Of a stretch of 38,053 nucleotides of DNA, positions 1-38,053 are shown in pieces; the stretch's first letter is position 1; every line of letters starts with the position of its first letter. Source of the stretch: Teichococcus deserti (GTDB lineage: Bacteria > Pseudomonadota > Alphaproteobacteria > Acetobacterales > Acetobacteraceae); assembly GCF_001982615.1 (NCBI RefSeq), contig NZ_MLCO01000225.1:1-38053 (forward strand), in the 5' to 3' direction. The notes beneath the pieces are model-generated. The model did no database searches. It was not told where the DNA came from and saw only the letters and a list, made by a program, of their open reading frames with translations. Both the position numbers and the translations under genes were made by a program.

Positions 1-1
1 G

Positions 2-76
2 TGGCGGGCGGAGGGCGGGCTGGTGGCGCTGTCCTCCGGCAACCATGGGCAGGCGGTCGCCTGGGCGGCAGCTGCG
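2..76 (+). pseudogene. Displaced internal fragment of threonine/serine dehydratase
   Basis: Reading + from base 2 gives about 25 residues containing GGLVALSSGNHGQAVAWAA. This is the SxGNHxQxxA phosphate/cofactor loop of the PLP-dependent threonine/serine dehydratase (tryptophan synthase beta) fold. The match ends near base 76, and a stop follows at about 104-106. In a normal dehydratase this block follows the PLP-lysine motif by about 10-20 residues. Here the PLP-lysine part is on the opposite strand at 62-299, so the two halves face each other. The block is therefore inverted relative to the rest of its gene, either by real rearrangement or by a chimeric join at a contig end. Confidence 0.75.
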
Positions 77-80
77 CCAG
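61..80. repeat. Quasi-palindrome at the dehydratase inversion point
   Basis: Bases 61-80 almost equal their own reverse complement, around a perfect GCAGCTGC centre at 68-75. The gene's reading direction flips exactly here. Short palindromes of this kind promote fold-back template switching in replication or amplification and can also seed real inversions. Confidence 0.6.
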
Positions 81-299
81 GTAGTTCCAGGCGCCGCGCA
101 GCTTGAAGCTGCCGGTGTGCTGCAGGCCCTCGGCCTTGACCAGCACGCGGCCGCCCAGGCGGGCATTCAGCCGCTCGCTTTCCAGCAGCGGCGTCTCGAT
201 CGCGACGCCGCGCAGCCGTGCCGCGGCCTCGTGCAGCTCCGACAGCGGCGGCGGCAGCGCTTCCCAGGGCAACGGGTCGCGCGCGGGGTCCGGCGTCAC
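62..299 (-). pseudogene. N-terminal part of PLP-dependent threonine/serine dehydratase, interrupted
   Basis: The minus strand from a GTG at 299-297 encodes about 79 residues: an acidic/proline lead, then IETPLLESERLNARLGG, VLVKAEGLQHTGSFKLRGAWN and LAQL. TGSFKLRGA is the PLP Schiff-base lysine motif of the IlvA/serine racemase family, which deaminates threonine or serine to the 2-oxo acid. The start overlaps the stop of the SMP-30 lactonase gene by four bases (GTGA), so the two were one operon with coupled translation. Homology stops at about base 62, where the sequence turns into the reverse complement of the next expected block (2-76 on +). The family is usually about 320 residues, so about three quarters are missing from this strand. 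Confidence 0.75.
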
Positions 300-1174
300 G
301 GCCCGGCCGCCTCGCCGAAGCGCCCGACGGGCACCCCGGCAACCTCGACGGGGAAAGCGATCACGGTGCCAGGCTGCGGCCCGCCCGGGCCTGTGCTGGC
401 CAGCGAGGTGACGAACAGGGTCTTGCGGTCGGCGCCGCCGAAGCAGGGCATGGTCGGCGCCGCGACCGGCAGCGGGATGCGCTCGACGATCACGCCCTCG
501 GGCGAGATGCGGTTCAGCACACCGGCGCTGATGCCCGCGCTCCAGTAGAATCCTTCCATGTCGACGGCGGCGCCGTCCGGCAGGCCCTGCGCCTCGGTCA
601 GCGTCAGCAGGCGGCGCGGATCGGTGGCGCTGCCGCTGGCGGGGTCAAAGTCGAAGGCCTGCACGAAGGGACCGCGGCTGTCGGCGTGATACAGGGTGCG
701 GCCATCCGGGCTCCAGGCCAGGCCATTGGAGCAGCGCAGCCCGCCCATGATGCGGGCGGCCTCGCCGGACGGCGTCACCCGGTACAGCGCGGCCACCGGC
801 TGCCGCTCCGCCCGGTCGTCCAGGCTGCCGACCCAGAAATTGCCGTCCGGACCGACCTTGCCGTCGTTCAGCCGGTTGCTGGCGGGCGACGGCTCGGGAT
901 GGACGAGGAAATCGAGCGCGCCGCTGCGCGGGTCGAACAGATGCACGCCGTTGCGCAAGGCGACGACCAGGCGGCCCTCGGACGCCAGGCCAAGGCTGCC
1001 GACCTGCGCCGGCATGGCAAAGTCGCGCAGCCGGCCGGTTTCCGGCTCCAGGCGCAGCACCCGCTGCTCGGCGATGTCGACGAACCACAGCACGCCGTCC
1101 CGATCGTCCCAGACCGGGCTCTCACCCAGCGTCAGGGGACGGTCGATCAGCTGTCTCACGTCGGGGCGGTGCAT
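296..1174 (-). CDS. SMP-30/gluconolactonase/LRE family protein
   Basis: A 292-residue six-bladed beta-propeller of the SMP-30/regucalcin family, metal-dependent lactonases that open sugar lactones. The ATG at 1174 is preferred over one at 1201 because AGGAAAGG lies just upstream of it. With this start the metal-ligand glutamate of LGESPVW is residue 18. Other family marks are NRLNDGKVGPDGNFWVGS, CSNGLAWSPDGRTLYHADS and LPDGAAVDMEGFYWSA (metal Asp). No signal peptide is seen, so it is cytoplasmic. Its stop overlaps the start of the broken dehydratase gene. It is divergent from the binding protein at 1349, and the KDPG-type aldolase at 5196 fits a sugar-acid pathway. The exact lactone cannot be told from sequence. 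Confidence 0.9.
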   Translation of the reverse strand: MHRPDVRQLIDRPLTLGESPVWDDRDGVLWFVDIAEQRVLRLEPETGRLRDFAMPAQVGSLGLASEGRLVVALRNGVHLFDPRSGALDFLVHPEPSPASNRLNDGKVGPDGNFWVGSLDDRAERQPVAALYRVTPSGEAARIMGGLRCSNGLAWSPDGRTLYHADSRGPFVQAFDFDPASGSATDPRRLLTLTEAQGLPDGAAVDMEGFYWSAGISAGVLNRISPEGVIVERIPLPVAAPTMPCFGGADRKTLFVTSLASTGPGGPQPGTVIAFPVEVAGVPVGRFGEAAGP

Positions 1175-1283
1175 GCCTGACCTTTCCTGGTGCCGCGGCA
1201 TGAGGCCAATTTTCGTATATCAGAGTCAACGGCAGAATCGCGACCCGACCCAGAGAATCGGGATTGCACCGGATCTCGGTTTG

Positions 1284-1299
1284 TTTTGATATTTCAAAA
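1284..1299. promoter_or_regulatory. Inverted repeat TTTTGA-TATT-TCAAAA in divergent promoter region
   Basis: A perfect 6-bp inverted repeat with a 4-base spacer, AT-rich against GC-rich surroundings, between the divergent lactonase and binding-protein genes, 50 bases before the start at 1349. It is a candidate operator or promoter element. No clear -35/-10 pair was identified, and the regulator is unknown (the GntR at 5938 is the nearest). Confidence 0.35.
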
Positions 1300-1348
1300 T
1301 CACCTTCAGGCCCGGCTCGGGCCACGTCTCCTGGGGAGCGTCCTGCCC

Positions 1349-2935
1349 ATGCCTCGCCGCCGAACCCTGCTGAGCGCCGCCGCCGCCGCCCTTGCCGCCC
1401 CGGTCTTCACGCCCGCCGTCGGCCGGGCCCAGAACCGCTCGGTCCTGAAGTTCATCCCGCAATCGGACCTGGCGCTGCTGGATCCGGTGCAGACCACCGG
1501 CCTGGTGACGCGCAACCACGGCGCCATGGTCTTCGACACGCTGTATGGGCTTGATGCCGGGTTCGTGCCGCAGCCGCAGATGGCGGCGGGCCACAGCGTG
1601 GAAGATGACGGACGCAGCTGGCTGATCACCCTGCGCGAAGGCCTGACCTTCCACGACGGCGCGCCGGTGCTGGCGCGCGACGTGGCCGCCAGCATCGAGC
1701 GCTGGTCACGCATCGACGCGCTGGGGCAGACGCTGCGCGCCCGCGCCGAGGAGATCGTCGCGGCCTCGGACCGCGTGCTGCGCATCCGGCTGAAGCAGCC
1801 CTTCCCGCAGCTGCCCTTCGCGCTCGGCAAGGCCTCGGCCACCTGCTTCATCATGCCGGAACGCCTGGCCCGCACCGACATCGCCGCCCAGGTGAGCGAG
1901 ATCATCGGCAGCGGCCCGTTCCGCTTCCTGGCGGGCGAGCGCATGGCCGGGCAGCGCGCCGTCTATGAGAAATTCGCCGGCTACGTGCCCCGCGCCGAGC
2001 CACCGAGCTTCATGGCGGGCGGCAAGGTCGTGAAGGTGGATCGCGTGGAATGGCATACCATTCCCGATGCCTCCACCGCCGCCGCGGCCCTGCAATCGGG
2101 CGAGATGGATTGGTGGGAGCAGCCGATCCCCGACCTTCTGCCGGTGCTGAGGCGCAGCCGCGGCATCGCCGTCGAGGTGAAGGACAAGGGCGGCTATCTC
2201 GGCATGATCCGCTTCAACCACCTGCATCCGCCCTTCGACAATCCGGCGATCCGCCGCGCCTTCCTGGCCGGGATCAATCAGGCGGACTACATGATCGCCA
2301 CCATGGGGTCCGACACCAGCCTGTGGAAGGACCGCGTCGGCTTCTTCACCCCGGGCTCGCCGCTGGCGAACGAGGCGGGGCTGGACGCGCTGACCGCGCC
2401 CCGCAGCCTGGACCGCGTCAGGCAGGCGCTGGCGGCGGCGGGCTACAAGGGCGAGAAGGTGGTCTTCATCGTCCCCAGCGACCTGCCTTCGCTGAATGCG
2501 ATGAGCGAGATCACCGCCGACCTGTTCCGCCGCGTCGGCATCAACCTGGACTACCAGGCGCTGGACTGGGGCACCGTGCTGCCGCGCCTCTCCTCGCGCA
2601 ACGCGCCGGACAAGGGCGGCTGGAGCGTCTGGTGCAACTACCTGCCCGGCATCGTCGCGGTTAATCCGGCGGGCAATTCCTTCATGCGGGGCATTGGCCA
2701 GCGCGGCCCGGTCGGCTGGCCCTCCAGCGAGCGGCTCGAGGCGCTGCGCGACAGCTTCCTCGAAGCCACCGATGCGGCCGAGCAGCGCCGCATTGCCGGC
2801 GAGATGCAGCGCCAGGCCTTCCAGGACCTGCCCTATATCCCGACGGGCTTCTACTACCAGCCCACCGCCTACCGCACGAGCCTCCGCAACATCGTCGAGG
2901 GCTTCCCGGTCTTCTGGGGCCTGGAGAAGGCCTGA
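1349..2935 (+). CDS. ABC transporter substrate-binding protein, family 5 (dipeptide/oligopeptide type)
   Basis: A 528-residue periplasmic binding protein of the SBP_bac_5 family. The ATG at 1349 is chosen over an in-frame ATG at 1190: GGGGAG stands about 9 bases upstream, and the protein then begins MPRRRTLLSAAAAALAAPVFTPAVGRAQ, a twin-arginine-like signal with AxA-type cleavage near residue 27. Family marks include SDLALLDPVQTTGLVTRNHGAMVFDTLYG, LREGLTFHDGAPV and the DLPYIPTGFYYQPTAYR end. No permease or ATPase gene lies beside it; the only related pieces are the dpp relic at 14 kb and the ATPase pair at 20-21 kb. The amidase follows after four bases, so the ligand may be an amide or peptide-like compound (inference). 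Confidence 0.92.
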   Translation: MPRRRTLLSAAAAALAAPVFTPAVGRAQNRSVLKFIPQSDLALLDPVQTTGLVTRNHGAMVFDTLYGLDAGFVPQPQMAAGHSVEDDGRSWLITLREGLTFHDGAPVLARDVAASIERWSRIDALGQTLRARAEEIVAASDRVLRIRLKQPFPQLPFALGKASATCFIMPERLARTDIAAQVSEIIGSGPFRFLAGERMAGQRAVYEKFAGYVPRAEPPSFMAGGKVVKVDRVEWHTIPDASTAAAALQSGEMDWWEQPIPDLLPVLRRSRGIAVEVKDKGGYLGMIRFNHLHPPFDNPAIRRAFLAGINQADYMIATMGSDTSLWKDRVGFFTPGSPLANEAGLDALTAPRSLDRVRQALAAAGYKGEKVVFIVPSDLPSLNAMSEITADLFRRVGINLDYQALDWGTVLPRLSSRNAPDKGGWSVWCNYLPGIVAVNPAGNSFMRGIGQRGPVGWPSSERLEALRDSFLEATDAAEQRRIAGEMQRQAFQDLPYIPTGFYYQPTAYRTSLRNIVEGFPVFWGLEKA

Positions 2936-2939
2936 GCCG

Positions 2940-4364
2940 ATGCAGGACGAGGATCTCGGCTTCGCGCCGGCCACCGCGCTGGCGCGGATGATCGTCGACA
3001 AGGTGATCTCGCCGGTCGAGCTGACGACCGCGCTGCTGCGGCGCATCGCGGCGCTGGAGCCGCGGCTCAACGCCTTCGCCCTGCTGGTGCCAGAGCAGGC
3101 GCTGGCCCAGGCGCGCGCCGCCGAGCAGGCGGTGATGCAGGGCGCGCCGCTCGGCCGCCTGCATGGCGTGCCGATCACCATCAAGGACCATGAGGCGATC
3201 GCCGGGCTGCCGACGGAATTCGGCAGCGCCACCCGGAAAGGCGACACCCCTGGCTTCACCACGCCGATGGCCGCGCGGATGCTGCAGGAAGGCGCCATCC
3301 TGCTCGGCAAGACCACGACCTCCGAATTCGGCTGGAAGGGCGTCAGCCAGAGCCCGCTGACCGGCATCACCCACAATCCCTGGAAGCACGGCTACAACGC
3401 CGGCGCCTCCTCCGCCGGGGCGGGCGTGGCGGCGGCGGCAGGCTATGGTCCGCTGCACCAGTCCGGCGACGGCGCCGGATCGATCCGCATGCCCGCGCAT
3501 TTCTGCGGCGCCTTCGGCTTCAAGCCGAGCTTCGGCCGGGTGCCGGTCTATCCGCCCGGCACCGGCGACAACACGCTGCATCTGGGCCCGATGACGCGCA
3601 ACGTGGCCGATGCGGCGCTGATGCTGCAGGTGATGGCCGGGCCGCATCCCTGGGACCCGACCAGCCTGGAGGCGCCGCCCGCCGACTATACAGCGCTGCT
3701 GCGGCAGCCACCCGCGCGCAGGCCTCGCATCGCCTTCAGCCCCGATCTCGGCCATGCGCGGGTGGATGCCGAGGTCGCGCAGCTGGTGCGGCAGGCTGTG
3801 GAGGGGCTCGAGCAGGTGCTCGGCCACGCGGTGGATCAGCCCGGGACGCCCTGGGGACCGCAGGGTCCGGAGCTGGCGCGCTATTTCTGGCCTGCGCATT
3901 TCTCCCGCTTCGGCGAGCTGCTGCCGCAATGGGAAGACCAGATGGATCCCGGCTTCGTCGCCTGCATCCGTGCCGGGAGCGGGACGACGGTGGCCGAGTA
4001 TCAGCGGATGCGCATCCGCAAATATGCCTATGGCGTCGAGATCCACCGCTTCTTCGAGGCCTGGGATTTCCTGCTGACGCCAGCCGTCTCCGTCGCGGCC
4101 TTCCCGGCCGACCGGCTGCAGCCGGAGCACTGGCCGCAGCACCCCTGGGACTGGCTGAGCTGGGCGGAATTCTCCTACCCCTTCAACCTCTCCGGCAATC
4201 CGGCCTGCTCCATCCCCTGCGGCTTCACGGCAGCCGGATTGCCGGTCGGCCTGCAGATCGTCGGCCGCCGCTTCGACGACCTCGGCGTGCTGCAGCTGGC
4301 AGCGCAGTTCGAGGCGATCCGCCCCTGGGCGCAGCACCGCCCTCCCCTCGCCATGCTGGCATGA
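2940..4364 (+). CDS. Amidase (amidase signature family)
   Basis: A 474-residue cytoplasmic amidase of the Ser-cisSer-Lys class, hydrolysing a carboxamide to acid and ammonia. The triad is visible: Lys82 in PITIKDHEAIAG, Ser157 in GASSAG and nucleophile Ser181 in GAGSIRMPA, with the normal 24-residue spacing between the serines. The usual GTDxGGSIR reads SGDGAGSIR, a modest variation near the nucleophile. The C-terminal NLSGNPACSIPCGF and GLPVGLQIVGRRFDD motifs are typical. It starts four bases after the binding-protein stop behind GGAGAAGG, and the SDR follows after 13 bases, so this is one operon. The substrate is unknown, and GatA is excluded by context and length. Confidence 0.92.
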   Translation: MQDEDLGFAPATALARMIVDKVISPVELTTALLRRIAALEPRLNAFALLVPEQALAQARAAEQAVMQGAPLGRLHGVPITIKDHEAIAGLPTEFGSATRKGDTPGFTTPMAARMLQEGAILLGKTTTSEFGWKGVSQSPLTGITHNPWKHGYNAGASSAGAGVAAAAGYGPLHQSGDGAGSIRMPAHFCGAFGFKPSFGRVPVYPPGTGDNTLHLGPMTRNVADAALMLQVMAGPHPWDPTSLEAPPADYTALLRQPPARRPRIAFSPDLGHARVDAEVAQLVRQAVEGLEQVLGHAVDQPGTPWGPQGPELARYFWPAHFSRFGELLPQWEDQMDPGFVACIRAGSGTTVAEYQRMRIRKYAYGVEIHRFFEAWDFLLTPAVSVAAFPADRLQPEHWPQHPWDWLSWAEFSYPFNLSGNPACSIPCGFTAAGLPVGLQIVGRRFDDLGVLQLAAQFEAIRPWAQHRPPLAMLA

Positions 4365-4377
4365 AGGAAGATCAACC

Positions 4378-5154
4378 GTGACCTATTGGGCTTTCGTGAC
4401 CGGCGGCGGCGGCGATATCGGCGGCGCCATCTGCCAGGCCATGGCCAGGGATGGCTGGAACATCGTCTGCGTCGACCGCGCCATCGACCGTGCCGAGGCG
4501 GTCGCCGCCGCCGTGCGGGGCGCGGGCGGGCAGGCGCTCGCCATCGAGGCCGATGTGACGGATCCGGCCGCGGTCGCGGCGGCGGTGGGCCAGGCGCAGG
4601 CGCTGGGCGAGATCCGCGCGCTGGTGAACACGGCGGGCAAGGCCCATGCCATTACCCTGGGCGTCACCGACGCCGCCTCCTGGCGCGCCGATTTCAGCGT
4701 CAACCTGGACTCGGCCTTCCTCTGCGTCCAGGCCCTGAAGGGCGCGCTGATGGCGCAGGGCGGCGTCATCGTGAACATCGCCTCGGTCAATGGCATCGGC
4801 GTCTATGGCTTCCCCGGCTACAGCGCGGCCAAGGCGGCGCTGATCCACATGTCGCAATCGATGGCGGTGGAGTTCGGTCCCGCCGATGTCCGGGTCAATG
4901 TCGTGGCCCCCGGGACGGTGCGCACCCGCGCCTGGGCGGCGCGGCTGGAGGCCAATCCCGCGCTGTTCGACGAGCTGAAGTCGCTCTGCCCGCTGCAGCG
5001 CATCTCCGATCCGGAGGACATCGCCGAGGCGGTGGTCTTCCTCGCCTCGAAGCGGGCCTCCATGATCACCGGCGCGGTGCTGGCGGTGGATGGCGGGCTG
5101 TCCACCGGCGTCGCTGCGGTCGGGCGCGCCGTGACCCAGGAACGCCATCGCTAG
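4378..5154 (+). CDS. SDR family NAD(P)-dependent oxidoreductase
   Basis: A 258-residue classical short-chain dehydrogenase with a GTG start behind AAGGAAG. The cofactor loop is TGGGGDIGG (residues 8-16), with Asp33 after beta-2, which favours NAD over NADP. NTAG is at 84-87, Asn109 in VNL, Ser136 in NIAS, and the YxxxK pair is Tyr148/Lys152, so the full catalytic tetrad is present. The C-terminal LAVDGGLSTG is typical. It probably oxidises or reduces a hydroxyl/keto group of an intermediate in the same pathway as the neighbouring amidase and aldolase. The substrate is not deducible. Confidence 0.93.
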   Translation: MTYWAFVTGGGGDIGGAICQAMARDGWNIVCVDRAIDRAEAVAAAVRGAGGQALAIEADVTDPAAVAAAVGQAQALGEIRALVNTAGKAHAITLGVTDAASWRADFSVNLDSAFLCVQALKGALMAQGGVIVNIASVNGIGVYGFPGYSAAKAALIHMSQSMAVEFGPADVRVNVVAPGTVRTRAWAARLEANPALFDELKSLCPLQRISDPEDIAEAVVFLASKRASMITGAVLAVDGGLSTGVAAVGRAVTQERHR

Positions 5155-5195
5155 GCCGGCCCCGGCCTTCTCCCCCTCCCATGACAGGACCAGCC

Positions 5196-5873
5196 ATGCC
5201 GCCGACCGACACCCTGCCTGCCGTCTCCGCCACGCCCGCGCTGACCACCCTGCTGGCGGGGCGCCCTCCTGTCATCGCCATCCTGCAGGTCGATCGGATC
5301 GAGGATGCCGTTCCCTTGCTGGATGCGTTGGAGGCGGCCGGCATTCCCGCCATTGAGGTGACGCTCCGATCGCCGCAGGCGCTTCCCGCCATCGAGGTCA
5401 TGCGGCGGCGGGCCGATCGCGCGGTGATCGGCGCCGGGACGCTGACCCGGCCTGCGCAGTTCGCGCAGGCGCGCGAGGCCGGGGCGCGCTTCCTGGTCAG
5501 CCCGGGCCTGACGTCCGGGCTGGCGCAGGCGGCGGCGGCCATCGGCCTCCCCTTCATCCCGGGCGCGGTGACGCCCAGCGAGGTGCTGGCCGCGCGCGAG
5601 CACGGCTTCACCGAGCTCAAGTTCTTCCCTGCCGAGCTGCAGGGCGGCGCGGCCTGGCTGCGGCACATGCAGCCGCTGTTCCCGGATGTGCGGTTCTGCC
5701 CCACCGGCGGCGTCTCGGCCGCCAATCTGCAAGGCTATCTCGCGCTGCCCAATGTCTTCGCCGTGGGCGGTGTCTTCATGGCGCCCGCCGAGGCGATCCT
5801 GGACAGGAACTGGCCGCGGATCAGGGAGCTCGCCCGCGCAGCCGTGCTGGCAGCGGAGGATCGTCCGGCTTGA
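5196..5873 (+). CDS. Bifunctional KDPG/KHG-type aldolase (Eda family)
   Basis: A 225-residue class I aldolase of the 2-keto-3-deoxy-6-phosphogluconate/4-hydroxy-2-oxoglutarate family, cleaving a 2-keto-3-deoxy acid to pyruvate and an aldehyde. It has Glu54 and Arg58 (AIEVTLRS), GAGTL, SPGLT, PGAVTPSE, Schiff-base Lys142 in ELKFFPAE, and the phosphate-site CPTGGV. The ATG at 5196 has AGGA at a good distance, while an upstream in-frame ATG at 5181 has none. It follows the SDR after 41 bases. With the lactonase and SDR it suggests breakdown of a sugar acid. The phosphorylated and unphosphorylated (2-keto-3-deoxy-galactonate-like) substrates cannot be told apart here. Confidence 0.92.
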   Translation: MPPTDTLPAVSATPALTTLLAGRPPVIAILQVDRIEDAVPLLDALEAAGIPAIEVTLRSPQALPAIEVMRRRADRAVIGAGTLTRPAQFAQAREAGARFLVSPGLTSGLAQAAAAIGLPFIPGAVTPSEVLAAREHGFTELKFFPAELQGGAAWLRHMQPLFPDVRFCPTGGVSAANLQGYLALPNVFAVGGVFMAPAEAILDRNWPRIRELARAAVLAAEDRPA

Positions 5874-5909
5874 GGCGCCAGGCTGACGGCCGCGCCACAA
5901 GCTGCCATA

Positions 5910-5925
5910 CTTCGAGGCCTCGAAG
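5910..5925. promoter_or_regulatory. Perfect 16-bp palindrome CTTCGAGGCCTCGAAG before gntR
   Basis: An uninterrupted palindrome 12 bases before the TTG start at 5938. It overlaps the likely Shine-Dalgarno GAAGGA (5922-5927). It could be an autoregulatory operator or a hairpin closing the ribosome binding site. It is not repeated near the other genes of the block. Confidence 0.5.
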
Positions 5926-5937
5926 GACAATGACGCA

Positions 5938-6660
5938 TTGACCCTGTCTGACGATATTCCGGATGCGGAGCTGAGTGCCCGGAGCAGCCTCTCCGACAAG
6001 ATCTACACGGAGCTGCGGGTCGCCCTGATGTCGGGCTACTACGAGCCCGGCGACCGGCTGAACATCCGCAAGATCTCGCAGCTCAGCCAGACCTCCCCGA
6101 CCCCCGTGCGCGAGGCGGTGATGCAGCTCGTGCGCGAGGGGGCGCTGGAGCTGAAGACCGGATACCAGCCGCGCGTCCCGGTGCTGTCGCCCGAGGCCTA
6201 TCTGCGCATCCTGGAAGTCCGCGTGCCGCTGGAACGGATGGCCACCGTGCTGGCGACGATGCAGGTGACGACGGCGATGCTGGAAGAGCTGCGTGCCATG
6301 GACCGGGATTTCATCGCGGCCGAGCGCGGCAATGAATGGAAGGCCGCGATGAATCACAACCGCGCCTTCCATTTCTGCATCTACCGTGCATCCGGCAACG
6401 AGGTGCTGGTGCGCACCATCGAGAACCTCTGGCTTCTCACCGGCCCCCTCGTCGGCCGACAATATGTGGAGACCATCCACCGGGCGTCCGACGCCGCCCT
6501 GCACGGCCAGATCGTCGACGCGCTCGATCGCCGCGCACCCCATGAAGCGAGCGACCTGGTGGTGCATGACCTGCGCTACGGCGCCCGCGTCATCCTCGAG
6601 CGGATGCGCGCCGCCGGGACCCGCCGGAAGCCGCGCGCCGCCGAGGCGGTGGCATCCTGA
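5938..6660 (+). CDS. GntR family transcriptional regulator (FCD domain)
   Basis: A 240-residue regulator. The N-terminal winged helix (about residues 18-85) shows the GntR pattern LRVALMSGYYEPGDRLNIRKISQ and TSPTPVREAVMQLVREGALE. The C-terminal helical FCD ligand domain (about 95-225) has HFCIYRASGN, LHGQIVDALDRR and VVHDL. In the first FCD metal-site motif the usual Asp (DxxFH) is Asn (NRAFH), so metal binding may be altered; the later histidines remain. The start is a TTG behind GAAGGA because the ATG eight bases earlier meets a stop after three codons. It lies at the end of the amidase-SDR-aldolase block, which it probably controls. Confidence 0.9.
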   Translation: MTLSDDIPDAELSARSSLSDKIYTELRVALMSGYYEPGDRLNIRKISQLSQTSPTPVREAVMQLVREGALELKTGYQPRVPVLSPEAYLRILEVRVPLERMATVLATMQVTTAMLEELRAMDRDFIAAERGNEWKAAMNHNRAFHFCIYRASGNEVLVRTIENLWLLTGPLVGRQYVETIHRASDAALHGQIVDALDRRAPHEASDLVVHDLRYGARVILERMRAAGTRRKPRAAEAVAS

Positions 6661-6699
6661 GCGATCGGTCGCGCGCCTCCGGACTGGCGGAGCGCTGCC

Positions 6700-7905
6700 T
6701 CAGCGGGCTTCCCTGCGGGTGATGCCGGCGATGAAGGGCACCATCAGCACCGCCACGACGGCGATGGCCGCGGCGATGTAGCCGATGCTGCCCACGCCCA
6801 TGTGGTTGATGGCGCCGCCGCCGATGATGGCGCCGAGGCCGATGCCTGCATTCGCCATGGAGACGTTCAGCGTCCCGGCCAGCGCCTGGGCATGCGACGC
6901 CGAGCGCATCACGCGCACCTGGCAGATCGGGTAGAGCGCGGTGTTGGCGAGGCCCCAGATGGCCAGCGCGACGACCAGCCCGGCCTGGTTGCCCGCCAGC
7001 GGCACGGTCGCCGCCATGCCGACCGCCAGCACCAGGGCAGCGCCCAGGGTCGCCTGCAGCGGGTTCCGGTCCACCAACAGGCCGCCCAGCCCATTGCCGG
7101 CCAGCCCGACCACGCCGAAGCCCATCAGCCACCAGCCGACCGCGGCGGGCGCCACCCGCGCCACCTGCTCCAGCAGGTCGGCCAGGTAGGTGTAGGAGGT
7201 GAACATCGCGGTGAAGATCACCACCGAGAGTGCGATGTTGGCCAGGAACACCGGGTCCCTGAGAATGCGCATCTGGTGCGACAGCTGCACGCGCTGCGGC
7301 CGTGCCAGCCTTGGCATCACCCTGACCAGCAGCAGCGCCATCAGCAGCGACAGCACGGCCAGGCCCCCAAAAGTGCCGCGCCAGCCGAAGGCGTCGCCCG
7401 CCAGCGTGCCCAGCGGGATGCCGAAGACCATGGCGCCGGAGATGCCGAGATAGACATTGGACACCGCCTTCCCGGCACGCCCGGGACCAGCGATCTCCGC
7501 CGCGGTCTCGCTCGCGGTGCCCCAGAAGACCGGCAGCGCCAGGGCGGGCAGAAAGCGCCCGAGCGCCAGCACCCAGATGTTCGGGGCGATGGCCGCCAGC
7601 GCGTTGGAGCCGGCGAAGACCAGGAGCAGCCCGACGAATAGCCGCTTGCGGTCGTGATGCGACAGCAGCCCGGTCAGCACCGGACCGAACAGCATCACCG
7701 TGAAGGCGAAGAGGGTGACGAGCCAACCGGCGGTCGCGACCGAGACGCCGATGTCCCGCGCCAGGCTCGGCAGCATGCCGACGATGACGAATTCGGTGGT
7801 GACGATGACGAAGGCGGAGATCGCCAGGAGCAGCACGGGCAGTGAACGGCCCGCGAGACGCGGGTTCTCCCGGGCATGGTTGGCCGAATGCATAGCGATA
7901 GACAC
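6700..7905 (-). CDS. MFS transporter, DHA1 family (drug/metabolite exporter type)
   Basis: A 401-residue inner-membrane protein with about 12 hydrophobic segments. The GTG at 7905 is preferred because GGAGG lies five bases upstream; ATG 7893 is four codons inside. Marks include TEFVIVGMLPSLARDIGVSVATAGWLVTLFAFTVMLFGPVLTG, the loop-2-like SHHDRKR and WGTASETAAEIAGPGRAG, close to the AraJ/NepI/YdhP-type efflux proteins. It is divergent from the LysR at 8017 across 111 bases holding a perfect palindrome, so it is probably induced through that LysR by its export substrate. The substrate is unknown. Confidence 0.9.
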   Translation of the reverse strand: MSIAMHSANHARENPRLAGRSLPVLLLAISAFVIVTTEFVIVGMLPSLARDIGVSVATAGWLVTLFAFTVMLFGPVLTGLLSHHDRKRLFVGLLLVFAGSNALAAIAPNIWVLALGRFLPALALPVFWGTASETAAEIAGPGRAGKAVSNVYLGISGAMVFGIPLGTLAGDAFGWRGTFGGLAVLSLLMALLLVRVMPRLARPQRVQLSHQMRILRDPVFLANIALSVVIFTAMFTSYTYLADLLEQVARVAPAAVGWWLMGFGVVGLAGNGLGGLLVDRNPLQATLGAALVLAVGMAATVPLAGNQAGLVVALAIWGLANTALYPICQVRVMRSASHAQALAGTLNVSMANAGIGLGAIIGGGAINHMGVGSIGYIAAAIAVVAVLMVPFIAGITRREAR

Positions 7906-7979
7906 GGTAGCCTCCAGAAACGGTCTCCGCGCCCTATAGCCTTGACCGGATATCCATGCCCGCGGCATTATTTCGCCTC

Positions 7980-8002
7980 ATTATGGACTTGCAGTCCATA
8001 AT
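7980..8002. promoter_or_regulatory. Perfect 10-bp inverted repeat (LysR operator candidate)
   Basis: Arms ATTATGGACT (7980-7989) and AGTCCATAAT (7993-8002) around TGC, 14 bases before the lysR start and 77 bases from the MFS start. The length and AT-rich arms fit a dyad bound by the divergent LysR protein. Its position near the lysR start suggests autorepression. Confidence 0.65.
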
Positions 8003-8016
8003 CATGGAAGGCCTCC

Positions 8017-8922
8017 ATGCTGCCATCGGAACGTCTCAAGGGCATCGAAGCCTTCGTGGCCGCCGCGGATCTCGGCAGCTTCACCGCGGCGGCACAGCGC
8101 CTGAACCTGACCACCTCGGCCATCAGCAAGAGCGTTGGACGCCTGGAGGTCCGGCTCGGCTGCCGCCTGTTCGAGCGCACGACGCGCAGGCTGGCGCTGA
8201 CCAGCGAGGGCGCCGCCTTCCAGGCCACCTGCGTGAAGGTGTTGGCCGAGCTTGCCGAGGCCGAGGCGGTGCTGGCGGCGCAGGCTTCCGAGCCGGTCGG
8301 CCGGGTCAAGCTGGACGTCCCCATCGCCTTCGGCCGCCTCCGGGTCATGCCGCTGCTGCTGCGCCTGGCGGAGCGGCATCCGGCGCTGCGGCCGCATGTC
8401 ACCTTCACCGACCGCTACGTGGATGTCCTCGAGGAAGGGATCGACGTCGCCGTCCGCATCGGCCAGGCGCAAGGCCTGAGCGACGGCCTGGCGCGGCGCC
8501 ACCTTGGGAGCGAGCACCGCATCTTCTGCGCGGCGCCCGCCTATCTCGCGCGACGCGGCGTGCCGGGGAACCGGCGCGACCTGCTGGCGGCGGACCGCAT
8601 CCTCTATGGCCGCTCGGACGGCACCGCATCGGCCTGGCGCCTCGGCGGGACGGACGGCGACGAGGACAAGGCCAGCGACGCCCGTCTGGTGCTGGGCAGT
8701 GCGGAGGCGCAGGTGGAGGCGGTGAAGGCGGGCTTCGGCATCGCCCAGCTCGCCACATGGCTCATCCAGCAGGAGCTGGACCGCGGCGAGCTGGTCGAGG
8801 TTCTGCCCGACTTCGCGACGGAAGGGCTTGCGCTGCAGCTGGTCTGGCCGAAGAGCCGCCAGCTCAGCCCGAAGGTCGACGCGCTGCTGACCTTGCTCAG
8901 CGCCGAGCTTCGTATCGACTGA
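8017..8922 (+). CDS. LysR family transcriptional regulator
   Basis: 301 residues, the usual LysR length. The N-terminal winged HTH (about 6-65) reads IEAFVAAADLGSFTAAAQRLNLTTSAISKSVGRLEVRLGCRLFERTTRRLALTSEG. The effector domain (about 92-295) begins GRVKLDVPIAFGRLRVMPLL, typical of the CrgA/YafC-like branch. The start ATG lies just after GGAAGG. It is divergent from the MFS exporter and most likely regulates it and itself. The effector is unknown. Confidence 0.93.
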   Translation: MLPSERLKGIEAFVAAADLGSFTAAAQRLNLTTSAISKSVGRLEVRLGCRLFERTTRRLALTSEGAAFQATCVKVLAELAEAEAVLAAQASEPVGRVKLDVPIAFGRLRVMPLLLRLAERHPALRPHVTFTDRYVDVLEEGIDVAVRIGQAQGLSDGLARRHLGSEHRIFCAAPAYLARRGVPGNRRDLLAADRILYGRSDGTASAWRLGGTDGDEDKASDARLVLGSAEAQVEAVKAGFGIAQLATWLIQQELDRGELVEVLPDFATEGLALQLVWPKSRQLSPKVDALLTLLSAELRID

Positions 8923-9154
8923 CGGCCCCGGCGACTGCCTGCGGCACCGCACACTGCCGGCATCGTCGGGCGATTGGCAGGCCGCGCTCGTCTGCTGAGG
9001 TCCCCCGCCAGGCTATGGCCGCGTTGCCCCCTCCGGTCACTTAGGGCAGGCAGAAGGAAGACGCCCGCCTCTCCGCTGCAGCCACGGGACGACATGCACG
9101 GCCAACGCATCTTGCAAGGGCGGCGGCCGGCGTTCTGGCGTCAACCGTCAGCCG

Positions 9155-9184
9155 TTGACTATTGGGTGGATATACACCTAATAG
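9155..9184 (+). promoter_or_regulatory. marR promoter with internal operator GTGGATATACAC
   Basis: TTGACT (9155-9160) and TAATAG (9179-9184) form a -35/-10 pair with an 18-base spacer. GTGGATATACAC (9166-9177) sits inside the spacer and differs by one base from the perfect palindrome before the efflux operon (9685-9696). A start about 7 bases past the -10 would fall on the marR ATG (9190), so the mRNA may be almost leaderless. A further GTCAAC...GTTGAC inverted repeat (9140-9159) overlaps the -35. The rest of 8923-9189 shows no gene. Confidence 0.6.
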
Positions 9185-9189
9185 AGGTC

Positions 9190-9639
9190 ATGGCCGGAAC
9201 CGACGCAGCCCTCCCCTCCCTCGAGCTCGTGGCCCGCAGCTGTCTCTGCCGTCGTGTCCAGCATGCCAGCCGGGCCATCGGCAAGCGCTTCGACGATGCC
9301 TTCCGCCCGGTCGGCCTGAACAACTGGCAGTTCACCCTGCTGATGGCTGTCACCGCCGAGGCCGGTCCCACGGTGAACCAGATCGCCGCCGAGCTCGGCA
9401 TGGATCGGACCACGGCCACCAAGAACCTGCGCATCCTGGAACGCCGCGGCCTGATCGAGATGCGGGTGGACGCGCAGGACCGGCGGATCCGCCGCAGCGC
9501 CCTGACGGCCGAGGGGCAACAGGTGCTGCAAGCCGCCCTGCTGCGCTGGCGTCAGGTCAACGACGCCGTTGGCGGCAGCCTGCGCCCGGAGCAGCTCGCC
9601 AGCCTGAACGCGGCGCTGGAGACGATCGCTCAAGCCTGA
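9190..9639 (+). CDS. MarR family transcriptional regulator
   Basis: 149 residues, the normal MarR size. The winged helix lies at about 55-110, with TVNQIAAELGMDRTTATKNLRILERRGLIE and the wing DAQDRRIRRSALTAEG; the termini are helical dimerisation segments. The ATG at 9190 is preceded by AGAGG at short distance. The gene is 101 bases upstream of the RND operon, and the same 12-bp operator lies before both. It is therefore likely an autorepressor that also represses the pump and is released by a small, probably aromatic or toxic, ligand. Confidence 0.92.
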   Translation: MAGTDAALPSLELVARSCLCRRVQHASRAIGKRFDDAFRPVGLNNWQFTLLMAVTAEAGPTVNQIAAELGMDRTTATKNLRILERRGLIEMRVDAQDRRIRRSALTAEGQQVLQAALLRWRQVNDAVGGSLRPEQLASLNAALETIAQA

Positions 9640-9684
9640 AACAGGAGATGGGCCGCGGCGCGGTCGTCTTTCTTTCGAATTTAC

Positions 9685-9696
9685 GTGGATATCCAC
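9685..9696. promoter_or_regulatory. Perfect palindrome GTGGATATCCAC, MarR operator before RND operon
   Basis: A 12-bp perfect palindrome 45 bases before the adaptor gene start. It matches the site in the marR promoter (9166-9177) at 11 of 12 bases. Two copies in the two intergenic gaps flanking marR make it the best candidate for the MarR binding site. Confidence 0.7.
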
Positions 9697-9740
9697 TCTT
9701 ATGCCGCAAGCGCCTGCCCGCAACCTGAGGTGAGAACGAC

Positions 9741-10850
9741 ATGCGATACCTCAAGCCGATCCTTCTGGCCCTCGCCGTCCTGGGCGGCGGCGGCGGCGCG
9801 ATCCTGCTGCTCCGCCCGGCCGCGGTGACCGCGGCACCGGACGATCCGCGACGCGCCGCCCCCGTGGTGCGGACCGCGCTGGTCGAACCGGCATCCCGCG
9901 TCGAGCGCGGCTATACCGGCGTCATCGCCGCCCGGGTGCAGAGCAATCTCGGCTTCCGCGTCCCTGGCAAGGTGACCGAGCGCCTGGTCGACACCGGCCA
10001 AGGCGTCCGTGCCGGTCAGGCGCTGATGCGCCTGGACCCCCAGGACCTCTCCCTGGCCCTGACGTCGCGCCAGAAGGCCGTGGACGCGGCCCGCGCCCAG
10101 CAGGTCCAGGCCCAGGCGGACGAGCTGCGCTACCGGCGCCTGATGGCCGATGGCTGGGCCTCGCGCCAGCGCTACGAGCAGGTGCGGGCAACCCTCGATG
10201 CCGCCCGCGCCCAGCTCGCCGCCGCGCAGGCGCAGGCTGAGGTGGCCCGGAACGAGGCGGGCTATGCCGTGCTGGTCGCCGAGGCCGACGGCACCGTCAT
10301 CGAGACCCTGGCCGAGCCCGGCCAGGTGGTCCTGGCCGGGCAGCCGGTGCTGCGTCTGGCCCATGGCGGCGCGCGGGAGGCGGTCGTGAACCTGCCGGAG
10401 ACCGCGCGGCCCGCGATCGGCGCCGCCGCCGAGGCCAGCCGCTTTGGCGGCGTGCCTGAACGCTCCCGCGCCGTGCTGCGGCAGTTGTCGGATGCCGCCG
10501 ACCCGGCAAGCCGGACCTATGAGGCGCGCTTCGTGCTGGACGGCGATGCCGCGCTGGCGCCGCTGGGCGCGACCGTCACCCTGTGGCTGCCGCCGCCAGG
10601 GGGAGATGATGCGGCGATGCAGGTGCCGCTCGGCGCCCTGCTGGATGACGGACGCCGCACCGGCGTCTGGGTGGTGGACACCGCCGCCTCGCGGGTGACG
10701 CTGCGCCCGGTCTCGGTGCAGCGGCTGGGCCAGGAGCACGCCGTGGTCACCGGCGTCGCGGCCGGGGAGCGGGTCGTCGCCCTGGGCGCCCATCTGCTGC
10801 ATGCTGGCCAGGGCGTTCGCACCGGCCTGCCCGGGACGGCGACACCGTGA
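9741..10850 (+). CDS. Efflux RND transporter periplasmic adaptor subunit (HlyD/AcrA family)
   Basis: A 369-residue membrane-fusion protein. It has an N-terminal signal anchor (about 5-25, no lipobox Cys), a lipoyl half-motif RVPGKVTERLVDTGQGVRAGQALMRLDPQD (about 73-102), an alanine-rich coiled-coil hairpin (about 105-170), a second lipoyl half EADGTVIETLAEPGQVVLAGQPVLRL, and beta-barrel and membrane-proximal domains. GAGGTGA stands before the ATG. Its stop overlaps the permease start (GTGA), giving translational coupling. It joins the inner-membrane pump to an outer-membrane channel, and no TolC-like gene is in the window, so a channel from elsewhere is needed. Confidence 0.93.
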   Translation: MRYLKPILLALAVLGGGGGAILLLRPAAVTAAPDDPRRAAPVVRTALVEPASRVERGYTGVIAARVQSNLGFRVPGKVTERLVDTGQGVRAGQALMRLDPQDLSLALTSRQKAVDAARAQQVQAQADELRYRRLMADGWASRQRYEQVRATLDAARAQLAAAQAQAEVARNEAGYAVLVAEADGTVIETLAEPGQVVLAGQPVLRLAHGGAREAVVNLPETARPAIGAAAEASRFGGVPERSRAVLRQLSDAADPASRTYEARFVLDGDAALAPLGATVTLWLPPPGGDDAAMQVPLGALLDDGRRTGVWVVDTAASRVTLRPVSVQRLGQEHAVVTGVAAGERVVALGAHLLHAGQGVRTGLPGTATP

Positions 10851-13800
10851 GCCGCTTCAACCTTTCCGCGCTGGCGGTGCGCGAGCGCGCCGTCACCCTG
10901 TTCCTCATCCTCGCCGTGGCCCTGGCGGGGACCAATGCCTTCTTCAAGCTGGGGCGGGCGGAGGATCCCTCCTTCACCGTCAAGGTCCTGACCGTGACCG
11001 TCGCCTGGCCGGGGGCCACGACGCAGGAGATGCAGGATCTCGTCGCCGAGCCGCTGGAGAAGCGGCTGCAGGAGCTGCGCTGGTACGACCGGGTCGAGAC
11101 CATGATGCGCCCCGGCCTCGCCTTTCTCACCCTCACCCTGCGCGACGACACCCCGCCGGGCGAGGTTTCCGAGCAGTTCTACCAGGCCCGCAAGAAGCTG
11201 GGCGACGAGGCGCGCAGCCTCCCGGCGGGCGTCGCAGGCCCCTTCGTCAACGACGAGTATTCGGACGTCACCTTCGCGCTCTATGCGCTGCGCGCACCCG
11301 GCATGGCGCCGCGCCTGCTGGCGCGCCAGGCCGAGGCGATCCGCCAGCAGCTGCTGCATGTCCCTGGCGTGAACAAGGTGAATATCCTGGGCGAAAGGCC
11401 CGAGCGCATCTTCGTCCAGTTCTCCTATGCCCGCCTGGCGACGCTGGGGGTCTCGGCGCAGGACATCTTCGCGGCGCTGTCGCGGCAGAACGCCATGACC
11501 CCGGCGGGATCCATCGAGGCCCTGGGCCCGCATGTCGTCCTGCGCCTGCAGGGCGCCTATGACGATCTGCAGCAGATCCGCGACACGCCGGTGGTCGCCG
11601 CGGGCCGCACCCTGAAGCTGGCCGACATCGCCGAGGTCGAGCGTGGCTACGAGGACCCGCCCGGCTTCCTGATCCGCAATGCCGGCGAGGCCAGCCTGGC
11701 GCTGGGCGTGGTGATGCGGCCGGGATGGAACGGGCTGACGCTCGGCCGCGCGCTCGAGGCGGAGACGGCGCGCCTCGGCCACGCCCTGCCGCTTGGCGTC
11801 ACCCTGGCCAAGATCACCGACCAGGCCGTGAACATCGCCGATTCCATCGGCGAGTTCATGCTGAAATTCTTCATGGCGCTCGGCGTCGTGCTGCTGGTCA
11901 GCCTGCTCAGCCTGGGCTGGCGCAGCGGGCTGGTGGTCGCCGCCGCGGTGCCGCTGACGCTGGCGGCGGTCTTCGTCATCATGCTGGAGACCAGCCGCTT
12001 CTTCGACCGCATCACGCTCGGCGCGCTGATCCTGGCGCTGGGCCTGCTGGTGGACGACGCCATCATCGCCATCGAGGTGATGGTGGTGAAGATGGAGGAG
12101 GGCATGGACCGGGTCGCGGCGGCTGCCTATGCCTGGAGCCACACGGCGGGGCCGATGCTGTCCGGCACCCTGGTCACGGTGATCGGGTTGATGCCGGTCG
12201 GCTTCGCCCATTCCTCGGCGGGCGAGTATGCCGGGAACATCTTCTGGATCGTCGCTTTCGCGCTGATCGTCTCCTGGGTCGTCGCCGTGGCCTTCACGCC
12301 CTATCTGGGCGTGCGCCTGCTGCCAGCGGTCCAGCCGGTGACCGGCGGCCATCAGGCCATCTACGCGACGCCCGGATACCGGCGGCTGCGCGGCATGGTG
12401 GCTTGGGCCGTCCAGCGGAAATTCCTGGTTGCCATCCTGGTCGTGCTGGTCTTCCTGGCCGCCGTGCTGGGCATGGGCCAGCTGCGCCAGCAGTTCTTTC
12501 CCGTCTCGGACCGGCCGGAGGTGCTGGTCGAGATCCGCCTGCCCGAAGGCAGCAGCATCGGGGTGACCGCCGACACCACGCAGCAGGTCGAGGCCTGGCT
12601 GCGGCAGCAGCCGGAGGCGCAGATCGTCACCAGCTATATCGGCCAGGGCGCGCCGCGCTTCTTCCTGGCCATGGCGCCGGAGCTGCCCGACCCCGCCTTC
12701 GCCAAGATCGTCGTGCTGACGCCCGATGCCACCGCGCGCGAGGCGCTGAAGCTGCGGCTGCGCGCGGCGATCGCCGAAGGGCTGGCGCCCGCCGCGCATC
12801 TGCGCGTCACCCAGCTGGTCTTCGGCCCCTATACCCCCTTCCCCGTCGAGTTCCGTCTGCGCGGTCCCGACCCCCAGCGCCTGCGCGGCATCGCCGAGGA
12901 GGTGCAGGCGGTGATGCGCGCCAATCCCGACACGCGCCAGGTCAACCAGGACTGGGGGCGGCGCACGCCGGTGCTGCACTTCGTCCTGGACCAGGACCGG
13001 TTGCGGCTGATCGGCCTGTCGCCCGCCGAGGCGGCGCAGCAGCTGCAATTCCTGCTGAGCGGCGTCACCGTCACGCAGATGCGGGAAGACATCCGGAATG
13101 TCGATGTCGTGGCGCGCAGTGCCGGGTCCGAACGGCTGGACCCCGCGCGCCTGTCCGGCTTCGCGCTGACCTCGCGGGATGGACGGCCGATCCCGCTGGA
13201 GCAGATCGGCCATGCGGCGGTGCGGATGGAGGAAGCCATCCAGAAACGGCGCGACCGCGTGCCGACCATGACGCTGCGCGCCGATATCGCCGAAGGTCAG
13301 CAGCCGCCCGAGGTCTCCCTGGCGGTGATGGCAGCCCTGGGCCCTGTCATCGCCCGGCTGCCGGAAGGCTATTCGATCGAGATGGCAGGCTCGATCGAGG
13401 AAGCCGGGAAGGCCAACAAGGCCCTGGCCGCCGTCTTCCCGCTGATGCTGGCGCTGATGCTGACGGTGATCATGGTCCAGGTCCGCTCCTTCTCGGCGAC
13501 CGCCATGGTGATGCTGACCGCGCCGCTCGGCCTGGTGGGCGCGGTGCCGACCTTGCTGGTCTTCGGCCAGCCCTTCGGCTTCAACGCCATCCTGGGGTTG
13601 ATCGGGCTTGCGGGCATCCTGATGCGCAACACGCTGATCCTGATCGGGCAGATCGACAGCAACCGCGCCGAAGGGCTCGATCCCTACGATGCCGTGGTCG
13701 AAGCCACCGTCCAGCGGGCGCGGCCGGTGATCCTGACGGCGCTGGCCGCGGTGCTGGCCTTCATCCCGCTGACCCATTCCGTCTTCTGGGGGTCGCTCGC

Positions 13801-13951
13801 CTACACGCTGATCGGCGGCACCGCCCTGGGCACCGTGCTGATCCTGGTGTTCCTGCCAGCGCTCTATGCCATCTGGTTCCGGGTTCCCGCCCGCCCGCTG
13901 GCCGCCCTGCACGCGGCACCGCCGGCCCCGGCGGGCGCGGCTGCGGAGTGA
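10847..13951 (+). CDS. Efflux RND transporter permease subunit (AcrB-like, HAE1-type)
   Basis: 1034 residues, full length for an RND pump: a first transmembrane segment, periplasmic porter loop, TM2-6, a second loop, and the last TM set. Proton-relay Asp403-Asp404 lie in LLVDDAIIAIEVMVVKMEEGM. In the other relay helix AcrB has Lys in AKNAIL; here the motif is GILMRNTLILIGQID with Arg927 at that place, seen in a subgroup of RND proteins. The GTG start overlaps the adaptor stop. With the adaptor and MarR it forms a regulated tripartite export system; the substrate is unknown. No terminator with a T-run was found before the dpp relic downstream. Confidence 0.95.
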   Translation: MSRFNLSALAVRERAVTLFLILAVALAGTNAFFKLGRAEDPSFTVKVLTVTVAWPGATTQEMQDLVAEPLEKRLQELRWYDRVETMMRPGLAFLTLTLRDDTPPGEVSEQFYQARKKLGDEARSLPAGVAGPFVNDEYSDVTFALYALRAPGMAPRLLARQAEAIRQQLLHVPGVNKVNILGERPERIFVQFSYARLATLGVSAQDIFAALSRQNAMTPAGSIEALGPHVVLRLQGAYDDLQQIRDTPVVAAGRTLKLADIAEVERGYEDPPGFLIRNAGEASLALGVVMRPGWNGLTLGRALEAETARLGHALPLGVTLAKITDQAVNIADSIGEFMLKFFMALGVVLLVSLLSLGWRSGLVVAAAVPLTLAAVFVIMLETSRFFDRITLGALILALGLLVDDAIIAIEVMVVKMEEGMDRVAAAAYAWSHTAGPMLSGTLVTVIGLMPVGFAHSSAGEYAGNIFWIVAFALIVSWVVAVAFTPYLGVRLLPAVQPVTGGHQAIYATPGYRRLRGMVAWAVQRKFLVAILVVLVFLAAVLGMGQLRQQFFPVSDRPEVLVEIRLPEGSSIGVTADTTQQVEAWLRQQPEAQIVTSYIGQGAPRFFLAMAPELPDPAFAKIVVLTPDATAREALKLRLRAAIAEGLAPAAHLRVTQLVFGPYTPFPVEFRLRGPDPQRLRGIAEEVQAVMRANPDTRQVNQDWGRRTPVLHFVLDQDRLRLIGLSPAEAAQQLQFLLSGVTVTQMREDIRNVDVVARSAGSERLDPARLSGFALTSRDGRPIPLEQIGHAAVRMEEAIQKRRDRVPTMTLRADIAEGQQPPEVSLAVMAALGPVIARLPEGYSIEMAGSIEEAGKANKALAAVFPLMLALMLTVIMVQVRSFSATAMVMLTAPLGLVGAVPTLLVFGQPFGFNAILGLIGLAGILMRNTLILIGQIDSNRAEGLDPYDAVVEATVQRARPVILTALAAVLAFIPLTHSVFWGSLAYTLIGGTALGTVLILVFLPALYAIWFRVPARPLAALHAAPPAPAGAAAE

Positions 13952-13993
13952 CTCCGCACCGCCTCGATCGGGCCTGTGCCGCACGGTGCTGAT

Positions 13994-14383
13994 CTGCGCG
14001 ATCGGCGCCTGGGCGACCGGATCGCCCAGGCGCCGCCGCGGGTTCAGCGAGGCAGAGGGGTCCTGGAAGACCATCTGGGTGCGACGGCTGTCCCGGCGCC
14101 GCGCACGGCGCGACAGGGCGGCGACATCGGTGTCGCCAGGCAGGACGCTGCCGCCATCCGGTTCGATCAGCCGCAGGATGCAGCGGGCCAGCCTGGACTT
14201 TCCCGAACCGCGCCCGCCGGCGATGCTCAGCGTGCCACCGCGCGGCAGGGCCAGGCTCGCCGCCTCCACCGCCTGCACCCGGCGCGCCCGGCGGCGGAAC
14301 AGACCGGTGCGGCCACAGGCCTTCTCGACAGCCCGCAGCTGCAACAGGGGCCGCCCCGCCACGACGCGGCGGCCAGTGGCCAC
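13994..14383 (-). pseudogene. Truncated dipeptide ABC ATPase (DppF/OppF-like) relic
   Basis: The minus strand encodes about 130 residues of a DppF-like ATPase: LLQLRAVEKACG, RRVQAVEAASLALPRGGTLSIAG, a Walker A still readable as GGRGSGKS, CILRLIEPDGGSVLPGD and QMVFQDPSASLNPRRRLGDPV. The protein then breaks off. The ABC signature, Walker B and C-terminal oligopeptide domain are absent, and homology ends about 40 bases from the end of the RND permease gene. The family length is about 320, so about 60% is lost. The truncation next to the RND stop suggests the pump locus replaced the rest. Confidence 0.8.
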
Positions 14384-14387
14384 GGTC

Positions 14388-14520
14388 AGAGGCCGGCACG
14401 GCGGCGATCAGCGCCTGGCTCCAGGCATGCTGCGGCCGGTTCAGCACGGCATCGCTGGGCCGGCCTGCACCACGCGCCCCTGCTGCATATCGGCGACCAC
14501 CAGCGCATTGCTGCCGCCCC
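14388..14520 (-). pseudogene. C-terminal relic of DppD/OppD-like ATPase with frameshift
   Basis: The minus strand reads NALVVADMQQGRVVQAGP in one frame and, after a one-base shift near 14447-14455, AVLNRPQHAWSQALIAAVP in another. Together these match the end of a DppD-type ATPase (…GRVVExGP…PQHPYTRALLAAVP). The next reading frame, the DppF relic, begins a few bases later at a GTG (14383), so the original dppD-dppF order survives although both are dead. Confidence 0.7.
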
Positions 14521-14897
14521 GACTGTTGATCCGAGCCAGATGTCCTGCCACGCCTTCAGCAGCGGCGGCGTCGAGGACCGCCGGATCGGGCATTGCAGCA
14601 CGATCCGCCCGGCGGCGATGCGCGCCACCTCGGCGTGGAGAGCGAAGGCGCCGTCGGCATAGAGCTCCTCCAGATGCGCGACCTCGACGCCGTCCAGCCC
14701 GCACGTCGCGCCGGGCAGCGCGGCATCGGCCTTCAACCGCGCGACAGGTGGGCGGGAGAAGCGGAGCAGCATCTTGCTCGCCGGCAGCGCCCCAAGGGTT
14801 GCGGCGTGCAGCATGGCCTGGGCAGTCCGACCCCGCCGGGGCTTGCGCTGGCCCTGCCCCTGGCGCCTTGATGCGGCCGATCCAGGGGAGAAGACGG
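14521..14897. other. Non-coding or degenerate stretch, nothing firmly recognised
   Basis: The minus strand has an open stretch up to about 14814 (LDGVEVAHLEELYADGAFALHAEVARIAAGRIVLQCP) that looks protein-like but matches nothing I can name. It loses its frame into the DppD relic and is probably another gene remnant. The + strand carries only the ribosome binding site of the racemase (14885-14893). Confidence 0.4.
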
Positions 14898-15593
14898 ATG
14901 AAGGTGATCGGCCTGCTCGGCGGCATGAGTTGGGAAAGCTCGGCGGAGTATTATCGCATCATCAACCAGGCGGTGCGGGAGCGGCTGGGCGGGCTGCATT
15001 CGGCCGAATGCCTGATGTGGTCCTTCGACTTCGCCCGCATCGAGGCGCTGCAACACGCCGGCAAATGGGATGAGGCCACCGCCGAGCTGGTCGCCGCCGC
15101 CCGTCGCCTGGAACGCGCCGGGGCCGATTTCCTGGTGATCTGCACCAACACCATGCACCGCATGGCCGACGAGGTGCAGGCGGCGGTCAGCCTGCCGCTG
15201 CTGCATATCGCCGACCCCACCGCCGAGCGGATCAGGACGGCGGGGTTCCGCAAGGTCGGCCTGCTCGGCACCGCCTTCACCATGGAGCAGGACTTCTACA
15301 AGGGGCGCCTGGTCGCGCAGCACGGGCTGGAGGTGCTGATCCCCGACGAGGCGCAGCGCGCCGAAATCCATCGCGTGATCTATGAGGAGCTGGTGCAGGG
15401 CAAGGTGGTGGACAGCTCGCGCGCGGCCTACCGCGCCGTCATCGCCTCGCTGGTCGCGCGCGGCGCCGAGGCGGTGATCCTGGGCTGCACCGAGATCATG
15501 CTGCTGGTCCGCGCGCAGGACAGCGCGGTGCCGCTGTTCGACACCACCGCCATCCATGCCGAGGCGGCGGTGGAGCGCGCGCTGGAAGACTAG
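14898..15593 (+). CDS. Aspartate/glutamate racemase family protein
   Basis: A 231-residue cofactor-independent amino acid racemase of the Asp/Glu (RacX/YgeA) family. It begins MKVIGLLGGMSWESSAEYYRIIN, the family start. Both catalytic cysteines are present: Cys82 in ICTNTMH and Cys197 in LGCTEIMLL. GGGGAGAAG lies before the ATG. It is convergent with the LysR gene and overlaps it by four bases at the stops. It interconverts L- and D-forms of aspartate, glutamate or related amino acids; the substrate is not decided by sequence. Confidence 0.92.
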   Translation: MKVIGLLGGMSWESSAEYYRIINQAVRERLGGLHSAECLMWSFDFARIEALQHAGKWDEATAELVAAARRLERAGADFLVICTNTMHRMADEVQAAVSLPLLHIADPTAERIRTAGFRKVGLLGTAFTMEQDFYKGRLVAQHGLEVLIPDEAQRAEIHRVIYEELVQGKVVDSSRAAYRAVIASLVARGAEAVILGCTEIMLLVRAQDSAVPLFDTTAIHAEAAVERALED

Positions 15594-16465
15594 CCCTCGA
15601 CCAGCCCCTTCAGCCCGGCGATCTCGGCGGCGCAGAAATCAAGGAAGAGGCGGATGCGTGGCGCCTGGCGCAGGTCGGGATGGGTCAGCAGCCAGAGGTC
15701 GCTGGCCAGCGCCGTCTCCGGCGGCGCCAGGCGGCGCAGCGCCGGCCGCGCATCGCCGAGGAAGCAGGGCAGATGGGCGATGCCCAGGCCGGCCTCGGCC
15801 GCCGCGGCCAGGGCCAGGACGCTGTCGAGCCGCGCAGCGATGCGCCCGGCCGGGACATGGCGGCGCAGGAAGCCGGCGGCCGGCAGGGAGGACAGCGGGT
15901 CGCCGGGGGCCAGCCAGGGCGCCTCGGCCTCGGTCAGCCCCGCGATCCCGTAGAGCGCCCAGGCGATGCGGGCGGCGCGGCGGCCGACCAGGGTCTCGGG
16001 CGGCGCCTCGCTGGCGCGGATGGCGACATCGGCGTCGCGCCGCGACAGATTGGCCGCCGCATTGCCGGTGACGATGTCGAGCCGCACGCCCGGATGGGCG
16101 GCGCGGAACCGGGACAGCACCGGCAGCAGCAGCCCGTGCAGCAGGGCGTCGCTGGTGGCCACCCGGATCTCGCCGGAGGCCGCCACGGCCTGGCCGGCCA
16201 GCCGCCGGGTCAGCTCGGTGATCTCGCCCTGCATGCGGGCGGCCAGCGCCGCCACCTCCTCCCCCGCCGCGGTCGCGGCATAGCCGGTGCGGTGGCGCTC
16301 GAAGAGCGGGGTGCCGAGCAGCGCCTCGATCTGGCCGAGGCGGCGGAAGACGGTGGAATGGGCGACACCCAGCCGCGCCGCGGCGGCGGGCAGGCCCTGC
16401 TGCTCGGCGACCGCCAGGACCAGGCGGAAATCGTCCCATTCCAGGGTGTTGAGGGGGTCTGGCAT
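15590..16465 (-). CDS. LysR family transcriptional regulator
   Basis: 291 residues. The HTH (about 9-68) reads FRLVLAVAEQQGLPAAAARLGVAHSTVFRRLGQIEALLGTPLFERHRTGYAATAAGEE; the effector domain from about 98 has GEIRVATSDALLHGLLLPVLSRF. AGGAGG is just before the ATG. It is divergent from the dioxygenase at 16654 across a 188-base gap with four TGCAAT/ATTGCA half-sites, so it very probably controls that gene. Its 3' end overlaps the racemase gene by four bases. Confidence 0.93.
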   Translation of the reverse strand: MPDPLNTLEWDDFRLVLAVAEQQGLPAAAARLGVAHSTVFRRLGQIEALLGTPLFERHRTGYAATAAGEEVAALAARMQGEITELTRRLAGQAVAASGEIRVATSDALLHGLLLPVLSRFRAAHPGVRLDIVTGNAAANLSRRDADVAIRASEAPPETLVGRRAARIAWALYGIAGLTEAEAPWLAPGDPLSSLPAAGFLRRHVPAGRIAARLDSVLALAAAAEAGLGIAHLPCFLGDARPALRRLAPPETALASDLWLLTHPDLRQAPRIRLFLDFCAAEIAGLKGLVEG

Positions 16466-16510
16466 CGGCCTCCTGGCGCGCCGGGGCAGGCATCCTGCGC
16501 CGATCCCGAA

Positions 16511-16558
16511 TGCAATGCCACAGCACAGATTGCAAGATCATGATTGCATGGGTGCAAT
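16511..16558. promoter_or_regulatory. Four TGCAAT/ATTGCA half-sites in lysR-dioxygenase intergenic region
   Basis: TGCAAT at 16511-16516, ATTGCA at 16529-16534 and 16543-16548, TGCAAT at 16553-16558. The last two form ATTGCA-N4-TGCAAT, which contains the T-N11-A core (T16545, A16557) of LysR boxes. The first two form TGCAAT-N12-ATTGCA. ATCATGAT (16537-16544) lies between. The layout resembles the recognition plus activation sites of a LysR-regulated divergent promoter. Confidence 0.65.
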
Positions 16559-16653
16559 CGGTTGGTGCTGGATTCCGGCCGCCGGACGGGCGATCTCTGG
16601 CCTCGACGGAAGGCGCTGGCCTTCCCCGAAACCCTGAACGGAGGCCTCGAGCC

Positions 16654-17586
16654 ATGTCGCAGTTCGGCATCCACCACGTCACCGCCATCTCCGGCGAAGC
16701 CCGCCGCAACGTCGATTTCTACACCCGCATCCTGGGCCTGCGCCTGGTGAAGAAGACGGTGAACTTCGACGATCCCGGCGCCTGGCACCTGTATTACGGC
16801 GACGAGGCCGGCACGCCCGGCACCATCCTGACCTTCTTCCCCTGGGCCCAGGCCGCCGAGGGCCGGCTCGGCGCCGGCGAGCTGCAGGAGACGGTGTTCC
16901 GCGTGCCGCAGGCCTCGGTCGGCTTCTGGACGCATCGGCTGACCGCCGCCGGCGTCCCGGAGCTCACCCGCAGCGAGCGCTTCGGCGAGACGGTGCTGAG
17001 CTTCCGCGACCCGGACGGCATGCGCCTCGCCCTGCTGGGCATGGCCGGCATCGAGCGCGAGCCCGGCTGGGCCAGCGCCGAGATCCCGGCCGAGCATGCG
17101 CTGCGCGGCTTCCACAGCGTCAGCCTGATGCTGGAGGACAGCGCCGCGACAGGGGCGATCCTCTCCGACGTGCTGGGCTTCGCCGAGGCGGCGCGCGAAG
17201 GCCATGTGACGCGCTTCCAGGCGCCCGGCACCGCCGTGGGCGGCATCGTCGACCTGCGCGCGGTGGGCGGGTTCCTGCGCGGCCGGATGGGGCGCGGCTC
17301 GGTGCATCACCTGGCCTTCCGCGCCGCCGACGACGCGGCTGAGGCCGAGATGGTGCGCAAGCTGGCGGCCAATCACGGCATCGCCACGACCGAGCAGAAG
17401 GACCGCAACTACTTCCGCTCGGTCTATTTCCGCGAGCCCGGCCATGTGCTGTTCGAGATCGCCACCGACGCGCCCGGCTTCGCCGTGGACGAGCCGGCCG
17501 AGCGGCTCGGCCAGACGCTGAAGCTGCCGCATTTCCTGGAGCCGCAGCGCGCCGAGATCGAGAGCCACCTGCCGGCGCTCTCGTAA
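16654..17586 (+). CDS. Ring-cleaving dioxygenase, VOC family (MhqO/PcpA-like)
   Basis: A 310-residue protein with two vicinal-oxygen-chelate modules. The start SQFGIHHVTAISGEARRNVDFYTRILGLRLVKKTVNFDDPGAWHLYYGDE is the hallmark of hydroquinone 1,2-dioxygenases (MhqO, LinE, PcpA). The Fe(II) ligands can be placed at His8, His219 (SVHHLAF) and Glu268 (HVLFEIATD); the 49-residue His-Glu spacing matches PcpA. It probably opens (chloro)hydroquinones or protects against quinones. GGAGG lies nine bases before the ATG. A divergent LysR with clustered operator half-sites suggests induction by a phenol or quinone. Confidence 0.9.
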   Translation: MSQFGIHHVTAISGEARRNVDFYTRILGLRLVKKTVNFDDPGAWHLYYGDEAGTPGTILTFFPWAQAAEGRLGAGELQETVFRVPQASVGFWTHRLTAAGVPELTRSERFGETVLSFRDPDGMRLALLGMAGIEREPGWASAEIPAEHALRGFHSVSLMLEDSAATGAILSDVLGFAEAAREGHVTRFQAPGTAVGGIVDLRAVGGFLRGRMGRGSVHHLAFRAADDAAEAEMVRKLAANHGIATTEQKDRNYFRSVYFREPGHVLFEIATDAPGFAVDEPAERLGQTLKLPHFLEPQRAEIESHLPALS

Positions 17587-17592
17587 GCTGAT

Positions 17593-17618
17593 CCCGGGGG
17601 GAGCACCCTCCCCCCGGG
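17593..17618. terminator. 11-bp perfect hairpin between convergent genes
   Basis: Arms CCCGGGGGGAG (17593-17603) and CTCCCCCCGGG (17608-17618) with loop CACC, between the dioxygenase stop and the stop of the minus-strand gene at 17622. It is symmetric, so it can end transcription from both sides. No strong T-run follows. Confidence 0.7.
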
Positions 17619-17621
17619 GCT

Positions 17622-17939
17622 TCAGCGGCCGAAGCCGGCGAAGACCTGGCGGTCCTTGTTCTCGCGCATCAGCATCGAGAAGCTCGGGATCTTCTCGAAG
17701 CCGAGGCCGACCGGCGGCCCGCCCTCCGCATCGGGCTCGATCTTGCCATAGGCGGCGCCGGCGACCTTTTCCCATTTGCCGGCCGGCTTCTTCACCTCGA
17801 GATTGACCACCGTCGCCTTCATCACCAGGCGGACGATCGCCTCCTTCGGCGCCGAGGGCTTGGTCAGGCTGAGGAAGCCGCCCTGCATCGTCCAGCCATT
17901 CGCCGTCGCCCAGGCGGTCAGGGCGTCCTGGTCCATCAT
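17622..17939 (-). CDS. Conserved small protein of unknown function
   Basis: 105 residues, no recognised domain. It starts MMDQDALTAWATANGWTMQGGFLSLTKPS, contains alternating hydrophobic strands (IVRLVMKATVVNLEVKK), and ends with a basic/polar stretch. There is no signal peptide or membrane segment, so it is probably a small cytoplasmic alpha/beta protein. GAGGAGG lies upstream of paired ATG codons at 17939/17936. It is 53 bases downstream of mntP on the same strand, so it may be on the manganese-controlled transcript. I do not assign a function. Confidence 0.75.
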   Translation of the reverse strand: MMDQDALTAWATANGWTMQGGFLSLTKPSAPKEAIVRLVMKATVVNLEVKKPAGKWEKVAGAAYGKIEPDAEGGPPVGLGFEKIPSFSMLMRENKDRQVFAGFGR

Positions 17940-17992
17940 CCTCGCATCCTCCTCTGCTGCCCCACCGGTCTAGCCGGTCCGGACAGTGGCTG

Positions 17993-18550
17993 TCAGGCGG
18001 AGAGATGCTCGACCAGGATGCTGACGCCGAGGATGACCAGCGCCACGCCGCCCAGCATCTCGGCACGGCGGCCGAAGCGGCGGCCGAGCAGGCGGCCGGC
18101 CAGCATGCCGCCGGTGGCCAGGCAGAAGGTGGCGCCGCCGATGGCGGCGGCGATGATCCAGATGTTGACCTCGAGGAAGGCGAGCGAGACGCCGACGGCC
18201 ATGGCGTCCAGGCTGGTGCCGACCGCCGTCGCCAGCAGCATCCAGGAGGAGCGGCCGGCGGGGACCTCGTCCTCGTCGCGGCGCAGCGCCTGCAACAGCA
18301 TGCGGCCGCCGACCAGGGAGAGCAGGCCGAAGGCGATCCAGTGGTCAATGCTGGCGATGGCGCCGGCGGCGAGCAGGCCGGCGCCCCAGCCGACGACCGG
18401 GGTGATGGCCTCGACGATGCCGAAGACCAGGCCGGTGCGCATGGCGTCGCCGAGGCGCGCGCGCTCGGCGGTGGCGCCGCGGCCGAGGGCGGCGGCGAAG
18501 GCGTCGACCGACATGCTGAGCGCCAGGACGGCGATGGCGGTGGGGGACAT
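17993..18550 (-). CDS. mntP: Manganese efflux pump MntP
   Basis: A 185-residue inner-membrane protein with about six hydrophobic segments and the MntP repeats: [16 protein letters not shown] near the N-terminus and [15 protein letters not shown] in the second half, each with the conserved Asp of the Mn2+ path. It exports excess Mn2+. The frame stays open upstream to 18769, but family length, the hydrophobic start and the riboswitch in the upstream stretch favour the ATG at 18550. The Shine-Dalgarno (GAAAG) is weak, as expected for a riboswitch-gated gene. Confidence 0.93.
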
Positions 18551-18604
18551 TCTTTCGATCTCACGCGGGCAGTCTGCGGAGACGGCCTGCGAGAAGCCCA
18601 GGCC

Positions 18605-18725
18605 CCGCATCCGTCCCGGTCTTGCCAGATCGCCCTGGAAAAGGACGACACGCCGGGCCACGCGCCGGGTGGCGCGAGCATGTTGACCCGGTTCCGCCTG
18701 CCGGCGGTGGCTACTCCCCGATGGC
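18605..18725 (-). promoter_or_regulatory. yybP-ykoY manganese riboswitch upstream of mntP
   Basis: The minus strand carries the conserved blocks in order: GGGGAGTAGC (18719-18710), GTCAACA (18687-18681) and GGCAAGACC (18626-18618), with GC-rich helices between and around them. These are the L1, mid-helix and L3 signatures of the Mn2+-sensing yybP-ykoY class, which very often precedes mntP. The mntP ATG is about 55 bases further on. Small hairpins in that gap (for example GTCT-CCGC-AGAC) may be part of the expression platform. Confidence 0.85.
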
Positions 18726-18759
18726 CGCGTGGTACCGCGCCCGGCCACAGCACGCAAGT

Positions 18760-18774
18760 TTTTCTTCAAGAAAA
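18760..18774. promoter_or_regulatory. 15-bp AT-rich palindrome upstream of the mntP riboswitch
   Basis: TTTTCTT-C-AAGAAAA is a perfect 7+1+7 palindrome, strongly AT-rich in GC-rich surroundings, about 40 bases upstream of the conserved riboswitch start. The position fits an operator in the mntP promoter, but I cannot name the regulator. It does not match Fur or MntR consensus well. Confidence 0.5.
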
Positions 18775-18783
18775 TCAGTGACT

Positions 18784-18818
18784 TGTAGTGCCTTCTGGGT
18801 TATGGACCCAGGGCTACA
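18784..18818. other. Two-step hairpin of unknown role
   Basis: TGTAG (18784-18788) pairs with CTACA (18814-18818) outside CTGGGT (18795-18800)/ACCCAG (18806-18811) with loop TATGG. It lies between the end of the gene at 18918 and the mntP promoter. It could be a terminator remnant, an upstream regulatory element or part of a small RNA. The rest of 18819-18883 shows nothing. Confidence 0.35.
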
Positions 18819-18883
18819 TCGTGGAGCCTCGCGACCCGCCTGTGGCCTTGGTCGCGCGACAGCGGGGACAGAGAGAAGGGGGT

Positions 18884-18905
18884 CCGGGGGAATTCATTCC
18901 CCCGG
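18884..18905 (-). terminator. Hairpin terminator after the gene at 18918
   Basis: Arms CCGGGGGAA (18884-18892) and TTCCCCCGG (18897-18905), loop TTCA, 12 bases after the minus-strand stop. The downstream minus-strand bases are pyrimidine-rich (CCCCCTTCTCTC) rather than a clean T-run. Confidence 0.65.
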
Positions 18906-18917
18906 CCTGGCCTGTGC

Positions 18918-19418
18918 TCAGTGCAGGCAGGCGGAGGAGGTGGTCGCGGTCCAGGCGAACCGGGCCCGGAAGGCGTGCCGCCGCAGCGCCTCGGAGGCCC
19001 GCGGCATGATGTGGCCAGCGGCGTTGAGCCGGGCGATGAGCTGGCCGATCCAGGCGGTGGCCTGGGCAGCGTCCTCGGTTGCGACCATGCGGGTGAGCAG
19101 GGCGGTGGCGTCTTCGTCGCGCCCTTCCTGCTGCAGCGCGAGGACGTCGAGCAGGTCGAACTCGTCGCCGCTGACCGCCGGGTGGCAGACGCAATTGACG
19201 TCGAGCATCCGCACGGCGCCGTTGTTCAGCGTGGTCATGAAGCCGTTCAGGCAATGCGCGGCTTCCGGCGCGCCGAGATCGCCGTACATGGCCTGGATCT
19301 CGTCGGCGACGGCGATGCCGCGGGACAGGCCGAGCGCCCAGGCCCGCATCGACCAGAGCAGCGCCCCTTCCAGCTCGGGCAAGGCGTCGAGGCGCTCGGG
19401 GAAATCGATCACCGACAT
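18918..19418 (-). CDS. Hypothetical protein, possibly iron-regulated
   Basis: A 166-residue, mostly helical soluble protein, not recognised. It has acidic amphipathic helices (PELEGALLWSMRAWALGLSRGIAVADEIQAMYGDLG), a central DVNCVCHPAVSGDEFDLLDVLALQQEGR with two close cysteines and a histidine that could hold metal, and an arginine-rich C-terminus with one more cysteine. The ATG at 19418 has AGGAAG five bases upstream and is preferred over 19547, which lies in the upstream hairpin. A Fur-like box (19461-19479) stands about 45 bases upstream. It is separated from the ATPase genes by a terminator, so it has its own promoter. Confidence 0.75.
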   Translation of the reverse strand: MSVIDFPERLDALPELEGALLWSMRAWALGLSRGIAVADEIQAMYGDLGAPEAAHCLNGFMTTLNNGAVRMLDVNCVCHPAVSGDEFDLLDVLALQQEGRDEDATALLTRMVATEDAAQATAWIGQLIARLNAAGHIMPRASEALRRHAFRARFAWTATTSSACLH

Positions 19419-19460
19419 CGTGGCTTCCTGCTGCTGTGCTGACGGAGGCATCGCATTCAT

Positions 19461-19479
19461 GCGACTGCGAGTCATTATC
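19461..19479. promoter_or_regulatory. Fur-like box before the gene at 18918
   Basis: GCGACTGCGAGTCATTATC matches the Fur consensus GATAATGATAATCATTATC at 13 of 19 positions, with the right half TCATTATC perfect. It lies between the ATPase terminator and the start at 19418, the place expected for iron repression of that gene. Confidence 0.55.
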
Positions 19480-19493
19480 ATTTTTTGGCCGAG

Positions 19494-19538
19494 AAAAAGC
19501 CGCCGCCGGACGGGGCGCATGGCCCGGCCCGGCGGCGG
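19494..19538 (-). terminator. Rho-independent terminator after the dppD-dppF pair
   Basis: On the minus strand a CCGCCGCCGG (19538-19529)/CCGGCGGCGG (19509-19500) stem is followed at once by a CTTTTT run (19499-19494). It begins nine bases after the ATPase stop codon and separates the ATPase operon from the gene at 18918. Confidence 0.8.
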
Positions 19539-19546
19539 CGGAGACA

Positions 19547-20449
19547 TCAGGCGGCGAGCACCCAGTGGCCCGGGGCGACCTCGGCGAGCTGGGCGCCTTC
19601 CGGCGGCGGCACCAGCTCGTAGGGCAGGCGCCGGCGCAGCAGCTCGCGGTCCGGATCCGGGATCGGGGCGGCCGAAATCAGCGCGCGGGTGTAGCCGTGC
19701 TGCGGATTGGCGAAGACCTGGTCGGTCGGCCCCATCTCGACGATGCGGCCGCGCAGCATGACGGCGACGCGGTGGCAGAGGTAGCGCACCATGCCGAGGT
19801 CATGGGCGATGAACAGATAGGCCATGCCCATCTGCTCCTGCAGGTCGAGGAACAGGTTGATGATCTGCGCCTGGATCGAGACGTCGAGCGCGGTGATCGG
19901 CTCGTCCGCCACGATCAGCTTCGGGCTGAGCGCCACGGCGCGGGCGATGCCGATGCGCTGGCGCTGGCCGCCGGAGAACTGGTGCGGGAAGCGGTCCATG
20001 AAGCGCGGGTCGAGGCCGACCTTCCTGAACAGCTCGGCCACCGCGTCGCGGCGCTCCGACGCATTGGCGACGACGCCATGGACCGAGAGCGGCTCGCCCA
20101 CGCTCTCGCCCACCCGCATGCGCGGGTTCAGCGAGGAATAGGGATCCTGGAAGACCACCTGCAGCTTCTTGCGGATGGGCGCCAGCCCGCCGCCGCGCAG
20201 GCCGGTGATCTCCTGCCCCTCGAAGAAGATGCGGCCGTCGGTCGCATCGTCGAGGCGCAGCACCAGGCGGCCGGTCGTGCTCTTGCCGGAGCCGGATTCA
20301 CCGACCAGGCCCAGCGTCTCGCCCGGCGCGATCTCGAAGGAGACGTCGTTGACGGCGCGCAGCTTGGCGGTGGCGCGGCCGAACAGGTCCTTCTTGGTGA
20401 CGAAGTCGCGGGTCAGACCCTCGACGCGGAGCAAAGGGGTCATGGTCAT
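19547..20449 (-). CDS. Dipeptide/oligopeptide-type ABC transporter ATPase (DppF-like)
   Basis: A 300-residue nucleotide-binding subunit: Walker A GESGSGKST, Q-loop VFQDPYSSLNPR, signature FSGGQRQR, Walker B LIVADEP, switch IAHD, then the oligopeptide-family C-terminal extension (QHGYTRALISAAPIPDP). All catalytic motifs are intact. The start overlaps the DppD-like stop (ATGA), with GAGAAGG before it. It pairs with the upstream ATPase to energise an inner-membrane importer, but no permease or binding protein is next to it. The Fur box before the operon suggests an iron-linked substrate (siderophore, heme or a metal-chelating peptide). Confidence 0.93.
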   Translation of the reverse strand: MTMTPLLRVEGLTRDFVTKKDLFGRATAKLRAVNDVSFEIAPGETLGLVGESGSGKSTTGRLVLRLDDATDGRIFFEGQEITGLRGGGLAPIRKKLQVVFQDPYSSLNPRMRVGESVGEPLSVHGVVANASERRDAVAELFRKVGLDPRFMDRFPHQFSGGQRQRIGIARAVALSPKLIVADEPITALDVSIQAQIINLFLDLQEQMGMAYLFIAHDLGMVRYLCHRVAVMLRGRIVEMGPTDQVFANPQHGYTRALISAAPIPDPDRELLRRRLPYELVPPPEGAQLAEVAPGHWVLAA

Positions 20450-21465
20450 GCGGCCTTCTCGCGGACGGAGCGCAGGTCGTACCAGGCGGCCACCATATGG
20501 CCGGGCGCACCGCCCGGGGCCTGCTGCAGCGGCGGCGCCTCGACCAGGCAGCGCTCGGTGGCATAGGGGTTGCGCGGCGCGAAGGGATCGCCCGCCTGCG
20601 GCTTGAACATGTCGGGCGGCTGGCCGGGGATCTGGCTCAGCCGGGGGCGGCGCCCCTGGGCATCGACGACGACCGGCGCGTCATGGTCCGGCAGCGAGCG
20701 CAGCAGGCCGTAGGTATAGGCGCTGCGGGTGTCGTGGAAGACGGCGCGCGTGGGGCCGCGCTCCATGATGCGGCCGCCATACATGACCTGGATGTTGTCG
20801 GCGATGCCGGCGACCACGCCCATGTCATGGGTGATCCAGATCATCGCCATGCCGAGCTTCTTCTTCAGGTCGCGCATCAGGTCCAGCACCTGGGCCTGCA
20901 CGGTCACGTCGAGGGCGGTGGTGGGCTCGTCGGCGATCAGCAGCTTCGGCTCGCAGGCGATGCCGATGGCGATCATCACGCGCTGCCGCATGCCGCCGGA
21001 GAATTCGTGCGGATACTGGTTCACGCGCTTGTGCGGGTCGGGGATGCCGACCAGGTCGAGCAGCTCGATGGCGCGCTGCTTCGCCGCGGCGCGGCCCATC
21101 TTGCGGTGGCAGATCAGCGCCTCGGTGATCTGGGTGCGGACCGAGAGCACCGGGTTCAGCGAGGTCATCGGATCCTGGAAGATCATGCCGATCTCGTTGC
21201 CGCGGATGTCGCGCAGCTCGCCCTCGGACATGGCCAGCAGGTCGCGGCCGTTGAACCTGGCGGTGCCGCGGACGATCTTGCCGGGTGGCTTGGGGATCAG
21301 GCCGAGCATGGAGAGCACGTGCACGCTCTTGCCCGAGCCGCTCTCGCCCACCACGCCCAGCGTCTCGCCGGCCTCCAGGGAATAGCTGACGCCGTTGACG
21401 GCATGGATGGAGCCGTCGGCGGTGTCGAAGCGGACAGCCAGGTCATTCACTTCGAGCAGGGGCAT
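20446..21465 (-). CDS. Dipeptide/oligopeptide-type ABC transporter ATPase (DppD-like)
   Basis: A 339-residue ATPase: Walker A GESGSGKS, Q-loop IFQDPMTSLNPV, signature FSGGMRQR, Walker B LLIADEP, switch ITHD. The C-terminal oligopeptide domain (SAYTYGLLRSLP, QIPGQPPDMFKP, PFAPRNPYATERC) has one cysteine of the usual cluster. The ATG at 21465 has GGAG about eight bases upstream; an earlier in-frame start at 21528 would lie across the Fur box and is rejected. It is the first gene of a two-gene operon with the DppF-like ATPase. It is probably the iron-starvation-induced energy module of a split-locus importer. Confidence 0.93.
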   Translation of the reverse strand: MPLLEVNDLAVRFDTADGSIHAVNGVSYSLEAGETLGVVGESGSGKSVHVLSMLGLIPKPPGKIVRGTARFNGRDLLAMSEGELRDIRGNEIGMIFQDPMTSLNPVLSVRTQITEALICHRKMGRAAAKQRAIELLDLVGIPDPHKRVNQYPHEFSGGMRQRVMIAIGIACEPKLLIADEPTTALDVTVQAQVLDLMRDLKKKLGMAMIWITHDMGVVAGIADNIQVMYGGRIMERGPTRAVFHDTRSAYTYGLLRSLPDHDAPVVVDAQGRRPRLSQIPGQPPDMFKPQAGDPFAPRNPYATERCLVEAPPLQQAPGGAPGHMVAAWYDLRSVREKAA

Positions 21466-21491
21466 AGGCGGCTCCACGTCCGGGTGATCAT

Positions 21492-21510
21492 GAGAATGAT
21501 TCTTATTATC
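21492..21510. promoter_or_regulatory. Fur box upstream of the ATPase operon
   Basis: GAGAATGATTCTTATTATC matches the 19-base Fur consensus at 15 positions (16 read on the other strand), 27 bases before the DppD-like start. It is clearly AT-rich against the local background. It could also affect the rightward gene at 21662, about 150 bases away. Confidence 0.75.
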
Positions 21511-21661
21511 GTATTTCACCGCGCACAAGCCCGGCTGTCACATCAGCGTCACGGCCGTTGCTGTCGGGGGGCGGCAAGCTGCCCAGCGGCTGGGCAACTG
21601 CCGCGCCGTCGTGCAGGATGCGCCTGCCCTGCCGCCGCCGACCCTGCCCAAGGACCGCGCC

Positions 21662-22231
21662 ATGCCCGATGTCCTGCTGCCCTTCCGCAGCCTGGCCTAC
21701 AACAATGCCTGGGCGAATCACCGGCTGCTGGCGGCCTGCGCGCGGCTGGCGCCCGGCGAGCTGGAAGCGCCGCGCACCGGCTTCTTCCCCAGCCTGCGCG
21801 CCACGCTGAACCACATCCTGATCGTCGACTGGTTCTATGTCGACGCGCTGGAGGGCGGGACCCTGGGCCCCGCCGCCTGGGCCGAGCGCGAGCCCTGCCG
21901 CGACATCGACAGCCTGCGCGCCGCCCAGGACGCCGTCGACCGGCGGCTGCTGGCGGTGGTGGAGGGGCTGGCGCCCGGCGACCTCGACGGCATCGTCCGC
22001 GTCCATCGCGGCAGCCGCATCCAGGCGGAGCGGCGCGACCGGCTGCTGCTGCATCTCTTCGAGCACCAGATCCACCATCGCGGCCAGGCCCATGCGATGC
22101 TGAGCGGCAGCAGCGTCGCGCCGCCCCAGCTCGACGAGTTCTTTTCCGAAGGCGAGGCGCCGCTGCGCGCCGGCGAGTTTCGCGAGCTCGGCTGGACCGA
22201 GGCGCAGATCTGGGGAACCGGCCAGGCGTGA
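21662..22231 (+). CDS. DinB family protein
   Basis: A 189-residue four-helix-bundle metalloprotein of the DinB/YfiT fold (not DNA polymerase IV). It starts MPDVLLPFRSLAYNNAWANHRLLAACARL, has metal-ligand His51 (ATLNHILIVDWFY) and the C-terminal pair in HLFEHQIHHRGQAHAML (His135 and His139), the three-histidine site of the family. Family members are thiol transferases or stress-linked enzymes. AAGGA lies seven bases before the ATG. Its stop overlaps the next gene (GTGA), so the two are made together. Confidence 0.88.
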   Translation: MPDVLLPFRSLAYNNAWANHRLLAACARLAPGELEAPRTGFFPSLRATLNHILIVDWFYVDALEGGTLGPAAWAEREPCRDIDSLRAAQDAVDRRLLAVVEGLAPGDLDGIVRVHRGSRIQAERRDRLLLHLFEHQIHHRGQAHAMLSGSSVAPPQLDEFFSEGEAPLRAGEFRELGWTEAQIWGTGQA

Positions 22232-23514
22232 GCGCCGCCTTCTGGGCGCTGCGCCAGACCCCGCTGCACCGGCTGTCGGCCGGGGAGGCGGAGGACTTCC
22301 GCCAGGCCATGGCGGAATGGCTGGGCAGCGACGATCCGGCGATCCGCGACGCGGCGGTGGAGCGGCTCTGCATGGCCAGCTTCTCGCGCTTCGGTGACGC
22401 GCCCCCGGCGCCGTCGGCCCAGCAGGCGGCGCTGGCCTTCCTGCTTGCGGCGATCGGGCGCCAGGCCCCGGCGCATCCCGACCTGATCGACAGCCTCCTG
22501 AACCAGCTCCGCTGGCATGGCGACGAGGATCCGTTCCGCGCGCCGCTGCTGGCCTGGCTGGCGGCGCTGACCCCCGCCGACCCCGGCCAGGCGGCGCGGA
22601 TCGAGGGCGCCCGGCTGCTGGTCGACCGCCGCGGCCGCGCCACCGCCGACTGGCTGCCGCTGCTCGACCATCCATCCGACCATGTCCGCGCCTGCGCCGC
22701 CCATGCCCTGGGCGAGGGGCTGGAGGCCGGGGAGGCCCCTGCCCTGCTGCGCCGGCTGCGGGAGATGGAGATCGCGCGGCCGGGCATCCTGGGCCCGCTC
22801 TGGGGCGCCTGGTCCCCCGGCGCGGAGGACCTGCCCTTCGACGCCGCCGGATGGATGCTGGACATCATCGCCGCGCGGCGCGGGCCGGAGCCGGCGGGGC
22901 TGCCCTTCAACGGGCTGGACTTCCACCTGCATGAGCTGGCCGGCGACAATGCCGCCGCGGTGGCCCGGCTGATCGCGCTGGGCGAATGGGCCACCGCCCT
23001 GCTGACGGCCACCGAATCCGACGATCCCGTCCCCGGCATGGCGCCGCTGCTGCGGCGGCTGGGCGCGCATCCCGAGCCCGGCATCGCCCGGCCGGCCCAG
23101 GCACAGCTGGCCCTGGTCTATGCCGAGGCGCATCCGGCGGCCGACCCCGCCCGGCTGCGCCCGCTGCCCGGCCGCTTCCCCGGCGCCACCGGATTCGCCC
23201 TCCGCCAGGGCGATGCGGCGCATTGGCGCGACGCCCTGGTGATCCATGCGGAAGGCCAGGGCTTCGACGACGCCGCCGCCTGGCGGCTGGTCGATGCCGC
23301 GCTGCCGCCGCCGCTGCGCGGCGCGCCGGTGGCGCATCCGGCGCTGGGCGCCGAGGCCGCGCCGGGCCCCTCGCAGCATGGCACGCGCGCCGAGCACCAT
23401 GCTTTCGCCAGCGGCGCCCTGGTGCTGCTGCGCGGCGACGGCGGGGCGCGGCGCTGGCAGCGGCTGACGGTGATCGGCCGCGGGCTGCAGGGGCGCTGGA
23501 GCCCCTTCGCCTAG
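22228..23514 (+). CDS. Hypothetical HEAT-like repeat protein coupled to DinB-like gene
   Basis: A 428-residue soluble protein with no signal or membrane segment. The first two thirds are helical pairs of HEAT/Armadillo flavour, for example DPAIRDAAVERL, and HPSDHVRACAAHALGEGLEAGEAPALLRRLREME; tryptophans recur (LLAWLAAL, WGAW). The last part (about 330-428) looks like a separate domain ending in short beta segments. The GTG start overlaps the DinB-like stop, and the end overlaps the convergent MgtC-like gene by four bases. I do not recognise a named family. Coupling suggests a protein-protein scaffold working with the DinB-like protein. Confidence 0.75.
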   Translation: MSAAFWALRQTPLHRLSAGEAEDFRQAMAEWLGSDDPAIRDAAVERLCMASFSRFGDAPPAPSAQQAALAFLLAAIGRQAPAHPDLIDSLLNQLRWHGDEDPFRAPLLAWLAALTPADPGQAARIEGARLLVDRRGRATADWLPLLDHPSDHVRACAAHALGEGLEAGEAPALLRRLREMEIARPGILGPLWGAWSPGAEDLPFDAAGWMLDIIAARRGPEPAGLPFNGLDFHLHELAGDNAAAVARLIALGEWATALLTATESDDPVPGMAPLLRRLGAHPEPGIARPAQAQLALVYAEAHPAADPARLRPLPGRFPGATGFALRQGDAAHWRDALVIHAEGQGFDDAAAWRLVDAALPPPLRGAPVAHPALGAEAAPGPSQHGTRAEHHAFASGALVLLRGDGGARRWQRLTVIGRGLQGRWSPFA

Positions 23515-23960
23515 CCCTCAACCTTCGGCCGCTTCAGCAGCCGCGCCAGCACCGACAGGCAGATCCCGAGCGCCGCGGCGATCAGCGTCATCCGCCACAG
23601 CCCGGCGCCGGCCGTCATCCCGATGGCGCAGGTCAGCACTAGGCTGGCGGCGCTGGTCAGGTTGCGCACGTCGCCGCCACGGGCGAAGACCATGCCGGCG
23701 CCCAGGAAGCCCATGGCCTGGAACAGCCCCTGCACCACCCGCAGCGGGTCGGACTCGCCGCCGCGCGCCAGCACCACATCGGCCACGCCCAGGCCGAGCA
23801 GCACCAGCAGCGCCCCGCTCAGCGCGAAGAGGCCATGGGTGCGCATCCCCGCCGGGAAGCCGCGCCGCTCCCAGTCCAGCCCCTGCAGCATGCCGAGCCC
23901 GGATGCGGCGCCGAGCCGCAGCAGCAGCTCCGTGGTCGAAAGGTCGAACAAGCCGGTCAC
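23511..23960 (-). CDS. MgtC/SapB family membrane protein
   Basis: 149 residues with four or five transmembrane segments and MgtC marks: LLLRLGAASGLGMLQGLDWERRG, AGMRTHGLFALSGALL, GFLGAGMVF and NLTSAASLVLTCAIGMTAGAG. It lacks the C-terminal soluble domain of full MgtC (about 230), so it is the short membrane-only form. In the E-R region the usual GLERE is GLDWER. GTG start at 23960 after GGGGAAGG. Family members affect Mg2+ homeostasis or ATP synthase; the role here is unknown. Confidence 0.88.
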   Translation of the reverse strand: MTGLFDLSTTELLLRLGAASGLGMLQGLDWERRGFPAGMRTHGLFALSGALLVLLGLGVADVVLARGGESDPLRVVQGLFQAMGFLGAGMVFARGGDVRNLTSAASLVLTCAIGMTAGAGLWRMTLIAAALGICLSVLARLLKRPKVEG

Positions 23961-24009
23961 CCTTCCCCCGTTTGCAGGGGGAACGTCGCGGCGCCGCCGG
24001 CGTTGACGG

Positions 24010-24828
24010 TCAGGCGGCGCTGCTGGCGCCCGGGGCGGGGGGCGGCGGCGCGGGCAGCGGCGCCGCGCAGCAGATGCGGTTCCGCCCGCCCTGCTTGGCC
24101 TGGTAGAGCGCGCGGTCGGCGGCGGAATAGAGCTCGTCGAAGCTCATCGCCTGGCGCAGCGCGGCGCCGGCCGAGATGGTGACGCTGGCCGCCTGGCCCT
24201 CGACCAGGATGGCCTGGCCGGCCAGCCGGGCGCGCGCCGCCTCCAGCCGCGCCAGCAGGGCGGCCGGGTCGGGATGGGTGGAGATCAGCGCGAATTCCTC
24301 GCCGCCCAGCCGGCCGAGCAGGCCGAAGCCGTCCAGCTCCTCGGCCAGGGCCTGGGCGACGATGCGCAGCACCTGGTCGCCGCCGCGATGGCCCAGGCTG
24401 TCGTTGATCCGCTTGAAGCGGTCGATGTCGATGATCACCAGCACCATGGCGGTGACCGCGCCCTGCTCGGCCGCCTCCATCAGGGCGCGGCGATTGGCCA
24501 GGCCGGTCAGGGAATCGGTGCGGCTGAGGCGGGCCATCTCCTGCTTGCCCTCCCACAGCGCCAGATGCGAGCGCGCCAGGAAGCCCAGCAGCGGAACGGC
24601 CAGGGCCGGCGCCACCAGGGCGGTGACCAGCCAGGAGCGCAGCGCCACCTCCCAGCTGATGAAGAAGGACAGCTGGTTGGCGACGTCGATGGCCAGGGCC
24701 CCGGCCAGCGCCGCAAGGGTGCCGATGGCGACGTAGCGGCGCAGCTCCCGGCGATCGCGGATCACCGGTGCCCAGAGGGTCCTGAGGAAGCCTGGGGGAG
24801 CGCGCCTGGCGCCGTCGTCATCCGGCAT
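24010..24828 (-). CDS. Diguanylate cyclase, membrane-anchored GGDEF protein
   Basis: 272 residues: a short cytoplasmic lead, two transmembrane helices (about 33-60 and 68-88), then a GGDEF domain starting SRTDSLTGLANRRAL, with IDIDRFKRINDSLGHRGGDQVL and the active-site GGEEF intact, so it should make c-di-GMP. The inhibitory RxxD site before GGEEF is absent (DGFG at that place), suggesting no product inhibition through the primary I-site. No periplasmic sensor domain fits between the helices. The start is uncertain: the ATG at 24828 is used, but a TTG at 24864 is possible and neither has a good Shine-Dalgarno. Confidence 0.92.
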   Translation of the reverse strand: MPDDDGARRAPPGFLRTLWAPVIRDRRELRRYVAIGTLAALAGALAIDVANQLSFFISWEVALRSWLVTALVAPALAVPLLGFLARSHLALWEGKQEMARLSRTDSLTGLANRRALMEAAEQGAVTAMVLVIIDIDRFKRINDSLGHRGGDQVLRIVAQALAEELDGFGLLGRLGGEEFALISTHPDPAALLARLEAARARLAGQAILVEGQAASVTISAGAALRQAMSFDELYSAADRALYQAKQGGRNRICCAAPLPAPPPPAPGASSAA

Positions 24829-24880
24829 GCGGCGGATGCTTAGCGGATCGCCACCTCGCGTCAACGTGAGGCGCAGCCGT

Positions 24881-25870
24881 TCATTCCACCCGGATGCCCG
24901 CCTCGCGGATGGTGACGCCCCAGCGCTCGACCTCGGAGGCGATCAGCTGGCGCAGCGGCTCGGGGCCACGGGCCTCGCCCTCCGGCAGCACGGCGGCCAG
25001 CTCGCCAAGACGCGCGCGGACCTCGGCATCGTCCAGCGCGGCGTCCAGCGCGCGGACCAGGCGGGCCACCACCGGCGCCGGCGTCGCGGCCGGGGCCAGC
25101 AGCGCGTTCCACACCGCCATGTTGAACTGGCCGACGCCGGCCTCGGCGAAGGTGGGGACGTCGGGCAGTTGCGGCAGGCGCTGCGGCGTGGCGACCGCCA
25201 GCGCCACCACCTGCTGGCCCCTGTGCGCCGGGATCATGGTCAGGGTCTGGTCGATCAGCGCGTCGATCACGCCGGCCGTCAGGTCGGTCATCGCCGGCCC
25301 GACGCCGCGATAGCCCACCGCGGTCGCCTGGGTCCCGGTGATCTGCAGGAACAGCGCCGCCGCCAGGTGGCTGGTCGAGCCTGCCCCGGCATTGCCGAAG
25401 GTCGCCTCCCCCTTCAGGCTGCGCAGCCGGCCGAGCAGCGCGTCCAGCGTCCTCACCCCGCTCCGGTTGGAGGCGGCGATCACCATGGGGTTGCTGGCGC
25501 CCAGGCCGATCGGCGCCAGGTCGCTGCGCGGGTCGTAGCCCAGGCTTGGATAGAGCGCGACATTGGCCGCCAGCGGCCCGGTATTGCCGAAGACCAGGGT
25601 GTAGCCGTCGGCATTGGCGCGCACCACGCGCTGGGTGCCGATGCTGCCGCCGGCGCCGCCCTGGTTCTCGACCACCACGGTCTGGCCCAGCGCCTTGCCC
25701 ATGCCGCGCGCCAGGATCCGCCCCAGCACGTCGGTCGAGCCGCCGGGCGCATAGGGCACCACCATGGTGACGGCGCGGGCAGGGAAGTCCTGGGCAGCAG
25801 CGGGGGCGGCCGCGGTGGCCGCAGCCAGGCCAAGCGCCGCCAGCCCCGCCTTCAGCAGGTTCTTGTTCAA
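24881..25870 (-). CDS. Tripartite tricarboxylate transporter (Bug family) substrate-binding protein
   Basis: A 329-residue periplasmic binding protein. The TTG start at 25870 has AAGGA eight bases upstream and gives a signal peptide NKNLLKAGLAALGLAAATAAAPAAAQ cut near residue 27. Bug marks: FPARAVTMVVPYAPGGSTDVLGR, VVVENQGGAGGSIGT, GYTLVFGNTGPL, and PQLPDVPTFAEAG near the C-terminus. These bind carboxylates such as citrate, dicarboxylates or aromatic acids. There are no TctA/TctB permeases here; orphan Bug genes are common in some proteobacteria. It is the last gene of the long minus-strand catabolic unit, 61 bases after the dehydrogenase. Confidence 0.92.
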   Translation of the reverse strand: MNKNLLKAGLAALGLAAATAAAPAAAQDFPARAVTMVVPYAPGGSTDVLGRILARGMGKALGQTVVVENQGGAGGSIGTQRVVRANADGYTLVFGNTGPLAANVALYPSLGYDPRSDLAPIGLGASNPMVIAASNRSGVRTLDALLGRLRSLKGEATFGNAGAGSTSHLAAALFLQITGTQATAVGYRGVGPAMTDLTAGVIDALIDQTLTMIPAHRGQQVVALAVATPQRLPQLPDVPTFAEAGVGQFNMAVWNALLAPAATPAPVVARLVRALDAALDDAEVRARLGELAAVLPEGEARGPEPLRQLIASEVERWGVTIREAGIRVE

Positions 25871-25931
25871 TGTCCGTTTCCTTGAGCTCTTGCGCGGTGG
25901 GGCCGGGGATGCTGTCCCCGGCCGGTCGCGG

Positions 25932-26840
25932 TCAGTCCGGGCGGTTGCCGCCGCCCAGCGCGCCGCCCGCCAGCTTCTCGCTGAGCTGGGCGACCGCGGT
26001 GTGGTCCTGGCCCGGGCCGAGCAGCCCGCCGGCGCTGCTCCACAGCTCGCGGCAGAGCGCGGCGAAGGGGGTGGGGATCGCCCCATCCCGCCCGACCTCG
26101 AGCGCGATGGACAGGTCCTTCACCATCAGGTCCAGGCCGAAGCCGGAATCGAAGCGGCGCGACAGCACGAACTGCTTGAACTTCTTCTGCGTGCTGTTGT
26201 TCATGCCCGTCGAGGCGTTCAGCACATCGACCATCAGCGCCGGGTCCAGCCCGAACTTCTGGCCGATCAGCAGCGCCTCGATGCCGATCAGGAAGCCGCC
26301 GGCACTGACCAGGTTGTTCAGCGCCTTCATCGCCTGGCCGGCGCCGGTGCCGCCGCAGCGATGCACCGTCGTGCCCACCGCCTTCAGCACCGGATCGACG
26401 CGGTCGAGCACCGCCGCCTCGCCGCCGGCCATGATGGCGAGCTCGCCGCTCTTCGCCCGCGGCACGCCGCCGGAGACCGGGCAGTCGACGACATCGACGC
26501 CCTGCGCCGCCAGCTGCCCGGCGATGCGCCGCGTCTCGCCGGGCACGCCCGACGACATCTCGATCAGCACCGCGCCCTTGCCCAGGACAGGCGCGATTTC
26601 CTCCACGACCGACGCGACATGCTTGCTCGTCGGCAGGATGGTGACGATGGCGTCGGCGTCGCGGGCGGCGTCGGCCGCCGTCTCCGCCGCGCGTCCCCCG
26701 ACCTCGGCCGCGAATTTCTGGGCGTGGCCGGGGCGGGCATCGACGACGGCGACCTCGAAGCCGGCCTTCAGCAGATTGGCCGCCATCGGCCAGCCCATGT
26801 TGCCGATGCCGACGAAGCCGATGCGGCGGATCGCGCTCAT
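25932..26840 (-). CDS. NAD(P)-dependent oxidoreductase, 3-hydroxyisobutyrate dehydrogenase family
   Basis: A 302-residue beta-hydroxyacid dehydrogenase. The Rossmann motif is GFVGIGNMGWPMAANLLKAG (residues 8-27), substrate-binding DCPVSGGVPRAKSG (119-132), catalytic Lys172 in GQAMKALNNL with Asn176, and the C-terminal KDLSIALE. It oxidises a 3-hydroxy acid to the semialdehyde, or reduces tartronate-type semialdehydes. The ATG overlaps the upstream stop (ATGA), so it is co-translated with the decarboxylase-like gene. Confidence 0.93.
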   Translation of the reverse strand: MSAIRRIGFVGIGNMGWPMAANLLKAGFEVAVVDARPGHAQKFAAEVGGRAAETAADAARDADAIVTILPTSKHVASVVEEIAPVLGKGAVLIEMSSGVPGETRRIAGQLAAQGVDVVDCPVSGGVPRAKSGELAIMAGGEAAVLDRVDPVLKAVGTTVHRCGGTGAGQAMKALNNLVSAGGFLIGIEALLIGQKFGLDPALMVDVLNASTGMNNSTQKKFKQFVLSRRFDSGFGLDLMVKDLSIALEVGRDGAIPTPFAALCRELWSSAGGLLGPGQDHTAVAQLSEKLAGGALGGGNRPD

Positions 26841-27244
26841 TCGGCGGCGGGCTTCGTCGCGGGGATGGCGCCTTCCGCCTTCAGCACCTCATGCGCCGCC
26901 TTGAAGGCGTCGAGCCCGGCCGGGATGCCGCAATAGACGGTCGCGTGCAGCAGCACTTCCTTGATCTCTTCCACCGTCACGCCATTGGCCAGGGCGCCCT
27001 TGGTGTGCAGCTTGATCTCCGGCGTGCGGCCCAGCGCGGTCAGCATCGCCAGGTTCAGCAGCGAGCGCGTCTTGCGGTCCAGCCCCTCGCGCGTCCAGGC
27101 ATAGCCCCAGCACCATTCGGTGGTGATGCGCTGGAAGGCCATCATGAAGTCGTCGGCCTTGGCGATGCCGCCATCGACATATTCGGCGCCGAGCACCGCG
27201 CGCCGCACCTCGAGACCCTTCTCGAACATCTCGCTTTCCGCCAT
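26837..27244 (-). CDS. Carboxymuconolactone decarboxylase (AhpD-like) family protein
   Basis: 135 residues, the size of PcaC (gamma-carboxymuconolactone decarboxylase). It carries GLEVRRAVLG, TEWCWGYAWTREGLDRKTRSLLNLAMLTALGR and the HTKGALANGVTVEEIKEVLLHATVYCGIPAGLDAF core. It lacks the CxxC of the peroxidase-type AhpD, so a decarboxylase or isomerase role in aromatic or lactone breakdown is more likely. GAGGAGG lies before ATG 27244. Together with the hydrolase before it, this resembles the PcaC/PcaD pair of the protocatechuate branch, though the rest of that pathway is not here. Confidence 0.9.
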   Translation of the reverse strand: MAESEMFEKGLEVRRAVLGAEYVDGGIAKADDFMMAFQRITTEWCWGYAWTREGLDRKTRSLLNLAMLTALGRTPEIKLHTKGALANGVTVEEIKEVLLHATVYCGIPAGLDAFKAAHEVLKAEGAIPATKPAAE

Positions 27245-27287
27245 GGCGTCCTCCTCTTGCTTGGGGGCGGCAGGATGCGGCGCCGGG

Positions 27288-27327
27288 GATTGTCGGTCAA
27301 TGCTCAATCGGCAGATTGTCTGACAGT
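27288..27327. promoter_or_regulatory. Two GATTGTC-type operator candidates before the decarboxylase gene
   Basis: GATTGTCGGTCAAT (27288-27301) and GATTGTCTGACAGT (27314-27327) lie 44-83 bases before the start at 27244, the second inside the end of the hydrolase gene. They share GATTGTC-N-G with the sites at 28581, 29364 and 33968. Its core TGTCTGACA is a perfect 9-base palindrome. They could serve an internal promoter. Confidence 0.5.
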
Positions 27328-28548
27328 CGCCACCGCTTCCAGCGCGGGACGGAAATACTGCAGGAAATGGTCGGGATCCTCGGTCATCGGGAAGTGGCCC
27401 AGTCCCGGCATGCGGCGGAACACCGCCCCCGGGATCAGCCGCGCCAGTTCTTCCCCCTGCTCGGGCGGCGCCGAATAGTCGTATTCGCCGGTCAGCAGCT
27501 GCAGCGGAACGCGCGCCGTGTCGATGCGCGGCCCGACCACGGCGCCGTCGAATTCGTCGCTATAGAAGGAAAGATCGCCGGCATAGATGCCGGGGCCGCC
27601 CTGGGCATAGATCCAGCCGGCGCGGCGGCGCTGCGCCTCGGGGCTGGAGGGGCTCATCAGCCCGCGCACATAGGCCGCATTGTGCAGCCCCGTCGCCACC
27701 GCCGCATGCGCCAGGAACGGGTTCCTGCGGCCCGGCGCGCGCAAGGGCGGCTCCAGCGCGATGGCGCCGCGCAGCAGCTCGGGGATCTCGGCCGCGGCCA
27801 CCAGGGTGATGGCGGCGCCCATCGAGCAGCCGACCAGCACCGCCGGCTCGGCCACGACGTCGCGCAGGAAGGCCCCCACCCAATCCAGGTAGCGCGCCTG
27901 GGTCAGGCGATAGGCGCCGCCATCCCAGCCCAGCGGCGGCGACGACCGGCCATGGAAGGGTGCGTCGAAGGCGATCAGCCGGTGCCGCGCCGTCAGCTGC
28001 GGGTCGGCCAGCAGCGCCTGGTATTGCCGCGCATCGGCGCCCGCGGTGTGCAGCAGCACCACCGGCACGCCCTGCCCCGCCTCCTCGACGAAGATCTCGA
28101 AGCTTTCCTCGGCCGTCTGCAGGGTCCGGTAGCGGCCGGTGATGCCGGACAGGTCGCGCGGGGTCGGCGGCGTGGCCGGCAATGGCGGGCGCAGCAGCTC
28201 CGGCAGCCGCTCGAGAAAGGCCCGGGCCTGCGCGATGTGCAGCGGGTCGCCGGCGATACGCGCCTCCGGGTTCTTCAGCTGCAGCGCGGTGAAGGACTGG
28301 CTGCCCGGCGGCGGCAGGGCCGACAGGACGCCCAGCCAGGTGGCGCCGGGGGCTTCGAGGGCGATTTCCGCCTCGCCGCGCATCGGCTGCGCCTGCGGCT
28401 GGCCGGCATCCAGGACAATGTCCAGCCCCTCGGCGCCGCTCATCAGCCGGGCGCGCAGGGTCAGGCCGGTGCCGGCGGCCAGCAGCTCCGGATCGGCCAG
28501 GGCCGAAGCCAGCCGCGCGGGGTCCAGCCCCGGAAGCGATGCCTGCAT
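27304..28548 (-). CDS. Fusion of SCP2-like domain and alpha/beta hydrolase
   Basis: 414 residues in two parts. Residues 1-125 look like an SCP2/sterol-carrier lipid-binding fold: LTLRARLMSGAEGLDIVLDAG, EIALEAPGATWLGVLSALPPPGSQSFTALQLKNPEARIAGDPL. From about 145 an alpha/beta hydrolase follows: VVLLHTAGADARQY (oxyanion HTAG), nucleophile Ser242 in VGCSMGA, Asp357 in TGEYDYSAPP and His385 in GLGHFPMTEDP, a full triad. It resembles 3-oxoadipate enol-lactonase-type hydrolases in the second half. AGGA lies eight bases before the ATG. It is between the GntR gene and the decarboxylase-like gene in the long minus-strand unit. Probably it hydrolyses an ester or lactone of a hydrophobic acid. Confidence 0.88.
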   Translation of the reverse strand: MQASLPGLDPARLASALADPELLAAGTGLTLRARLMSGAEGLDIVLDAGQPQAQPMRGEAEIALEAPGATWLGVLSALPPPGSQSFTALQLKNPEARIAGDPLHIAQARAFLERLPELLRPPLPATPPTPRDLSGITGRYRTLQTAEESFEIFVEEAGQGVPVVLLHTAGADARQYQALLADPQLTARHRLIAFDAPFHGRSSPPLGWDGGAYRLTQARYLDWVGAFLRDVVAEPAVLVGCSMGAAITLVAAAEIPELLRGAIALEPPLRAPGRRNPFLAHAAVATGLHNAAYVRGLMSPSSPEAQRRRAGWIYAQGGPGIYAGDLSFYSDEFDGAVVGPRIDTARVPLQLLTGEYDYSAPPEQGEELARLIPGAVFRRMPGLGHFPMTEDPDHFLQYFRPALEAVATVRQSAD

Positions 28549-28580
28549 CCGCCGTTCCTCTCCCTCTTATCGGGAGGAAT

Positions 28581-28599
28581 ATTGACGGACAATCCGTCA
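28581..28599. promoter_or_regulatory. Operator candidate between gntR and the hydrolase gene
   Basis: TGACGGA-CAA-TCCGTCA (28583-28599) is a perfect 7-bp inverted repeat. Read on the minus strand from 28594 it gives GATTGTCCGTCAAT, which matches the site at 27288 at 13 of 14 bases. It stands 33 bases before the hydrolase start. Confidence 0.65.
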
Positions 28600-28609
28600 G
28601 CGGCGCAAG

Positions 28610-29347
28610 TCAGGCCTCGCGGCCATAGGGGGTGCCGTCGCGCTCCTCCCGCTCGCGCAGGATGCGGATGGCGACGGCGGCGGCGCGCTTGACGTGGTGG
28701 CGGCAGGCCTCCCAGGCGCCTTCCGGGTCGCGGTGCTCGATCGCCTGCACCACGCGGCGGATCTCCGCCACCGTGTGCGGCAGCCGCCCCGGCTCGGAGA
28801 GCGAGGTGGCGCGCAGCTGGCTGTTGCGGTTCAGCATCTGGTCCAGCATGCGGGCGACCATCGGGTTGCGGCAGCCGCGCAGCAGCACGGCGTAGAAATC
28901 CCGCTTGATGGCCAGCAGCTCAGCACGGTCGGAGGCCTCGCCGGCGGCGGCCAGGCGCTCATAGACGGCGCGCAGCTCGGCCCTCTCGGCATCGGTGGCG
29001 CGGATAGCGAAGCCTTCGCCGGCCAGCGCCTCCAGCACGCCGCGCACCTCGTAGATCTGCGCCGCCTCGCTGGACGAAAGCCAGGCGACGAAAGGGCCGC
29101 GATTGGGCAGCACGACGATCAGCGATTCGGCCTCCAGCAGCCGCACCGCCTCGCGCACCACGCTGCGGCTGGCGCCGAACAGCTCGCAGAGCAGCCGGTC
29201 GGGCAGGTGCTGGCCGGGGGCGAAGCGGCCGGCGATGATCGCGGCGCGCAGCCCTTCCTCCACCTGGCGCCGCATCGGCTGCGGCGTCACGCGGAGGCCC
29301 TGATCCCCCTTGTCCTGCTCGAGCTTGTCCGCTGCCACGCTGTCCAT
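28610..29347 (-). CDS. GntR family transcriptional regulator (FCD domain)
   Basis: 245 residues. The GntR winged helix (about 25-95) contains RQVEEGLRAAIIAGRFAPGQHLPDRLLCELFGASRSVVREAVRLLEAESLIVVLPNRGPFVAWLS. The FCD domain follows (about 105-235) with KRDFYAVLLRGCRNPMVARML and the C-terminal RRVVQAIEHRDPEGAWEACRHHVKRA; the first metal motif (D..F.) is kept as DFYAVLL without the usual His. GAAGGA lies before ATG 29347. It sits between the Liv-type transporter genes and the hydrolase genes. The recurrent GATTGTC motif before itself and its neighbours suggests it represses this whole unit until the imported acid is present. Confidence 0.92.
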   Translation of the reverse strand: MDSVAADKLEQDKGDQGLRVTPQPMRRQVEEGLRAAIIAGRFAPGQHLPDRLLCELFGASRSVVREAVRLLEAESLIVVLPNRGPFVAWLSSSEAAQIYEVRGVLEALAGEGFAIRATDAERAELRAVYERLAAAGEASDRAELLAIKRDFYAVLLRGCRNPMVARMLDQMLNRNSQLRATSLSEPGRLPHTVAEIRRVVQAIEHRDPEGAWEACRHHVKRAAAVAIRILREREERDGTPYGREA

Positions 29348-29363
29348 GCCGGTCCTTCACCCA

Positions 29364-29380
29364 TCCTGTCCGACTGACAT
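29364..29380. promoter_or_regulatory. Operator candidate before gntR (29347)
   Basis: TGTCCGACTGACA (29367-29379) shares the 10 bases TGTCCGACTG exactly with the site before the binding-protein gene (33971-33980). It lies 17-33 bases before the GntR start, in the 60-base gap after livF, the expected place for autoregulation. Confidence 0.55.
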
Positions 29381-29407
29381 ATAGCAGCCGGAGGGCTGAT
29401 CGCGAGG

Positions 29408-30133
29408 CTACAGCCCCAGATAGGCTTCCCGCACCCGCGGGTCCTGCGCCAGCGACCGCGCGGCCCCCTCCAGCACCACCCGCCCGGCTTCCAGCACATA
29501 GCCGCGCCCGGCGACCGACAGGGCCAGCGCCGTGTTCTGCTCGACCAGCAGCACCGAGGTGCCGCGGGCATGGATATCGACCAGGGCGCGGTGCAGCTCC
29601 TCGACGATGATCGGCGCCAGGCCGTGGCTGGGCTCGTCCAGGATCAGCAGGCGGGGCTCGAGCATCATGGCGCGGCCGATGGCGACCATCTGCTGCTCGC
29701 CGCCCGACAGCGTCCCGGCGCGCTGGCGGCGGCGCTCGGCCAGGCGCGGAAACAGGGCATAGACCGCCTCCAGCCGCCCGGCCAGCCCGGGCCGATGCCG
29801 GATGGCGAAGGCGCCGAGGCAAAGGTTCTCCTCGACCGTCATACCCGGGAAGACATGCCGCCCCTCCGGCACATGGGCGATGCCGAGGCCCGGGATGGCA
29901 TGGGCGGGCTGGTCCATCAGCTCCTGCCCGTGGAAGCGGATGCTGCCGCGGGCGCGCGGCACCAGGCGGGAGATGCAGCGCAGCAGCGTGCTCTTCCCCG
30001 CCGTGTTGGCGCCGATGATGCAGAGGAACTCCTGGGGGTGCATGGTGAGCGAAATGTCCTGCAGCACCTCCCCGGCATCGTAGCGGGCTGACAGGGAAGA
30101 GATCTCCAGCAGGGGCACGGCGTCAGACGGCAT
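29408..30133 (-). CDS. livF: Branched-chain amino acid-type ABC transporter ATPase (LivF)
   Basis: A 241-residue ATPase of the HAAT family: Walker A GANTAGKST (the usual G is T at the fourth place, as allowed), GLGIAHVPEGRHVFPGMTVEENL, signature LSGGEQQ, Walker B LLILDEPSHGLAP, switch LLVEQN. The ATG at 30133 overlaps the livG end by 11 bases; a GTG six bases earlier is an alternative. The transporter class takes branched-chain amino acids, urea, amides or carboxylated aromatics; the surrounding genes favour an organic acid. Confidence 0.93.
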   Translation of the reverse strand: MPSDAVPLLEISSLSARYDAGEVLQDISLTMHPQEFLCIIGANTAGKSTLLRCISRLVPRARGSIRFHGQELMDQPAHAIPGLGIAHVPEGRHVFPGMTVEENLCLGAFAIRHRPGLAGRLEAVYALFPRLAERRRQRAGTLSGGEQQMVAIGRAMMLEPRLLILDEPSHGLAPIIVEELHRALVDIHARGTSVLLVEQNTALALSVAGRGYVLEAGRVVLEGAARSLAQDPRVREAYLGL

Positions 30134-30848
30134 GGGCACGTCCCAGATAGGCGGCGACCACCTCGGGGTGGCGGGCGATCTCGGCCGGGCTGCCCTCGGC
30201 CAGCTTGCGGCCGAAGCTGATGGCGATGATGCGGTCGCAGAGCGCCAGCATGGCCTTCATGTGGTGCTCGATGACGATGACGGTCAGCCCGCCCTCGCGC
30301 AGGCGGCGGATCAGCGCCATCAGCGCCTCCATCTCGGCATGGTTCAGCGCCGCCATCACCTCGTCCAGCAGCAGGATTTTTGGCTGTGTGGCAAGCGCGC
30401 GCGCCACTTCCACACGGGCACGCTCGGGAAAGGACAGCTCGCCCGCCTGCTTCTGCGCGATGCCGGCGAGGCCGACCTGCTCCAGGCAGTGCAGGGCGAA
30501 GGCGCGGGCCTCGGCGACGCCATGCCGCAGCAGCCCGCCGATCAGCACATTGTCCAGCACCGAGCTTTCGGCGAAGAGCGCCACGTTCTGAAACGTCTTC
30601 GTCAGCCCCAGCCCGGCGATGCGGTGCGGCTTCAGCCCGACCAGCGACACGCCGTCGAGCATGATCGTCCCGGCATCCGGCCGATGCAGCCCGGCCAGGT
30701 TGTTGAACAGCGTCGTCTTGCCGGCGCCGTTCGGCCCGATGACGCCGAGGATCTCTGTCCGTGCCACATCGAAGGAAATGTCGTGCAGCGCCTGCAAGCC
30801 GCCGAAGCGCTTGGACAGGCCACTGACGGAAAGGATCGGCGCGCTCAT
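30123..30848 (-). CDS. livG: Branched-chain amino acid-type ABC transporter ATPase (LivG)
   Basis: A 241-residue ATPase: Walker A GPNGAGKTT, Q-loop KTFQNVALF, switch VIEHHM. The signature is LSFPERARVE instead of LSYGQQRRLE, and the Walker B reads LLLDEVMAALN, with Val for the usual Pro after DE. Such LSFPE/DEVM variants occur in part of the LivG family, so the protein is probably active but its ATPase cycle may lean on the canonical LivF partner. The start overlaps the livM stop (ATGA). It works as a LivG-LivF heterodimer under LivH/LivM. Confidence 0.92.
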   Translation of the reverse strand: MSAPILSVSGLSKRFGGLQALHDISFDVARTEILGVIGPNGAGKTTLFNNLAGLHRPDAGTIMLDGVSLVGLKPHRIAGLGLTKTFQNVALFAESSVLDNVLIGGLLRHGVAEARAFALHCLEQVGLAGIAQKQAGELSFPERARVEVARALATQPKILLLDEVMAALNHAEMEALMALIRRLREGGLTVIVIEHHMKAMLALCDRIIAISFGRKLAEGSPAEIARHPEVVAAYLGRAHAV

Positions 30849-31810
30849 GCCGAAGCCCTCCGCGGGCGGAACGTCCAGGAAAACCGGAGCGCCATCAGGC
30901 CGCGCGGCTCGACCAGCACCATGGCGATCAGCACCGCGCCATAGACCAGCTGCGACAGCCCAGCCGCGCGGTCGGACAGGGCCGCATTGGCGAATTCCTC
31001 CAGCGGGATGACGATCAGCGCGCCCAGGATCGGCCCCGCCGCCGTGCCGATGCCGCCGATGATGGCCATCAGCGCAATGCGCACCGAGATGCTGGCCACG
31101 CCGAAGACCGTGTCGGGGTCGAAGAAGAAGTTGAACTGGGCATAGAGCACGCCGAGCGCCGCGGTCAGCGCGCCGGAGATGACGGCGGCCTGCAGCTTGA
31201 CCCGCGCCGTGTCGACGCCGATGGCCTCGGCGGCGGCGATGTTCTCCCGCACGGCGCGCAGCCGGTAGCCCAGCGCGCCGCGGCGGATCACCTCGAAGAC
31301 CACGGTCACGACGACCAGGGCGCCGAGCATTAGCCAATAGATCGGCCTTCCGCCCTCGAAGCGCATCATCCAGACGCCCTCGGCGCCGAAGGGGACGGAG
31401 ATGCCGGCGGGGCCACCGGTCAGGGGTGCTGCGGTGTTGGCGATGACGCGCATCACCTCGCCGCAGGCCAGCGTGGCGAGGGCGAAGTAATGGCCGCGCA
31501 GCCGCATGGTGGGCAGGCTGATCAGCGCCGCGGCCAGCCCGCCCAGCGCCAGCGCCACGACCAGGCCCAGCCAGGGCGACAGGCCGAAGCGGATCTGCAG
31601 GATGGTGGCGGCATAGGCGCCGATGCCGAAGAAGGCGGCATGGCCCAGCGACATCTGGTTCGCCAACCCGCCCACGATGTTCCAGGCCTGGCCGAGGGCT
31701 GCGAAGAGCAGCGCCAGGGTCAGGACATGGATGGCGTAGCCCTCCGATTCCAGCGCCAGCGGCAGCAGGGCAGCGGCCAGCAGCGCCAGGGCGACCAGGG
31801 CGCGGCTCAT
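30845..31810 (-). CDS. livM: Branched-chain amino acid-type ABC transporter permease (LivM)
   Basis: A 321-residue inner-membrane permease, 8-10 hydrophobic segments. Family marks: GQAWNIVGGLANQMSLGHAAFFGIGAYAAT, TMRLRGHYFALATLA, the coupling loop GYRLRAVRENIAAAEAIGVD and GGIGTAAGPILGALIVIPLEE. It overlaps LivH (upstream) and LivG (downstream) by four bases each, so the set is translated in step. It forms the translocation path with LivH. Confidence 0.95.
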   Translation of the reverse strand: MSRALVALALLAAALLPLALESEGYAIHVLTLALLFAALGQAWNIVGGLANQMSLGHAAFFGIGAYAATILQIRFGLSPWLGLVVALALGGLAAALISLPTMRLRGHYFALATLACGEVMRVIANTAAPLTGGPAGISVPFGAEGVWMMRFEGGRPIYWLMLGALVVVTVVFEVIRRGALGYRLRAVRENIAAAEAIGVDTARVKLQAAVISGALTAALGVLYAQFNFFFDPDTVFGVASISVRIALMAIIGGIGTAAGPILGALIVIPLEEFANAALSDRAAGLSQLVYGAVLIAMVLVEPRGLMALRFSWTFRPRRASA

Positions 31811-32670
31811 CGGCTGCCCCCCATCAGCCCCTCCGGCCGCAGCGCCAGCACGGCGATGAACAGCAGGAACAGGACCAGGTTCTGCAGCTGGATCGGGAAG
31901 ACCAGGGTGGAGACCGATTGGATGACGCCGACCGCGACGCCGCCCACCACCGCGCCGGCGATGCTGCCGAGGCCCCCCAGCACGACGACGGTGAACATCA
32001 GCACGGAGAACTGGCTGCCGACCGTCGGATAGACGGTCAGGTAGGGAAGGATGGCCGCGCCGCCGAAGGCCGACAGGCCGACGCCCAGCCCGAAGGCCAG
32101 GCGGTGCATGCGGGCGGCGTCGATCCCCATCAGCCGGGCCGCCATCGGGTCCTGGGCGGTGGCCCGCATGGCGCGGCCGAACCAGCTGCGGTCGAGGAAC
32201 CACCAGAGCAGCCCGCCGCAGACCACCGACAGCAGGAAGGCCGCCAGATAGGGGACATTGACGAAAAGCTCGCCCAGCCGCAGCGAGGCGGTCTGGTAGG
32301 GCGTCGCCACCGAACGGAATTCGGAGCCGAAGAGCAGCAGCGCCGAATTCTCCAGCACGATGATCAGGCCGACGGTCAGGAAGATCTGGGCGACGGGGGG
32401 TGCTGCCAGCACGCGGCGGAACAGCGTCGCCTGCAGCGCCCAGCCCAAAGCGAAAATCGCCCCGAAGGCCAGAAAGGACCCCAGCAGCGGATCGATGCCC
32501 AAAAAGCGCCAGGCGAACCAGGCGACGAACATGCCCAGCATCAGGAACTGCGCCTGGGCGAAATTGACGATCCCCATGACCCCGAAGACCAGGGTCAGCC
32601 CCATGGAAATGACGGCATAGACCCCGCCGATCATCACCCCGTCCAGCACGGCCTGCGCCAGGCTCAGCAT
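31807..32670 (-). CDS. livH: Branched-chain amino acid-type ABC transporter permease (LivH)
   Basis: A 287-residue inner-membrane permease beginning DGVMIGGVYAVISMGLTLVFGVMGIVNFAQAQFLMLGMF, the LivH signature. The ATPase-coupling loop is RATAQDPMAARLMGID, and GGLGSIAGAVVGGVAVGVIQS follows. It starts 11 bases after the binding-protein stop and overlaps livM by four bases. Confidence 0.95.
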   Translation of the reverse strand: MLSLAQAVLDGVMIGGVYAVISMGLTLVFGVMGIVNFAQAQFLMLGMFVAWFAWRFLGIDPLLGSFLAFGAIFALGWALQATLFRRVLAAPPVAQIFLTVGLIIVLENSALLLFGSEFRSVATPYQTASLRLGELFVNVPYLAAFLLSVVCGGLLWWFLDRSWFGRAMRATAQDPMAARLMGIDAARMHRLAFGLGVGLSAFGGAAILPYLTVYPTVGSQFSVLMFTVVVLGGLGSIAGAVVGGVAVGVIQSVSTLVFPIQLQNLVLFLLFIAVLALRPEGLMGGSR

Positions 32671-32680
32671 CCGATCGGCC

Positions 32681-33898
32681 TCAGCGCTTCCAGACGGCCT
32701 GGGCGCGCGCCAGGTGGCCGGGCGCCACGGTGACCAGCTGGTCGCCGCGCCATTGCACCATCACCGGCTCGGAGAGGGTGTTGAGGCCGGTGGCGTCGAA
32801 CTGCACGGCGCCGCCGGTCATTGCCTTGGCCAGGCCCGTCTCGAAGCGATGGCCGCGCAGCGCGTCGCGCAAGGCCTCGCGGTCGGCCTTGCCGGTCTTC
32901 TCCAGCGCCTCGGCGACGACGGACAGGCAGACGCCGTTCTCCAGCGCCTCATGCACCATGAAATAGCCGAAGCGCTGCCGGAACGGCTCCGTCAGCTCGG
33001 GCGCCAGGTCGTAATTCGCCGGGGAGATGGAAAGAACCCCCTCGGCGGCAGGGCCGAGGCCGCGGGCGAAGTCGGGGATGACATAGCCCGCCGCGCCGCC
33101 GATGGTCGGGATGTCGATCTGCTGCGCCCGCATGGCGCGGATGATCTGCAGGCTGTCATTCAGGTAGGAAACCGGGAAGACCGCCTGGGCATTGGCGCCG
33201 CGCAGCTTGTTGATCAGCGGCGTGACGTCGGTGATGCCCAGCGGATACGCCTCGTCCATCACCACCTCGACGCCGGCCGCCTTGGCGGCGGCGCGCAGCC
33301 CGCCGGATTGCGAGGTGCCGTAGGCGGTGTCCTCGTACATGATGGCGATGCGCTCGAGCTTCTGGCCCGCCGCCTGGGCCAGTTGCATCGTCAGGTCGAG
33401 CTGCGCCTTGCCCAGCACCGAGGCCTTGGCGACGACCTGGAAAATATTCTTGAAGCCGCGGCCGGTGATCTCGTCCGAGAAGGACATGGTCAGCAGCGGC
33501 AGGTTGCGCCGCTCGGTGATCTCGGAGATGGCGATGGTCAGCGAGGAGGCGAAGGCGCCGATCATCGCCAGCACCCGGTTCTGGGTGATCAGCCGCTGCG
33601 CGACCGAGGCGGCGTTGGTCGGCGACGAGGTGGCGTCGGCCACCACCAGCTCGATCTTGGCGCCGCCCAGCGCCTTGATGCCGCCGGCCGCGTTGATCTG
33701 GTCGGCGACGAACTGCACGCCGTTGCGGGCGTTGATGCCGAACTGGGCGTTGGCGCCGGAGAGCGGCATGACCACGCCGATGCTGACCGCCTCGGCGGCG
33801 CGGGCGGATCGTATGACAAAGGGCGCCGCCACCAGGCCAGCCGTCCCCGTCAGCAGCCGCCGGCGCGAGGCGCCAGCAGCGGCATGCACCTGCTGCAT
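32681..33898 (-). CDS. Leu/Ile/Val-type ABC transporter substrate-binding protein
   Basis: A 405-residue periplasmic binding protein (peripla_BP_6 family). It starts with a Tat-like signal, SRRRLLTGTAGLVAAPFVIRSARA, cut near residue 35. Family marks: VSIGVVMPLSGANAQFGINARNGVQFVADQINAAGGI, AMIGAFASSLTIAISEITERRNLPLLT, IAIMYEDTAYGTSQ. It is the first gene of the Liv unit; ATG 33898 has GGAGGAA upstream, but that site lies within a perfect hairpin (33900-33931). The ligand is unknown and need not be an amino acid, since related proteins bind aromatic and dicarboxylic acids. Confidence 0.94.
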   Translation of the reverse strand: MQQVHAAAGASRRRLLTGTAGLVAAPFVIRSARAAEAVSIGVVMPLSGANAQFGINARNGVQFVADQINAAGGIKALGGAKIELVVADATSSPTNAASVAQRLITQNRVLAMIGAFASSLTIAISEITERRNLPLLTMSFSDEITGRGFKNIFQVVAKASVLGKAQLDLTMQLAQAAGQKLERIAIMYEDTAYGTSQSGGLRAAAKAAGVEVVMDEAYPLGITDVTPLINKLRGANAQAVFPVSYLNDSLQIIRAMRAQQIDIPTIGGAAGYVIPDFARGLGPAAEGVLSISPANYDLAPELTEPFRQRFGYFMVHEALENGVCLSVVAEALEKTGKADREALRDALRGHRFETGLAKAMTGGAVQFDATGLNTLSEPVMVQWRGDQLVTVAPGHLARAQAVWKR

Positions 33899-33899
33899 C

Positions 33900-33931
33900 G
33901 GATGATTCCTCCAGTCTTGTTGGAATCATCC
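33900..33931 (-). promoter_or_regulatory. Leader hairpin covering the ribosome binding site of the binding-protein gene
   Basis: On the minus strand, GGATGATTCC (33931-33922) pairs perfectly with GGAATCATCC (33909-33900), with a 12-base loop ending CTGGA. The Shine-Dalgarno GGAGGAA is formed by the loop end and the start of the 3' arm, one base before the ATG side ends. Folding would hide it. No strong T-run follows, so this is not a terminator. Confidence 0.7.
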
Positions 33932-33967
33932 AAGGCCGCCGGGCCGCCGCCCGTCAATCCGCTATCA

Positions 33968-33981
33968 GATTGTCCGACTGT
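33968..33981. promoter_or_regulatory. GATTGTCCGACTGT operator candidate before the Liv unit
   Basis: The fifth copy of the GATTGTC-N-G motif, 70 bases before the binding-protein start and upstream of the leader hairpin. It shares TGTCCGACTG with the site before gntR and GATTGTC with those at 27288, 27314 and 28581. This ties the transporter promoter to the catabolic genes. Confidence 0.6.
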
Positions 33982-34002
33982 TTTTCGTCGACCGCCCCGG
34001 GG

Positions 34003-34602
34003 TCAGGGCGCCGCCATATAGGCGGTCGCCCAGAGGGCGAAGTTGCCGTCCCGCACCACGCGCACCACCGGGAAGCCGGCTGCGCGCAGCCCGGCCTCCA
34101 GGGTGCGAGCGGTGAAGCCGGTGTTGTGCGCCATGTAGTGGTTGCCCTGGGCCAGCGCGCTGTTCAGCCCGTAGAGCATGTCGAGCGGCGTGATCGGCCC
34201 GGCCGGCGAGACATAGGCGGCGTCGCCCAGCTTGTCCTGCGCCACCAGCGCCGCGACCTGCTGCAGGTCGGGCATCGTCATCAGCGCGAAGCCGCCGGGC
34301 TTCAGCACGCGGCGGAACTCGGCGAAGGCGACCGGCACCTCATGCGGGTAGAGATGCTCGAGGTTGTGCGAGGACCAGACCGCATCGGCCGAGGCCGAGG
34401 CGACGGCCGCCATGTCGGTGATCGAGGCGATGATGTCGGGGGCGACCGAGGGGTCGATGTCGAGGCGGACCTCCTGCCATTCGCCGGCCGGGAAGAAGGC
34501 CGGCGGCAGCTTGTGCGGGCTGGCCGGGCCGCAGCCGACATGCAGGACGGTGCGGCGCTGGGTGGGGGCCGAGGCGGCGGCGGGGGTCTCGGCTTCGGTC
34601 AT
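34003..34602 (-). CDS. Class I SAM-dependent methyltransferase
   Basis: A 199-residue methyltransferase. The SAM-binding motif I is TVLHVGCGPASPHKLP, with the acidic end of beta-2 in EVRLDIDPSVAPDI, and the catalytic-face motif SSHNLEHLYPHEVPVAFAEFRRVLKPGGFALMTMPDLQQVA. This type (HNLEH plus VLKPGG) is often found in polysaccharide or protein-glycan loci. The ATG at 34602 has GGAAG upstream; an in-frame start at 34647 lacks support. It lies 68 bases downstream of the FkbM gene, same strand, and is probably co-transcribed with it and the repeat-protein gene. Confidence 0.88.
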   Translation of the reverse strand: MTEAETPAAASAPTQRRTVLHVGCGPASPHKLPPAFFPAGEWQEVRLDIDPSVAPDIIASITDMAAVASASADAVWSSHNLEHLYPHEVPVAFAEFRRVLKPGGFALMTMPDLQQVAALVAQDKLGDAAYVSPAGPITPLDMLYGLNSALAQGNHYMAHNTGFTARTLEAGLRAAGFPVVRVVRDGNFALWATAYMAAP

Positions 34603-34670
34603 GGTCCGGCTTCCGGAGAGAGGGCTGAGAGATACTAGGGTGCCCATGGCGGGCCGGCGGCGTCCAGCCC

Positions 34671-35540
34671 TCAGGCGGTCTGGGGGACGGCCCGCGGCAC
34701 CGCCTGCAGCGCGGTGAAATAGGTCGCGGCCAGGCTGCCGGCATGGCGCCGGTCATGCTCGCCCAGCAGGTGCAGCACGACGTCGTAGGACTGGTAGCAG
34801 TCGTGCAGGATGGCCGACATGGCCAGCAGCTGGTGGTCAGTCAGTGCCGCCGGCTTGGTGAAGTCGCGCAGGAACAGCCCGTCGGCCCAGACCAGCTGCG
34901 AAAGCCCGGCATAGATGTTCTGGTCGACCAGCATCGGCCGGATCGTCCGGCTTACGACCGGGAAGAAGCGATGAAAAACAAAACCCTGGCCGCGGAGAAA
35001 GCGCTCCACGTCGCCGAACAGGGGCTGGTCCTTGTAGAGCGGCAGAAACTCGACCTCGGCCTGGATCACCGAGGCATGCGCCAGGCGCTGCACCGCGTTC
35101 TGCAGCACCATCAGCTCGGCGCCCTGGATGTCGAGCTTGAGCAGGTCGGCGCCTTCGGTCTCGGGGACGTCGTCCAGGCGGACGGTGTCGATCTCCTCCC
35201 GCCCCAGCACCGTCCCCCAGTCGGGGAAGCCGTGGAACAGGCCGAGGATCGCAGGATCCGGCTCAAGAAGAGAAGTCATCCCCGGCGCCTGGCAGATCTT
35301 CAGCGTGTGCCGCCGGCCATCGCCCACCGCATGCGGGAAATAGCGCTCGAGCGCGGAGCGGCGCTGGTCCAGCACCGCCAGCGCATCCGGATTGGGCTCG
35401 AAGCCGACCACCTCGGCCGCGCCGCGCCGCAGCATCCCGGCATAGGGCGGGTCGCTGTCGATCGGATTGGCGCCGATATCGACGACCCTGACCCGGAGGT
35501 CGAGGCCCGAGAGCGCGTTGAAGCTGGCGGCGTCGCTCAT
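34671..35540 (-). CDS. FkbM family methyltransferase
   Basis: A 289-residue SAM-dependent O-methyltransferase of the FkbM family: RVVDIGANPIDSDPPY, AAEVVGFEPNPDAL, the hallmark LLKLDIQGAELMVLQNA (about 132-148) and VIQAEVEFLPLYKDQPLFGDVERFLRGQGFVFHRF. Members methylate sugar hydroxyls of antibiotics, glycolipids, surface polysaccharides or glycoproteins. The C-terminal 70 residues (HDCYQSYDVVLHLLGEHD) are an addition beyond the core domain. AGGAAGG lies before ATG 35540. It follows the Thr-rich repeat-protein gene by 78 bases on the same strand, so a glycan on that protein is a candidate acceptor (inference). Confidence 0.9.
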   Translation of the reverse strand: MSDAASFNALSGLDLRVRVVDIGANPIDSDPPYAGMLRRGAAEVVGFEPNPDALAVLDQRRSALERYFPHAVGDGRRHTLKICQAPGMTSLLEPDPAILGLFHGFPDWGTVLGREEIDTVRLDDVPETEGADLLKLDIQGAELMVLQNAVQRLAHASVIQAEVEFLPLYKDQPLFGDVERFLRGQGFVFHRFFPVVSRTIRPMLVDQNIYAGLSQLVWADGLFLRDFTKPAALTDHQLLAMSAILHDCYQSYDVVLHLLGEHDRRHAGSLAATYFTALQAVPRAVPQTA

Positions 35541-35578
35541 CCCCGAGCCTTCCTCACCATTCGACAGCAGGAACCATC

Positions 35579-35607
35579 GCCCGCCGCCGCGGGTTGCGGC
35601 GGCGGGC
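35579..35607 (-). terminator. 12-bp perfect hairpin after the repeat-protein gene
   Basis: GCCCGCCGCCGC (35579-35590) pairs with GCGGCGGCGGGC (35596-35607), with a five-base loop. It starts 11 bases after the stop. No T-run follows, so it may only attenuate, protect the mRNA end, or allow read-through into the FkbM gene. Confidence 0.5.
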
Positions 35608-35618
35608 GGCGAGAGCCC

Positions 35619-38053
35619 TCAGAGGAAGAGGGCGCTCACCTGGTTGTTGTCCATCGCACCGATCTGGGTCGAGGTGAAGGCCGCCACCTGGGTGTCGGTC
35701 AGCGCCACGATGTCGGAGGTCTCCAGGCCGGTGATCTGCGTCGTGGTCAGCGCCGCCAGCTGGCCCGTGGTGAAGCCGGCCATCTGGGTGGTGGTCAGGG
35801 AGGTCACCGCCGTGCTGGTCAGCGCCACCACCTGGGTGGTGGACAGGCTGCCGATCAGCTCGGTGCCGAGGCCGCTGACCTGCGTCGTGGTCAGCGCCGC
35901 CAGCCCGGTGGTGGTCAGCCCGACCACCTGGCCGGTGGTCAGCGCGTTCAGCTGCGTCGCCGTCAGCCCGCCGATCTGGGTGGTGCTGAGCACGGCGATG
36001 TCGCTGGTCTCGAGCCCGCGGATCTGGCCGGTGGCCAGGCCGCGCAGCTGGGTGGTGGTCAGCGCCGAGACCTGGGTGGTGGTCAGCGCGGCCACCTGGC
36101 CGGTGGTCAGGCCCTTCAGCTGCGCCGTGGTCAGCACCGCGACATCGGTGCTCTCCATGGCCTGCAGCTGGGCGTTGCTCAGCCCGGCCAGCTGGGTCGA
36201 GGTCAGCCCCGCCATCTGCGTCGTGGTCAGCGCCGCCAGGTCGGTGGTCTCGAGGCCGCGCAGCTGCGCGGTGCTCAGGGCGCCGATCTGGGTGGTGGTC
36301 AGCGCCACGACCTGGGTGGTGGTCAGCGCCGCCACCTGGGTCGAGGTGAAGCCCACCACCTGGGCCGAGTTCAGCGAGGCCACCTGGGTGGTGGTCAGCG
36401 CCCCCAGCTGGGTGGTGTTCAGCGCCGCCAGCTGGCCGGTGGTCAGGCCGCGCAGCTGGGTGGTGGTCAGCACCGCCAGGTCGGTCGATTCCAGCGCCAC
36501 CACCTGGGTGGTGGTCAGGGCGCTGACCTGGCCGGAGCCGAGGCCCGCCATCTGCGTCGTGGTCAGCGCCGCGATGTCGGTGGTGTCGACCGCCTTGATC
36601 TGGGCGGCGGTCAGGCTGCCCAGCTGCGTCGTGGTCAGGGCGGTGACCTGGGTCGAGGTCAGCGCCGTCACCTGGGTGGCCGTCAGGCCACGCAGCTGCG
36701 CCGTGGTCAGCACCGCGAGGTCGGTGGTCTCGATCGCCACCAGCTGGGCGGTGGTCAGCGCCGCCACCTGGCCGGAGCTCAGCCCGACGATCTGGCTGGT
36801 GCCGAGCGCGGCGATGTCGGTGGTCTCGAAGCCCTTCACCTGCGCGGTGGTCAGCGCGCCGATCTGGGTCGAGGACAGGCCCGGCAGCTGCGTCGTGGTC
36901 AGCGCCGCCACCTGGGTGGTGGTCAGGCCCTGCAGCTGGGTGCTGGTCAGCGCGCCCAGCTGGGTGGTGGTCACCGCCTCCATCTGCGTCGTGGTCAGCG
37001 CGCCCAGCTGCGCCGAGCTCAGCCCGCGCACCTGGGTGGTGGTCAGCACGGCCAGGTCGGTGGTGTCGAAGCCGCGCATCTGCGCCGTGGTCAGCGACGC
37101 CAGCTGGCCGGTCGAGAGCGCGCCCACCTGGGTGGTGGTCAGCGCGCCGACCTGCGTCGTGGTCAGCCCCTTCACCTGCGCCGTGGTCAGCGCGGCGACC
37201 TGGGTGGTGGACAGCGCGCCCAGCTGCGTGGTCGTCAGCGCGCCGAGCTGGCTGGAGGTCAGGCCGCGGATCTGGGTGGTGTTCAGCACCCCCACATCGG
37301 TCGATTCCAGCGCCGCGACCTGGGCGTTGCTGAGCGCCGCCAGCTGGCCGGTGGTCAGGCCCAGGATCTGCGTCGTGGTCAGCGCCACCAGGTCGGTGGT
37401 CTCGAAGCCGCGCAGCTGGCTGGTCGACAGCGAGGCGAGCTGGCCGGTGGACAGCGCGCCCACCTGCGTGGTCGACAGCGCCGCCACCTGGGTGGTGGTC
37501 AGCCCGGCCAGCTGCGTCGTGGTCAGCGCCGCCACCTGGGTGGTGTTGATGGCGTCGAGCTGCGTCGTGGTCAGGGCGCCGATCTGGCTGGCCTGCAGGC
37601 CACGGATCTGCGTGGTGTTCAGCACCGCCAGATCCGTGGTCTCGAAGCCGCGCAGCTGCGTCGTCGTCAGCGCGCCCAGCTGTGGCGCGGTCAGGCCGGC
37701 CATCTGCGTCGTGGTCAGCGCCGCGATGTCGGTGGTGTTGAAGCCCATGACCTGGCCGGTCGACAGCGCGGCCAGCTGGGTCGTGGTGACGGCGGCCAGC
37801 TGCGTCGTGGTCATCGCCGCCACCTGGGCGGTGGTCAGGCCCTTCAGCTGCGCCGTGGTCAGCACCGCGACATCGGTCGATTCGAGCCCCACGAACTGCG
37901 CCGTGGTCAGCGCCGCCAGCTGCGCCGAGCCGAGGCCGACGATCTGCGAGGTGGCCAGCGCGGCCAGGTCGGTGGTCTCGAAGCCCAGCACCTGCGCGGT
38001 GGTCAGGGCGGCCAGCTGCGTCGTGGTCAGCGCGCCCACCTGGGTGGTGGTCA
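35619..38053 (-). CDS. Giant Thr-rich octapeptide-repeat protein, 5' end outside window
   Basis: At least 810 residues, open through the window edge, so the start, any signal peptide and the true length are unknown. Nearly the whole visible part is octads such as ALTTTQVA, with GFETTDLA variants; threonine plus serine make up over a third. There are no cysteines and almost no charge except K/R and E/D at fixed octads. The tail reads AFTSTQIGAMDNNQVSALFL and stops, with no cell-wall anchor or transmembrane helix. T-T-T-Q followed by hydrophobics fits a helix N-cap box, so a tight helical or solenoid fibre is possible. It is most like repeat proteins labelled adhesin or surface-layer, but I do not recognise a family. 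Two methyltransferase genes follow on the same strand. Confidence 0.85.
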   Translation of the reverse strand, partial: TTTQVGALTTTQLAALTTAQVLGFETTDLAALATSQIVGLGSAQLAALTTAQFVGLESTDVAVLTTAQLKGLTTAQVAAMTTTQLAAVTTTQLAALSTGQVMGFNTTDIAALTTTQMAGLTAPQLGALTTTQLRGFETTDLAVLNTTQIRGLQASQIGALTTTQLDAINTTQVAALTTTQLAGLTTTQVAALSTTQVGALSTGQLASLSTSQLRGFETTDLVALTTTQILGLTTGQLAALSNAQVAALESTDVGVLNTTQIRGLTSSQLGALTTTQLGALSTTQVAALTTAQVKGLTTTQVGALTTTQVGALSTGQLASLTTAQMRGFDTTDLAVLTTTQVRGLSSAQLGALTTTQMEAVTTTQLGALTSTQLQGLTTTQVAALTTTQLPGLSSTQIGALTTAQVKGFETTDIAALGTSQIVGLSSGQVAALTTAQLVAIETTDLAVLTTAQLRGLTATQVTALTSTQVTALTTTQLGSLTAAQIKAVDTTDIAALTTTQMAGLGSGQVSALTTTQVVALESTDLAVLTTTQLRGLTTGQLAALNTTQLGALTTTQVASLNSAQVVGFTSTQVAALTTTQVVALTTTQIGALSTAQLRGLETTDLAALTTTQMAGLTSTQLAGLSNAQLQAMESTDVAVLTTAQLKGLTTGQVAALTTTQVSALTTTQLRGLATGQIRGLETSDIAVLSTTQIGGLTATQLNALTTGQVVGLTTTGLAALTTTQVSGLGTELIGSLSTTQVVALTSTAVTSLTTTQMAGFTTGQLAALTTTQITGLETSDIVALTDTQVAAFTSTQIGAMDNNQVSALFL
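35637..38036 (-). repeat. 100 tandem 24-base octapeptide repeats in a 576-bp superrepeat
   Basis: One hundred consecutive octads without a single inserted or lost residue. The consensus is x-[AG]-L-T-T-T-Q-[VLIM]. Fifteen octads have D for Q at place 7 (type GFETTDL, ALESTDV). Numbered from the N-terminal side, these fall at 3, 7, 13, 17, 27, 31, 41, 51, 55, 61, 65, 75, 79, 85 and 97. Fourteen of the fifteen fit offsets 3, 7, 13 and 17 of a 24-octad period; only octads 37 and 89 have lost the D. K/R-G-L octads (9, 33, 57, 81; 19, 43, 67) follow the same period. The array decays toward the C-terminus. Confidence 0.9.

Follow-up and report, generated by a model that had tools for sequence, protein, structure and literature searches.

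A PF20080 octad-repeat protein of Teichococcus deserti and its relatives: super-repeats, a shared rotation and a predicted alpha-solenoid

The window, by which we mean the whole 38,053-nucleotide stretch of Teichococcus deserti DNA that was analyzed, is an entire contig (C141; G000:C141:1-38053). On the minus strand, its final 2.4 kb (35619..38053) is filled with threonine-rich eight-residue repeats, or octads, which form the 3′ part of a gene that matches the Pfam family PF20080. The minus frame 38039..35619 encodes 806 residues, which equals 1 + 100 × 8 + 5, and every octad step is exactly eight residues. This bears out the original prediction that 100 octads run without indels, here followed by a five-residue tail. 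Steps other than eight were likewise absent from arrays of relatives with 346 (L064), 264 (L066) and 211 (L077) octads. Since the frame stays open up to the contig end, the GTG at 38039 need not be the start codon; the gene is truncated at its 5′ end in the window, and its true start lies beyond the contig end. We performed a genome-wide profile search and found PF20080 matches on C141 only (23 matches), so the missing half of the gene is unassembled. Its closest relative, L078, is a complete gene of 1,697 residues with the N-terminus MAVIGSLNTTQ, in which inspection by eye found no visible Sec signal. The two proteins are 87.7% identical across 810 shared residues, and the window encodes part of a giant protein of about two hundred eight-residue units.

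Third-position G+C is similar in the minus frame (98.6%) and in the plus frame from 35467 (97.9%), and we therefore chose the strand by the Pfam match, by the existence of complete relatives and by the codon-position identity to L078, which in the minus frame is 0.928, 0.941 and 0.821 at the first, second and third positions, with third positions differing most. Long open frames of 1103 and 862 residues are also present on the plus strand. We rejected the plus-strand reading after a Pfam scan, which covered the frame at 34743-38051 and not the one from 35467, gave no match. This 1103-residue frame, which is antisense to both the octad gene and its downstream neighbor, is probably a by-product of 24-bp periodicity and codon bias. 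The downstream neighbor is an FkbM-family methyltransferase gene (PF05050; 34671..35540, minus strand), a homologue of which also adjoins the octad gene in L077, L078 and L122. It is followed by a class I SAM methyltransferase gene (PF08241; 34003..34647, minus strand), with homologues in 11 of 39 octad loci, window included.

The octad protein scored 602.9 bits against PF20080 (ALTTAQ repeat; cut-off 26.4) in 32 stretches, and its 100 octads are tandem eight-residue units of the type L-T-T-x-Q-[VIL]-A-[AG]. The sequence family is thus shared, although the Pfam unit spans 38 positions, and the 24-octad order, the 3.4-octad rotation and the locus described below are not part of the PF20080 name or model. 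We found the octad family in 26 of 150 genomes of the bacterial family and in 6 of 385 genomes of the class (own genome counted in both), and took long stretches from 16 of the 25 other positive family genomes, picked for array length and contig room. Ten pattern matches were found on viral contigs, with no relative among them. The best PDB sequence match was HeliScrew4 (9zem, E = 9.1e-13), whose name suggests a designed protein. This 120-residue chain has the same eight-residue pattern (ALTPEQIAAL...); compared by sequence alone, it differs in being rich in proline and glutamate and in having at most about 15 octads. Pfam thus already covers the sequence family, and the PDB already contains a short chain with the same type of repeat. 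Our literature search for ALTTAQ, HeliScrew and five repeat strings returned no paper on any of these in the library searched.

The array divides into four units of 24 octads and a C-terminal block, all on the minus strand. Aspartate replaces glutamine in 15 octads (0-based 2, 6, 12, 16, 26, 30, 40, 50, 54, 60, 64, 74, 78, 84 and 96), hereafter D-octads. Counted from 1 within each unit, these lie at offsets 3, 7, 13 and 17 in unit 1 (37461..38036); at 3, 7 and 17 in unit 2 (36885..37460), where offset 13 is occupied by KGLTTTQV; at all four offsets in unit 3 (36309..36884); and at 3, 7 and 13 in unit 4 (35733..36308). The four offsets that the original prediction had named for a 24-octad cycle thus account for 14 of the 15 D-octads (phases 2, 6, 12 and 16, 0-based), a phasing matched in none of 100,000 random placements (p = 1e-5). 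It had also placed K/R-G-L octads at 9, 33, 57 and 81, which is correct, with K or R found in other octads as well. The odd one out, octad 97, is part of the C-terminal block GLETSDI...GAMDNNQVSALFL and stop codon (35619..35732). This block, a similar version of which (GLETSDI...GAM...ALFL) is present in relatives with other super-periods, is a candidate secretion signal. An excess of D-octad pairs at 24 octads, on which the original prediction had staked its case, is present when multiples of 24 are scored and the statistic is maximized over periods 16-40 (p = 5e-5). Shuffling only the order of the 14 D-octad spacings gave p = 0.04, so the signal in the window by itself lies mostly in the set of spacings, and the rest is supplied by relatives. 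Specifically, acidic-octad pairs at lag 24 numbered 21 in L077 (3.0 expected) and 22 in L078 (3.9 expected). These loci come from genomes G153, an assembly of 5 contigs, and G162; the presence of the 24-octad order in both rules out assembly collapse, raised at the outset, as its source. All 15 D-octads of the window are kept in L078, with no amino-acid change on any Q/D position. The cycle further divides into 10 + 14 octads, and lags 10, 14, 24 and 34 are among the strongest.

At the DNA level, identity within the window peaks at a lag of 24 octads (71.7%). Neighboring 24-octad units share 71-74% of their nucleotides in the window, 82-97% in L077 (93-97% in 6 of 7 pairs) and 65-98% in L115 (95-98% in 7 of 9 pairs). 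The copies in the window are therefore old, though block duplication occurs in the family; the predicted growth by 576-bp blocks holds for L077 and L115, where adjacent units reach 97-98% identity, and is not recent in the window itself. A separate feature of these arrays is an alternation of odd and even octads (frequency 0.5), strong in L077, L078, L115, L116, L123 and the window, which are mostly arrays of the 24-octad type. All 15 D-octads of the window fall on even octads. In several 24-octad arrays, window included, the 0.5 peak exceeds the peak described next, and it does not rank among the top four in arrays with 17- or 31-octad units.

We subjected arrays of at least 60 octads to period tests. 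In 24 of 27 arrays, the strongest periodogram peak (0.05-0.49; all octad residues) fell at 0.289-0.2965 cycles per octad; the exceptions were L081, L082 and L087. Many of these arrays are mutually related and contain non-independent copies within one gene. Tandem units in these 27 arrays are of 17, 24 or 31 octads or are not clear. The main lag is 17 octads in L061, L062, L066, L081 and L086 and 31 octads in L063, L064, L065, L067 and L118, and the remaining members have 24, mixtures or little tandem signal. At 3.4 octads per turn, units of 17, 24 and 31 octads come to about 5, 7 and 9 turns. Among the six arrays of least tandem similarity, five were in the same band (0.290-0.295), with a mean of 0.2926, or 3.42 octads (27.3 residues) per turn; a lag-24 signal is present in L069, which is counted in this set, and in L084 and L117. 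At a twist of 0.2926, whole turns are approached most closely, among lengths of 12 to 40 octads, by 24, followed by 17, 34 and 31. In 26 of 29 arrays, band power was above that of permuted controls (p ≤ 0.045), namely in 17 of 18 under permutation within units and 9 of 11 under free shuffling, the latter set including L086, L122 and L123, which have super-lags. The sets of 29 arrays contain two frames of the broken Pseudoroseomonas locus L122 that are not in the sets of 27.

Covariation between octads was calculated in nine diverged arrays. Excess mutual information was highest for lag 3 (0.922), followed by lags 7 (0.798), 4 (0.793) and 1 (0.710), with lower values for lags 6 (0.499) and 5 (0.435); that lag 7 is slightly above lag 4 counts against the twist model. 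At lags 3 and 4 it is chiefly unlike positions that covary, as helices stacked one turn apart would give; like positions dominate the top pairs at lags 10, 17 and 24, which is what one face would give. These computations support a rotation of about 105 degrees per octad, or about 3.4 octads (27 residues) per turn, common to the family. In 18 of 23 arrays (window R 0.74 vs 0.52), the D-octads placed on this rotation cluster on one side above the 95% level for random placement, a level not exceeded in the other 5. Common rotation and phase clustering together indicate that the D-octads form a stripe, in line with the original prediction that acidic octads mark a face. It had also proposed a fiber with a defined pitch; a shared rotation was recovered by two sequence methods, but 24 octads amount to about seven turns, so 24 is not the pitch.

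Structure prediction, which had been suggested as a check, was run on 48 octads. AlphaFold with 32 sequences (model m83a7d7edb4f9) gave a short-helix solenoid with a mean pLDDT of 96.3 and a pTM of 0.82, in which each octad is one helix, mostly of 5-6 residues, and no strand occurs. The 32 rows of the alignment were picked for gaplessness, as an earlier set of 71 rows gained 288 gap columns; it has 416 columns for 384 residues. The diverged L083, folded alone without an alignment, had the same helix pattern with a pLDDT of 86.4 (five models ranging from 52.6 to 86.4). In both m83a7d7edb4f9 and m301469f7c5ef, the helix pattern is interrupted halfway along the 384-residue query (residues 187-196) despite differing sequences; this irregularity is probably a prediction artefact. 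We also scanned backbones made of a six-residue helix and a two-residue link, and 119 models were clash-free solenoids, mostly with 2-4.25 octads per turn and of both hands. The 25 of 251 backbone models that best matched the covariation had 3.1-3.8 octads per turn. Within these 25, contact scores favored right-handed models (AUC 0.74-0.98 vs 0.59-0.72), and overall correlations were alike for the two hands. The predicted fold is thus an alpha-solenoid with one short helix per octad. A Foldseek search returned weak matches only, with no convincing relative among the best 50 of 468. Mesothelin (PDB 7ued) had the best E-value among these 50, but with a TM of just 0.24/0.29 and 15% identity there is no case for the same fold. 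HeliScrew4 was not among the best 50 of the 468 matches.

To characterize the genomic neighborhood of the octad genes, we compared 39 loci. In L077, the divergent side carries genes for an HlyB-type ABC transporter, HlyD, a sugar-nucleotide epimerase, the OGT-type glycosyltransferase GT41 and a further TPR protein (cut by the stretch end), and a whole-genome search found two adjoining GT41-like genes. The HlyD is over the cut-off of TIGR01843 (280.7 bits), and the best model for the ABC protein is TIGR01846 at 614.1 bits, below the cut-off of 725.55. A similar gene set is annotated on pL11-A of Pseudoroseomonas cervicalis (L122). Homologues are also found on plasmids of Cereibacter sphaeroides 2.4.1 and of a strain derived from it, and plasmid b of the derived strain has a simpler set comprising a methyltransferase, HlyD, ABC, OGT and the octad protein (L123). 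GT41 is present in 22 of the 39 loci, an ABC exporter in 11 and HlyD in 10 (window included), in a set with many loci cut by contig ends, with queries supplied by five loci besides the window, and including L072 and L119, where the frame finder saw no octad frame, as well as several pairs from one genome or MAG. When the count was limited to the 18 loci flanked by 4 kb on each side, GT41 lay within 8 kb of the octad gene in 12. It was absent nearby in 6, and 3 of these (L061, L117 and L121) share a genome with another, GT41-linked octad gene. In eight less-flanked loci, the edge of the GT41 match is 38-326 bp from the octad frame. Across the genus, the same 3 of 17 genomes carry GT41 (E ≤ 1e-30) and HlyD (E ≤ 1e-40) along with the octad gene.

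Adjacent HlyB-type ABC and HlyD genes, the arrangement of type I secretion, are thus found in relatives and in part in the own genome, where HlyD (truncated by the contig start), an epimerase, GT41 and a second, cut GT41 lie on contig C111. The best ABC match in the own genome had 33% identity, and no close exporter was found there; the gene presumably lies in an assembly gap. The proteins of the window, L077 and L078 contain no RTX GGxGxD nonapeptides. An ending like ALFL occurs at 17 of 39 frame ends, a set that includes broken frames and pieces.

We consider it likely that these observations describe a fixed-twist alpha-solenoid with an acidic stripe that is glycosylated by GT41 and exported by an HlyB/HlyD-type system as a surface or matrix fiber. 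The giant PF20080 protein would be one continuous solenoid in which each octad is a short helix of about 1.5 turns with a two-residue link. With the chain turning about 105 degrees per octad, or 3.4 octads per turn, octad i would stack on i+3 and i+4. Super-repeats of 17, 24 and 31 octads would be tandem duplications close to whole turns (5, 7 and 9), which would keep the E-T-T-D octads on one side as an acidic stripe. This stripe may hold a cation, serve in lateral packing or be a bare face. Synthesis of the protein is most likely cytoplasmic, and the association of genes at the locus suggests that its threonine-rich octads are O-glycosylated by the GT41 enzymes and that the HlyB/HlyD-type system then exports it. 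We see roughly even chances that this is an exported glyco-screw family with a fixed 3.4 octads per turn, in which only near-whole-turn duplications (17, 24 and 31) survive and a straight acidic stripe runs along a threonine-glycosylated rod with a dedicated GT41 and type I locus.

The 24-octad cycle might instead be a mere trace of 576-bp tandem duplication with no structural meaning, as the near-identical copies in L077 and L115 and the best DNA lag of the window would allow. We find this improbable, given that one frequency is common to 17-, 24- and 31-octad units of different lineages, that permuting octads within units weakens the band in 17 of 18 arrays, that five of the six least tandem arrays have the same peak and that covariation of unlike positions at lags 3-4 is unexpected under block duplication. 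Database names raise the further possibility of a leucine-rich-repeat, ice-nucleation or heme-utilization (FHA-like) beta-solenoid: two further Pfam models score above their cut-offs, LRR_EndoS (E = 9.1e-14) and CAAP1 (E = 6.5e-8), and homologues are annotated as “ICE nucleation protein” and “heme utilization protein.” No single stretch passes by itself for LRR_EndoS or CAAP1, however. Leucine-rich repeats have the form LxxLxLxxN with a beta-strand, and ice nucleation proteins are beta-solenoids of TxT repeats. We rejected the former, as three proteins lack the L..L.L..N motif and the models lack strands, and the latter, as the unit is eight residues and both AlphaFold models are helical and strand-free; a beta-solenoid of any of these kinds is very unlikely.

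An alpha-solenoid could also serve as an unglycosylated structural fiber, with GT41 and the methyltransferases acting elsewhere, for example on surface polysaccharide. Glycan clusters often carry FkbM and epimerase genes, and a third of the well-flanked loci (6 of 18) have no GT41 nearby. The tight spacing of GT41 and octad frame in the eight less-flanked loci and a threonine content of 21.5-24.8% in three proteins speak against it, as does the finding of these genes together in 3 of 17 genomes, a pattern that a single linked island would also produce. We regard the unglycosylated fiber as possible, if rather doubtful, and prefer the glycosylated, exported solenoid. For HMW1/HMW1C and FlmG-flagellin, a soluble glycosyltransferase is described as dedicated to an exported protein, be it an adhesin or a filament component (PMC3983070, PMC7591256), and HMW1C-like enzymes are described as modifying asparagine (PMC10507012). 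The octad system resembles these in having what may be a dedicated cytoplasmic glycosyltransferase for an exported protein, known here from gene association, and differs in its predicted type I route and predicted alpha-solenoid substrate. Literature searches that paired GT41 with type I secretion or with Cereibacter gave no title about an octad-protein system. The locus offers bacterial GT41 enzymes a candidate dedicated substrate. If the solenoid reading is true, the twist of a repeat protein could be read from its sequence, and the sizes of gene duplications would be quantized by protein geometry.

Finally, we noted several features of individual homologues. L082 and L085 have non-octad sequence towards the C-terminal end of the available frame, with D-x-D-x-N/D-G motifs that we take to be calcium-binding-like. 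On the Pseudoroseomonas cervicalis plasmid, the annotation splits the octad gene (L122, 10974-16094) into several hypothetical proteins that lie in different frames. The homologue on the Cereibacter sphaeroides plasmid (L123, 6936-11621) is the one named “ICE nucleation protein,” apparently wrongly.
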